Assembly (NCBI GenBank): GCA_964036275.1
Contig: OZ038439.1
Span: forward strand, 15,980,330 to 16,044,329
Direction: 5' to 3'
Source of the DNA: Litoditis marina
Lineage: Eukaryota > Nematoda > Chromadorea > Rhabditida > Rhabditidae
DNA length: 64,000 nt
A model generated the notes under the pieces. The model was not told the origin of the DNA. It saw only the letters and a list, made by a program, of their open reading frames with translations, and made no database searches. Shown in pieces: positions 1-64,000 of the stretch (the stretch's first letter is position 1; each line of letters starts with the position of its first letter). The position numbers and the translations under genes were made by a program.

Positions 1-226
1 CACCTGAAAAAGTAAGAGAATAAGAAGATGTCATTTAGTTTACTTTCCTAATCAAGCTGTCAAAGTGTCAAAGATACAAATAGAACACTTCCATAAATGC
101 AGTTTCTAAAAAAACCCAGGCCCATTGCTCACATCTTGCTCGCATCAAGCATTTATTTACAAAATACGGCTCCGTAGTCGAGAAAAGGTGATACTAATGA
201 AGATCGCTTACAAGATCGACGATGAT

Positions 227-3200
227 CTACTGTATTGAAACGAAACCAACCGAAGAATCAGTGTTGTCAGCCGTCTTTCTGCGAATCAGATCGGACATCT
301 TCTCGATGGCGTCTCTTGTGTCTGCCAACTGCTTCTCGTACAGAGCCATCTGGAAATGTGATACTTCAATCTTCAAATATACAAATGTATATAAACAGCT
401 AACTCCCTTTATGGGCACAGTTGAGCGGTACCAACTACCAACCCATCTTGAAACAAAAGATAATAGTTTGGAACCAAAAATGAGAAATCAAAACAACAAA
501 ACACCCCCTATCAAGAGACAAGGAGTCCATTTTTTTTCGTACAAGTCGTTTCCAATATTGTCGTACTAACTCGACCGTACTCAGACAATACTCAGCCAAC
601 TGGCCCGGCCCCTTCGTAGCGTTCTGGACAAGACAGTGTTCAGATGCGACGTTCTCTGTCTGTCGCCTGATCGCCTCATTGACCTACATGCTCTCTTATC
701 AAGACCGCTACCAGAGTGGCTGAGAATTGTCCGAGGAGTCCGTTTTCGCGTAGTGTTTTCAAAGGTATTTGAATTTTGTAGTATGATGCCCCTACCTTCT
801 CCTTCGGGCTCTGGCACTGTGCCAGCTCGGCGTCCGTCTGTTTCCATCCCTGTACCACCTGACGGGCCTTCTCGTCGTCCACCGTCGACCTTTCGCCGCC
901 CCATTCAATGACGATGACGTCATCGGCCGTGGCCTTCGAGCGCACCTCGGCGATCAATTTCTGGAAATAGAATCAGGTTACAGGCTACTTTTCGTAGTTC
1001 TACAACAAAAAAAGTAACGTCTTCCTAGCTGGACAAGAAAATAAAGCTTGTTCTTCCAAAATTCGCCCATATTGGCAAGGTGTAGGTATACGACCCGAAT
1101 CCCGAACCCATATCAAGATCCTCCCCTTCTCCAATCTGCAGTCGAATTATTATACAGAGGACCCCTGTTTTTCCATTTAAATACGTAAAAATTTTAGATT
1201 TTTCATAGAAGTTATGTAATTTCCATGTGACCCGAAACCACATAGATTACTAACCATAATTAATATTATTATAACCCACATCGATATTTTCCCGCCGCCA
1301 ATCTATATACTAATACTAATAATAATATTATTATAAACAATAAAACTACAATAGTATATTTATAGCCCACATCCACATTCTCCCCTCCTCCAATCTGCAG
1401 TCGAATGGCCATCAGCTCGCTCATCGATGCCTCCGACGGGACCTCGGCAGAGTTGAACTCGCATAGACGCAGTTGAGGCTGGATCTCGCGACATCTGCAA
1501 GCATTTATGTATATTTCTAAAAACTATTTTTTACATCCTCGACTATCGAATACGAGACGCTCCCCAAACAAAACAGCCAAGAACTTCTTCTCTTACGCCA
1601 ATAAAATTGCCTAAACAGTCAAAAACATTCACAAACTTGGGTGAATTTGAAAATTTTTCATGATGACTACGAATACGAAACTTGGTGTATTTCAAAGCAC
1701 ACCTCGTTTCTGTTCACATTCAAGCACATTTTACAGGTGTGTAATTCAACTCATACTCACTTGGCTTTGTAGATGTTGGCCAACGTCGTATTGTGGGTGG
1801 CCTCTCCCAAACCCTCGTAGACAGCGCGTGCCGCCTGTAAAGATCATGATTACAAATCGGTTTTAAGGTTATCATTTAACGCCAGTTTCAAATGAGACAC
1901 ATACGGTTGCCAGTTGCAACCGTTCTAGAGACAGGTTCAATAATACATTTCTTGAAACGATTCTCAATCAACCACAATTTTCCGGTCACATGACCGTAAC
2001 ATTTCGCTAGTAATGACAATCAATTAACATCTATACGATACGATACATTTTAAAGGACCATTCTAGAACTTTATAAAAATAAAATCTCACCTTGAGAGCT
2101 TCACTGGCTTCCTTCCACTGACGCAGTTCGAAGTTACAGATTCCCAGCAGCCACGAAGTATAGGCCTGCGCCTCCAGCTTCGTCGTGGCATCACACTAAA
2201 AATATGAACATTCAAACAACAAATACAAAGAAAAGAACAATTCCCGAAAAAAAAATAATGAAAAAAATACTCACCCTTTCATTGTTTCTGACGAGCGCCT
2301 CCAGATTTTTTGCATGCAGAACAGCTCTGAAAAACGTCATTTGTAAAAAGTTATACTACGCCCATATTTTATCACGTAAAGATATGGATAATTGACTTGG
2401 AACTGTGAAACTTTTTCTCCGTGGCGAAATATGATTCACTTCCAAGGGCACTAACGACATCATTTTTTTCCAAGTTCAAACTACTGTCACCAAAAAAGTT
2501 GCTTGAAAAATGTCAATCTAAAGACCTTATCCAAGTTCCAGGTTCCAGGACAGTCAACGTGTATTGCCTAAACGAAGTGTCCAACGTCACGGACTGCCCA
2601 AGAAAACTCGAAAAATGACCACAAAAGAGTAAAGATCAAAGAACGTTATGTAGATCAAAGTACCTCTTCAAATTCATGCGCATCGCGTGTCTCTTTCTCA
2701 GTTTGTCCGCATTGTCTTCTACCGTCATCTTATCGGCCATCGCCTGGGCCCAACTGCGTTCCGCCTCGAAAAGACCGACAAAGATGAATCTGGAATGAAG
2801 GAATTTCATACTTATTCTCTCACGTCGCTTCGTTACGAGGCGGTGATCATCATACATGTCACAGATTAGATCATGTTACGAATAAAATACGCCATTAGGG
2901 TTTTTTGATAAACGTCCCAGACTGACCGCAGAAAACGAATCAACAAAACCGAAACAATGACATTTTCGTGCTAAGCTGCTCATACAGAAGAACAGAAGGA
3001 TTACATAATTACATTACGGTTTACAAGGGTCAAATTAACGTCAATTCGTCAATAGAGGTTGCACCTAGAAACTCGACTTGAAAAAACTGGATAACTTTCA
3101 AGTCGAGTCGAACGGAAACTGATTTTTGTAGTGTAGAAACTCGTTTTTTTATTTCCCAGAGCTCAAACGTTTCCACTTTGTTCTCTTTCGAAATCCATGT

Positions 3201-4237
3201 TATGCTCATCTTAAATCTTGCTCACATTTCGATACCGTAAACAGTCATAAACTCACTTTTCGTCGACGAAATTCTCCTCGTTGACCCATTTCTTGACGAA
3301 TTTCGCCTTGTGACGACGGACACACTTGTGAGTGTTCGTGAACTTCAGAACGTGTCGAACACGTCGCAGCTTAGATCGACAGAACGTCCTGAAGAGTTGT
3401 TGATTTTTCCTAATCAAACTAGTTCGAACTACTACAGTGAGCTAAAAAAATATTCAGATACTGCAAGTTATAGCATCACAGAGTATAAACACTGTCCAAA
3501 CCCTAAATGCTCAGCGTTTTGAGAAACCCCCCCCCCCCCCCCCCCTGTTTTTGGTCCGAAGATTTGGGCAAACCCCCCCCCCCCTCAAAAATTGCCTGAT
3601 TTGACGATTTTCTAAATTAAGGGCAAAACCCCCTTTATTTTGGCTGAGGGGGAGGGCAAAACCCCCCTGTTTGAAAAAGTCACAGCTCTGAGGCATTTAG
3701 GGTATGACACTGTCTAAGTCGAAAAACAACCTCTAATAAGTGCTGAACATTGATGACAAAACGGCGTGCCTTACTTGCTTTTGAAGAGGTACTCCTACTA
3801 ATTACTGTAGTACGTATAAATAGTAAGCACACACATACAATCATGCCTGCCTCACATGTGTGTTTGATACACACCGGAAAGAATGTGACTATTCTACCAA
3901 GAAAAACCCGTTAAAATACGTGCCGCTCTGTGACATTGATTTTAAATGAGAAATCGTTGCGGTATTGCCCGAGAGTGAGCCCGATTTGTGAATTTTTCTG
4001 GCTATGCGGACCTCTCTACTAGAGTTTCATTAGTTTCATGACGTGTTTACGTTTTCGGTGCCTTTTCTGTTTTGTTTCAAATTATACAAGAAAATACAAG
4101 AAATAATGAGTACCCACTAACCGATATCTATTGTAATCGCCGTGTCTCAGTCCGTGCATCTGTTGCGCGTCCTTCACCACCTGCAGGATGCGCACGGTTG
4201 CGAAGGGAACCACGGCCACTGGCGCATTCTCCGCCAT
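227..4237 (-). CDS. SRP68: Signal recognition particle subunit SRP68 (9 exons, C-terminal half absent or outside the window)
   Basis: SRP68 binds SRP RNA with SRP72 in the cytosolic particle that targets ribosomes to the ER. Exons in coding order: 4122-4237, 3257-3388, 2664-2789, 2275-2326, 2091-2195, 1761-1834, 1371-1494, 796-960, 227-349; all phases agree (338 aa). The start follows from MAENAPVAVV leading into the family hallmark GLRHGDYNRYR, then an Arg/Lys-rich segment, DAERAW-like (EAERSWAQAM), KLEAQAYTSW and the SELMAIRLQ block, colinear with animal SRP68. Family members are about 600 aa, so this model stops near the middle. Either exon 9 is terminal (TAG at 227; AATAAA on the minus strand at 152-157) or it splices at a GTTGGT donor (exon 251-349) into exons left of the window. 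Identity is very secure; the 3' end is not. Confidence 0.93.
1107..1304 (-). repeat. Two partial intronic copies of SRP68 exon 7
   Basis: Positions 1107-1147 and 1270-1304 each repeat the 3' end of exon 7 (source 1361-1404), including its donor-side GTGGGYTATAA context in the second copy. The first copy would encode RLQIGEGEDLDMG against RLQIGGGENVD in the exon. They lie in the intron between exons 7 and 8. Confidence 0.7.
3501..3702. repeat. Small inverted-repeat element with long C homopolymers
   Basis: The ends are inverted (CCCTAAATGC at 3501 and GCATTTAGGG at 3693-3702). The inside has C runs of about 18 and 13 nt and further CCCCC blocks. It lies in SRP68 intron 1-2. It looks like a MITE that carries simple sequence; no coding potential. 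Confidence 0.6.
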
Positions 4238-6130
4238 TTCTACGTCTTCCACAGCAGTCATTGCTGCAACATAATAACAATAAGAATAATAGTATTAATA
4301 ATATATTTCATTATCCACGAAATGACTCAGATTGACTTGATGAAAAAAATATTGAGAGAAGTAGGAAGCTTGAAGCAGAGTACAAGCCAAGATTGGAGAG
4401 CGATACCAAACAAACTACGAGAACTAACATCCTATGTTATCCCGTTTTCCCTCTAAAAATAAAAGTTTTCCAGACCTAATTATTCTATATTTAATATAGA
4501 AGACATGAAAACAATATGCTGTCAGTCGTATGATGAAAGTTATCAAAATTATCGACTCTTTGGGGAACGAAATTAAAAAATTCCATTGAAATCTAACGAA
4601 TTGATAATTAGGTTTCAAGTTGGATAAAACACTTATCTATGTGAATTTCAGAAAATAAGAAATGATTATAAACGTGAACTTAAAACGTTATAACGTCCAA
4701 AAATCAATAGCCTCCAACTACATCATTACGACTAGAGCGACCGATTCGCAATAGGGCACACTAGGCTAGCCGCCTGCTATAGTTCTCGTCATTCGTACGT
4801 GGTATTATAATTCTACATACAGTAACAGTTCCAACACTTCAATTTTTGGACTTGGCGATCAATTTTCATAGAGGAAAATTGAATAAAAATGGTTTCATGG
4901 ATGATCTTTTGCTCATTCATGAGCAAAAGGTCGAGAAAGAATAATAAAAAACGGCAGAGCTACTTTTGTCGCTACTATTTTCAACACAATCAACGAAAAT
5001 ATATATCAAAGAAGACTTTTAATACTGTAAAATAGGACGATCGAGTGAAACGGTGTATACCAAATCACATAACCTAGTGTGAGCGAGCAAGATATATAAT
5101 TTTGACTTATACGTAATAAATGATTACAACAAACAACACTGCTCGTGAAATCTTTATGAAAACAACAATTCAACCCCAACACCAACAAACGAAAAATTGG
5201 ACCAGAACATAGGGGGAAAGCGATAGAACCGGAGCAACAATAAACATTCATTAAACTCTACTACGCGCACAAACACAATAAGTTCCTAAAACAAATAACT
5301 TAGATCTACTATATGAAAAACACATATGAGTGCACCCAACAGCTTTGGTGGAGCTAAAAAGACACGCAGCCTGTGCCGCCACATACAAAAAGGTTGTGGC
5401 CACACCGAGGAGCGGCCAGCAAAATCAATCAATCACAGGAAAAGATAAAATTTAAAAAAAATATCGTACAGAGATGAAATGGAGACTCGTCTTTGTTCGA
5501 AATACAATCATAGAAAGGGAGATAGAGGCATGAGTCGAAGCATAGCATCTACTCCCGTCCAGCAATAAAGCAGCGAAGGCCCAATCGTCGTTCAAACTCA
5601 CTGAAAAGACGTACATAAATTGAAACAAGTCACATCCCTCCGCCATTGTATTGCACGCTGATTTCCGCCCAAGTTTAATAAATACATGTTGGTGATACGT
5701 ATTCCCAAAACACTACTAATTCCATTTCAGCACAAACTGCACACTGAGCATGACACTCCATAATGTTTAAACCACCTAGAGAGAAACATACAATCTGAAA
5801 AGCTTGTTCGAACCTCGCTACGTGATATAACCCCATGCTGCAGAAAACTCAATACAGAATCGTGCAAATAAAGAATAGAGTGGTGAATATCAACTTGGTC
5901 TTTGTGGACTCGTGAACCTAGACAGATGAAACTAACATGTAGAGAGACGAACCAAGTTGATCTTCTATATAAGTGTATAGAGGGACGACACATAATATAC
6001 ATACATCTACATCTCAGAAATCATTGCGGCAATCTTCCGCGACTGGCCGCGTCGAGGTTAATGAGCCCGCAGACAGTCTGCCACTCTCTGACCTGCACAC
6101 TCTCTCGTCGATTTGTATGAGAAACAGTAC
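4238..6130. other. Intergenic region between SRP68 and the kinectin-like gene
   Basis: It holds the SRP68 promoter and the 3' UTR of the upstream gene. I see no credible exons. Notable are a 30-bp perfect palindrome at 4903-4932 (centre TTCATGAA-like, arms ending in GATC TTTTGC) and a repeat fragment near 6049. The two genes are 1.9 kb apart, too far for a typical nematode operon. Confidence 0.5.
6049..6108. repeat. Dispersed repeat, GACCTGCACACTCTC family (copy 1)
   Basis: Contains CTGACCTGCACACTCTCTCG. Related copies lie at 56517-56579 (palindromic, most complete) and 61095-61140, with weaker ones near 660-700 and 58870-58930. Non-coding. Confidence 0.6.
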
Positions 6131-9100
6131 CTAGTTAACTACTTCCCAATCCGACTCGTCACTACGCACCGAAGACGAAACAGTCGACGTCTTTGACACC
6201 TTGTCACTCACTTCCGTTGCCGCGTCTCCGGACAGAGATGCACGCAGACTGCTGATCTGCTAAAAACCAACAGTGGTGTGCAAACTACAAAGTACAAAGC
6301 GTTGCATTGCACAGAGGCTAACCATAATAATAGGGTGTGAAGCCCTATCATACATCAGTTCAGTTTTGAAATATTTAAAAATTCAGCTGATGTACGAGCT
6401 AGTGGAAAGATAGGTGTGCTGGCTTAATTTGATTGTGATAGTGATATCCATCCATGCATGTTTTGAGAGGTACACGTGCAGTTAGGGAGTGTGCAGAATA
6501 AGAACAATCACAACAACAAGCAAAAAGAAAAAGCTACAGTCGTTATAAGCAATAGCTAGGAGCACCATGGACCGAGGAAGAGTGAAGCAAATCTGAGATG
6601 ACAAACCTTTTTGAGAGCGTTACACTCTTTCAGTTCCGAAATTACCCGGCTGGTTAGGGCATCTTTTTGCTGCTGAACAAAGGGTGTTAGACACAAGCAG
6701 AAAAGCAGGACGAAACAGTGTGTTATAGGTTTAGAAATATAACAACTATTAGTGATTCTACTGTTATATAAATCTTCTTCATGCATGATTGAAGATAGAT
6801 CAATACTACTGAAATGGTACTCAAACACCAAGCAACATGCAATACAAAGAAGTTTCATCCACCAGTGATTTGTCAACAGACCCCAAAACAACCAACCACC
6901 ATGTTGAGTAACACATTTTGAGGTTCGAACAAAGCTACCCAAACCAATATGCCTCACCCACACAAACCGCGCCCTCACCACACGTTACTCACAAGCAAAG
7001 CTGAAATCTAATAATCCAGTTTAGGCCTGAATTATCATTCACACCCTTGCCATTGCGACTGAACAACTAACACACATTTCCAACTGAGAATATTTTTCTT
7101 AATTCAAAACAAGCTAGCGAGAAATGTGATTTGGTAAGGTGTGAATCTAATTAGACCCCAACGGGCAGTGAAACTAACCGAGGAGTTGACTCGTTTCTGC
7201 AACTTCTCAATCTGAGCTTCGTAGTGAGATTTCTGTTCATTAGAGATGGTCTCTATGCGAGACAATTCGTTGGACTGAAACAAGTTCTATCGTTACATTA
7301 TATGTACATTTATGTAAACACAAATTCCGAAATACTACAAAAAAAGCAAGCAGAAGTCTTCGAATTTTCAAACGAAAAAGCAAAACTTTGGAATATATTT
7401 CAAGTAGATAGTAAAGAAACATACTAGGGAAGAAAGTGCGCCTCGGTAGGTCTCAACCTCCACACGGAGCTTTGCGTCATCACCACTTACAACAGTCTGA
7501 AAGAAATTGAAGAGATAAGCTAAAAGACCAGCAACTGTATCAAACAATCAAACGACAGTTTCGGATGTATGACGTCTTTTTGACTGAATTTGAAGGCCAT
7601 CTACAAATTCTAATGGATGCCTAGGTTTACAGTAGAAACAGAATGGGCATCATTCAAATCAAAGAAATTAAAGGTCTCGTATGCCACTACTTACCGTATT
7701 TTTCTCGGCTGCCTCAGCGATTCTCTTCTTCAGAGAGGTGGCAACATCATTCAACCACGAGGAGTACTCCTGAATTTGCAGTTTTAATAACCCGCCAGCT
7801 GATACCTTGCTGATCGCATTATTAATACTGTATGCTAGAGGTCGGGAAAACCTCCCCGAAACTGGATGAGAACGAGAACACTAGCTACACCCTATCGAGT
7901 GTCTTGTATGTATCAAGTAGAGTATATAGTAACCTTGGTGTCCGAACAGTCCTTGAGCTTGGGGGAACCAGCGAGGCAAGCAAATGTTCCGGCGACCAAT
8001 TTGCGCTCTTCGACCACAGCCTTGTCAGAGTTCTGCAAATGTCACATGAATCACAACGATGTAGTAAACCTGACAGTTTCATACATGCAGTATATAAGTA
8101 CCACACTAGCGTCGAAACGCGAAAGTTGACGTTACCCCACTACGACAGTGAAGACGACCGTTTTATGCTGGGTAATCACGACGAACTTCATGTTTTTTCA
8201 CGAACACTTCACACATCAGACAAGAAAGGTCACCAACACAACATACAAGCATACATCTAGCAACTACGCGCACCTTATTCGTGTTTCTGCTGTCTGATGA
8301 GCTCGAAGGACCCTTCGAGAGATGTTTTTCCAGCTCATTTACGTCATCGAGAATCTTGAAATTACGTCTTCGCAGCTCCTAAACACCACCCAGTTAATGA
8401 CATACAAAGTAGAACTATCAGAAGACAGGAAAGGAATAAGGAGATCATGGTAAATATAAACCATGTGAACGGCTTCACTGGTGTAGTCTATGCGCAGCGC
8501 AAAAAATTATAGTTCCACAACTCTCGGGGACGGGACAAAACAGAACCACCGACCACGTGTTTAACAACCTCGAATAAATAATTACAAAATCAATAGCCAC
8601 ATCCCAGTCCGAATTCTAAAAAATAGATAAACGTGCTACTCTTTATTCAGAATCATTAACTTTCAAGTGACTACATGTGAAAACGAACACTTTTTTGTCG
8701 AATTACTGGTGAATGATACCAACCTCATTCTTCTCCTGAAGACGTGCATTCTCATCACGCAACTGCTCAACCTCCACATTCGAAGACGGGGCGGCATTGA
8801 GGGCAGGAGCATTCTTGAGTATCACCACCTAAAAGAGCAGCAATATTGAACGACCCGCAAAATGAAGATCAAACATACACCAGTTGTCCGTAGCCACATT
8901 AACTCAAAAAACGAACTACTTTCTACTTGTTCGTCAATATAGGGAAAACTTGATGTAATACAAATTTCACATATTTTCGAAAGACGGATTGGAACCCACC
9001 TTACCGGTGTGTGAGACCAAAATCAAAATAGTTCCAACTGGGCAACTTGTTGATACAAAATCAATAACAAAATCCATACCTCGTCGCCCAGGTCAGAGTT

Positions 9101-12100
9101 GCCTTGTTCAGCACGAATCTTCTCAATCCTGCAAAAACGATAATATAATACGGGTAATATAATAGCCAATTTCCCACCATTTTTCTTTGAATTTAGCGGT
9201 ACGTGTGTCTTGCTTTGTGTTTGCTTAAACAAAAGTGTTTCAAACAACAGTTTATTAGTCACAACGGCGAACGAACACAGCAAGATGCAAGCTAAATTTA
9301 ACACATAGCACAAGACCAACATGAGACAGTAAACAAATAAATAGCCCAGGTATTCAAAATAATATAACACACGCATTACGCATAGTAAAATGAACTAGAA
9401 TTGTAGTATACGACGGACGCGAATCGTGTACCCATCAGAACTCAAACCAAACACAATCTTAAAAAATAGAATTTATTCGCTAGTGAACCGTAATTAAGAG
9501 GTTTATCATATCATAGGAATGAATGTCTTTATTGTAAAGAGAGACACTGCTAAAAGGATAAAAACAGTTCAATATTAAGTGATAGTACTTGTTAAAGACA
9601 GGATAGAACCGTTAGATACAATATACAATTCAAAGTGAGGGTTCAAGAGGCAGGAAATTATTCACAACACCCCCGGAGTCAGTAAAAAGACCATAGTTGT
9701 CACTACACTGCCAGACCCCATCGACGACAAACTTGAACAGGGCTGCAGAATGCGTGTCGAGTACGGCAGACAGTTGCCAGACATTGCCACCATCTAGCCG
9801 TGTCATTGGCCGCGGCTTCCAGTCCCATTGCGAACAGGCCAGTTCCACGCGGCTGCTTCCCGGCGGGAAGCTCTCGCGCCAGATATACCTCGTCTCCTCT
9901 TCTCCCGCCACCTCCACCACATCCTTTCGCGGGGTGGCCGGCAGCAGAGGCGTATAGCAACTAAATGAACAATCAATCGCATCCTGACCAAGATCCACAG
10001 AAGTATCCAAGGGCGAACAGCACAAAGGCGACAGCCTAAAGCACACACGGGTTGTCACTCACTGTTCCACGGGCAGAGTCCATTCGGGCGAGGGCACACA
10101 GCGAATAATAGACAATCAGGCACACACTCGCATGGTCAGGGCAAAGCGGATTGAATATAGGAAAAACAGGGTCACGGTCTCATACGAATTTCGGTAGGAA
10201 AGTGCGAGGATATAAGTCGCGTCCAATTAAAAAGTTTCGAAAACTTGCTTGTTTTTCAGATTCTTGTCAATAAAAAAGAGGATGACCATAAACTGTTCAT
10301 TTGGTCAGAAATAACAACGATAACAAGTGGGAAGCCGAAAAGAAAACTGTGACCGTGGGCACGGAGCACTGTGAATTGACAATGGATACTTCATGAATAT
10401 ATTCGGTGACAATGGGCAACTATGCGTGATAACAATTGAATATGGGTGTACAAATGACTATGGTCACGAGGTGAATGACAATTGTCGATAGTGCTGAGAA
10501 CATTGACAATGGTCAGTGACACAATGTTACTGTAGACATGATTGTGAACAAAATGTTCAGGGGGTGTGAAATAACATGAATGAAAGTTAAAATGTCGGTA
10601 TATAGAGCAGACAAGAGAGTACAGAGGTGTAAAACCTGAGAACAAGGCCCCGAAACATTGAAATGGCCCGAAACATTGAAATGGTTACACGAACAAATAA
10701 GTAACTGGGGCAAGCAAACTAGCAACTAGGCAATTCCGAACTCAAAAACGCGAAAATTGACAGATAGCAACAGAAACAAAGGAATCAACATTGAGGTTAT
10801 GTACTCGAGATAGCAATACAATAAACATTGTTATGGGGTTGATCTACTGTTTGAACACTAGTTAACCATTCAGCTTTTCCTCCAACAGTCCGTGGAAAGA
10901 CGGACTGATTCGCTCACTCACGTAGACGTTTGTAACACTTCGACAGAGCACGGAAATGGTCTCTGAAGATATTCAAACATGCAAACTTATGATGTGAATG
11001 GAACTATGAAACCCATTTCACACAGCACGGCAAACAAAAGTTACAGATCTCTATGACGCTGTGTTTGTAGTTTGATCCCTTAATTTCTGATAGAATTTTG
11101 AGATCGCGCATCAAATTTCTACCATAAACCTCATTTGTGTTGACTTTAAATATAAAGGTGTCTTTCGGGAGTGGAAAACATTTTAGAAGAGGGCCAACAT
11201 CACTATTTTTTCAGTTCGCGCTGGACAAAAAGTTATAATCAACTCGAATAAAAACCGTAGACATACCCAGATAGCACGAAGAAGAAGACACTAGCATCGA
11301 TTTCAGCTTTAGGGACTTGATGAACTTCTTGAGATCCTCCGGCACGAGAACATTGCTAGTAGAAACCTGCAACAGATACATTTGCATGAGTTCAAAACCA
11401 GAACCAGATAAACCGCTGCATTGATAAGCGGTATTATCAATAAACACAAATAAATCTCAAATGCACGCTTTTTTGAGTTAGTGGCCGGGTCTGTCTTTCT
11501 TGACCATCTTTCGAGTAAAAAAACAAGAACATGTGAGGTTGGCGAACTGAAAAATAACATACAATACACTCAGATATGGACGCGTAAGTTTTCAACCGAT
11601 ACTGTTTGTTTCAAGCAAACAGTTCGATGCACTTAACATTCAAGTTCTACGTTAAAGTTTGAACCGAGAAACATTATGTTTCTCTTTACGTTCTCCTACC
11701 TTGGCCTTTCTCATTGCTAGAACCAGTTGCTTTTCGGATAGCCACTTCTTCTGTTTTCGACACATAATGATGATGGGCTCGACTTCAACGGAGAATGACT
11801 CTAAAATGTGCTTAGCTTAGAACAAATGCGCAACTACAACCAGAGAGCGGACGGAAATCAATAGTTTGTGTTTTGAGACACTAGTGTCTCCAGAAACTAT
11901 TGTGTTGGATTCAAAAAGTGTAGTAAATTCGAACATGTCTGTACTAGCCCAATGATTATTCAAATATGTGAGCTGCATGGAATATTGAAGATTGAACGTG
12001 AAACCCGAGTGAAAGTGTACTGAAAAGCACTTCCAATGTACACCGCAGTAAATTCCGAATCTATCCATTATTTAAAGCAAGTTTATTCCAGATCCAATTC

Positions 12101-15100
12101 TGGAATTGTTCAAACAAAGAAGTCTTCTCACCTTTCAATACAGGTGGCTTTGCAGTGCGTCGTAGGTACATGTGGCAGAATGTGACTTTCTTTCGCTTCA
12201 GTAACTCGATGGACTTGGCATCTGGCCCGAACATAATTGAGAAGACGTCCAGATTGCCAGATAATCGTCTCTTGATGTTAGCCAAGCCCTGAAAAGACAT
12301 CTGTCTCATCACAACAGACAAATCATGCTTTTGCTAAATTTTGGAAAACTTTTTGCATTTTAGATGTCAGTGAAGAAACCGTTCAGCAATTATAGACACG
12401 TATTGTTTGGAGATGTAACTGGAGTAAAAGTAGCACGTAGAGAAAATCAGATAATATTCGGACACTCCACTTTCGAGTTCTCGTTGCGGTACATTATGAG
12501 ACGACAAAACAAAATATTCCTACCTGAGGAGATACAATTATCACTTCACTCTTGTGGTACATGTCAACGGATCGCACATTCGAGGGTAGGATTAGATTTT
12601 CTTGCGCTAGAGCGTGTGCCGCAACCCGAGCCGCATACGAAGTGATCGATTCCGCACGCTTCGGCTTAACCTCCCTGAAAATCCATGAGATTGGTTAAAA
12701 GATAATGTTTAACAGATGTATCATGAAACGGTTGTATTCGTGATTTCACTTCCTCCTCCTCAATGGTTCAGAAGTTACTCAAACGAAACGTAATTGACTC
12801 GGAACCGCTGCTCTTAATCGACTTGAAAATATTTCAGTGTGCTGAAATAAGCAATTGCAGCAAATTCAACTAATCGAATTTAGGCAAAAAAAACTGAAAC
12901 GTCGATCAAATTCAATTTCGTCATTGAAATAGATCATAATTTGTTAATGAAAAGAGTACCTTACTGCAACTCTATGTCTACTTAAAGATATCTGAATGCT
13001 GTCGAATGGGAGGTTGTACCACTCTCAAAAAAATATGAATTCGCGACTCACTTAACTGACAGAGTACATTCAACCCCTCTATTCAGTGTGACAAACTCCA
13101 AGATGAGGTCATCAGAATAGCCGTACTCCCGAAGCTTGGTTCGGACGTCGTATTCCATTTTGAGCAGGAACTGAAACGTGTGAGCTCGAGAATAAATCAG
13201 TGAATCCGACTCATTGACCGAGAGTGGTCCGTTTCATTGTTGATCGAATGAAAAATGGGAGATTTCGTGTGAAACACCGCCTCCCCAGTTTGGCCGTAAA
13301 AAGTGAGCCGCTAATTTCCGAATTTGTCTGGCTATTCACTTTCTCTGATGCCTGATGCGCGTTCACTGTTCGGCCGAGAAACATAATCAATGTGTGAGTA
13401 CACTAGTATTAGATTCAGATGCTTCATTAACCAATTGAGTTTTTCTCAAAAGATGGTATAGGGTTCACGTCATGACAATATTTGAAAATCATTCAAACAA
13501 TTTCTCCCGCAATTGCTGTGGATGAGCGAATGTCACATACTACAAATGTAGATGGATAAATGAATGAAAGTTACCTTTGTTGCCGTGTTCATAGATGAAC
13601 TTGTCAGTGGCGTATTGACGAGTTGCTTGAGATGAGAAAGTACCGCCGACGGGTTTTTTCGCTCCGCTCTAACCAGGTTTATGTAGAAGTGCGAGTAGGT
13701 AGGTATCCGTTTCCTTCTAGAGAACTTCTGAAATTAAAGACAATAAGCATATTAGATGTGCGTAAAACGACTGTCAGAAAAAATCCCGACTACTAGGGTT
13801 GTTAATTGAGTTCAAAATTTCGAGTTTTCGAGTTAGTGAGTTTTGGAAAATCTTGAGTTTTCGAATTTTCGAGTTTTTGAGTTCGACTCAACTCGAAAAT
13901 TTGCGAGTTTTTTCGAGTCGAGTCGAGTTTCATGTTTGACTTTGACAACCCTACTGACTACCAACAAAATTATATTTTTTTTGTTCGATTGCTCGCCAAA
14001 CGCCAATAGCATTATAGTTGTTTTCGTGATTTCTTCGGAGTTGTGGTAGCATTTGGAGCGAATACGTTCGTTGTCTGATTGAACGACGAAAAAAAGAGGA
14101 ATAAATGTTGCCGTTTTAACTAACCTGCTCGTGAAACCGGTCCAACTTCTTTATCAGTTCCATCAGCAAACGCTTCACCTCGCCATCCAGTAGAGCAACA
14201 CGAGCGAGCCACCACATTTTATACTGGAACGTTTCTGTGATCTATGGTAGTTGTTCTCAGTTGTACACGAAAAAGGAGCCCAATTTCGCGGGCCCGATGC
14301 AAAACCATGAAATGGCCGTGTTTAAAATGGACATTGGGTACGATTTTGCCAGGATTCCCACATCATACAGGTGCGAGGTGATGTTTGCTCTATTAAAAAC
14401 AATCATTTGTCAAAATTTTCCCGAGCGACAGGTTTCACCGTATTAGCAAATCGAAACCACAGCAACAAAGACGTACTTAAAGCGCCTCCCAACCACTGGA
14501 TTTGTTTAATGATAACTGTGAAGCGTAATTTCGCAATTGAAATTAGAACAAACAAGCTTTCTAGAACATACCTCTTCTGGCATTAGTGCTTCCTTGAAGA
14601 CAGCTGTCAGGTCTTTGTCTGCGAGTTTCTCACAGTTTTCCTTGGATAGACGAGCGTTTGCGAGAAGTACCTCCATCAATGCTACCTGTGGGGTATCATA
14701 TTTCAAAGTAATCGCGATGTCGGCAAGGTAGCACTTATCCGTTCTCGTTTTTAAATGCAGTGCACGTTCCACATTTAGCCTTACCAAGTAACCGCAGGCG
14801 TGTACCAGGGTTACTGTTGATCAAATAGCTTGTCATTGCAATGAGAAACTAGAAATTACACAAAAAGCCGTGCGTCCGTTGCAAATGCTTCTTTTACGTT
14901 TTGGTTACGGCAAAATCAAGTAGTTTTAGATGATGGTAATTGAAAAAAAAAAGAAATAGGAAGTTTCGTACCATTTCACGCATGCTTGTTTTGGCGTCTG
15001 GTCGCGCTACGCAGCTTTGTACGGCAAAATAGCGCTCCGTTGATGGAGCGGAATCCACTGGCAGAAGCACTGTCACCTTAAATTGAAACTTGTACCGTTT

Positions 15101-18100
15101 GGTTAATGGTTATTGGCCAGTTGGTGGTTCACAACTGAATGAATCACGACAAGTAAAATAGATTTGGTTTTGTATCAGTTGTCCACATGGTGATGAACAC
15201 GTACTTTAATGAATCGTCCCACAAACTTGAATCGAAAAAAGGGTGGATTTGTTTGGTCATCCATGATACCACCCGATTTTTTTTGAAATCGGGTTCCGGG
15301 GTTTGTGAATTGAATCGGAACACCCATTAAATTCCTAATAAAAAATGTTGTGGGCGGAAAAACCGTCACTTTGGAAATTGTAGTTGATTACTAGAATTAG
15401 GGTTTAAATGGTGGCACACCTTTTCATAATTGACTCTCTCGGCCGAAGTTGCTTGTTGGAATAGTTCCTGTAGGGCCAGAAGAGAATGCTGTCCGTCGTG
15501 AATTTCAATTTTGGACCTGAACGAAAATAGTTCGATTACGTCTAACTCAAGTAATATCTTTATCTAACGCTGCCCCAGCTTGCAACATGGCCTGATACAA
15601 ACTAGAAACACAAGAAATGAAAAAAGGATTTTGCAATAACTGCAATACAACGACAGTTCTGACCCTAATAAAGATATCTTAAGTGTACTCGTAGAGTTTT
15701 CGTGACCCTGGTCAATGACTGATTTCAGGATCGAAAATGGCGAAAATTACCTGCCCTTCCTACATCCTCTCAATAATATTGTGGCCGGATCGAGTAAGCT
15801 GCTCCTGATGAGTGCCTTCTTCTCTTCGACTGCTGCTGCATTCAGCACTTTGATGCACCACATTGGTGTGCAATCCATGACTTTGATCTGCAACATGAAT
15901 GTGAGGGAGATGAAATCGTTATTCTCGTTTCACCTCGCATTGCGGGGTTGACTTTCTTTCGAACGGACCAAAATCTAACCTAGTATTCTCAAAACAAAGT
16001 ATCTGTTTTAGCACTGCACCGTATTCAAGCCACTACAAGTGGAGCCAGAGCAGTACAAGTAAGTAATGCTTGAGTTGGCCGACTGCGTAACGTTCCTTGG
16101 AGTTTGAATGGTTCGTACTGGTGAGTAAGTAAGCAAACCGCTCGGTTTATGGCCTAACCAACTGATTCAGAAAGAATCAGCTCTGATTGGAAACGAGAAA
16201 AGGAGGTTGAGAAAGAAAAATGTTTTGACAAGAAATATGCGTTATGCGAACTAAAGTGATGTATACAATTGCTAATAACGGTGTTGAAATCATCTTATTA
16301 GTGTGTAGACTGGAAAACTATCTGGTTCAACTTACAATTTCCGTTGTTGTGGGAATCGCAGAAGTGAATACTTTTTCGACGAGATGTTTTCCGTCTTTGA
16401 TCATTGCCTCTCTATTGAGATTGAGATCCACTGCCGTTAGAACCTCTTGCTGTAAACAAACACCAGTAAGCTTTGACTAAGCGACAGAAAGAAGCCCGTT
16501 GTCAGATGTAAAAACGAAAAACGTGGAAATATCTGATTTTTTTTATCAAAAGTTGAACAATTGATTTGTTTTCGGTGCAAACATGAGTCCGTTTTTCAAA
16601 GATTTCTTACTATTTAGACAACTTTACTGGTGTATGGCAGCAAGTCATACTATTGAAAGACGTACAGCTGAGTGATTGTCGAAATTTGAACAATTCGAAG
16701 AAAAAATTTGCTCTATGTTGGCACCTATTCAACGTGAAGTTTTGCAATAATTCTTCTCCAGTTCGGTGCGGGGACAAGTTCATGATTACCTAGTCCGATA
16801 ATTAGAATAAAGATTTTCACAACTGAACTTACTGGTTTCTCTGTTGATGCTTGTTTTTTCGGGGTCGGTACGACAAAAGTTGGCTTTTGACCCTTGCTGG
16901 GTAGATTTATTCCAGTGGCTTCGCTTGCACCCTCCTAGAAAACGATTATGAAGAAAAAACAGCAGATATCACTTCATTGGCATGTCCGTCTGGCGCCACA
17001 ACACCAACGTCAAAAACAAAGCTCTAAATTTGATAAATGAAACCTGAATGGTTGCTGTAAGTAGCGAGTGAATTAAACCAAAGCGATGAGAGAAACTCAC
17101 TTCATCTTCCTCAGTTTCGGCAATCATCATCCCGTCACCTAAAAATTAGTTCATTATTTGAAAACGTGCAGAACTGATAAAATGCAATATTCCCTGCTTG
17201 GAAAAGTGAATTTCAAACGGGATGCAGCTTTGTTGGCTGATGCATTGAACAATCCGGTCTAATCGGAAGAAAAGGCAACAAGTGCTCCAAGAACTGCATG
17301 TGAATTTAACTGAATCAGGAAACAGTACACAGTCGCATCCGTAACGTTAAAATTACTAGCATCACACGTGAATAGGTTGAGAATCGGGGTGAACAAAGTG
17401 AACATGAGGTGCTCAAAAAGTGGGAGTGACCAGCCCCAAAAACACATATACTAGTAATTTTGCTAGTAGATTATACTAGCATTTTAGCAGCAATTCAATG
17501 CAATTCAACACAATGCAGCAACAGCAGCAAAACAACAGCAATACTAGCAGTAATTTTGCTGGTAGATTATACTAGCATAAATACTAGTAGATTTGCCTTT
17601 GCCTAAAATACTAGTAATTTTGCCCCAAACCCGAAAACTGATCATGGCACAATCGAGTAATATGGCAAAAAAGTGGGCATCAGCCATCACCAGGAAAAAC
17701 GAAAAAGGTGTATTTTACGCATGACTAGAATCGATCAAATTTGGTGCAATATAATTGTTTTTTTTGCGGAGTAATCATATCTCACTTTTTTCTGAAGTGA
17801 ACAAAAACTCCTATCGTGTTACACGGTTTGGCTGCTCAAAAAAGTTGAAACTTATCCAAAATAGCACTGAGAAAGATTCAAAAACTCGCCTGCTTCCGTG
17901 TCTGGCGCAGGTTCATCTTCATCGTCGCACTCCTCTTCCATTTCCTCATCTTCGTAATCGACATTCTCATCGCTCTCGCCCTCGTCTCCGTGCTCATCCG
18001 CGCATTTCAGCGAAATCGTACTCAAATCACCTGAAACAGGGCGTTTTTGCAATGTCAGATTTGCGCGCCATCTTCAAAGACAGAAAAGGTTATTCAATTT

Positions 18101-21100
18101 CTCCATTTCCAAGTATGGGAATTCATATCTTTTCTCCAATTCTTTCATAAATCCCAATTGCAAAAAAACTTGACTATTCGCGAAAAAAATTCAAAATCTC
18201 TTCGTGAGCAGGTTTGCCGACTTACCAAGGCCAAGTGAGCTGGGCCACACGTAGGGAGAATGAGAAACTGATTTCTCCAAAAAAGAATGTGGAAATTTTT
18301 GATTCCGAGTTATCCATTTTCCCCAGTTCAAACTCAAAACCTAATCTTTTCTAGTCGGATAATCCAAACTCATTGTATTGACTAACCCGGAACAAGAGCA
18401 GGTACAGTGTATAGCCAACTGACGTCGAGCGTAGATGACGATATGCCGTTTAGAAAACACTCACGAACACTCTTGATAATGAAACAATCGTAGTGTAGCT
18501 GAAAAAAATGAGAAAAAATGGGTACGACTTTTGCGATCTCGCCACTACGGTCGAGGGTCGAACGAAATAACACGTTTTCTAGCTCCTATTCTCTGTTCTA
18601 CAGAATAATAAAACATCTTCACGATCTAGATCGGGGGAACCGCATTCCCCTATCCATTACGCCCAATCGCAATTCTTCACAGATTGAAAGCGATAATAAA
18701 ACATTTGAATGGTATTGTGGTTGAAAAAATTGAGTTCTAGTTTGCCCCCAATTCACGCTGTTCAACAAATATGATTCTCTGCAAGTCCTTATTCTCTTTC
18801 GAACAGAAAATGAGTTGAATAAAATACCTGAATTTCATCCGCAGCAATAGTTATGAGAAGTGGATCGCCAAACGTGTCTTCACTACAGGGACGTTTCAAC
18901 GACTTGCACTTTCCATCTCTAACACGGCATAGAAACGAGCTACCATCTAATGATAGGAGTGTACCTTCTGGCAGCTTGGCAGCTGGCAAATCTATTCTCT
19001 GAAAAAAGGCAATAGACACACTTTTTCTAGGAAATGATAAAGGTAAATGAGTGAAACGCTCAACGTTGAAACACATATTAAAACTCAACCATGTGTATTT
19101 TCCGGGGAATTAAATGAACTAGTACTTCAGATAACTCCACTTGATTGGCAAACCTGGAGTTTAATATGTTATCTGTAAACTGTGAACTTGCTTTTTAGTT
19201 AGCTTACGTGTGAACAATTGGACACATAACAAACACTCACTTTTCTTGTGTTCGATGGATCGACCCCTAGCAATCTCAGTGAGGGTAAATATACCAGGTG
19301 GACATCTGATTTTACGGTATCTGAAATGTATTATCTTCTTGAGGAACGAATAACAAGCCCTATTTCTATCAACATTTAACGGGGAAGGGGGGGGGGTGGG
19401 TGGGTGGGAGATACAACGTCCGGCGGGGCTGAAAAGAAAACTATGTGTTGTGGGAGGAGCTTGGTACACTCAGCCAGTTGTTGGCTTCGAATCGATTTTC
19501 TCGCGCAGTCCTAGGTCTTCACCCTACTTGCAATGGTTGAACGAACTATTGATTTGATGCGGTTTTGAAAACTCACCACCCAGGTAAGCTCCGAGTTTTT
19601 CCCGCAGTATATCCTCACCAACACGTCCGTTTGAAAGAACCTTCATTTAGTCTGTAATTTCAGAGAACATCCACAGAAAACTCAAAGTAACGATTATAAA
19701 ATGGAAGCGGCATACTCTGCGAGATCACATCTCGAACAGTGCAGAAAAAATGGCACCAAGGAAATCTCATTCAGAAATAAAACTCATTACTGGAAAACTC
19801 ATTGAGAATTGAAACTCATTAACTTATTTTTAGTCAGGAATTCAAAAATGCCAAAAAAATTTGAAAGTTGATTTTTGCTTTTCTCTACGTTCATGTACTT
19901 AATGAGATTTATTTTTGAATGAGATATACTTCAATGAGCTCTATTTCTGAATGAGTTTTTCTGTTTGCCAGAAAAAATACAATTTATGAGAAACAATAGA
20001 GCAAGATCAAAATTTATTCGACGCGGTTTTAAGCGTGCGCGAGCGCGTAACGACGCGTTTAACTGCAATTAACGTGTGTGTTATAGAGTTACGTGAGATA
20101 CGCAGTGAGCAGACGGTTTTACGCAGCTAATGTATTTTATTGTTCGTCCAGTCGATTTTAAACTATTTTTTCAGCACAAATGTTTTTTATAGTGGACTAA
20201 TTTGAGAAAAATTTCAGCTTGTTGTAATAACATCCCGTGCATTTCATGTTTTCAGAGTGGGTGAAAATGAACTCATTTTCTGGCATTTGTAGCCATCTGG
20301 CGGTGTTCAATGACGATATTGATCTGAATGACGGCACCACTTACACTGATAAGGTGAGCCAGCATGTTTGCTTGAAGTTAATTTAACAACACGACATTTT
20401 TATTCCAATCTGAATCTCAGGAACTAAGTTGAAACTAGGGCCGCCTTATTCTTCAGTAGAATGCACAATTGAGTTCAGGAGCGGAAGGAAACATAATTCA
20501 GGGAAAGATTGTGTTTCGTTAAATTTATTTTCTCGCTAGCTCTCTCAAATGAATGGTGTACACTTCATCTTTCTTCGTGAGTTCCACCGAATTGCTCCCG
20601 AACCTTGGTAAACAACTTGATTTTCAACTTCAGAGTGCATGTCACTTCTCTGCCTGGTTAAGTCATATTAGCCTGGTGGTTTATTTCAGACACCTGTGTT
20701 TATCGCTATCCGATTCCTGAAGAGTGATTTTCGATTGGTCGCTTTGAAGAAAGCACGCGATCATAGAAAAATGCTCACGTCCTTTAAGATCGACCAAGGA
20801 GTCGAGACCAACCACGTGGCCGTTTGTTGTTACGACAATTTCAAGAATAATAAGCGGTTAGTTATTAGGGTACGCCCTTAATTACAGTTGATGTAACTTT
20901 TTCTGAAAACAAGCGTGATACTTCTCATAACCTGAGACCTGAGAGCTTGTACGATTAACAGTTGTATGTTCACTAATGTTAGCCAACTATTCGAAAAACG
21001 GAAAAAATGGGATCGCACATAAAAAAGCTTGTTCACCTTTCAATCTGAGATCTTTACACCTTATCTCCAAATACTGTAACGTTAACTGATAACCCCTCCG

Positions 21101-24100
21101 CTCTCTCTCTCTCTCTCACGCTTTGTTTACTCATTTCCAGCGTCGAAACCCGTTAATTTCAGAGTGATGATCGATGCTGTGTATAAATGTTCCTCGGCGA
21201 ACAGTCCCCGTCTTGCTGCAAGGCTCCTATCCTCACATGGACTTCACCTGGAGACCGTCACGTTTGTAAGTTATTTACAATACTTTCTTGCAACACGCCT
21301 ACTCATCATGAGACTTATTGAGGCTAAATGACCTCCTTCTCTTTGACAAGTTTGTTCAGCTCCAAGAAATGGCGCTGTCGCCGACACACGCTTGAAACAT
21401 CTGGGAGCATCCGTTGGAGAAAGGTGCACAAACAGTACTATTTTAAGATTTTATTGGAAGACATGATCATCTTCGATGAACGTTCACAAATCTGGGTCTT
21501 GCTCTGACTTTCGTTGCATTAGCACAAATTTTGACCTATGTTAATGTTTATTAATTTCAGAAACTTAAAGTAGAACGACTATGTGGTCCAATCCGAATGC
21601 TTCAGTACTTTGAACTGCCATACATTTTTCAATCGCAGCTCAATAGACTGTTGACATGGGATTGGTGCACATAATCATCCGACTATAAGTATTCCAAATT
21701 TTCATATTATTCATGTTGGCTCCATATTTCATTTTCAGATGATATCGTTGGAACATGAGAAGGTTTTCATGGTTCGGGACTCAATTATGCGAGGAGATTT
21801 CGAAACATTTACAGGTGAGACATTAATACAACGTCACTTGTTTCGGGAAAAAGTTAATAGTCGGCCACTGATGTTCACACATCAAGGCATAATGCTGTCT
21901 GTTCACTACATGGTTTTTGAACTAAAATGTCAACTCAAAGAGATGGGAGGGGCGCACTGATCAGGCCGCCCTCGCCCAATGTATTGAAAATGTAGAAAAA
22001 AGGAGCGGTAATAAGTTAACGTACATCCAGGTGACAGAATTCAGCTAAATTAGCGATACTATTGCACTGTTGAACTGACCTTGCAAATGAGCCACATTAC
22101 CTTATTGTTGCAGAGCAGTTTCTCCCGGAAACATTGGACCTATCCGAGAAGATTGCAGTGTGACCTGTCAACGATTATGTGATCAGATGTTAATAAACTT
22201 GTTCATCTATATAATACTTGCGATGTCAATTTCACGGTTTATGTACCCTACCTTTACTTCTCAATAAAATCAGTCGAGCAAACAACTTTCAACAGCTTTC
22301 GTTTTCAATATTTCAGTGAATGTCAACCAATGAGGATCATGATAGCATAGCAAATTTGAGTTTCTCTTGTATGGACCCTAGTTCGGATTCTGAAAATGGT
22401 TCGTTTGAAATCAGCTCCTCCGCTTACTATTGAAGCAGTTATTCCAGTGGATCTAACTAGCACGTTCATTTGTTCAATTTCTCAAGGCTTCCGTGTGTGT
22501 TAGCACCTTTGTGATCATTTCAACGATATCTTCTTGAGTAAAGCAGTTCATTGAAGGGTTAGCCGGGACACCCGGAATGGTAACCTCCTGACAAGGACAA
22601 AGTATCGAGTTAATTGAAAAATGGGATTCTTTATACTTTATGATTACAACATTCAGGTTCCGGAAAAAACAGGGTTTTACCCCAAAGAAGGGCCAGAATT
22701 TTATCTTGTGACTCATCGGTCCTATCTAATGGTCCCTTTTCTAATTTATTGTGTTTAAGATGAAGCCGAATGTCACAAACTACCTGATATGCCCAGTCCA
22801 ATAGTGCTAGAAGCCTTGGACAAAACCTACCCTGCGTGGAGATCTACACCCAAGCGAAGAGTTAAAACTTCCGTAGAGATTCTCTCAACAGCTTGTTGCA
22901 TGTATGGATGTAACCTGATGATATCAAGGTAGGTCACAAACCAAAATCGATTCAGTTTTCGCAGTTTTTGGGAAAATAGAATCAAGAGAAGTTCTAGAAA
23001 TAAATTACGGAAGAAGATGTGAACAAGAGCTATTTGTGCCAACTTTTTGTTTCTACAGATTCACACTGTGATAAACAACTGTTTTTGTTTTTAGCATGTT
23101 TCATTGTCTTCGGCCGATTACACATGCAACCGGGTTGATATCAACCAAATATCAACCTGGTTGCTTGTGTAATCCGCCGTCTTCGCATGTTACGTTTCAG
23201 TTTTTCATTATATACGCCGTTACAGACATGCGATTCTAACTACCAGAATGCTGTTGATGGATGTGGGTCGAAGGGACAAGAAGGCCTCAACTTTCCTGAA
23301 TGCTGTTCAGGTTCTGACCAAACCACTCACCACGGCTGACAATAAATTGCGTCCTCTTCTCGACAATATTAGGGTCTGCTCCAACCTTTTCGCGCAAGTC
23401 CTTGGACTCAGTCTGAGCAGGTATTAGTCATTATGATCTGTAATCTCACTTTCAAAAACGGAACACATCAAGTGTTATTTCATATTGCTCAGAAGAAACA
23501 GCAGGCTTTTTTACCGTGTTATAGTAGCTGGCTTTTTTTGTTTCTCGTTTTGACTTTACTGTCATGGCCTTTCAAAAAAATAACTTGGTCACTCAGTTCT
23601 CCTGTACAGTGTTCAAATCCCACAGCAACTATATTTTCGAAATTCTATTATTTCCATGATCAATTCAATTTTTGCGTGTGCAAGTTAGGGCTTCAGGTTG
23701 TTCGCAAACATCGAGGCAAACCAAGAAGGCGCTCGGGTTCACGGCCGAGAAGGGGCTCTATACACACGCGAGAAAACTATAGAAGCTGTCGCTGCAGGAA
23801 TTTGCCAGATAAATTCCTTGGGGCAAGCGGATCCAACTGGGGGCATATTAATGCCCGCCGGCTACTCGAGAAGGTGTGTTACCATCTTTCACCATTCGGA
23901 TGGCTCCAATCAGCTCAGAAGAAAACTAACAATGTCACAGGCAATCGAGAGTGGTTGTAATGTCCAACACCTATTCTTTTTACATTGACTTTTTCTGATA
24001 TCAAAAGTGGTAGAGACTAGGGTAGTTAGAATTGGAATTGGAATTGGAATTGGAATTGATAGAATTGAGATATTCTTCCAAAAGAATTGCAATTCCAATT

Positions 24101-27100
24101 CTTTTGTATGTCAAAACATTTCTGGAATTGCAATTCCAGTTCTTTCGTATATCAGAACAACTGGAATTGGAATTGGAATTGACTTGATTTTCTATCGAAA
24201 CTGATTCAGAATTGATTTTCAATCCCATGCTGATTTTTCTTTTTCATTATTTAATTACCATTGTTCCTTTTGTCTGTTGTTCAATGGAACCAAAGTGAAC
24301 ATTGTTTCTCTTCGTTTTTTGAAAAGAAAACTGACATTAATTTGGAAACACAGTCAATTCTAATCAATTCTAATCAATTCCAATCAATTCCAATCAATTC
24401 CAATGGAATTGGAATTGAAAATCTGAGATTTCGAGGAATTGATCGGAATTGGAAATGGAATTGAGCAGTTTTTGAAAATCTAATAGAATTGGAATTAGAA
24501 TTGAGTGGTTTTGGGAATTGCAAAAGAATTGGAATTGGAATTGAGTGGTTTTCGAGAATTGAAAAAGAATTGGGATTGGAATTGACTTGATTTTTGGAAT
24601 TGATGAACAACCCTACTTACCAAAATCCCATTTTAGAGCGTTTTTGATAGGAAATCAGATAAATGGAAATTTTCAGACGATTTTCAGTGTTGTTACATCA
24701 TATAAAACAAGTTTGAATCGTATTGGCCAAAATTTGATTATTATAGTGGACCGTATAATCTGGCGTCCAGCCAGCTCAGACAAGGCTTACCAAAATCCCA
24801 TTTTAGAGCGTTTTTGATAGGAAATCAGATAAATGGAAATTTTCAGACGATTTTCAGTGTTGTTACATCATATAAAACAAGTTTGAATCGTATTGGCCAA
24901 AATTTGATTATTATAGTGGACCGTATAATCTGGCGTCCAGCCAGCTCAGACAAGGCTTACCAAAATCCCATTTTAGAGCGTTTTTGATAGGAAATCAGAT
25001 AAATGGAAATTTTCAGACGATTTTCAGTGTTGTTACATCATATAAAACAAGTTTGAATCGTATTGGCCAAAATTTGATTATTATAGTGGACTGTATAATC
25101 TGGCGTCCAGCCAGCTTAGACAAGGCTCACCATTAGAGACGTCATAATTGAAAACGAGAACCGGTACTCTTCGACTGGTGAAAGCCTTACCTCTCACAAT
25201 TTATCGTAGTTTCGTCAACCAGACAAGCAATCATCGAAAAACGTGCCAATTTCAACCTTCTCTATAATAGTTCTGTGGATAGCGAAGTAGAAAACGTAAA
25301 TAGGCTTCCAAAGAAGAATTTGTGAATCTATTATCCATTAGTGGTTCTCGCTGTTTCGGAAGCCGTATCTTTTTTTACGGGATACATTTTTCCAAATGTT
25401 TATTTCAACGTTTTCAGCGACTTTGCTAAGGAGTGCCGTCCAGATGAGTCGTTCAAGTATACACGTTTCCGAGCCATCACGAAAAGACGTGCCAAGTTCA
25501 AACAGGTAACATTACATTACGTTGTTCTATTTCAAGACATTTGACAAATCGCAACTTATTGAACTGTAAAACAAAACCATATTTTCAAGTGGCAATCAAA
25601 TTTTCTAGATAAAGTGTTTCGCCTGCTCAGGTCTATGAAACTGGCTCGTTTTTTTCATACAAACCCGTAATGTCTCATGTTTCCTTAGTAAAAGTTTGCG
25701 ATACCTTTTGTTTTTGACTATTCATCATTTACTCAATTGCTTGCTTCATATTTTTTTTTTCAATTTCAACATCATTGAATTATTTATTTGTTCACAGGCA
25801 GACTCGCACTTGCGTTGCTCTACGTGTTCTCTATTGGCGAGATCGTTGATTTTGAACCGCGGGAATGCATCGAAACGTAGAGAAATCGTGTGGATGAGAA
25901 GACTACATTTCGAGGATATACGGTGGGATCACTTTTCGCCACAGGTTCTCAAGACAGTGTGCAGGCAATGTTCGTAGCAACATGTCTATTACACACTGGA
26001 CCGTATCCATTAACAATTTTGGGGCGGATTCACTGGAGAACCTGGTCCTTCCCGAACCAAACCGCGAACCGGTCACTGGAGAACCGAACCAACTGAACCG
26101 AACCGACTTTTGAACCGACCGGTTCTCCAGTGAATGTTTCGAACCGAACCGACATTGATCATGAGTTAAACAAGCAAGTCGTAGGCAAAGTAAAATGAGT
26201 CTATCCCGGTTCGGTTCGAAGCATTCACTGGAGAACCGGTCGGTTCAAAAGTCGGTTCGGTTCTCCAGTGCCTGGTTCGCGATTCGGTTCGGGAAGGACC
26301 TGGTTCTCCAGTGAATTGGCCCAATTTTGGTGGGAGCCTGTCGATTACTAAACAAGTTTTATCTGTAAGCATGAAGAATATAAAAAATGCAGGTGTAGCG
26401 GAAGTCGGGGCAGTTTTAAACCAGCTTAGAAAACTGAATATCGTCGTTTTCAGCAAGGAAAGATACCTCATCAAAGCCACGGAACGGATGGCTCGTGCTG
26501 AACCATCCCGACTTGCCGTTCTGAAGCACGACTCGATGGCGAAGGACGGAACCAAACTTCCCGCTCTTGTGTCGAGGGGAAAAGGAATCACAGACGGTTC
26601 AAGGATCCCAGCATGCCTTCACACGGTGCAGCTTGCTAAGCAGAACTCAAGTAAGTGTATAATTCGGCAAATTCTATATCTAACCGGGTTTTTAGGTAAC
26701 CCTACCCTTTTTTGGTAACCTCTTTCTCAGGTAACCTCAGCAGGTAACCGGTTGGTAACCTAAAGTGAAAAATCGGTTACCTGTTTTTCTAAGGCAAAAT
26801 GTGGTTTTTACCGTTAGTTTGAACGGTAACCGGATTTTAGTTCAGGTTACTTTCAGGTTACCTACCAAGGCAACCACAAAAATAGGTTACCAAAAAAGGG
26901 TTAGGTTACCTAAAAACCTGGATAGTTGTAGAATTGGCCGTATGTCTCACACACCGCTTGTTCTTTATACTAATATTCAAACTCGTGCCGTTATTCGTTT
27001 TGCAGTTTATTGAAATTTCTCGTTTGTTCCATGAACTGAACAAGTCGATCATACCAATTTGAAAGTAATGAATTCAGATGGTGGAAGCTACACAAACTAC

Positions 27101-30100
27101 GTATATCTGAACCCAGCGTCGGCCACCGAGGGTGGTTCCGACTACTATGTGTCCATGCTACTGCACACTCTGGCCGAAGTGAGTTGGTACTATTCTTTTC
27201 ATAACATTAGATATATGGTAAATTGGAACTCCTCAATACGATATTGAATACTATTTAATTGCTTAATGTCTATCCGGCAGCCTCTTCGTATAACATCAAA
27301 ATTAAGATTGTTGCACCCCTGAAACAAAGATTGCCCCTAAGAAGTTTGAGAGACAGTAGTCTACTTTTGTTTGACTGATAAATTAGCAAAATGTGTAACT
27401 GAGCTACGTTAAATGGGAACTGTTTAATTGCTGTCCGGGCCAACGCGAGATCAGGGGGATAATATAGGCCGTCGCAGTGTTTCCGATTAGCAGTGTTTCC
27501 GATCTCAGAGTGTGATCAGGCAACTCGGATGTTACGCTTTTCATTTACGTCGAATCTACTTTTCTGGTAGGTCGTTTCTAATTCAGATGACTGTGGTTCC
27601 GCCTATGCTCGTTATCCACCAGGATAACTGTATAGCCAATAAGTCCGATGCGTTCTTCGGGTTCTGTTCCTGGCTCCTTCTACAACTGAAAGAACTGGAA
27701 GAGGTGAGATTTCACACTACGGAACGGGTTGAAACAGTACGCTTGTTCGAAAACTAACCCATTCATGCATGCAGTTCTATTCTCCAAAATCACTAGTGAA
27801 CTTTTTGCTACTTTCCACTTGCAATTAGTGAACATTGAACCTAAAATGCTCATTCAGATTCGTGTTGTGTACTCTGCTGTTGGACATACACACGACAGCG
27901 TTGACGCTTTTTTTGGATCTCTGCGGAAGTCAATGCGCACCACAGACATACACACTCTGGAAGGTAATTAGAAACGTTGCGCGACTTTTTCGGACCTTAC
28001 AGTAGGCTCTCCGTTTTACTGACTTTATTGCACTCCGCTTACTCCCGAAGAGGTCGTGGAGAATAAGAATCGTAATCTTAATTGTTCACTAAACCAACGT
28101 TTTTCGATAGTTTGTTCCGAATTTGTTAGAAGAGATTTTTTCTCTGTTGAACTGGCACTCTGTGAATTTCAGACCTACTCGATTATTTGAAGAAAATGAG
28201 AAGTGTCCATCAAGTGCAAACTGTACCTCCAGTGTATTCGTTCTCACCCCTATGCGGAATGACTAAGGGGTACGAATGGAAAGCGAGTCAACATCAGTTC
28301 ATTTTCAGAAGGGACGGAAACGGTGGGTTATGCACTACGATCTGATACACAACAACTTGTATCATCTATCTTATATTCACACATTTCTAGCCTTTGCAAC
28401 AACCCATTTGCGAATAAAACTGAATCATTTCTCACAATACAAATTGGTTACTATGTACTATATTCATGTTTTTCTCAACGCTGAAATGGAAAACCTTCAG
28501 AGAACGCCAGCCCCATTTTCTTCTCATCTTATTAGGGGAACGCATTTTCATATTTCAGGCGGTGTATCCTTCTCCTATTGTAGATGGCTTGGCAATGCAG
28601 AATTTTCCGATGAATCCACTGGCCGCATAAAAGAATGGCCAATGTTTGAGGTAGGAACCCACAAAACTAAACTTTGGCACTTTTGTCGTTTTTTCCGCTT
28701 CTACGTGAATAACGTTCTTCTAACGATTCTCTTACAGTGCAGAAAATCCTCATATCATTAAAAAATTACAAGTTAGTCGAGAAGAATCGTTACCGATTCA
28801 ATGTACAACGTACGATAAGTGCAGTGTTATTTTCTAATGTGACATATTAACTTTATCAGTTACAGGCTATTTCTGAACCCAAACGTGTAATGAACTGTTT
28901 ATAATAATAAAATATCAAGGTTAGGTTAAGCCAGCAAACTATAAGATATCAGGAATTGTTATTTAGAGAATTCTCCCATGTACCTGAGAATCCCGGCTAC
29001 CTATAATCTCGGTTATTCCTGGTTACCTATCTCTTGCTGGTAGATTTCAATGTTTTTGAATTTAAAAACGCTGCTTCAGACTCGAGCCAAAGCAGAAGAA
29101 GCCACAAAGTTCATGCCGGACATTTTGCCACTTCGAATTCTAAGATTGAACACCGCCATCTCCACAGTGATAGCCGCAGTCACTCCATACCTGGATTCAA
29201 CCCAACTTCTTCATTTTCAAGACTTGGGACAGGAATTGGAGAATCAGTATTCCAACTCAGGTAATTATTTTTCATGTTGCCACTTAAACAGTTGAATTGT
29301 TGAAGAATTGCGTATGATCAATTTATTTCATTTTGTATGGTGGTTCAAATGAGTTTTGTATCATGTTTTCGACATAAAAAGGTAATATCGCGCATAAACG
29401 CAATATTCACGTTCAAAAATAATGCAAAAAGAAAATTCAACACAATGGTTAATTTGCTTTACTGTTCCCAAATCCTCTTGACCTTCTTGTTCTTCAGAGA
29501 ATAATTCAATGTGATAATAAATCAACATAATAAGCATTGTTCGAATCAGACCACCAACCAAACCGAGCATTTTGCTGTGTCACCTTGGAAACCTAACGGG
29601 GAAACCGGGTAGTTTCAATGTCGCTTCTTAGTAGTTTTGTTTTCCACAAACTTATTGGCGTTTCGGTTCGCCGCGGTCCCGGCTTTTTGAGTGACCGGAA
29701 CTTGTTAGCCCGAATTTGAACTACTTTCCATGGTCCAATCGTCTCGAAAAAGCCATTTCACCTTTTCGTTAATAACTTTAAGATGGTATTTACAGACACC
29801 ATTGCCACTCTGCTCTCACGAATTCGATCCAAGTGTGTCCCAGTCAGTCCTGCATCTACAGTGACACAGAGAGCCACTCTCAACAAGTTCATAGAGAACA
29901 ACCGAACTGGCGGACGACGTTGGCAACCCATACAACCAATCAATAAACGAAGAAGAGTGACTAAAACCTGAATAGTTCGGTTTTGTATCTATTTACCGTT
30001 GCTTCCCATCATTATTTCTTTTCTGCTGTGTTATTTTCTCCACGGTTCAGGTTGATTCTTTATTTGATTTTTTTATGAGTTTTATTTGATTTCTGCGGTT

Positions 30101-33100
30101 CTAGTGGTGACCACGTGCCCATTAGGCTTTTTCACATGTATCAAATGTATTTGCCGTGCTATTATGGAGAAGATTGTATTTACTGATTCTCAAAGTCGAC
30201 TATTCAAGTTAGACCTAGTTATTCAAGTTAATATAATTATTATGTAGCTACATTTTGGTTGGCTGAATAACTATCATCATATTAGCGAATCGACTATTAA
30301 AACTATGTAACTCAGTCAACGGACGTCATTTTGAATTGTAATTGGCTTGTTTCATTCTGTTGACCATAGTCATCTTAGTTGATCATAATGTCCACCGTCA
30401 TTGTTTCATAAAGTTGTGGCCATTGTCATTTTATGTTGCCAGTGGTCAGCGATTACTTTTCATATGGTTCTGCTTGCAGTTCTCACCAATGGTCACCTTC
30501 ATTATGACAGTTGTCAATATATATTATTTCTGGTTTGACAACTATTGAATAAACTGGTCAAATGTAACACGTTCTCTCTTGCGCTGGCGATCTCTGCAGG
30601 ACTGACAAGAATCTGAAAAACAAGCAAGTTTTCGAAACTTTTTAATTGGACGCGACTTATATGTTGCAATACAGGCTTTCTGATGCCGGATCGGCCGGAT
30701 TTGCATGATAAAATGAACACGGTAAAACGGTGAGCATAACTCGACAACAGGTGGGGGCTGCGTCAGGCAAAGCACGGGAAGTGTCCAATTTCATCAGGCA
30801 GAGAGACGAAATAAATCGTGCAGCAAAGGTCTAAGCTATAACATAGATTAGCCTTCTGAACACACAAAAAGCTTCAGACTTCACAGACCGGCAACGTTGT
30901 GGACGTTTGAGTGTATAGAGCCAACCAAAGCATTACTAAACCTTTTTCAATATCTCTAATTTTCAATTCAATATATCATCCCAATGTGAAAAAATATTCC
31001 ATAGTATTGTACGTGTATTGAGAATAGGTTAAATCAAAAAATGCACTCGACCAGCTAGAAAAAGCACATAAAACTTACTCAGCAGCATGGCTGGCAGCGG
31101 CCTCGTCCAACTTCTTTGACAGAGCGGCGACGCTGTTGCGCAGCTCAGAGTTCTCTTGCGCCAGCTTCTCGGATGCGCTGAAAAAAGACATGAAGCAAGG
31201 CTGTCAGCATACCCCAGTAACGTCCGACTGAGCTACAAAAAGTAGGCCATTTTCAGAGTTAGACACGTGAAAATTAAGAATTTTCCTATCAAAAGTAGAC
31301 CGTTTGCCTTCTTTTCGGCCAAAAAGTAGTCCGTTTCCGATTTTTTCTGACTATTCGGACAACTTTACTGGTGTATGGCTGTCAGAAAACACACTACTTG
31401 ATCGATTGCCCGAATTAGGGCATTGGCACCTAGAAAGCCCTTTTCAAGAGAACAACACAGACTGACGAATGTCAAGTCTTAAAATCCTTTTTGAAAGTAA
31501 ATCCATTTGCTTCACATATCCTATCCTACACCATGTTGAGCTGAAAAAATCCTTCCTATAATATACTTCTAAATCAAACGAAGACCAATTCACACTCCAT
31601 AATATTCGAGAGCAGATTCAGACTCTAGAACATTCAGATGAAGATTCTACCTCTTGGTGCTCTTCTCCAGCTCAGCAACGCGTTCCTCACGGGCAGCCAG
31701 CTCGCTGTTCTTCGCATCCTGCTCACGCTTGCTGCAAAAAGAACACAATTAAGCATTCTGCATTCAACATGAGGCAATACACAGTTGAGTCATTGACATT
31801 GTGATTAACATGAATCATAATACTTAATACAGTGCTGCGTAAAAGTCAATGGTTTTATTCTAAAAAAAGTTAACAGGTTTATTCTACAGAAAGTAACCAG
31901 TTTCAGTCAGATTCAAAACGTGAAACTCCTTCCTTTTTCAATTTCATCAAGAATCGGCTAATTTTCACAGTACGAGCGAAAATAGTAATCCATTTTTCGA
32001 ATACTTGTAGCCACACGCCACACCACATTTAACGGCGAAACTATGCAAACAAAATTTGACCCATAAATTTTAATTTTCTTTCTAGATTACTGTTAACTTC
32101 ATTATAACATGTTTCCAACAATATCAGTCCATCCACTTTTTGTTTTTCTATTTACTGGATATGATAGTAAACAAGGGCAGTCATAAATACTCACTAGGTT
32201 TCGAATTTGGCCACCTCCTTGTGCAGTTCTCCGACCAGAGCTTGAAGTGACTGATACTCCTCCATCAGGTTAGACTCTTTCTAAAAAGCAAACAACAATG
32301 AAAAATAAAAACATTTCCATTGGAAAAGTGACCAACTAGAGAAAGACGTAAGACTTTGGGGTTAAGACCCGATATGATCAATAGAGTAATGAATTGAAGA
32401 AAAAAACTATTCATCACAATTATATTATGATTCATAGTTTTCAAAGTTAATCATTCTCCAAGTTACAATGTCAAAACTGAGTGTCATAGATAGCTAGGAC
32501 GAGCGCGGAAGATTAAATGAAACACGGAGGGATGGGAAAAGAGAACGCCCCCTCTCGATCAATACATGTTTCATCATAAAACACATGAGATAGCGACAGC
32601 TGTACTTAGGTTGCGTTGCGCCGAGTGCAAAAAACAGGTCTCTGCAAGATTTATTGACACATTGAACATGTGGCCACTTGATATCTATGATACGAGAGCT
32701 GATAGAAATGAATGCGAGCTCGCTGGCAAATACTTCCATGCTAAAAAGACAATGCGCCGCTGCCTATCGATTTAGCATTAGAACGTCATCTTTTGGGCAA
32801 GCCAATTTTTGCTGCCATATAATTGTTTTCACTGCGTTCTCACGATTTCTTAAAGAACTAATAGCTATTGCTCAAAGGATTTCGCTTGAAATTGGAAAAT
32901 AATTCCAAATTTGATAGCCTGAGAGAGAAGCCAAATAACATCCAGCTAAGCACGAGAATGGGTTAGCAAAACATCCCCCAGCAACATCTAATAAAAAACC
33001 GGTTTACTATTGTTACTGTCAATTCGTGAGCTAGGTAATTGAATTTCAACGCGCGGGTCCACCTAAATAGGTCTAGTTACCTTATTAGTAATGGCACAAG

Positions 33101-36100
33101 GCACTTACTTATCCGACTAATGGCAGACTTTTTAAAAACTTTAAATGGGACCCAACTTTCAATTAACACAAATTACGAATTCTCGCAGAGAGAGAGGGAG
33201 CCGATTCTCTCGGTTTTATGGCATTTTTTCACGGGTAAATGTCCTGTTTGTACAAACCTGCTCCCACTGCAATTTCTCCTCGTTGAAGGTTCTGATCATC
33301 TCCTCGCGGTCATGTTCGGCGCGTTTCACTCCCTCCTCAGCTGCTTTCTGCTTGACCTGAAAACACAACAGCTAAAAACAATAACTGTGCAACTAGTGCT
33401 CGATCACGCAGTGAAGTCAGAAGACAGTTTGATCGTCTCACATCACTATGGCTCAGTCACCAGCCTGAGGTCACTCACATACACAATATTGAATTTGTGA
33501 ATTCAGTTACAGCAGTACAGTCAACGTAAAAATGTACGCGAAACGGCAAGTTACTTCTCTCTATAGACAATAATTTCACTAGAAGTCCTACAATAATCGC
33601 AACTCGGTACTATTCGTAATACATGCAGGCATAAACTGATCTCTGGTCTCACCTCTTCGACCAGACTGCGTTTCTCCTCCAGCTCAGCCTTCATCTGACG
33701 AGCAACAGCATCCAGAGTGGCAAATTCGGTCTTCAGTGCGTCCAGCTCATCACGAGATTTGTCGGCCTTAGCAGCCTGAACATGAAATTAGTTCGTGGGA
33801 TAAGTGAACATGTAAACAAACAAAACAAGCAAATTCAGTTCATATTCACTATTTAGAATATTATGGGTTCAAAAATACTGACAACAGGTCCCTTGAAACC
33901 GACATATTATTCTACAATGTGCTTTACGACTTCCGACTGGGTATACCTATGCCCCATAAACAGAGACAAAAGATGACTAATAAATGCTTACCGCAACAAG
34001 ACTTTGCTGCTGACTGAGAGTAGCTTCCAGCTCGGCAACACGTGAAGTGCTTTTCTCCAACTGCTGAAAAACTAGAATGATTAACATCACGTATTCTAGG
34101 CAGAAAAGCTAATAGTATTTTTTCGAGCACTTTGTAGCTATCAGAGCAAAAATTCCAAGTTAAATTCAACTTATGACAACATGGCTGATCCACCTATCTG
34201 GTAATTACCTAAAAGAACCTGCAAAACACAACTATGCTATTTAAAGTGGTGGATGAATGACAAATACCGAAACCGAACTCAGAACATACCTCCTTACCCC
34301 AGTAAAATTGTCCGAATTCCGAATAGCCAGGCAAATTGATCTACTTCTACTTTTACTCGAAACGGAAACGATCTTCTTCGATCTTTTTTTATGGCAAAAT
34401 CAGTGTTTTCTACGTTTCCCAATCCAAAAACGGAGTAATTATCCTCTAATAGTCGCCTCTTACTTGCTGTATGACTCAGTCAGAAACATCTGAATACCGA
34501 ATACACTCTTCTAGTAACACATACCTGTCTGAGCTGTTCGGCCTGTGTTCTCGATCTCGACGCCTCTGCCGCATCCATGGAACTCTTTCGGAGAGCAGCC
34601 TTCAGCGTCTCATTCTCTTGACGGATCTGCAAATAATAATAATGAAGAATGATAGCCATGAACTAAAAATCACCCATTCCCTCCTACATTCAACTTCAAC
34701 TGGGCAACTGAGGCGTACACAAGTAATCCAGCATCTATCTCGTGGTACATTTAACATTCAACCCACTGGTATACGTTTTGTTATAGAATCTGGTAATAAC
34801 TAACTAGTTAGTTTTTTCAAACTATTTTGTGTTAAGTAATCTATGCACATATGCGTAATAAACTTTATATTAGTATAGTATCATTGCCATTATTCTCTTA
34901 TCTCGAAAAATATTAGGTAAACCCACATTGTTAATGGCAGACAGCTGAGTTTTGTTAGTTTCTTCCTGAGCACTTAGCTGCTGAACCTTGGCCGATAGCT
35001 CTGCCACACGACGCCTAAAATGAAGATGCATCACTGATTTAATCGCGAAAAGGATGAAATATATGGGCAGAGGATACGTACTGATTCTCAACAAGTTGCT
35101 TCTCAGCGGTAGTCCGAGCGACAAGATTCTGTTCCATCTTCTTCTTCAGATCGGCCTCACCAGCCTTGAACGCGTCCAGAGCAGTTGAGAGAGAATTAGC
35201 CTGAAAGAATGTTAGATTGAACGGTATTTGAACAAATTCCAACGATGAGAAACTTAACCTACGCTCCCCATCTTAATGGGGAGTCACAGTTACTGGACCG
35301 TGGAAATCTTTAATTTAAAAATTCTTTAATCTTCGGTTTTTGAACTGTCAATTGTGAAAAAAGCCAACTTCGATTTTCGAACAAGATTAAGAAATATCCC
35401 AAATTGACAGTGCCACAGAGCCGGCAGAGCTCCTATGATCATTTACTCATTACGTTTAAATAAAGTTTCTAAAATATGTTTACATGTTCAAAAGTGTCCG
35501 GCATACATTTTCGTAACCTAGGACGTCACTATGTGAGGCTCACCTTGGCATTACTGTCGTGGAAATAGGTGGCCAAGTAGCTGATGTACTCCGGCTCGAT
35601 CTCCTCAAGAGAGGCCAGGCGGGTGAGCACTTTGTTGGAATCAAGCTCAGATACATTGATAACAGGCACTGAAAAAAATATACACCAATCTCACATCTGA
35701 CACAACCAGGTTTCCCATTGGTCAGAACATTGCTCGTTCTTCAAAATGGAACGCGCAACATTTCGCTGAAAGGGAGCAAAAACGTTGCGCAATATCTCTC
35801 CCAATCCAAGGTCACCAATTTGTTCGAACGACCTATTGCGATATCACCGCGCCCTACCAAACTCATGTACGCAATCGATAGCAAGGAATCAACACTACGG
35901 GTGACATTCGTGAAAACTTGAAAATACACTACCTTTCGTGCTATAAAATTAAAAATTTGTGAGAGGACCCGTGGTCATCTCTGGGGTGAAAGCAAATACT
36001 GTTTCTGAAAAGAGTTATACATACAGTTAACAGGCTGTACTATAAGTCTATAAGTTATATATCTCAATAGTCTCAATCATAATAGATCTCAATAGTCAAG

Positions 36101-38033
36101 TCAACTATATTATATTACAGTTACTTGAACGTAACATACCTTTCTTGGCTTTGTTGGGACGGGGAGCTGACTCGGTCTTGGAAGGAACGGCCGTTACTGA
36201 TCCTACGGTCTGAAAGCACAAAGTTACGAGAACAACTCATATGGGAAGTAACCAGTAATACATTCATTTTGAACAATCACATTAATTAGCATACAATGTT
36301 CAAACGGGCCTAAAAATCACCGAATAGTTACTTGAAGCCTTTTTTTATTTTCGAAGAGAAAGCCTTAAAATTATTTACAAATCGAACAAACCTGAACAGT
36401 CTCTACATCGTGAGTTTCCTCCTTCTTTCCCTTGTTCTTCTTCTTCTTTTTTCCTGAAAATAATATAGATATGGAAACTGAATGACTTGCACTTGCAGAT
36501 GTGTCATCCTATCAACAAAAATTGATAGGAGCAGGGAGAAGGACACAAAAACCTTCGAGACAGTCGCATAACGGTAGTAGATAAGGAAACGTCACATTTA
36601 TTGACTAAGAAAAAACTAACGTCAATCAAACAAGGGTAATGGCAACTAGAGCTGAATCCGAATGGATGCAGTGGCGACCAATACTGGGCATAAAAACCGA
36701 ATCTGTGATTTGCCGTGGTTAATTTGTTTCCCCGAACTATCCAGAAGAAAGCGTTCTGGCCAATTCTTGATTTTTTAAAAACGGGTTCCTCTTTGAAAAA
36801 GTCGCACATTACTGTGCTTTCTGCCCCAGGATGATAGGAAAACTGAACTCAGTCCAAGAGGGCCCACGTACTGAACAAAAATACCCACCATCAGTGGATG
36901 ACACGTCCTGTTTGGTTTCAGTTACGATGGGGGCGGCATTCTCTTTCTCATTTTCAGGGGACACCTTGGGCTGTTCGGGAGCAACTGGGGCGGGATCGGA
37001 AGGAACCTGCTGAGATACAGTTTTAATAAAAAAGTGGCTAACAACCCATCATTTGCCTTAAATTTTAGACCATACATACAGTGAAACCATTTTCGAACTA
37101 ATTTAGCTAACTACAATGCGCAACGTTCGTCATAGGTGAGACTGACACACTTCGATGAAAACCAAAGGTGTTGAAAAAATACAATAGAAAACCAATCGAA
37201 CTGACTACGGACACTATTCCACCTTGCGGCAACGAGAATTCTCAACTAACCTTCTCCTTTTTGCCGTTCGACTTCTTGGGCTTGAGAACTTCGACGGTGG
37301 GAGCGGGAGCAGTGACAACAGGGGTGGGAGCAACTTCTACGGCAACGGGAGCAGTTTCCGCGACGGCTGCTGGTGTTTCTTTCTCGTCCGATTCAGATTT
37401 CGAAGTCTGAGACGGTGGGGTAATTTAAGTGAAATAGATTTAGACATCCAACACTGTTTAGTTCAATCTATATAATCCTGTTTCGATGTATCAATACAAT
37501 TTCAGAAAACTTGACGATTTAGATATATAATCATGCATTTCAGCACAATATCCATACAAACCTCGTGTTTCTTCTCCTTAGTGTCCTTCTTCTTCACGTT
37601 CTTGGTTTTCTGCTTCGGTTTATCCTTATCTTGATTGAGAAGCTTCCGGGCGTTCGCATCATAAGCCTGCAAAATGTCATTGTATGAATAATGAAGCGAC
37701 CGCGAAGCAAGAAAATTTTTTTTTTGTAAAATCATTTTTCACACAATCACAGTATGCCTTAAAATTTTTAAAAGACCTGCTCAGCCTATTTCGCCTACTG
37801 AGTCTACATGATTCATTTGCGTGATAGTCAGTGCGATGGATGCATTTGAAACATAAATCCGCAATGTTTAAACGCCAATCAATCAAAACAATAAACGAAC
37901 AAACTCTGAAAAGGTTTGATACAAACAAATATACCTTTTCGAAATCATCTCCCCCGCTTGTTATGTAGAAGATCACTGCCACAATGACAGCGATAGCTGT
38001 GAGAGCGATTCCAAGAGATACAGGGTCCAACAT
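6131..38033 (-). CDS. Kinectin/ribosome-binding-protein-like membrane-anchored coiled-coil protein (25 exons, 800 aa)
   Basis: Exons: 37935-38033, 37562-37666, 37251-37406, 36889-37009, 36392-36453, 36140-36209, 35544-35668, 35082-35200, 34927-35014, 34525-34626, 33992-34063, 33653-33775, 33258-33356, 32195-32280, 31651-31731, 31079-31177, 9080-9128, 8724-8828, 8274-8378, 7934-8032, 7695-7769, 7425-7496, 7179-7274, 6607-6672, 6131-6259. All phases agree. Residues 1-33 start MLDPVSLGIALTAIAVIV, an uncleaved membrane anchor. Lys-rich blocks, a Pro/Ala/Val linker and a KKKKKNKGKK stretch follow, then heptad-rich coiled coil to the acidic C-terminus DESDWEVVN. This layout matches KTN1/RRBP1-type ER proteins; I infer ER-surface tethering. 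The 5' exon begins behind an acceptor at 38088. Intron 16 (9129-31078) hosts the 20-kb element, yet the junction GA|G stays in frame. The family assignment is by architecture, not strong identity. Confidence 0.85.
9630..10036 (-). CDS. CBM48/AMPK-beta-like glycogen-binding domain gene, 3' part; 5' end apparently interrupted
   Basis: The open frame ends at a stop at 9630, with a minus-strand AATAAA near 9526. Its last ~75 residues fit the glycogen-binding domain of AMPK beta subunits: WDWKPRPMTR, then ALFKFVVDGVWQCSDNYG and GVVNNFLPL, where family members have FFVDGQW and GVVNNV. An acceptor can be placed at 9961 (TTTAG) or 10037 (CTTTAG). No in-frame ATG exists in this segment. An ORF starting at ATG 30794, beyond the mobile element, would run across the rejoined insertion site to a donor at about 10170, phase-compatible with the 10037 acceptor. 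So the gene may have been split by the insertion. It lies nested, same strand, in the kinectin-like intron. Domain call good; gene structure uncertain. Confidence 0.65.
10210..10269 (+). repeat. Left terminal inverted repeat
   Basis: 60 bp, reverse complement of 30603-30662 with no mismatch over the full length. Begins ATATAAGTCGCG; ends TTCTTGTCA. ATAT at 10210-10213 is the putative target duplication. Confidence 0.92.
10281..10525. repeat. Left subterminal motif array
   Basis: About seven degenerate copies of a TGAC-A-TGG(TCA) motif, e.g. ATGACCATAAACTG, GTGACAATGGGCA, ATGACTATGGTCA (10454-10466) and TTGACAATGGTCA. The 13-mer ATGACTATGGTCA recurs inverted at 30361-30373 near the other end. 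Such arrays often bind transposase. Confidence 0.65.
10862..19646 (-). CDS. Element gene M1: unknown 753-aa protein with acidic region and ParB-like DGQH motif
   Basis: Exons: 19577-19646, 19241-19320, 18828-18998, 18387-18498, 17890-18030, 17101-17138, 16833-16934, 16336-16449, 15751-15887, 15420-15516, 14972-15076, 14572-14685, 14125-14223, 13575-13727, 13052-13170, 12524-12674, 12132-12288, 11700-11800, 11267-11366, 10862-10962. Every phase agrees. The 17890 junction needs a GC donor. The 5' end follows an acceptor at 19652 (probable trans-splice). The protein starts MKVLSNGRVGEDILREKL; residues about 155-185 are almost all Asp/Glu. At about 285-340 the pattern (helix, LIRSSLLDPATILLR, KIEIHDGQHSLLAL) resembles the ParB/sulfiredoxin fold motif DGxHR, with Ser replacing Arg. 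The rest is Lys-rich, basic and unrecognised. A DNA-binding or transposition role is inference from context. Confidence 0.85.
11041..11125. repeat. TTTGTAGTTTGAT-family repeat copy
   Basis: CTGTGTTTGTAGTTTGATC followed by a spacer and TGCGCATCAAATTTCTA. The same signature occurs at 42523, 52806, 60976, 61697 and 62796. It lies in M1 intron 19-20, so the host repeat family has invaded the element. Confidence 0.5.
13797..13955. repeat. TCGAG-rich self-complementary simple-sequence block
   Basis: Degenerate repeats of TTTTCGAGTTT and GACTCGAAA, flanked by inverted AGGGTTGT and ACAACCCT. It lies in an M1 intron (between exons 13 and 14). Confidence 0.6.
17447..17626. repeat. ACTAGTA/TTTTGCTAGTAG simple-sequence block
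   Basis: Repeats of ATACTAGTAATTTTGC and TAGTAGATTATACTAGCA with an internal CAGCAACAGCAGCAA run. It lies in the M1 intron between exons 5 and 6. Confidence 0.55.
19652..20255. promoter_or_regulatory. Divergent promoter region between M1 and P1
   Basis: About 600 bp separate the M1 5' acceptor (19652) from the P1 5' acceptor (20255). It contains inverted arrays of AACTCATT and AATGAG (19765-19965), a CpG-rich patch near 20025-20060 (GCGTGCGCGAGCGCGTAACG), and no open reading frame. I infer shared bidirectional transcription control. Confidence 0.5.
20267..22163 (+). CDS. Element gene P1: unknown 160-aa protein, first gene of an operon-like pair
   Basis: Exons 20267-20353, 20690-20856, 21163-21265, 21739-21814, 22114-22163; phases agree and the frame ends with TGA. 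The ATG lies 11 nt behind a TTTTCAG acceptor with no upstream exon, as for a spliced-leader site. The protein starts MNSFSGICSHLAVFNDDIDL and has a basic middle (RLVALKKARDHRKML) and mixed C-terminus; no family recognised. Intron 3 carries a 124-bp MITE. A short open stretch at 21373-21426 does not fit the phase and was left out. AATAAA lies at 22192. P2 follows 119 nt later. Confidence 0.75.
21565..21688. mobile_element. 124-bp TTAA-flanked MITE, copy 1
   Basis: Inverted ends (GACTATGTGGTCCAATC and GATTGGTGCACATAATC) with a TTAA-like outer sequence; the same length as copies at 40506-40629 and 54266-54389. It lies in P1 intron 3, more diverged than the other two. Confidence 0.75.
22192..22319 (+). 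promoter_or_regulatory. Operon junction: poly(A) signal plus trans-splice acceptor
   Basis: AATAAA at 22192-22197 ends P1. A pyrimidine-rich tract and ATATTTCAG acceptor ends at 22316, and the P2 ATG is at 22320. A gap of about 120 nt is the spacing typical of SL2-type nematode operons. Confidence 0.6.
22320..29971 (+). CDS. Element gene P2: DUF7869-like protein, candidate transposase (14 exons, 606 aa)
   Basis: Exons: 22320-22398, 22892-22928, 23226-23420, 23697-23873, 25418-25505, 25798-25922, 26454-26650, 27078-27178, 27587-27703, 27858-27963, 28173-28322, 28559-28650, 29080-29260, 29796-29971; every phase agrees. The layout matches large uncharacterised DUF7869 proteins: RVCSNLFAQVLGLS (about 89-102), a CSTC pair (Cys199/202), VLKHDSM (Asp260), LVIHQDNCIANKSD (Asp346, Asn347), then AVGHTHDSVDAFFG (His382, His384, Asp388), where the family has DNC.ENKN and VGHTHEDID. 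The spacing of acidic residues suggests an RNase H/DDE-like core, which is inference. A basic tail (NKRRRVTK) ends the protein. Introns carry several repeat blocks. A poly(A) signal is at 30548, just inside the right end of the element. Confidence 0.85.
23112..23177. repeat. 66-bp foldback
   Basis: GGCCGATTACACATGCAACC at the left pairs with GGTTGCTTGTGTAATCCGCC at the right; the centre is GTTGATATC..GATATCAAC-like. It lies in a P2 intron. Confidence 0.65.
24024..24612. repeat. GAATTG/CAATTC degenerate simple-sequence block
   Basis: Runs of GGAATT on one side and AATTCC on the other make the block self-complementary. It is flanked by AGGGTAGTT and AACAACCCTA. It lies in P2 intron 4. Confidence 0.8.
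24616..25125. repeat. Three tandem copies of a 170-bp unit
   Basis: Units start at 24616, 24786 and 24956 (CTTACCAAAATCCC) and are nearly identical, differing at only a few bases in the last copy. It lies in P2 intron 4, directly after the GAATTG block. Non-coding. Confidence 0.93.
26029..26315. mobile_element. Foldback element rich in GGTTCGGTTC
   Basis: Long inverted arms (TTCACTGGAGAACC... at 26029 and its complement ending 26315) of about 120 bp enclose a short spacer. Arms are built from GAACCGAACC repeats. It lies in P2 intron 6. Confidence 0.8.
26677..26922. mobile_element. Foldback element rich in GGTAACC
   Basis: Inverted ends (CCGGGTTTTTAGGTAACC and GGTTACCTAAAAACCTGG) with many GGTAACC palindromes between. 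It lies in P2 intron 7. Confidence 0.8.
29972..30602. other. P2 3' UTR and right subterminal motif array
   Basis: From about 30355 inward motifs such as TTGACCATAGTCAT (30360-30373), GGCCATTGTCAT, CACCAATGGTCACC and ATGACAGTTGTCAA mirror those at the left end in inverse orientation. AATAAA at 30548-30553 is the likely P2 poly(A) signal. No further exons seen. Confidence 0.55.
30603..30662 (-). repeat. Right terminal inverted repeat
   Basis: Exact reverse complement of 10210-10269. ATAT at 30659-30662 is the putative target duplication. Host intron sequence resumes at 30663. Confidence 0.92.
31320..31390. repeat. Dispersed repeat, GGACAACTTTACTGGTGTAT family
   Basis: Contains AGTCCGTTT..TTTTTCTGACTATT then ACAACTTTACTGGTGTATGG. 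A close copy is at 16565-16640 in an M1 intron; weaker ones are near 3970 and 13300. It lies in the kinectin-like intron 15. Confidence 0.5.
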
Positions 38034-39109
38034 TACAACTTCTAAGGGTACCCTTTGATTAGTGAAAGTCGCACGTGCAGCGACTAACTGAAATTCTGAT
38101 ATGAACAAGTGAAAAGTCAGTATGGTAGTATAGAAAGAGCGTATAATAAACAAAACAACATTTTACCATTGAAATATTTCTCAAATCCAAAGCGAGCCAT
38201 ATACATTCCGGAGATTTTGAAAAAAAAAATAGAAGAATTTCATTCAGAGGTTTAAGAACAGCGTTTGGTAACGAAAAATGACCCCTTTGACCGCATTTTG
38301 ATAAGAACTGAGATGATGATGCATTGAAGAAAAATTTGCCGCGCTGGCGAATTGATTGAGCGTGGCAACGGGGCGTCTTTTGCAGGAGGTGTATGAAAAT
38401 GTACGAAGGCGTCGCGGTCAGTTTGTAGCATGATTTCTACAGTGTAGGACATTTTACAGAGACTAAACTACAATCCAAAAATAATGGCCTTGCGGGGTTC
38501 AGCAAAAGAAGGTGAACATTATTGGAAGAACATTTATAAAAACAACTTTCCAACCCTCTGAGAAAAACAACCCAAAAATTGTCTTGAATCAGGGTCGAAA
38601 CGATTTTTGAGTACATCTTTTACTGAGCACATTCATATAAATATAATTATAACATCCAAAACGTCCTAGTGACACAACATATTTCGTTCAAATAAATAAC
38701 TTTATATATCAACCTTCCCTCTGTTCACTATATAGTATGAGGTGAGTTTCTATTGTGCAAAATCATCGGAAGGACGTAACATTTTGCAGAATATGTATTC
38801 TGTGTACAGTACACGGACGCTGACTAGTGCTTCTTGAACATGCACACTGAGTACGTATGCTGGAAGATCCCGGCACCTTCATCCCATCCCAGCGTCTCTC
38901 GCCCTGCCTCACTATTTCTCGCCTCTTACATCCCGGCGGGATATAAGAGCAGAGAAACAGCGTATGTTTGAGGAGACGCAGAATAGGATGAAGGGGCCGG
39001 GATCTTCTAGCATACGTACTCTGGTTTCCTATGAAACTAACGATGTTAAACTCGTACTCGTTTTGAAGATCCACTATTTCACATGACAACGAGCAGCTAG
39101 GTTTTCAGG
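38034..39109. other. Divergent intergenic region between the kinectin-like gene and the RING-like gene
   Basis: Contains the 5' UTR acceptor at 38088 for the minus-strand gene, a possible upstream non-coding exon (about 38165-38205, opening a short ORF MYMARFGFEKYFN that is out of phase), and a MITE at 38849-39021. The plus-strand gene begins behind a TTTTCAG acceptor at 39108. Confidence 0.45.
38849..39021. mobile_element. 173-bp MITE with GAGTACGTATGCT ends
   Basis: GAGTACGTATGCTGGAAGAT at the left is mirrored by ATCTTCTAGCATACGTACTC at the right. Inner CCGGGATC and GGATGAAG parts are inverted too. Confidence 0.8.
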
Positions 39110-42100
39110 ATGAGTTCCCAACGAACAGGTTCTGCATACACAGAGTGCATAGTTTCAGGTATATTTTCCTGAGCTTGCACGTTCAAAAGAACGAGTTTTG
39201 ATTTGCCCAAGGTTTTTTCTTTATTCGTACCTCTTTTCTATTCTCGGACGGTCCAGTATGTGCGATACTAGATCAAGGTAGAGCTCTTCCCCATTTTCCA
39301 ACTTTTTTACGCGAATTTTTTCGAGAACTGACTTGAGATCTAATTATCGGCTACAAAATATGGAGTTCACTGTAAATCGCTACATTAATGAAGTCTTTCT
39401 CTAAAAACTTGATTAGCGAAGTGTTATTTTGCATTTTGGATATCTGGTTGGGGCAGTTAACCTTATAATCTCGCTCTCCCTTCTCTAAGTATTCTAGATG
39501 TGTAGCTGTGGGACATTACATCAACTCTGTGAAATACCTTAGATTTGAAATTACTGCTAAAGTCAATGCTCAACTATTTTTTAAGGGTAGACATTTAGTA
39601 TTTTTTTTCTCACAAAAGTTCAATATTTCTAGAGGTTCACATACGTCTTCAGAATCGAAGTCAATAACCGGATCGAAGTGAGTTACTATTCAATGTTTAG
39701 AACGGCTATGACGTCAATGTGCTGATAATAATCAGCCAAACCTCGAACTTTGACAGCAATGAAAATATCTCTGCCAAGCTCAACGTATGGTTGTTAGGGC
39801 GAAATTTATAGTCGTTCTACTTTATAAATCATTTCACTTCGTGACCCTCCGAAAAGAGTCTTCAACAACTTCAGAGAATAGTATTCGGAGTACTATAGGA
39901 CTTTCTTACCAAGTCTTCGGATCCGTGAAGGGTGAATGTATATCAATCCCTTTTTACGTTTTTCCTTTCAGTTTGGAAAACTGCCAGTTTTACCTGCCCC
40001 GGTTCGCTGCCGGATCCGTCAAATCCCCTTCAATCCAATCTGTCGGATTCAGTGCCGAACAGAATCCCAAGAACGGACTGTGAGTGAACAATATCCTGCT
40101 GTGCAGCAAATTAAGATGGTCGTCCTTATCAATTTTCAACCAGGGACTTATATCTAACATCTAGATTGTTTGAAATAATCGGCCGTGAAATATCCAACTT
40201 TTCAGTGTCGAGTATTCCTTCGACGTCAGTTGGTGCGATAACTCCGAAGCCGTTTTTCGTCAATACAATCAGAGCAAGAAACAAGTTCAGGCTTCTGCCG
40301 GTGATCAGAAAAACGGTTAGATGTTAGAAATCGGTAACTCCAATAAACTTGGTCGTTGACCTAATCGTTTTTCTTGCTGGTGTGGGATTCCGGTTTACCT
40401 ATATGACATCGCACGCATTAGAGAATAGTGGAAAGCTGGCCGAACCAGACGTCTGCAGTGAACCGCTCGGAATCTGAAGCTCTCACATTTCTGACCTTCC
40501 GGGAATTAAAGAAGGACGATTTTGTGGTCAAATCGCAACGCTTCAGTCCTTTAAACTGCAACACATTTTTCAATCACAGTTTAAAGGATAGTTGACACGA
40601 GATTGGTCCGAATAATCGTCCTTCTTTAACAAGACGTTGATAAAATTGTCCCAATAATTCGGCTTACCATAGAATCTGCGATGTTTTCTCACAAGTGAGA
40701 GCACGAGAATGACTTTTAGTAGTATTGATATGTATTGATTCCTGCTTGAACCTCTCTTACCTCCGTTTTCTAGCTGTCCTCTCTGTGAAATGTGACGGTC
40801 CGTGCGGGAAGGTGTACACCGGGGTGGAGATGCACCAATACGGAGACTGCGACCACAACATCTGTCCCAATTGTTACGCTACTGGCCCTAGTGTTATTCT
40901 GTTCGATAGTGAGTTTTGGAAAGAAATCTCAGAAAAAATTTATATTGAAGTTTACTGTGAGAAATTCTTATCTGAAAAACTCAACTTATTTTCTTCCTCT
41001 TAATCCTGAATAACGCTTTTCGGCGTGAACATGGTAACTGCAAGACTTTGAAGAAGATCGATCATGTGGACCATCCCAACGCTTTCTTTCGGTACGTACT
41101 CAGAAAAGGATACTTCTGAAAAAAGCAAAGATCAGTTGGATGCACAACATGAGAGGAATCTCTATGCTTTGGTTACCAACACCAGGTTTCAATTTCGGCA
41201 CTTTCACTAAAAAACATTTTCGATTCGTCTAGTTTCACCCTTGCTCTCGCCTACGCCTCCTCCGCCACGCAGAGACGCCAAAAATCCTAACAGTCGTGTT
41301 GTTTTCGACAGTTTTCGACTCTCCGCATTGTATAGGTTTTCATCTCATGAACATAATTCTTCTTCACGTTTTTTTTCTATTCGGTAAAAACTTTTTTGAT
41401 CTATCCAACTCTCCCTTCACCTCTCCTTTCAGCCACCCCCGGATGCTGCAACAAGCAGTGCTACTACCGTAGTCTCTACATCCTCAACCCTACCGCAGAA
41501 CATCGGTTGGTTAATCGATTTTTAATTAATGAAATATTATTACAACTTAGTTAAATTTTTGATTAATCTCAATTCACTAGCAGGGTCAATTTACTAGTAA
41601 GTGCACGTATTGTACGTGAAAATGCGCAGAACGAGTCTCCCGCGGTCCCTCGCTTGTCGAAATATCACACAAGCTGCCACATCATTTGCTGGAGTGTAAA
41701 CTGCAAAACTTCCTTTCGAATACTCCAAAGTTATTGACTTGAATGCGACAAAAAGCGTCAATTTATCAGAGCGACCGTATTGCAGAACTATTTTGTCAAA
41801 AGTCAAAGATCACTTTACAGTCACCTCTACGGTGTTGATACTTCGGTCGCCGACACCTCGCAAACTTCACGTTCTACGGTAAGTCACATTTGAGTTTTTT
41901 TGTTTGAACGTTTTGCTGCTCGATCAATTTTCCTATAGCTTTTAGAATGGAAAAGGAGATTGCGAAATTCAAATTATCCACTCCAAGTCTTAATTCACGA
42001 GTTTGTGCTGTAGGCTGTAGGGTTTTTTTTTTCTGCGGACCTGTTTGGTCGAGATGTTTACTGGGCACCAAATATAAGTGTGTTCCATTTCATCAGGTAT

Positions 42101-45100
42101 TCATGAAGTAGTCATGGAGAGATTTTCAAAAAGAATCTCAAAAATATTAAGATGAAAAACCGATGGCTCCTTTGCAGAGTAGTGCAACTTCGGGAGCAAC
42201 AGAACTGCTGTACGTCCGCGTCCTTCTTTTCCGGCAGGTAATCAATCAAACCTAGAATGAGGATCTAGGGCCCTCTCTCTCGATGTATAGTTCTGGTCAT
42301 TCCCAGTGAGAGTTGGCAGCGTGCCAATGAATATTCTGGGCAATTTTTCATCACTTCGTAGTTTTCCAAAAAAAAACAGCAAATTTCTTTTTCAGTTTCA
42401 TAAGAAACCGCAAACAAAAAAAACTTGAGAAAACTAATGTTTTCTCAAAGAAATAGGCATCAGAAATCAGAAAATTCTCAGTGGGAATGAAACTAACTAT
42501 GTGCTGCTCTTTCCCGCTGTGATTGTAGCTTGTTCCCGAAACTTGGCATGTATCGAGTTCAAACTACAGCTATGGTCATCCCCTACATTGAATTCGTACT
42601 TCATGAATCACAAACTTATGTTAGCAAAACCGTACTGTAAAACTCGGGGTATTCTTATTCTTCCTACTATATATATTCAAAACTAATGAAAATAAGTCAT
42701 TTATAGGCGGTTCACTTTAATTTCAATTAGCATGCTGGCGTGGATATCTGCCTTTAATTGCAAACACACGCAATCAGTTTATTGGCATGCCACACAGATT
42801 ATGGAACGAAAAGCTTTTTTTTTTGTAAAAAAAACAAACGAACAAATTCTAGTTGAATGGTTATCTCAACCGAAAAAAAGTGGAAAAAGAGGTTCACAGC
42901 CGTATGCGAATGAAGGAGTTCTACAACCAACTGAACAAGTCTATGTACGTTGATTCTTGATTGTAACTTAGTTAACAGAAAAAAACTCATATTCTTAGTT
43001 TTGTTGACGAGAAAAGAGATCACATTAGTATTCTATAGTTCTTCTCAAATTTATAATATAATAAGAAATGGACTTTTGTTATACACCGATCCGTAAACAC
43101 TTACAGTAGTCAATTAAACTTTCGTTCTTATTTTGTAAAATGTCATGTGGTAGTAACCTGGAAGTTTCAAGTTTATCGCGCGGAGCGCGAAGCGCTCTGC
43201 GTGAGTTGTCTTTGGTTTGGCCATTGCGGACTCGTTTTTTCCTTTTAATTAACAAAAATCTTCAAACATATTCTTTTTTTGAAAACTAAAAAGAGAGAAC
43301 GTTAGAGAATCACGAATTGAACATTGTGTGAAAATTTCAGCCAAATCGGATTATTTTCGCCTGAGTTATGGTTTCGTGTCGTTGTTGAAAAGTTCCGCCG
43401 TAATTCGTCCCTCGTCCCTCGTCCCTCGTCCCTCGTCCCTCGTCCATCGTCCCTCGTCCCTCGTCCCTCGTCCCTCGTCCCTCCTCCCTCGTCCCTCACG
43501 GAATTCTGTCCGCATCGTAGTGGAAAAACTACTGAACCAATTTGGCTGAAATTTGAAACATCTATTCTATGGCAAAAGTTAGCATATGAGATGTATAGCT
43601 CCTCATTGGCGCCGGGCGCGGGCGCCAATAGGCGCCAAAAACCACTATTGGAAAAACTACCGAACCGATTTAGCTGAAATTTGAAACATGAGTTATAATG
43701 CAAAAGTTAGCCCGTCGCGCCAAGTCTGAGATGAATACATCACCATTGGCGCCCGGCGCTGGCGCCAATAGGCGCCAAAAACGGCAAAACACTATTTATC
43801 ATCAACTAAAATGTTGAACACTAATAGAAATTGAATAATTTGTTGGGAAGTGTGAAAGTCTTTTTCCAAAACTGAAATTTTTCTTCTGGCGCTCGAACCA
43901 GGCGCCAGATGGCGCCAAAACCCAAACTCACGACAGCGTCAATGGAATCGTCTGAAATTCGGTACACTAAATAACTATCACATGGCAAGTAAGATGCTCA
44001 ATCTGAAAATCAAAAAAAGTTCTGTTGGCATTGTGCGCTGGCGCCAATTGGCGCCAAAGTTGGAAAAATGTCAGTTATCGTCAATCAAACGGTTTCAAGT
44101 TAACAGATATTGAATATTCCAATGTGAAATAAAGATCCACAAATTCAAAATCGAATTTTATCGTCTGGCTCGGAACAGACGCCAAATGGCGCCAAAACAA
44201 AAACACACGAAACTGACAATTGAATAGTTTGAATATTGCTCCAATCAGTAATTGACACATGTAGTGTGTACTGGTAGCTCACAAACCTAGAAAATTTCGT
44301 TTCGTTCTGGCGCCAGACGCGTGTGTCAATTGACGCAGGAATGAAAAAAAATTTCAACGAAGGTTTTTGATGTGGTATTGGAAATAATGGCTATATTGTA
44401 AGTGAGTTGGTGTCTCTAATTGTAGATTTGTCAATGGCGCCAATCCCCATCGCTTATCGCCGCTAAAAGCGGTGTACATGTCAATCGGAACGTTTAGCGT
44501 TTTTGTTCAGTTGTTGATAGTCACAGAGCCAGTAACCTGCGTTATATTAGAACATCAGCAATTTTATGGTCTGCATTCGGCTTCGTGCACACACAAAACT
44601 GAGATTTCCATAATAATATAATGAGTTCACAAGATTCACTCTGTAAATGGGCAACATATGAAGTTGTAGGAGTACAACTAGCAAAAAAAGGACAATTAGT
44701 AAAAAGTGGGGGAACCAACAAATGTGTGAGTTGTGTTTGGTTCGACCTCGATATCAGCAAAAAGTGAACGATACGAATTGCTGTGATACTGTAGCAGAAG
44801 TATTCTGCAAAAATAGAACAATACAAATGTTGCACAATGGTTCACAACGCACGCATGTCGTCAAAGCACACATGAAATACCCTTCGGCAATTTCTGAAAT
44901 ATCATGCGGGCTTCGTGAACCATTGTGCAACATTTGTATTGTTCTATTTTTGCAGAATACTTCTGCTACAGTATCACAGCAATTCGTATCGTTCACTTTT
45001 TGCTGATATCGAGGTCGAACCAAACACAACTCACACATTTGTTGGTTCCCCCACTTTTTACTAATACTCAGTTGCTTTCTGTTTTAATTCAATTCAAAAT

Positions 45101-45627
45101 TGTGCTTTTTTGAGAGTTTTCAATCTCGATATTTCCAGTAATGATCTGGAGAAAAGTGACATCTTCGTTACTCACAAACAGTCCTTCCATCGTTCAGACT
45201 TGGTGAGTCGTACTTTTTTTTCAAAGTAATGAAACGATTTAAATGGTTTTGCTTTTTAAAATATTAAGATTAAGCTCTAGTTTGGTCATTATTACTTCTT
45301 TTTGAAGCGTAATCATATTTCTCCAGTACTGATGACATCTATGCAGAACAACCCTTTACGGTGAAAGTTTCAATATTCCTCTGTGTCTTTTGTGTTCCGA
45401 TCATAACTCGTGCATTGAGATCAAACTACGAAAAAGATTCTGTTCACTAAAAAATAGGTCAAAGTGTACAATGAACTTCATTGACTGAAAATCAATCAAT
45501 ACCATTCTTTCAGACTCCGATCAACCGAACTGCCTTCAACAAGTCTTCAATGTACGATATGATGGGAGGAAAGGAAGTTGTGACTTTTGTCGTAGTTGCC
45601 CCCGGGGTCTCCATCTTCAAAAAGTGA
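39110..45627 (+). CDS. Atypical RING-like zinc-binding protein (about 13 exons, one unresolved)
   Basis: Exons with matching phases: 39110-39158, 39257-39277, 39653-39677, 39972-40079, 40206-40315, 40774-40908, 41433-41505, 41821-41878, 42178-42237, 42900-42944; then 45139-45202 and 45514-45627 (stop TGA). Joining 42944 to 45139 breaks phase, so an exon of length 3n+2 is missing or one of these is wrong. The N-terminus MSSQRTGSAY lies behind a trans-splice-type acceptor. Exon 6 holds CDGPCGKVYTG..., HQYGDCDHNICPNCY, and exon 7 TPGCCNKQCYY: a C-x3-C...C-x-H-x2-C-x2-C...C-C-x3-C pattern, like nematode atypical RING fingers (possible E3 ligase; inference). The C-terminus is hydrophobic (VVTFVVVAPGVSIFKK). 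Introns hold three mobile repeats. Confidence 0.75.
40506..40629. mobile_element. 124-bp TTAA-flanked MITE, copy 2
   Basis: TTAA at 40506-40509 and 40626-40629; inverted ends GAAGGACGATTTTGTGGTC and its complement. It lies in an intron of the RING-like gene. Confidence 0.85.
42286..42500. mobile_element. TATAGT...ACTGAGA MITE, copy 1
   Basis: TATAGTTCTGGTCATTCCCA at the left and TGGGAATGAAACTAACTAT at the right; inner GGCAGCGTGCCAA. Related to 47215-47449, 56629-56846 and 60705-60943. Confidence 0.7.
43406..43497. repeat. Heptamer minisatellite (CTCGTCC)n
   Basis: About 13 units of a 7-bp repeat with few substitutions. Open frames here on both strands are products of the repeat. Confidence 0.95.
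43535..44480. repeat. Degenerate array with paired GGCGCC motifs
   Basis: Roughly every 130-140 bp a pair of GGCGCCA-type motifs separated by 4-10 bp recurs (e.g. 43607-43636, 43747-43780, 43888-43917, 44039-44057, 44180-44195). Some units also contain the TTTGGCTGAAATTTGAAAC stretch. It lies in the RING-like gene intron. Confidence 0.7.
44695..45065. mobile_element. 371-bp foldback with 151-bp arms
   Basis: Arms 44695-44845 and 44915-45065 are reverse complements with no difference I can see; the loop is 69 nt. Translations of the two arms on opposite strands are identical. It lies in the RING-like gene intron. Confidence 0.92.
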
Positions 45628-46430
45628 TCAGATTGTACAAATTTTATACTTTTACTCGAATAGTCACGTGAAACCTGTGACATTTGTAAGATTTGCTCCT
45701 CACGTCTTACGTGATTTTTCATAAACTTCTAGTATGTTGTGTTTCTAACGTTATCCAAGTACTTTCATTGTTGTAAGTATAAGAAAGGCACTTTATGTAA
45801 TACTTGTCATGATGCTTCGACTCAATAAACTTGTGAGAAAGTTGCAAAGTTCAGTTGTGGTTAAAATACGCGCGAGAGGTTTGGAATTCAGCAGTTTGTA
45901 GTGACCATATATATCTTTGACATAAGTTGTTCATCAAAAACTCTCTTTCTGTGTACAGGAAACAGCTTGAATCAATGACGACAGTATGTTTTCACTTTTA
46001 TTGGGGAAATTTTCGTTGAAGTTACTTATGGTCATGCGAGGATTTACCCACGCCCCTTCAATTTGCACAATAATAGTCTTGTATGTGTGCGTTTTCAAAG
46101 AGAAAGTTGAATAAGGAAGTTCCAAACACGCTGAGGTATTTAAAGATGTATGACTCGAAATAAGAAAGTTGCAAATATGCAAAGTTTATTTTGAGATATG
46201 ACACAAACTGATACGCGGCGTGGTTCATGCTCCCATCATGTTTACACAACTGAAATGATTTGCAAATACGATTTGAACCGGCCTGAAATTGCAATAATTC
46301 CGTTTGTACAACAATAAAATTGCTAAAAATTTGGGTGGAAGAAAAAGTTTGATGGTTGGCAGACTTTGCTCTCGTGGGTGTTTCGAGCTGATATATAAGG
46401 AGGGGTGAGAATAGGGCAAGGTAGTCCGCC
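45628..46430 (+). other. Intergenic region with poly(A) signal and TATA box
   Basis: AATAAA at about 45823 follows the RING-like gene. TATATAAG at 46392-46399 lies 32 bp before the ATG of the next gene, a typical core-promoter distance with a very short 5' UTR. No exon seen between. Confidence 0.6.
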
Positions 46431-49051
46431 ATGCAGGTTCTAGTTGTGTTCGCTCTCTCTATTGTGTCCGTCTTGGCTTGCGGGCCAGCAACAGGTATAC
46501 TACAAGTAAATTGAGAAATGAGAAATCGTGCACTTTGTCAATGCACGTTTTTGAGTTCTGTTGTATTTAACATGTTTCACGTGACTGTGCACGTGACTAA
46601 AAGTATAAGATACACACAAATTTTATCGGAGAGTCTGAAGTTTACGTTCACAAGTTTTGTTTAACGTTTGATCTGACTCTTTGTCAGAATCTAAACGACT
46701 CTCGTGAAACGTGTCACACTTCGGTATTTGTGTACGTTCCAACGTCAACAACGCACAAGTGGCAATGTTACGTTTTCCTTAGAACCTTGTACGGAAATGA
46801 GTTCAACTACTCTAGCCAGTTCTAAACGTTAACACTCTTTAGGCTTTAGCTCGAGCAAAAAATGTGATTCCATGAAGTTGCACAAAAAATCAAAAACGAC
46901 CACCACTTTCAGCTACTTTCAGGCAAGGTTTCTAAGAAGGCTACCATGACCTTTGTGGTCTCTCCCCCAGTTAGTTGGAACTATGGAGAAGGTGCCCCAC
47001 TTGCTGTCGATCAAGCGACTGCTTTGAAAAACGCCCAGAATGACTTGACCAAAGCTGTGAGTTATACTAGAAGTGAATTAAATAGTCACGTAAAATTTGC
47101 ATTCTGATCAAAAGTTATGCAGTTCGTCATTTCACGTTTCTAAGTTCTGCTGTGTTTAACCTGTTCCACGTGACTGTGCTATTGACTAACAGTATAATGG
47201 TGATGAAATAGTTATATAGTTCGCACCATTCCTACTGAGACTCCTACAGTACCCTTACAAACTTTCCGAAGGCTGTTGTAAAGCTTAAAACGTAGTTCAT
47301 GAGAAATGCTCTCGTATATTTACTCTACGTGAGAAGGAGAATAAGGTACTGAATTCCTCAACTTTTCCGGTCAAAAGTGAGTGAGCAAAACGGCCAGAAA
47401 GTTTTGAAATCCTACTGTAGGAGTCTCAGTAGGAATGGAAAAGACTATAAGTGAACACCACTAGGAAAAATCACGTGAAACACACTGTTTTGATGGTAAA
47501 CACATACCGGCCAGAACAGCAGTTCACATTTTGCGACACATTTTGTTTGTTTCAGATCTGATTCCAAATGTGTTTTGCCAAGTTTATGCTTTTTTTAAAG
47601 TTTAGGTTCTGTCAGATTTCGGATATTCATGACTGTGGCAATCCACTAACACGTGTAACAGACTAAACTACTTCATATTTTACTTTCTCCGACCTTTTCT
47701 GATCTTCAAAGCGATTCATGTGAATATATATTTTTCAAACTGTTTGTGCGCATCAGAGGGTAACTATACCCTTTCTTACTCAGCTTTGTCTCCATTTATG
47801 CAGTGAAAACACCAAATTCAAGTTTCCACGTGAAAAGTCACGTGTTAGAACATTTTACTTCTATCTACAGATCGAGCGAGTATGCGCCAACAACGATCTG
47901 GACACATCAGCTATAACCATCGGAAATGTGGACTACACTCCAACTAACGTATCAGTGCTCAGCCCCACCAGCCGCTGTACAAACCCAGCAGTAGAGGGAG
48001 AATACGCAGCGTATGCTGGTGAGTGAACGCAAGCTACATATGAAGAAATATGGTTGTAGTTCGATCTAGATACAAGTCATAATCTACAAACTTTGACCGA
48101 GAAGTAGTGTGATCAAACTACACACACTCAACAAACATAGTTTATGCTTGCTTTGTGAACAGCAAAACATATTAATAGTATCTTCCACATGCATAAATGA
48201 TGGAATACGGATAACTACAACAAGAATTAGAAAACATTATTTGCCACCATTCGTACTCGAAAATGTTTCGATCGTTACCTGTAAGTTAAACCAACCCATT
48301 GTTTACGTTGTCTTTTCTGTTCACTAAGCTTTCTTGTTCAGGTACTCTGTACTACTGCTGCTCGCCTCCATTGTCCATGGTAAACATAAAAGGATCCGTG
48401 GACATTACATCGACTGTTGTGAGTTTGGAGAAGAACATTTACATTTTTCAAAGCTGTACATTTCCAAACATTTATTTAATACCTGGAAATAGCTTTCATT
48501 TTCATGAGAAAGTTGACAAAAATGTCCGAAGCACGAGCCAATCAGAACTTTGTCGTGCAATCCTCAAACAAAGCGGAAAAGCTCTCGAGTATCTTTGTTC
48601 CTGAATCATATTCTCATTGCAAACAAACGCTCTCACATACGTTCGGAAGAGAAGCCTCGCGAAATAGTGGGCAGATCGAGAGACGCAGGATGCCTACTCG
48701 GTTTTTGCTGACTATACCCCCGCACGACAACTGTAGTTCATGAGATGTACATTGTTTATGAGCTAAATCGAGAACCTCAGACGTGTGAGTCTCTCACAAA
48801 AAGTGTTTCCTTGTTTACAACGGTTTACACCAACATCTTCACACAGCACCCTGTGATACGGTAGAAAAATTAAGCCGGTTTTCTATAATTTGTGTTATAT
48901 CGTATAGTATTGTATCACTAATGTCTCTCCTAATCAATGCTCCCAGGACATCTACCAGAGTCAGTGGAATGTTTTGACCCTGCAGACACAGGAAGCCTTG
49001 GAGGGAATGAAGGTCGTCTTCAACGAACTACTCTCTTTCACTCAGAACTGA
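46431..49051 (+). CDS. Small secreted protein, nematode type, function unknown (5 exons, 175 aa)
   Basis: Exons 46431-46494, 46923-47056, 47871-48018, 48342-48418, 48947-49051; all phases agree. Residues 1-17 (MQVLVVFALSIVSVLAC) form a clear signal peptide. The mature part has VVSPPVSWNYGEG, a conserved-looking VCANNDLDTSAITIGNVDYTP stretch and a YYCCSPP motif, so several Cys for disulfides, and ends FNELLSFTQN. No catalytic domain seen. A TATA box directly upstream suggests strong, regulated transcription without trans-splicing (inference). Introns 1 and 2 contain CACGTG-rich repeats and a MITE. Confidence 0.85.
46516..46600 (+). repeat. CACGTG-containing dispersed repeat, copy 1
   Basis: Contains GAAATCGTGCACTTTGTCAA, then CATGTTTCACGTGACTGTGC. 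Copies at 47095-47200, 58450-58530 (inverted) and 63005-63085. Each brings E-box-like CACGTG sites. Confidence 0.65.
47215..47449. mobile_element. TATAGT...ACTGAGAC MITE, copy 2
   Basis: Left end has CCATTCCTACTGAGACTCCT; right end is its complement followed by GGAATGGAAAAGACTATA. It lies in intron 2 of the secreted-protein gene. Confidence 0.85.
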
Positions 49052-49640
49052 GAATTTCGAAACAGATATTGAAATATCATGAACATTCAAAAATCGCACT
49101 GTTTCTAAACCTCAATAACAAGAAGAGATATCGAACATCTATAATAAAATTGAACAAAATCGTTTCAACCATTCTAGACAACGTGTTACACCCTACATTT
49201 TCTCACGTAGCCACGATTGATCACAACTATATTTTAAATAGAATCAAAGAAAATTTTCCAGTTGGTTCAAATCTATTCGTTCAGGGTTCAAATTGAACCA
49301 CATTTGATAGACAAAAAAATGCATAATTCATGGCTAATCCGTCAAATGCAGCTTTTATAACGATTTCCAATTATAATCACAATTAAAAAGAAGAAATGTT
49401 TAATATCTCATATGGAATCTGTGTGCCCGATCCGAGGCTAGTAAAAAACTTTCTGAAAGCTGACGAAAAAAAAGCATAATTCATGGCTAATCCGTCAAAT
49501 GCAGCGTCTATCACGATATTCAATTAGCTAGTATTTCAGCAGTTCGCCTCGCTTAGTACATACTTAATATTGATCCTCACTTAGTAATTTTAACAAGCTT
49601 CGTCAGTAAAAGACGCGACGCTCGTTTGTTGGAACACTTC
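49052..49640. repeat. Intergenic with a 31-bp direct repeat
   Basis: GCATAATTCATGGCTAATCC and the following 11 bases occur at 49321-49351 and again at 49474-49504 (period 153). Otherwise no recognised feature. Confidence 0.7.
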
Positions 49641-49654
49641 GTTATTTGATCATA

Positions 49655-49860
49655 AGCTTTTATCACACCTTCTCTCTCTTCTTCTTATTCTCTTTCTTCC
49701 CTCTCTTTCTTTCACTCTATCTTTTCCCATCTTCATCCATCTCTCTTCTTATTTCCGTATTGCTTGTGTTCTTCTTGTCTCTCACTCTTTCACTACCTAT
49801 ATCTTATTCAAACTTCCGTTTCTTCCTCTTTCTCTCTTTCTCTACCTTCTCTTAGCTCAG
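49655..49860. repeat. Pyrimidine-rich (CTT/TCT) tract
   Basis: About 200 nt almost entirely C and T on the plus strand; its 69-residue open frame of Leu/Ser/Phe is a composition effect. Confidence 0.85.
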
Positions 49861-52800
49861 TTGCATGCTCTTCTTCAGCTCTCGTGCGGCAAGACTCTTC
49901 CATTTGCATTACAAATGCGACCAATTATCTAGTTTCATAATACAACGTTGACACAAAGGTTAGATATCAATCTCTAAGCTACCCTCGTGCTCCTCTTGAA
50001 GCATGATAATGATTAATTTGAAAACATCTCAAGATTCCCAAGAAAAGCCGCTGCAGCTGCTTCACTGGATCAAGTTTTCTGCGGCATGGTGCAAACTTAT
50101 CTCTACCTCCAAAAACCATTCGGGGGTTAAATGTAAAAGTGACCCATGACTTTATGAGAATGAAGTCTAGTCTAAAAACGGCGAATCTGCAGCAACGTCG
50201 CCACTGAAAAACACATCTATATCACCCCGTGTTTGGTTCAATAAAATCACCAGTACTACAACATGCCGAGGTTCATGAACAGCGGAACATGGAGTCTAGT
50301 TGCTTATATACACTGTTCCAGTGACTTTAGAACATCAGCTACCTAATCGCTGAAATGTTCAGACAGAACCTAGCTTGACTAGTTTCGAGGAAATTACAGG
50401 TCACAGAGTAGTTGTGTGCAGAAACTTGCAGCTGAACGCAATGTCGTGAGTTTTTTCTACAAATATATGGTCACATTTCCTACAGTCTATATCCGAAGTG
50501 AGCAATAAGTGTCAGAAAACTGCTGACTAATTCCCATAATCAGGACCATGATTTTCCAAATCCCAAATGGTACACAACTCTCAGTCCCAGAAGACTAAAT
50601 AATTGCGATGAACATTTGAATGACATTTGTATGTTGATTACAATCTCAATATTGAAGTTCAACATCTATTCTTAGGGATGGGATACTAATATCTGAACTG
50701 GGCATCTGAGAATATTTTGAATCGCACACTTCTTTGTTTATACTAGTCGTTTATTGAAGAGTTGTAAAATAGAAACACGGAAATCAAAGAAAATAATAAA
50801 CTTACTAATAACTACAAGCCAGAAAACAACTGTGGGAGGAGTCTGGTTCGAGTAGCCTCATTGAGAATTCGATCTCACAACCTAGGGCGCAGTAAAATTA
50901 TCTATCGCCCTTCTAGTTCGATGTTGTTACCCATTTCGTACAAATTTACAATTTTTCTGCGGTTACAGATTGTTGAATGATTTAGGTTTTATAACGGTTG
51001 TTCTATTGATAAAGAACTAACCGGATGATGTACCAGTGTCAGTTCGAATAAAAGGTGATGCCTCCTTGATTTACATACTCTCTCGTAGGCTCGACACTAT
51101 CGCACACGAGATAGCACACGAAACGAGGAGGGTGCTGCGCTCTCTGACATCTGTGACTTTGGCACTTCACAAACGGTGTGCTAAAAATCACACTCGATTA
51201 TTGACACTCATTTGAGAATTGATTTAGACTTTCTTCCATCTTCTACTCGTTCCTACCCGATTTCTCAGTTCGTCGATGCTTGAAGCAGTTTCGTTTGAGG
51301 GAGAAAATACAGAGAACTTAAAAAATTGTGAAAACTGACTTAAATTAACAATTGTTTTGCATCTATGAAAATTTAAAGAGACGGTCGAAAATACGTGGAG
51401 AAGTTGATATTTTCGCAGGTTCTGCATGTAGTCTCGTCCACAGTTCAAAATGAAGTCTGGTTTTCGATCTCATCATCTTAGTTGAAGTTTTTGTCGCATT
51501 CCGAGTTTTGATTTTCTTTCATCTCCATGACAATGTAATGCGTTAATTAGAGACACTAAACAGTGTACGAATGAGAATACTCTACTTGCTACTACCCACT
51601 GCTACTTTGTTTCCGCACTTTTATGCATTGTCTGAAATATTCTTGTTCCACACATGTTTTTGTGGAATTTCAATTGATTCTTTCACTCAACCCTTATTTC
51701 AGCAAAAACTGATGAGAAGGGTAAATTTTTCTCTACCACTCTTTGGCAAAATAAAAAAGCGCTCGGCATTTTCGAAATGGTGATTTCTTTTGTTCAAAAA
51801 TAAACTCAACGTAAAAGTTCGAATCACGTAACAGTTGGGCGTTTGTGTTTCTCTTGTAACGGGATTACTCTCTGAAATACCGTTGCAACTCAAAATACCG
51901 GACTGGCCAATTTCGCAACTTAGAATACCGGCGTCAGCCAGATGTCGCCTGTACTGTTTGAAATTCATAAGGAGATGCAGGCCAATTTGACACCAGTATT
52001 AAAGCCTGAATTTTCTCCGCTATTTGAACGTTTCAACCGTTTTCCCAGCTATCTTAATTCGGTTTTCCCGAAGTCTCTATACAGCTCCAAAAACGAATAA
52101 TATGCTGAGTGCGTCTTAGTGGTAAATCTGAATCTGTTTTTCCACAAGAAAGGATTTCAAGGGATGAACTGCCCTACCTCGTAAACAACTTAGTCTACTA
52201 ATCGAGTGATTACGAGAAATGCTAGTGTAATTACCGCGTGTACAGAGAAGCGGATTCGAAAACATGGATTCTAGGAAAATCTATCTGTACACTTTGCACA
52301 AAAGCAGTAATATGTTCAACTCATCTCAACCCTCTGCCCTGTAATGTTAAAACTACTTCAATCGAGGTGGTTGGTATAGAATAAGATTCGGAAAAAATTT
52401 AATGTAGTCATGTTGCTCCCACCCTAACTGCTCATATGATTAGAGAAACGGTGCCGAAAATTCTTTTACGTGCACAGATGCCTACTGTTCTGAGTTATCG
52501 ATTGGTAATGAAACAAAGTGTAGAAGTCTGCATCTTTTTATCAACACGATTTTAGCTCCACTTCTCACGTGCTAACTGGTCAGTAAAAATGTGTTTGGAA
52601 TGTAAAATAGCACGTGAATGCACGTGACACATGGAGACGTGACTCGTAAAGGTATCTTAAACAGCTTGCTGCCGCGCCGACTCAAGTGAAACGTAACAAA
52701 AATTAGTACGTCTCGATTTTTTTTACCTTTCTGATTTGGTCCAGCTCTACTGGAAAAACATTCGAGCTCGTAAGTTCAACTAGTCCAGTTCTGTACATCT

Positions 52801-54265
52801 AGCTCTGTAGCGCTGTGTTTGTATACTCGGGAACTACGATGTAGATCAAACTACAACAGAATTACTGTCACTTTTGTAGTTATTCGACGCGCTGTTCCAA
52901 TGCATATAATCACGGGAATTATATTTTATTCTAAGTAAATGGGAGTGACTGAGCACGTACATCTATAAATCCTCCAATGTGACATTCATTTCTCATATTT
53001 GTACCGGAGTGCGGTTCGTATATAGTATTTTTTTCTGATTTCATCATACTCCAACAACTATTTCGTAAAAAAATTCGACATTGTTGAAGTTGTAAAGTTC
53101 GAGTGTGCGAATGAGCAGTGGGCGGTGTGAACTATAGTCCTCACACTTTCTAGGTATTTACTTACAGCACCAATGTACATTCTGAGGAGGTTCTTCGCCA
53201 GTATTCAACTCCTTGTTAATGTTCTACACCCCGGTTACAACCTTGTTTCAATCAAACAGAGTTCTTGAAAAAATCGAACTTTTCGCATTCATCAGGAACT
53301 GCATGATATAGACCTTGTAGGTGTAATTTCAGCGTATTGAACTGTAGAAGACGAAACTCACGTTTGCAATTATCTACCTTCTTTACATCACGTAACCACA
53401 TGATTTTTCACAAGAACATTCAAGAATCCACAAATGTCTGAAACTAAAAAGCTCAACACTCTGCACTATCTTTGACTAGAGTTCGAATTCTTCAGAACTC
53501 GTAAACAACTTCTCTCTCTTTCGTCAAAATCGCCTTTACCTCAAAAATGCCCTTTTGCAATAAAGGTCGTATCAAAGCACGAATACAAAGCATGCACAAA
53601 CCACATGAATCATACTCATAAACACAACTGAAGTGATTGCGCAAGTGCATAGAACACCGTCATAATCTTTAAAATAATTTTTAGCTATCCCGAGAAACTG
53701 ATAAATCCTCCATCGTACTTATAGCAATGTGGAGAGCAACTTGGGCTGAAATTTTGACCCGGGCTGTTCTCATTATTGTGGGATATCACAACAGAGTTGA
53801 CCTGTATATAGGTGTTTTCACGTGCCAATGTCACGCGTGCAACGCTTCTAGTTAAAAGTAGGATACAACAACTTCCTTTCCAAGTTGACTTCTGGTCTCC
53901 CTTAAGAGAGATCGGAAACCAAGTTTGGTTCTTGAGAAGCTTGTTTCTTGCGTAGATCGTTCAGTTCACATAATTCCTACTGCGACTTCCACAGTTCACA
54001 TATGAACTTTTCATTGACTAATCTATGCAAACCTTAATGTTGCCTGGAACATTTTCGGACGTGGGACAAAACTTTGATAAACATGGTTCACGTTTCCAAT
54101 CATATTCACCTGATTGAAACAAACTCAATGTTTCAAAATAGTTTCGCAACTCTTGCTTGATCTTGCGTCGAGGCTCCTGTTTTTCTAAATTCAAGACGCA
54201 TGGGTCAGTATTGCCGAACCAAACCACAACGGAACGTTGGGATGTTCCGGGACGTTTTCTATATC
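49861..54265. other. Gene-poor region
   Basis: I found no splice-bounded coding exons. A TTTGTATACTC...CAAACTACAA repeat copy lies at about 52806-52860, and a fragment of the TATAGT MITE family near 53965. Short open frames (e.g. 51224-51448) lack supporting splice sites. Confidence 0.5.
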
Positions 54266-54389
54266 TTAAATAAGGACGATTATGTGGTCCAATCACAACG
54301 CTTCAGTCCTCTAAACTGTAATAAATTTTTCAATCGCAGTTCAAAGGACCGTTGATACGAGATTGGTCCACATAGTCGTCCTTCGTTAA
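54266..54389. mobile_element. 124-bp TTAA-flanked MITE, copy 3
   Basis: TTAA at both ends (54266, 54386). AAGGACGATTATGTGGTCC is mirrored by GGTCCACATAGTCGTCCTT. The best-preserved copy. Confidence 0.9.
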
Positions 54390-54837
54390 ACTAGAACGAT
54401 GACGTTACGTTTGTGTAGTCCATGGCGACTTGTTTTCCACTTTGGTCTTCTATCTCAAAAACAAGATTATCACCAGGATTTTCTGCCTTTATCCAGAATC
54501 AGATACTCGCTTATTCCAGTTTAGGTCCATGTGTATGGTTTGAGTGTTTAGGAGGTTGTTAGCGAGCTAATAATTGCAGAAACTGGCACAACTGTTTCTG
54601 AGAACAATTCTCGCCGTACATTTCTTGTTTCTCGTATATAGTTGTCGCTCAGAGGAAGGAAGGCGTATATTGTATACTTTGTGCTGTCTGAGAACACATA
54701 TATACGATTCGTCAACAGCGTTGTTATAAACCCACATGGTTGGTTAGCGTCCGTGTCTCCCACACATAATGGGCTCGGTTCGAGTCCCACATGAGACATT
54801 TCATGAATTTCACACGCACTATATTTATATTAGTGAA

Positions 54838-55700
54838 AAAAACGGGTGTAAAGAAAGTAAAAATTAGTTTTGGATGAAAAGTGTGCAAGAAATATGAAAG
54901 AAGTCCAATAGAAATATTTTGAGGAAAAGGCTTATCTCGCTAGGTTTAAAATTTCAGAAAAAATGGATAGTTTTTTGTTATCGAAAAGAAAACTTCTGAC
55001 TGCAACTCACAGTGATCTAGCTTACACTCTGTTTTTTTTTTCAACAAAAGCAAGATTAGCCTTTTCCTCAAACTATTTTTTCGGACTTCTTTCATATTTC
55101 TTGCACACTTTTCATCCAAAACTAATCTTTACTTTCTTTACACCCGTTGTTTTAACTAATTGAACTCCTTTTCTTTAGTAAAGAAGTAACGATCATTTTT
55201 GATAAAAGTGATTATTTTAAACAATATGCTTATGAGGTGCTATTGGAGTTTTTAACGGTGCCGTAGTTCAGAACGATTGGCGTAGTTGTGACCTCGTTCA
55301 AGTGAGAGCAACTTTTGCTCCTGGCAGGAATCGAAAGTTTTTTGTTATCGAAAAGAAAACTTCTGACTGCGACTCACAGTGATCTAGCTTACACTCTGTT
55401 TTTTTTTCAACAAAAGCAAGATTAGCCTTTTCCTCAAACTATTTTTTCGGACTTCTTTCATATTTCTTGCACACTTTTCATCCAAAACTAATCTTTACTT
55501 TCTTTACACCCGTTGTTTTAACTAATTGAACTCCTTTTCTTTAGTAAAGAAGTAACGATCATTTTTGATAAAAGTGATATTTTTAAACAATATGCTTATG
55601 AGGTGCTATTGGAGTTTTTAACGGTGCCGTAGTTCAGAACGATTGGCGTAGTTGTGACCTCGTTCAAGTGAGAGCAACTTTTGCTCCTGGCAGGAATCGA
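54838..55700. repeat. Inverted repeat plus 367-bp tandem duplication
   Basis: A unit starting AGTTTTTTGTTATCG at 54969 is repeated from 55336 (period 367) with very few differences. Upstream, 54838-54930 is an inverted copy of about 55060-55150 (AAAGTGTGCAAGAAATATG versus its complement). The duplication ends inside a tRNA-like sequence. Confidence 0.85.
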
Positions 55701-55769
55701 ACCTTCGTTCGCCGTGCGTGAATAGAGCTTTCATCCAATCCTCCATTCAGACATGTGAATAGGAGTGAA
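55686..55769 (-). pseudogene. tRNA-Ser/Leu-like relic
   Basis: On the minus strand a good B box (GGTTCGATTCC) follows an A-box-like TGTCTGAATGG at the right spacing for an 84-nt class II tRNA; 5 of 7 acceptor pairs are possible. The anticodon arm does not fold convincingly, so this is a relic or SINE head rather than a working tRNA. Confidence 0.3.
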
Positions 55770-56516
55770 AACCAAGCTGTACCCGCCTGTCATGAGTTCT
55801 TCATTGGAAAACGTCTTCCTACTACACGTTTAACTGTTCTTTCATTCTTGTTTTCATGAAACCGGTCTATCCATGATTTTTTGCGAGACCATTTTCGTCC
55901 CTCTCACACGTAATCTTCAAATTTCAGACATACCTGAAAAAGACGTATACCTCAACTTTTTATAGCTTTTTAACAATGTAAGAATTTTCAGAATAAGTTA
56001 ATTTTGAGCGAAACTATGCCGAGATTTGAGGAGGCGGACACTCCTGTCGCCGCCGTCCCGCACGGAATCCATTTTCGCGAGACGTTGGGCCATCTAACTC
56101 CTCTCAACAAATTTTACTTGGAACGTGATGTCTCGTAGACGTGTTGCCCTTCCAGTGATTCATGCAAATATCTAATAATATGGTCGAAGTACTTTTGAGA
56201 AAAATGTAATAAACTGTTTCGGAATGTTTGCAGACCTCTGAACAAAAACTAATCTGCGCAGCGCTCCGCGCTGCGCCCGATGATTGACCCGCAATGATGA
56301 AAAGTTTGCGTGCCCAATACTACCACCAAATTGGTATTTTTCTCTACATGCACAGCCGAATTCGCTTACTCGCGCATCACGGGAAGATGAAATCAACTCT
56401 AGCATCAAACTACAAACACAGGGAGATTTGTACCCTCTCCAGACACTGGATGACGTATAGTTCGCACACTCAGAACGATTGGCGCCAATTTTCTTCGATT
56501 GGCCAGCTACAAAAGC

Positions 56517-56579
56517 GAGAGAGTGTGCAGGTCAATGATACCGCAGACATCTGCGTCTCCTTGACCTGCACACTCTCTC
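56517..56579. mobile_element. GAGAGAGTGTGCAGGTCA palindromic MITE
   Basis: GAGAGAGTGTGCAGGTCAA is mirrored by TTGACCTGCACACTCTCTC with GCAGACATCTGC in the centre. Confidence 0.8.
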
Positions 56580-56628
56580 CCTCAGCCAATAAAAAAGTGG
56601 CTGGCCAATTGGCTGGGAATTGTCTGAG

Positions 56629-56846
56629 CAATTCCCAACTGGACTTGGGCAGCTTGCCAATGAAATTTCAAGGCAGTTTTTGAAAATGTTGAAATACTTC
56701 AAAACAACAGAAATTTATGTGGACGGTTCTTCCCTTTCGGTATAGTTCGTATTCAAAGACACTTTCTGTAAAATAAATAACAGCCTTCCTAAGTTTTTGG
56801 CACGCTGCCAACGAGTCCAGTTGGGAAATGAGAGCACTATACTATA
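56629..56846. mobile_element. TATAGT-family MITE, diverged copy 3
   Basis: CAATTCCCAACTGGACTTG at the left and CAAC..GTCCAGTTGGGAAA at the right, with the family core GCCAATGAAATTTC and GGCACGCTGCCAA. Confidence 0.6.
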
Positions 56847-58449
56847 GTAGTCCACTTAGGAATGAATCATAATATTCGTACTTTCGTATGATTCTGAACT
56901 CGATTTTAGTGATGTGTACGTGATAGTCTGAGACGGGCGCTTTAAGTTGGAGATGAATACGGAATTAGACCGGATTTTAGTTAAAAATCTGCTTCCTGTG
57001 AGAGAATTATCATTTGACATTTGACTAAGTCAGCCTATCTTCATCTTCGTCAAACCTGTCCTCGCATCTTGTAATCTCTCTCCTTTCCTCTTTTTTCATA
57101 TTTTCGTAGTGTCCGTACAGTACTATGTGTACGAGTAGAAGTTCTCATGAATTTGAAAAAAAAATGACCCGTCTGAGAAAAAGTAGGCGCCCGCCGCCGC
57201 ATTCATACGTTCTACGTATACGCACAACGCTGACAAAAGTTGAAGAGATAAAACTAAAAATTAAGCAGGGACTATAAACTACATACACCGTATATTGATT
57301 TTTTACGGAAATCAAACTACATGAGAAAACATCACGCTTTTAATCAATTGGAAGTGACATAAGCTTTGTTCGTGATATTGAGACACGTCATATTTCTCAA
57401 ATAACGACCAAAAAATATTGGAATCAAGCCACACACACAATGGGATAGCTCTACTTCGCACTGAAATGGAAAGAGAAAACCCATCAATAAAAGTGAATGA
57501 AATTGAATGTCAACTAGAACGTATAGAAACATTCGTATTTTTGATTTTTGTTCGTACACGAATTCTGTGCCTTCCTACGCTTCGCGTTTCTGCCTACACT
57601 CACAAATGTAGTCACACATGTTGAACGTGTAATATCAATTATCATTAAAAAGTGCACGAATGAGCAGAATTCCGATTCTTCTTCACGTTTAACGTGACTT
57701 TTTCTACATTTTGAAGTTTTTTCGTAGAGTAAGATCGGCAGTTTCCTCTAGTTCATAAAACTAAAAATAGTTTTTGTTCCGGCACATCATCCTGTGTAGA
57801 GAGAAATATGGAAATCTCTCATAAGCCTAGTGAACTTTATGGGAAGTCTGAGAACGTACTTTTCGGCTTTTCGTCATATGATGTGATATGAAGGCGATCA
57901 GAGAACTGTCCCATATCACAGCTAATGTATAGTTCGTTCCACCCACTTATCACACTCTATAGTAATCTGACCAAACTTTCAAATCAAAGTTTGGTAAACT
58001 GGCTTTTCTGGATTTTCTCTTATTTTTGGTAACATCTTCTGCACGTTTACCACTACAAAGTCTGAGAGTTTGAAACCAAAATAATGAACCATTCATTCGA
58101 AAAACTCTTCTGAATATCTGACGGATTACTGTAGAAGAACATCGATCGGTGAAACGAACATTACGATAGTTCCAAGTTTGAGTTGAACTGTCTGGTCAGC
58201 AGCTGACCCAGGTTGTGGCCATATACTATACCTATACATAGAACGTTTCCTCATTAAATACGAGAAGTCAATAAGATTGTGAATATCTCAGACTTATGCT
58301 TCCATCTCTTCAGGGACCTGTTTACGAATGTCTTTAAGATTCTTATGATTGTGTTTCGATACAGAGAAGTTAACATTATTAATATCATTATGGTTTTTAT
58401 TAACTGCATTATTTTGGCAGTTAGTTGTGCTTGACTCCTGGTAGTGTGC

Positions 58450-58566
58450 TATACTGATAGTCAGTTGCACAATCACGTGAAACATGTTAAACACAGCAGA
58501 ACGCAGAAATGTACAACGGCCAAGTACACGAAGCCTCATTAGAAAGTACACGAAGCCTCATTAGAA
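58450..58566 (-). repeat. CACGTG repeat (inverted copy) and a 22-bp tandem duplication
   Basis: CAATCACGTGAAACATG matches the family at 46516. Directly after it AGTACACGAAGCCTCATTAG is repeated twice in tandem (58523-58566). Confidence 0.65.
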
Positions 58567-59157
58567 TGCTAACTTTTTGTGACTATTCAATTTACTTCTA
58601 GTGTACTTGAAAAGAATTGGGCCCTACATCTACACTTCAGAGCGATTGTACACGCTTTTCAGCTGTGTAGATGAATTTTTCCATAAAAAGATGGTTTTCA
58701 TGTACAGCTAGCTCATCAAATAAATTTGTTTTTGAATAACGACAAATTTCCAAGCTTAATTTAAACGTCTCGAATCACAATTCCGCAACGACTTAGGAAT
58801 GCCATACGCCCCAGACAGTGCCTAGTCAATCAGCAGATAATTTTGTTGCTAACCATTTTGCAACGGGAGGAAGTGTGTAGGTCAAAAGATGCACACTGTC
58901 TGAGAATATCTGTATCTCATCGACATATATATCGTTACTGTGCTGTTGTTGTTTGTGCTGTTCTCATTCCACACCTCACTTTATCACTCTGTTCTGTGTT
59001 TTATTTCTGTTTCCATCACGTTTTTCCACTTCTCATCTCATTCTTTCACGTATTCATATGCGTAATAAATGAATCAATCAATCTTCAAGTTCTTGCTTTT
59101 GTGGCTGACCAGTTTTAGTGGATTTTTGCAGGATTCAAGATTCAAAATTTATTTTGA

Positions 59158-59469
59158 TTATCTGCATGCTCTCAATATCTCTTCGCAACGGATGGGGGCA
59201 GGGCGGATTCGATCTCTTCTGGCTGCAGTGTTATAACTGCGGACTGCTTCGACCATTTCATCTCTCCATCGGACAATTGGCCTGCCAGGAGACCTTTTAC
59301 GATCTTTAGGAGATCTTTGCAGATGTTGGAGTTCACTCTTCAGTTTCTGATTTTCTGAGAGTTTCCCCAAAAACTCGTTGGCATCATGTGCTGGGATCAT
59401 CTCACCACCCACACAGTTTAAGGCGACCAAAGGGAAACGACGGATTTGTATCATGATTGCGTTTCTCAT
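59158..59469 (-). pseudogene. 3' fragment of a non-LTR retrotransposon reverse transcriptase ORF
   Basis: The open frame ends with KRSPGRPIVRWRDEMVEAV followed by a basic tail with ARRDRIR, matching the C-terminal GRP..RW.D(D/E)......A.DR..W signature of endonuclease/reverse-transcriptase polyproteins (RTE/CR1-like). No catalytic RT domain is nearby, so it is a truncated relic. The adjoining minus frame 59466-59699 may be more of it but is not recognisable. Confidence 0.6.
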
Positions 59470-59699
59470 CCGCTCTGGTGGTGAACATCATTTATCCGTT
59501 CTATGGTGCTGTCCAAATTCAGTATAGTTGTCGCCTGCAGAGCAGTAGAAGTATACTGTAGTTCCGTATTTCTGCTGTCAGCAGACCCTATTTCGTTAGA
59601 CATCATGGTTCCATCATAGTTTTCGCGCAAGCGACAAAGGTTTACTGTGCATTGATTTTCTGCTGTAAGAAATCTAAAAAGAGGTTGGCAGGCCAACAT

Positions 59700-60704
59700 T
59701 GTATTTTTAGTACGCCGGTCATGTCCGGATCAATTTCTAAATTCATTCTCAAACTCGATCAAACTATTAACAACTATCGAAAAACTGTATTCTCGCCAGC
59801 TTTCTCAACTCGAGTTTTTCAGTTTTGGTAAGTCGTTCCTGACAAACGTTGAAGGCAATTCAAACATTGCGTTGGTGACACTTTTGAGTAGCTCACCTTT
59901 TCATTGTTCTATCTTTCACTTTCTACTTGTTCTCTAGGTGTAGTCTCCCTCCTCCGCACTTTCGGTTCATATACTTGAATTACCGTTCAACTCACAATAA
60001 TATTATCTGAACTCTTAACATAAATTTATCTTTTTTTCCAATTTCAATCCTCTTTTTGCGGAACTCGATGTTTATCAGCAATTGGCGTGATAAAAACAAG
60101 TGCCAAGTTGCCAGGGTAACCAAAATGGGTGACCAGATATGTACGAGCTATTAACAGTTGCACATAGTATAGTTCACCTCACCAGCACTGTTCAGAACGT
60201 GTCCTCAGCATCTATTATACGTTTACTCAACTTTGTAACGCAAAACCTGTAAATCACGCCAGTTTACGTGAATGAGGTCATTAGGAAAAAATAATATAAA
60301 GTTTAGTAATAATCAACCGTCTATGTGAATGTTTTCGTGCATCTAAAAAACTAAATCACACGTTTTATCACGTAATTGTTGAAACGTACTGTAATACGGC
60401 ATGTGTCCCCCTTAAAGCAACCCATATATGTCTCAATTTCATTGTTCTTTGTACTTCCTGTCTAATGTCCTGTATAGCCTCCCGTTTCCAATTCAAAGAT
60501 TAGTCGTGAATCACAAGGATTGTAGTCAGATAGGCTGATAGCAGAACAGTCTGAACAAATTTTTTTGGATTAAAATCAGCCTATTTCTGACGTATAGGGT
60601 GTGATCAAAAGTGCTCATGTCAAAAATTTTTTTTTGATTCATTAAGAAAACTTTTCTGAAATTTCATATTCGATAGTTCATTTAAGCAAGTGGGTGATGA
60701 TAGT
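59700..60704. other. Intergenic, nothing recognised
   Basis: AT-rich sequence without splice-supported exons or clear repeats. Confidence 0.4.
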
Positions 60705-60943
60705 TATAGTTCCAGTCATTTCCACTGAGACCTTGGCAACGTGCCAACAAAACTTCCCGGTGACATTTCACCATGTTAACGTTTTCCAAAACACTGAAAG
60801 TTTTTCTGAGCGTCAGTTAAACCTTTTGTAACAATGCGTGAATAAACATTATTTTCATAAAATCTGTTATTTCATTGAAATACAAGCATTTGAAGTTTCA
60901 TTGGCACGCTGCCAAGGTCTCAGTAGGAATGGAAAAGACTATA
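60705..60943. mobile_element. TATAGT...ACTGAGACCTTGGCA MITE, copy 4
   Basis: TCCACTGAGACCTTGGCA near the left is mirrored by TGCCAAGGTCTCAGTAGGAA near the right, and the right end is GGAAAAGACTATA as in copy 2. Confidence 0.85.
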
Positions 60944-62795
60944 CGATTCGTTCTTCCTAAAAACGCCACCTCCTTGCGTTTGTAGTTTGCTCCTGTTTAT
61001 ATTCTTTCAAATTTTGGAAACTATGGCTTGTATAGGATTTGTCAAACCGTAGTGGACACCGTACCATCGATTTTGTAAGGGGTGGGGTTTGGCGAGGGGC
61101 CAGTCAGTCTGCGTATCATTGACCTACACACTCTCTCAACCGCTGGCAAATAGTCAACGACCGCCCGCCCCACATCGCGCAATCAATCGAACTCTCTGCT
61201 GTATTTATGGGGAGAATGGCGACTATATTTTAAACTGAATATCGAGTTCATTCCCGAATGTATCCAGTTGAAACTACAATTACAGCAGGACGAGAGCAAA
61301 ATATGCCCACATTCTTTAGAGCGACCTCTACAAAATTTCCGCGTTCCGAGAACGTAGTTTTCCTTGTCTTATTTGGATTCACATTTAAGTTTCTAACATC
61401 ATAAATAGTTTAGTCAATGGACACTGACACAACGTATATTCACGTCACTTGTTTTTCTAGGACATATTTTATATGAAAGTGCTGCGTGGAGAAAATATAT
61501 TTACAATCTAAAATCGAGTTGAACGATGTGAAAATTTATTGCTCGTTCATGTGTAGTATCAAAATGGTGGGTTTTTATTAATTTGAAGAGGTTGATGAAA
61601 CATATTTCACACTTTTTTATCGTGTGATCTTTTCATAGGTTCTTTTTGTTGGACTCACTCATTTCACGGAAAGCATCCACCGTATACCCCGCTGTTTTTG
61701 TAGTTTGATGCCGTTGATTTACTCTCGAGTTGTGAATTACGGCGTGTTTTGAGATGTATAACGGCGATGATTTGGTGACTCGCTATATTACATTATCGAC
61801 ATGGTGTTACAAAGTTTTGTGATGTGAAAACTGTTGCAACCTACAACATCGGAGTCACAATGCATTTTGTCCGGTATTTCAAGTTGCAAACGCGTAAAAC
61901 TCTTTGAAGGACTTGGTACTCTCGGCTTTTTAGGTGTATTATACATTAGAAAATGCAGTAAAATCTATGATTCCGGTATGTTAAGATCCAAAGGTTTTCA
62001 AGAAAAGTAAAAACTGAGAAAGTGGTTTTCAAATATAGATTTGCTCCGCACGCCTGATCTCTTTGGTCAGAATTTTACGAACTTGATCTGAGCACTAACA
62101 GGTTTATGTAACAAATCTACTGCGAGATTACGGTTTTTTTGCTCGTAGCAAATCTTTCCGCCCCGTTTTGATCATCAAAAATTTCATTCGACATCAGCAT
62201 CAGCGAGCGCGCTCTCGCTCTCATCTTATGAAAACTTTGTATCAACGTGGAACAGAAACATCTAGTTCATGTCGAGTGGAAGTATTAATTAATTCTGTCC
62301 AAAGATTGTGAACTAGGGGGGGCGGGGGTGTTATTGAACTCGTGCTCTCGAAATTTAACACTCTTGCGTACCACCGTACCTCAGTTGTTCAAAGCTGCCG
62401 GTCAAGTTTTTCCCCTACTGTGGTTTAAACAGTATTTCTCGATGTCAAAGTTGTTACTATTTCCACAATATTTATAGATGTATAGAAATATAGGAATAGT
62501 GGTAGATCAAATATGTAAGTATGTGCATCGCTGAGCAGGACCATGACGCACAAAAGTGCAGATCACACATGACTTGATTAGCTCTCAAGCTCTAAATCCC
62601 GTTCAAGCGAGCCACTCTTCGCAAAAACACGACTTTAACGTCCGAGGTTCTAGAATTTTCGCTGAGTCTATCTTTAATCGTTTAAATACATCGTAAAGTT
62701 TTGGTCGGTTAGTCACTGACTGTTCTCGCAATTCCCATACGGTTTGTTATGTATGAAGCAAGCATACATTTTGTTATTTTCACTACCTTGTCATG
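60944..62795. other. Intergenic with repeat fragments
   Basis: Holds copies of TTTGTAGTTTG (60976, 61697) and of GACCTACACACTCTCTC (61095-61140), a G-rich run near 62320, and no supported exon. Confidence 0.45.
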
Positions 62796-62873
62796 TTTGT
62801 AGTTTGATTTCGTGGCTTTTTGATTTTTCAAATTTCCCAAATTATGGCGTGTACCGAGTTCATACTACAAATG
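62796..62873. mobile_element. TTTGTAGTTTGAT...ACTACAAAT repeat, best copy
   Basis: TTTGTAGTTTGATTTCGTGG at the left; GTACCGAGTTCATACTACAA at the right give short inverted ends. The same design is at 42523-42572. Confidence 0.65.
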
Positions 62874-63004
62874 ATATGTGCATTCCTTGAATGTACTAAC
62901 TTGCTTGAAGGACCCATTATTTTCGGATTAGCTAGGCACGCTTGTTCACGTTCTCAACCAATTCAGCTTATAGGAGAAGTTAATTGAATAGTCACAACAA
63001 TTAG

Positions 63005-63085
63005 CATTCTAATGAGAAATCGTGCAGTTTGTCATTGCACGTTCTGGGTTTTGCTGTGTTTACCATGTTTCGTCACGTGACTTTG
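63005..63085 (+). repeat. CACGTG-containing dispersed repeat, copy 4
   Basis: AATGAGAAATCGTGCAGTTT, then GCTGTGTTTACCATGTTTC and TCACGTGAC; same family as 46516-46600. Confidence 0.65.
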
Positions 63086-63505
63086 ATTAGGTTTTCTAGT
63101 TGGAAAAGTAAAAACTCTAGGCCAATGTCACCCACGAGCATGATTATGTTGAAAATTCTCCATCTACCGAAAATTCACAGTTATTGTTGCCTGTTCCCAG
63201 TTGTCGATGTAGACTTGCTAGTTTTTTGATTACTTACTAGTTTTTTCGTAGTTTGACCGTAGCACCTGAGCAGTCTGAGATGCATATTATATTTTTTCTA
63301 GCATTATTCTTGTATAGTACTGCATTTATTGCATTCAGACTTTGTAGAGTTTATTTTTCGCTGTCTACCATTTTTCATTTCTTTTACCTGTAGTAATTCA
63401 AAGAGCTTAGTTTAGATTCCGTTGTTACACTTCTGTGTGATAATTTTTATTATCATAATAATAATTATTATTATAGCCAAATGTTTCACACCCTGAATAA
63501 GTAAT

Positions 63506-63787
63506 ATGGCGAATGACGAACACGTTTCAGTCCACGAAGATCATCCAACTGTTCTTTCATGTTCTCGAAAGTTCGTATTAACTCCCCCTCTCAATACCTC
63601 CAATCAGAAAAAAGGACATGATTCCGATTATGTAGGCGTGTCCAGACAAGTGTACTTTATTAATATTATTGTTAATGAAGGATTGCACTCTTTATGTGGT
63701 CGGCATTCGTATCAGAATGGGACCGTAATAACACTTGAACGATTAGTGGACAACATCTTTCCAAATAAAAATTATGGAAAGAAATAA
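63506..63787 (+). CDS. Possible hypothetical ORF, 93 aa
   Basis: The frame starts MANDEHVSVHEDHPTVLSC and ends in a basic tail; it has mixed, protein-like composition and an AATAAAAAT stretch at its end, but no splice context, homology or neighbour supports it. It may be chance or a terminal exon of a gene to the right. Confidence 0.2.
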   Translation: MANDEHVSVHEDHPTVLSCSRKFVLTPPLNTSNQKKGHDSDYVGVSRQVYFINIIVNEGLHSLCGRHSYQNGTVITLERLVDNIFPNKNYGKK

Positions 63788-64000
63788 CGTTCTTTTGTTA
63801 GTAGTGTAGTTACAGTTCATACCTTATTACTTTCGTTGAAATGTTTGTATGTAGTTTTATATTTCAAAAACTGAAGTAACTAAATATTAGGCTCTTTCCA
63901 CCTCTTTCCCCACTATTTTCGAAATGTTTTTTCAACTGCACCCACGTACCACAATGTCCCTGTGCTATTTGATACATTCACCCCGGGTACTAACGTAGTA

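Follow-up and report, generated by a model that had tools for sequence, protein, structure and literature searches.

The closest systems that we found in print are the Sola transposons, which are set beside the element analyzed here by their published descriptions. In the accessible part of the report on the brown alga Ectocarpus, Sola1-1_Ec32 is a 21.5-kb Sola1 transposon in which a ParB-like gene and the transposase lie on opposite strands, and the ParB-like protein has 1104 aa and also carries a DNA methyltransferase domain (PMC12477816). The accessible text on the Sola2 elements of the amoebozoans Dictyostelium and Polysphondylium describes 4-bp AT-rich target duplications (ATAT among them), an 888-aa transposase, terminal inverted repeats (TIRs) of 12-21 bp, related families with one common terminal region that are different elsewhere, and Fanzor1, not a ParB-like gene, as an additional gene (PMC3627910). 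The window that we analyzed, i.e., a stretch of 64,000 nucleotides of the nematode Litoditis marina, contains an element of 20,453 bp (10210..30662) that resembles the algal transposon in its size of ~20 kb and in having a gene (M1) that may be faintly ParB-like opposite to the candidate transposase gene (P), although the M1 core gave no match to a methyltransferase domain. With the amoebozoan Sola2 elements it shares a large putative transposase (P, at least 739 aa) and relatives with common ends, and the ATAT at its edges may be a 4-bp duplication like theirs, but its TIRs have 60 bp. The features of the ends are the following:

10210..10269, plus strand: left TIR; its first 4 bases, ATAT, are the putative target duplication
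10350..10515, no strand: left-end array, in which the 12-bp palindrome TGAC-N4-GTCA (TGACCATGGTCA) occurs five times, with starts at 10350, 10407, 10455, 10476 and 10504
30361..30516, no strand: right-end array, in which the palindrome TGAC-N4-GTCA also occurs five times, with starts at 30361, 30389, 30417, 30437 and 30505
30603..30662, minus strand: right TIR; its last 4 bases are ATAT

The first-pass annotation had proposed a very large transposon with perfect 60-bp inverted ends, and the two TIRs are indeed 100% complementary over 60 nt with 20,333 nt between them, which is far beyond chance. The inverted subterminal motifs that it had noticed are also real, and are better described as the 12-bp palindromes, with five copies at each end, when 200 shuffles averaged 0.47 and never exceeded 3; another five are spread over the other ~19.5 kb of the element. 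These arrays, which are new in this analysis, were present at both ends in all 15 elements examined. ATAT forms the outer edge of both TIRs, and it was found at both ends in 13 of 14 two-ended copies, the 14th (L062) having ACAT at both ends in direct orientation. At least two bases, the inner pair of ATAT, are thus directly duplicated. A TA-only duplication within ATAT, as in Tc1/mariner, would also be compatible with this, but its form in L062 would be CA. Among the sister-type ends with an exact core, none had a first base other than A, and only one combined a first A with a fourth base other than T. The proposed ATAT duplication is likely, but one of 2 or 3 bp within A-NN-T fits equally well.

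A genome search with a 24-base pattern of the end, allowing up to 3 mismatches, returned 64 + 71 = 135 matches, while the reversed pattern returned 1 + 1 = 2. The 100 ends listed formed 38 pairs, with 24 ends unpaired, and the spacing of the pairs was ~1.2 kb in 21 of them, 2-5 kb in 15, 0.5 kb in one and 20.45 kb in one. Full-length copies with the same ends had been named as support. A diverged sister element of 21.7 kb was found (C16:28049384-28071115), whose ends are 77% like those of the window element and whose own end pattern gave 235 matches (control, 0); only one complete two-gene copy of the window end type was found among the 38 pairs. In the sister the layout is as in the window, with M1 on the minus and P on the plus strand and no stops, and identity to the window proteins is 385/734 residues in P and 172/506 in M1. 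P is found inside related ends at three places (the window, the sister and the C381 copy), and M1 at or near related ends at three loci (the window, the sister and C16:38.92 Mb); in the last of these, the M1 relative and a perfect match to the end of the window element are 3.0 kb apart, compared with 2.8 kb in the window. The C381 copy, which has the window end type, is without its left half and without M1, and keeps most of P with a 1-bp deletion in one exon. The genes had been called cargo, a term that does not hold in view of the same opposed gene pair in the diverged sister and of the M1 relative at about the same distance from the same end at the third locus.

The 13 short copies that were read have neither P nor M1, so movement in trans occurs. 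The longest blocks common to nine short copies have 95.6-99% identity, which points to recent movement. Dozens of far shorter relatives that have these ends may have been mobilized by the element. Searches with the joined flanks revealed empty paralogous sites for 6 of 15 elements, one of them the sister; in one joined-flank search, 10 of 15 joined flanks had no match among the matches listed. When five empty sites were aligned, exactly one ATAT was present in those of L052, L054 and the 21.7-kb sister, so that empty sites with a single ATAT are seen for relatives; the window copy has no empty site in the assembly.

Between the two arrays, gene P was assigned as follows:

20690..29971, plus strand: gene P (P1+P2), 16 exons, 739 aa in one open frame; a candidate start exon ends at 20353
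20690-20856, 21163-21265, 21739-21814, 22760-22928, 23226-23420, 23697-23873, 25418-25505, 25798-25922, plus strand: P exons 1 to 8
26454-26650, 27078-27178, 27587-27703, 27858-27963, 28173-28322, 28559-28650, 29080-29260, 29796-29971, plus strand: P exons 9 to 16
27098..28587, plus strand: P exons that encode the DUF7869 match, which covers residues 315-475 of the 614-aa part

The length of 739 aa is a minimum, the start exon being tentative. Three intact multi-exon genes had been described; the genes are multi-exon, but they are probably two, as P1 and P2 are most likely exons of one gene. A phase-1 donor at 21814 and a matching acceptor at 22760 join them in the window, with modest acceptor scores, and the sister has the equivalent donor (C16:28064132) and acceptor (C16:28065277); in view of these common splice sites, we no longer treated P1 as a gene of its own. 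In the sister the aligner put two mini-exons between the shared donor and acceptor, which are unexplained and were not trusted. The DUF7869 assignment was confirmed, since P matches PF25273 with E 2.6e-24 and 86.3 bits (curated cut-off, 26), and the match was obtained with all four P sequences tested. Besides DUF7869, only a chance-level AAR2 match was found for P in Pfam: no transposase domain of KDZ, hAT, MULE, PIF/Harbinger or the other superfamilies with Pfam models was matched, nor a Tc1/mariner DDE transposase up to E 10. With ~8000 candidates scored in each protein search, no homologue of the 614-aa part was found, and the P alignment recovered one distant metagenome protein, P0001; the alignment matched no relative among viral contigs and no solved structure. 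The fold of P0001, the only one tried, was discarded (mean pLDDT 33.7). Between the window and the C381 copy, dS is 0.047 and dN 0.0036 (dN/dS 0.075), which indicates purifying selection on P between copies. Positions HD.M.KD, QDN and GHTH..VD, which contain acidic residues, are invariant in the four P sequences of the genome, as would be fitting for a DDE/D catalyst. In P0001 the HD and DN are retained, whereas the second D of HD.M.KD and the D of GHTH..VD are replaced; a full DDE/D triad is thus at most tentative, and our confidence in the explanation preferred below was lowered slightly.

Gene M1 is located on the opposite strand:

10862..16449, minus strand: M1 core, 13 exons, 515 aa free of stops, with a DGQH stretch that is faintly DndB/ParB-like
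16449-16336, 15887-15751, 15516-15420, 15076-14972, 14685-14572, 14223-14125, 13727-13575, minus strand: M1 exons 1 to 7
13170-13052, 12674-12524, 12288-12132, 11800-11700, 11366-11267, 10962-10862, minus strand: M1 exons 8 to 13, the last two set by eye
16812..19000, minus strand: tentative 5′ exons of M1 (PTPKK near 16.9 kb; an acidic stretch at about 18058-17870; a block at 18923-18825), matched to the sister by eye and by weak tblastx, with approximate borders

M1 had been called ParB-like, and of this a faint resemblance remains. Through its DGQH stretch, M1 matches the bacterial DndB family (PF14072) with E 0.019-0.11 and 14.5 bits, when the cut-off is 29.1; M1 also matches a ParB-like PHROG weakly, with E 0.21. 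No ParB/DndB-like match was above a curated cut-off, and a ParB/DndB relation was found for none of three M1 members in NCBIfam and PADLOC. Matches to a SANT-like domain (E 0.014, in one of three members) and to TniQ (E 0.2, one exon) were at chance level. The M1 alignment found no homologue in the protein search (~8000 candidates scored) and no relative among viral contigs; in solved structures M1 alone had no match and the alignment a chance one (E 1.2).

Building on the ends, the copies, the empty sites of the relatives, the two-gene core of the sister, the selection on P and the palindromes, we think it likely that the element is an autonomous member of a cut-and-paste DNA transposon family, with P as transposase, M1 as accessory protein and the palindromes as protein-binding sites. 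M1 and P are most likely the core of the element and not passengers, being conserved in the diverged sister. We infer that P, the DUF7869 protein, would be the catalyst that cuts at the ends (AAGTCGCGTCC...), with insertion at ATAT and the target bases left duplicated, and that M1 would be a conserved accessory with a probable DNA-binding role, either at the ends or in expression of the element. The arrays would be the binding sites of either P or M1 and would be needed in cis, so that the short relatives without genes keep them. The palindromic site arrays recall parS, and it is conceivable, though doubtful, that a ParB/DndB-like M1 loads on them in a partition-like animal transposon and works with the DUF7869 transposase, in which case M1 on the palindromes might pair ends that are 20 kb apart or control copy number. 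Whether the element belongs to the Sola superfamily (Sola1 or Sola2), with DUF7869 as the Sola transposase, is in our judgment evenly balanced, and such a classification is compatible with the cut-and-paste explanation. The perfect 60-bp TIRs agree with the inverted ends of the superfamily, and the ATAT-type 4-bp duplications of Sola2 (PMC3627910) and the opposed ParB-like gene of the 21.5-kb Ectocarpus Sola1 (PMC12477816) argue for it in the accessible texts; the 12-21-bp ends of the amoebozoan elements (PMC3627910) and the methyltransferase domain of the algal protein (PMC12477816), which has no match in the M1 core, argue against it, the comparison being one of published descriptions.

That P and M1 are captured host genes, and that an unrelated transposase acts on the element in trans from another locus, appears very improbable. 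Trans movement of the short copies without both genes, and the single complete two-gene copy among 38 pairs, argue for it, but the same opposed pair lies inside the related ends of the sister with proteins only about half identical, the comparison of copies indicates purifying selection on P, and the genome has 12 hits to the DUF7869 profile, five of them with identical score on one contig, as in a repeat family. M1 could instead be the recombinase, a ParB/DndB-like nuclease acting on the ends, with a regulatory or structural role for P; some proteins of the ParB superfamily are nucleases. We give little credence to this arrangement: M1, like P, is tied to ends at three loci, and P0001 has only some of the acidic positions of P, but the invariant positions of the four P sequences would be fitting for a DDE/D catalyst, most of P but not M1 is present in the truncated C381 copy, and DGQH in the window is QGQH in the sister M1. 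Mavericks (Polintons) are defined by a protein-primed DNA polymerase B, a retroviral-type integrase and capsid genes, and Helitrons by a Rep-helicase protein and the lack of a target duplication. A Maverick or another integrated virus is practically discounted here; the ~20-kb size, the inverted ends and a chance-level match of one P exon to the poxvirus family B3R (E 0.036; 14.4 versus 27.5 bits) would fit it, but no polymerase, integrase, packaging ATPase or capsid was matched by Pfam in P, the M1 core or 20 single ORFs, the duplication lies inside ATAT, and there are short relatives that carry these ends but neither gene. In the same set DUF7869 was the only Pfam match above cut-off, in agreement with the earlier statement that hallmarks of Mavericks, Helitrons, Tc1/mariner and piggyBac are absent. 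The inverted ends and the duplication further argue against a Helitron, the lack of a DDE match in P up to E 10 against Tc1/mariner, and ATAT, with the lack of a Pfam match in P, against piggyBac, whose duplication is TTAA in the accessible text (PMC5199201).

The cut-and-paste explanation would give DUF7869, a curated domain without known function that is here tied to mobile ends, a testable role as a transposase; no mention of it, and hence no such role, was found in the literature searched. The element is apparently a DNA transposon of an animal in which two large genes, rich in introns and spread over 20 kb, form the conserved core, with clear cis sites, i.e., the inverted ends and the palindrome array, that are kept in many short relatives. 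The element had been called undescribed-looking, which stands insofar as no matching description was found for giant transposons of nematodes or for Sola in Haemonchus and other nematodes in the literature searched, and a giant-transposon review text did not contain ParB, KDZ, DUF, Academ, Sola or nematode; it does not stand for the general plan, as the Ectocarpus transposon is in print, in the accessible part of the source (PMC12477816). Because this algal element also has a ParB-like gene opposite to its transposase, the comparison suggests that partners of this kind may be found repeatedly among giant transposons of eukaryotes. In addition, a further repeat separates the two divergent genes:

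19751..19970, no strand: 220-bp inverted repeat between M1 and P

Its counterpart in the sister is found at the same place, with 69% identity over 218 bp.

The contig that carries the window element measures 18 Mb, in a genome of 262 Mb. Its inverted ends (10210-10269 and 30603-30662) were identical over 60 bp, as the first-pass annotation had claimed, and the 60-bp end matched many genomic places (at least 40 scored matches). When no more than 3 mismatches were allowed, a 24-base pattern of the end gave 64 + 71 genomic matches and its reversed-pattern control 1 + 1, so that the genome search proposed there did find recurring ends (135 matches versus 2). Pairing was performed on 100 listed ends out of the 135; it yielded 38 pairs, and 24 listed ends had no partner.

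Spacing of the pairs among the 100 listed ends
20,453 bp: 1 pair, the window element
1.19-1.21 kb: 21 pairs
2.0-5.1 kb: 15 pairs
475 bp: 1 pair

When 13 two-ended short copies were compared with the large element, detectable similarity was limited to about 40-113 bp at the ends; nine of them were mutually 95.6-99% identical in their longest shared blocks, and in 12 the longest open frame had 63-126 codons. The thirteenth, the 2.2-kb copy L059 (C19:17809623-17811791; C-numbers denote contigs, L-numbers shorter relatives with this end type), carried a 338-codon open frame of no assigned kind. A second copy of the end type, on C381, matched 21186-30662 in pieces of 91-98% identity, with the right end present and the left half absent. 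In addition, a diverged full-length sister element of 21.7 kb (C16:28049384-28071115) had ends that were 97% alike over 61 bp and 77% like those of the window element, and its end pattern gave 124 + 111 genomic matches (control, 0).

Both elements share one gene order, M1 being encoded by the minus strand and P by the plus strand; in the window element the two genes diverge from the central stretch, and the M1 stop (10862, read off the sequence) and the P end (29971) lie 652 and 691 bp from the element ends. The window P is open over 16 exons (739 aa), and the sister P shares 385/734 residues with it and has no stop. The three-gene cargo claimed earlier probably comprises two genes: its P1 and P2 are joinable through same-phase splice sites found in both elements, although in the sister the aligner placed two mini-exons between the halves. 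DUF7869 was detected in all four P sequences tested: those of the window and the sister, and two from less closely related loci on C49 and C1. HD.M.KD, QDN and GHTH..VD are invariant in four P sequences of this genome. P0001, a distant metagenome relative, keeps HD, DN and GHTH, but not two of the acidic positions, so that the catalytic triad of P is a putative one. In the C381 copy one P exon has lost 1 bp, and elsewhere this P differs from the window P by 20 synonymous and 5 non-synonymous changes (dS 0.047, dN 0.0036). Further DUF7869 exons were seen on C16 (18.2-21.9 Mb, five with identical score), C2, C1, C4 and C49, and C1 holds another at 10.36 Mb; these loci probably represent other transposon families with a DUF7869 protein.

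The M1 core is open over 13 exons (515 aa), and its relatives share 172/506 and 173/311 residues, with no stops. At a third M1 locus, the end pattern is matched perfectly and in the same orientation at a distance of 3.0 kb (C16:38916065; 2.8 kb in the window), and its second end was absent among the 100 listed ends. The ParB-like label given to M1 was matched weakly, by DndB (E 0.087 with one of three whole sequences; E 0.019 and 0.11 with two of three cut domains) and by a ParB-like PHROG (E 0.21, one of three). SANT-like (E 0.014, one of three) and TniQ (E 0.2, one exon) matches were of similar or lower strength and were given no weight.

As to the target site, ATAT stood at both ends in 13 of the 14 two-ended copies compared, and also in the sister; the remaining copy, L062, had ACAT at both ends in direct orientation, hence the duplication is genuine for the two inner bases at the least. 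The ATAT duplication proposed earlier is likely, but, because ATAT repeats TA, the duplicated stretch may be 2 bp (TA/CA) or 3 bp within it. Ends with an altered outer base numbered 0 and 1 in two exact searches. G or C adjoined ATAT in 24 of 28 flanks (binomial 8e-7 at 40% GC; counted by eye, post hoc), perhaps as an additional preference in target choice. For 15 elements the two flanks were joined and searched, 40 of 2386 candidates being scored; matches spanning the joint were obtained for L052, L049, L054, L053 and L056, and a second joined-flank search gave one for the sister but none for the window copy. Of these, L052, L049, L054, L053 and the sister were aligned: a single ATAT stands at the empty site of L052, of L054 and of the sister, and the L049 and L053 paralogues differ inside the target site.

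Subterminal palindromes (TGAC-N4-GTCA, at most one mismatch among the 8 fixed bases, scanned 60-450 bp from either end) were present in 15/15 elements, with shuffle-control means of 0.23-0.64 and maxima of 2-4.

Subterminal palindromes per element
Window element: 10
Sister: 8
Nine short copies: 11 each
Four other short copies: 7-8

Their positions were nearly constant within each short family; same-family copies are not independent, and the array-bearing groups number four (window, sister, the 3.5-4 kb family and the L059-L062 family). We infer a system in which P would cut and join DNA, M1 would assist it, and the palindromes would serve as binding sites for one of the two proteins. In the open-licence papers covered, mostly by listings, no description of the window element was found. 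Sola elements are described as having an AT-rich 4-bp target duplication (PMC3627910), which this family may share, and a Sola element of one alga is of similar size with an opposed ParB-like gene (PMC12477816).

Several repeats lie within the element. A palindromic insertion of about 300 bp in a P intron (26022-26322), with CAATTTTGG on both sides and missing from the C381 copy, is a nested element of MITE-like type whose duplication measures 8-9 bp. The large P intron holds three copies of a 170-bp tandem repeat (24616-25132), of which about 13 copies occur at C381:19666-22038. A 220-bp inverted repeat between M1 and P (19751-19970) has two counterparts of about 69-70% similarity, one in the corresponding position of the sister and one outside the element (C381:31456-31544); it is either a regulatory palindrome common to these elements or part of a MITE family dispersed in the genome. 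Sequence related to a second, imperfect inverted repeat (26662-26943) was observed in the L055 flank and in L065. The genome also has tandem arrays of SL1-like RNA genes, as would suit a nematode: the 50 matches scored reached 57.7 bits at most, short of the 75-bit cut-off, and 0 of 14 control genomes gave any. Directly left of the element, an ORF (9630-10058) matches the AMPK glycogen-binding domain (PF16561, E 1.5e-7), so that the element adjoins a host gene.
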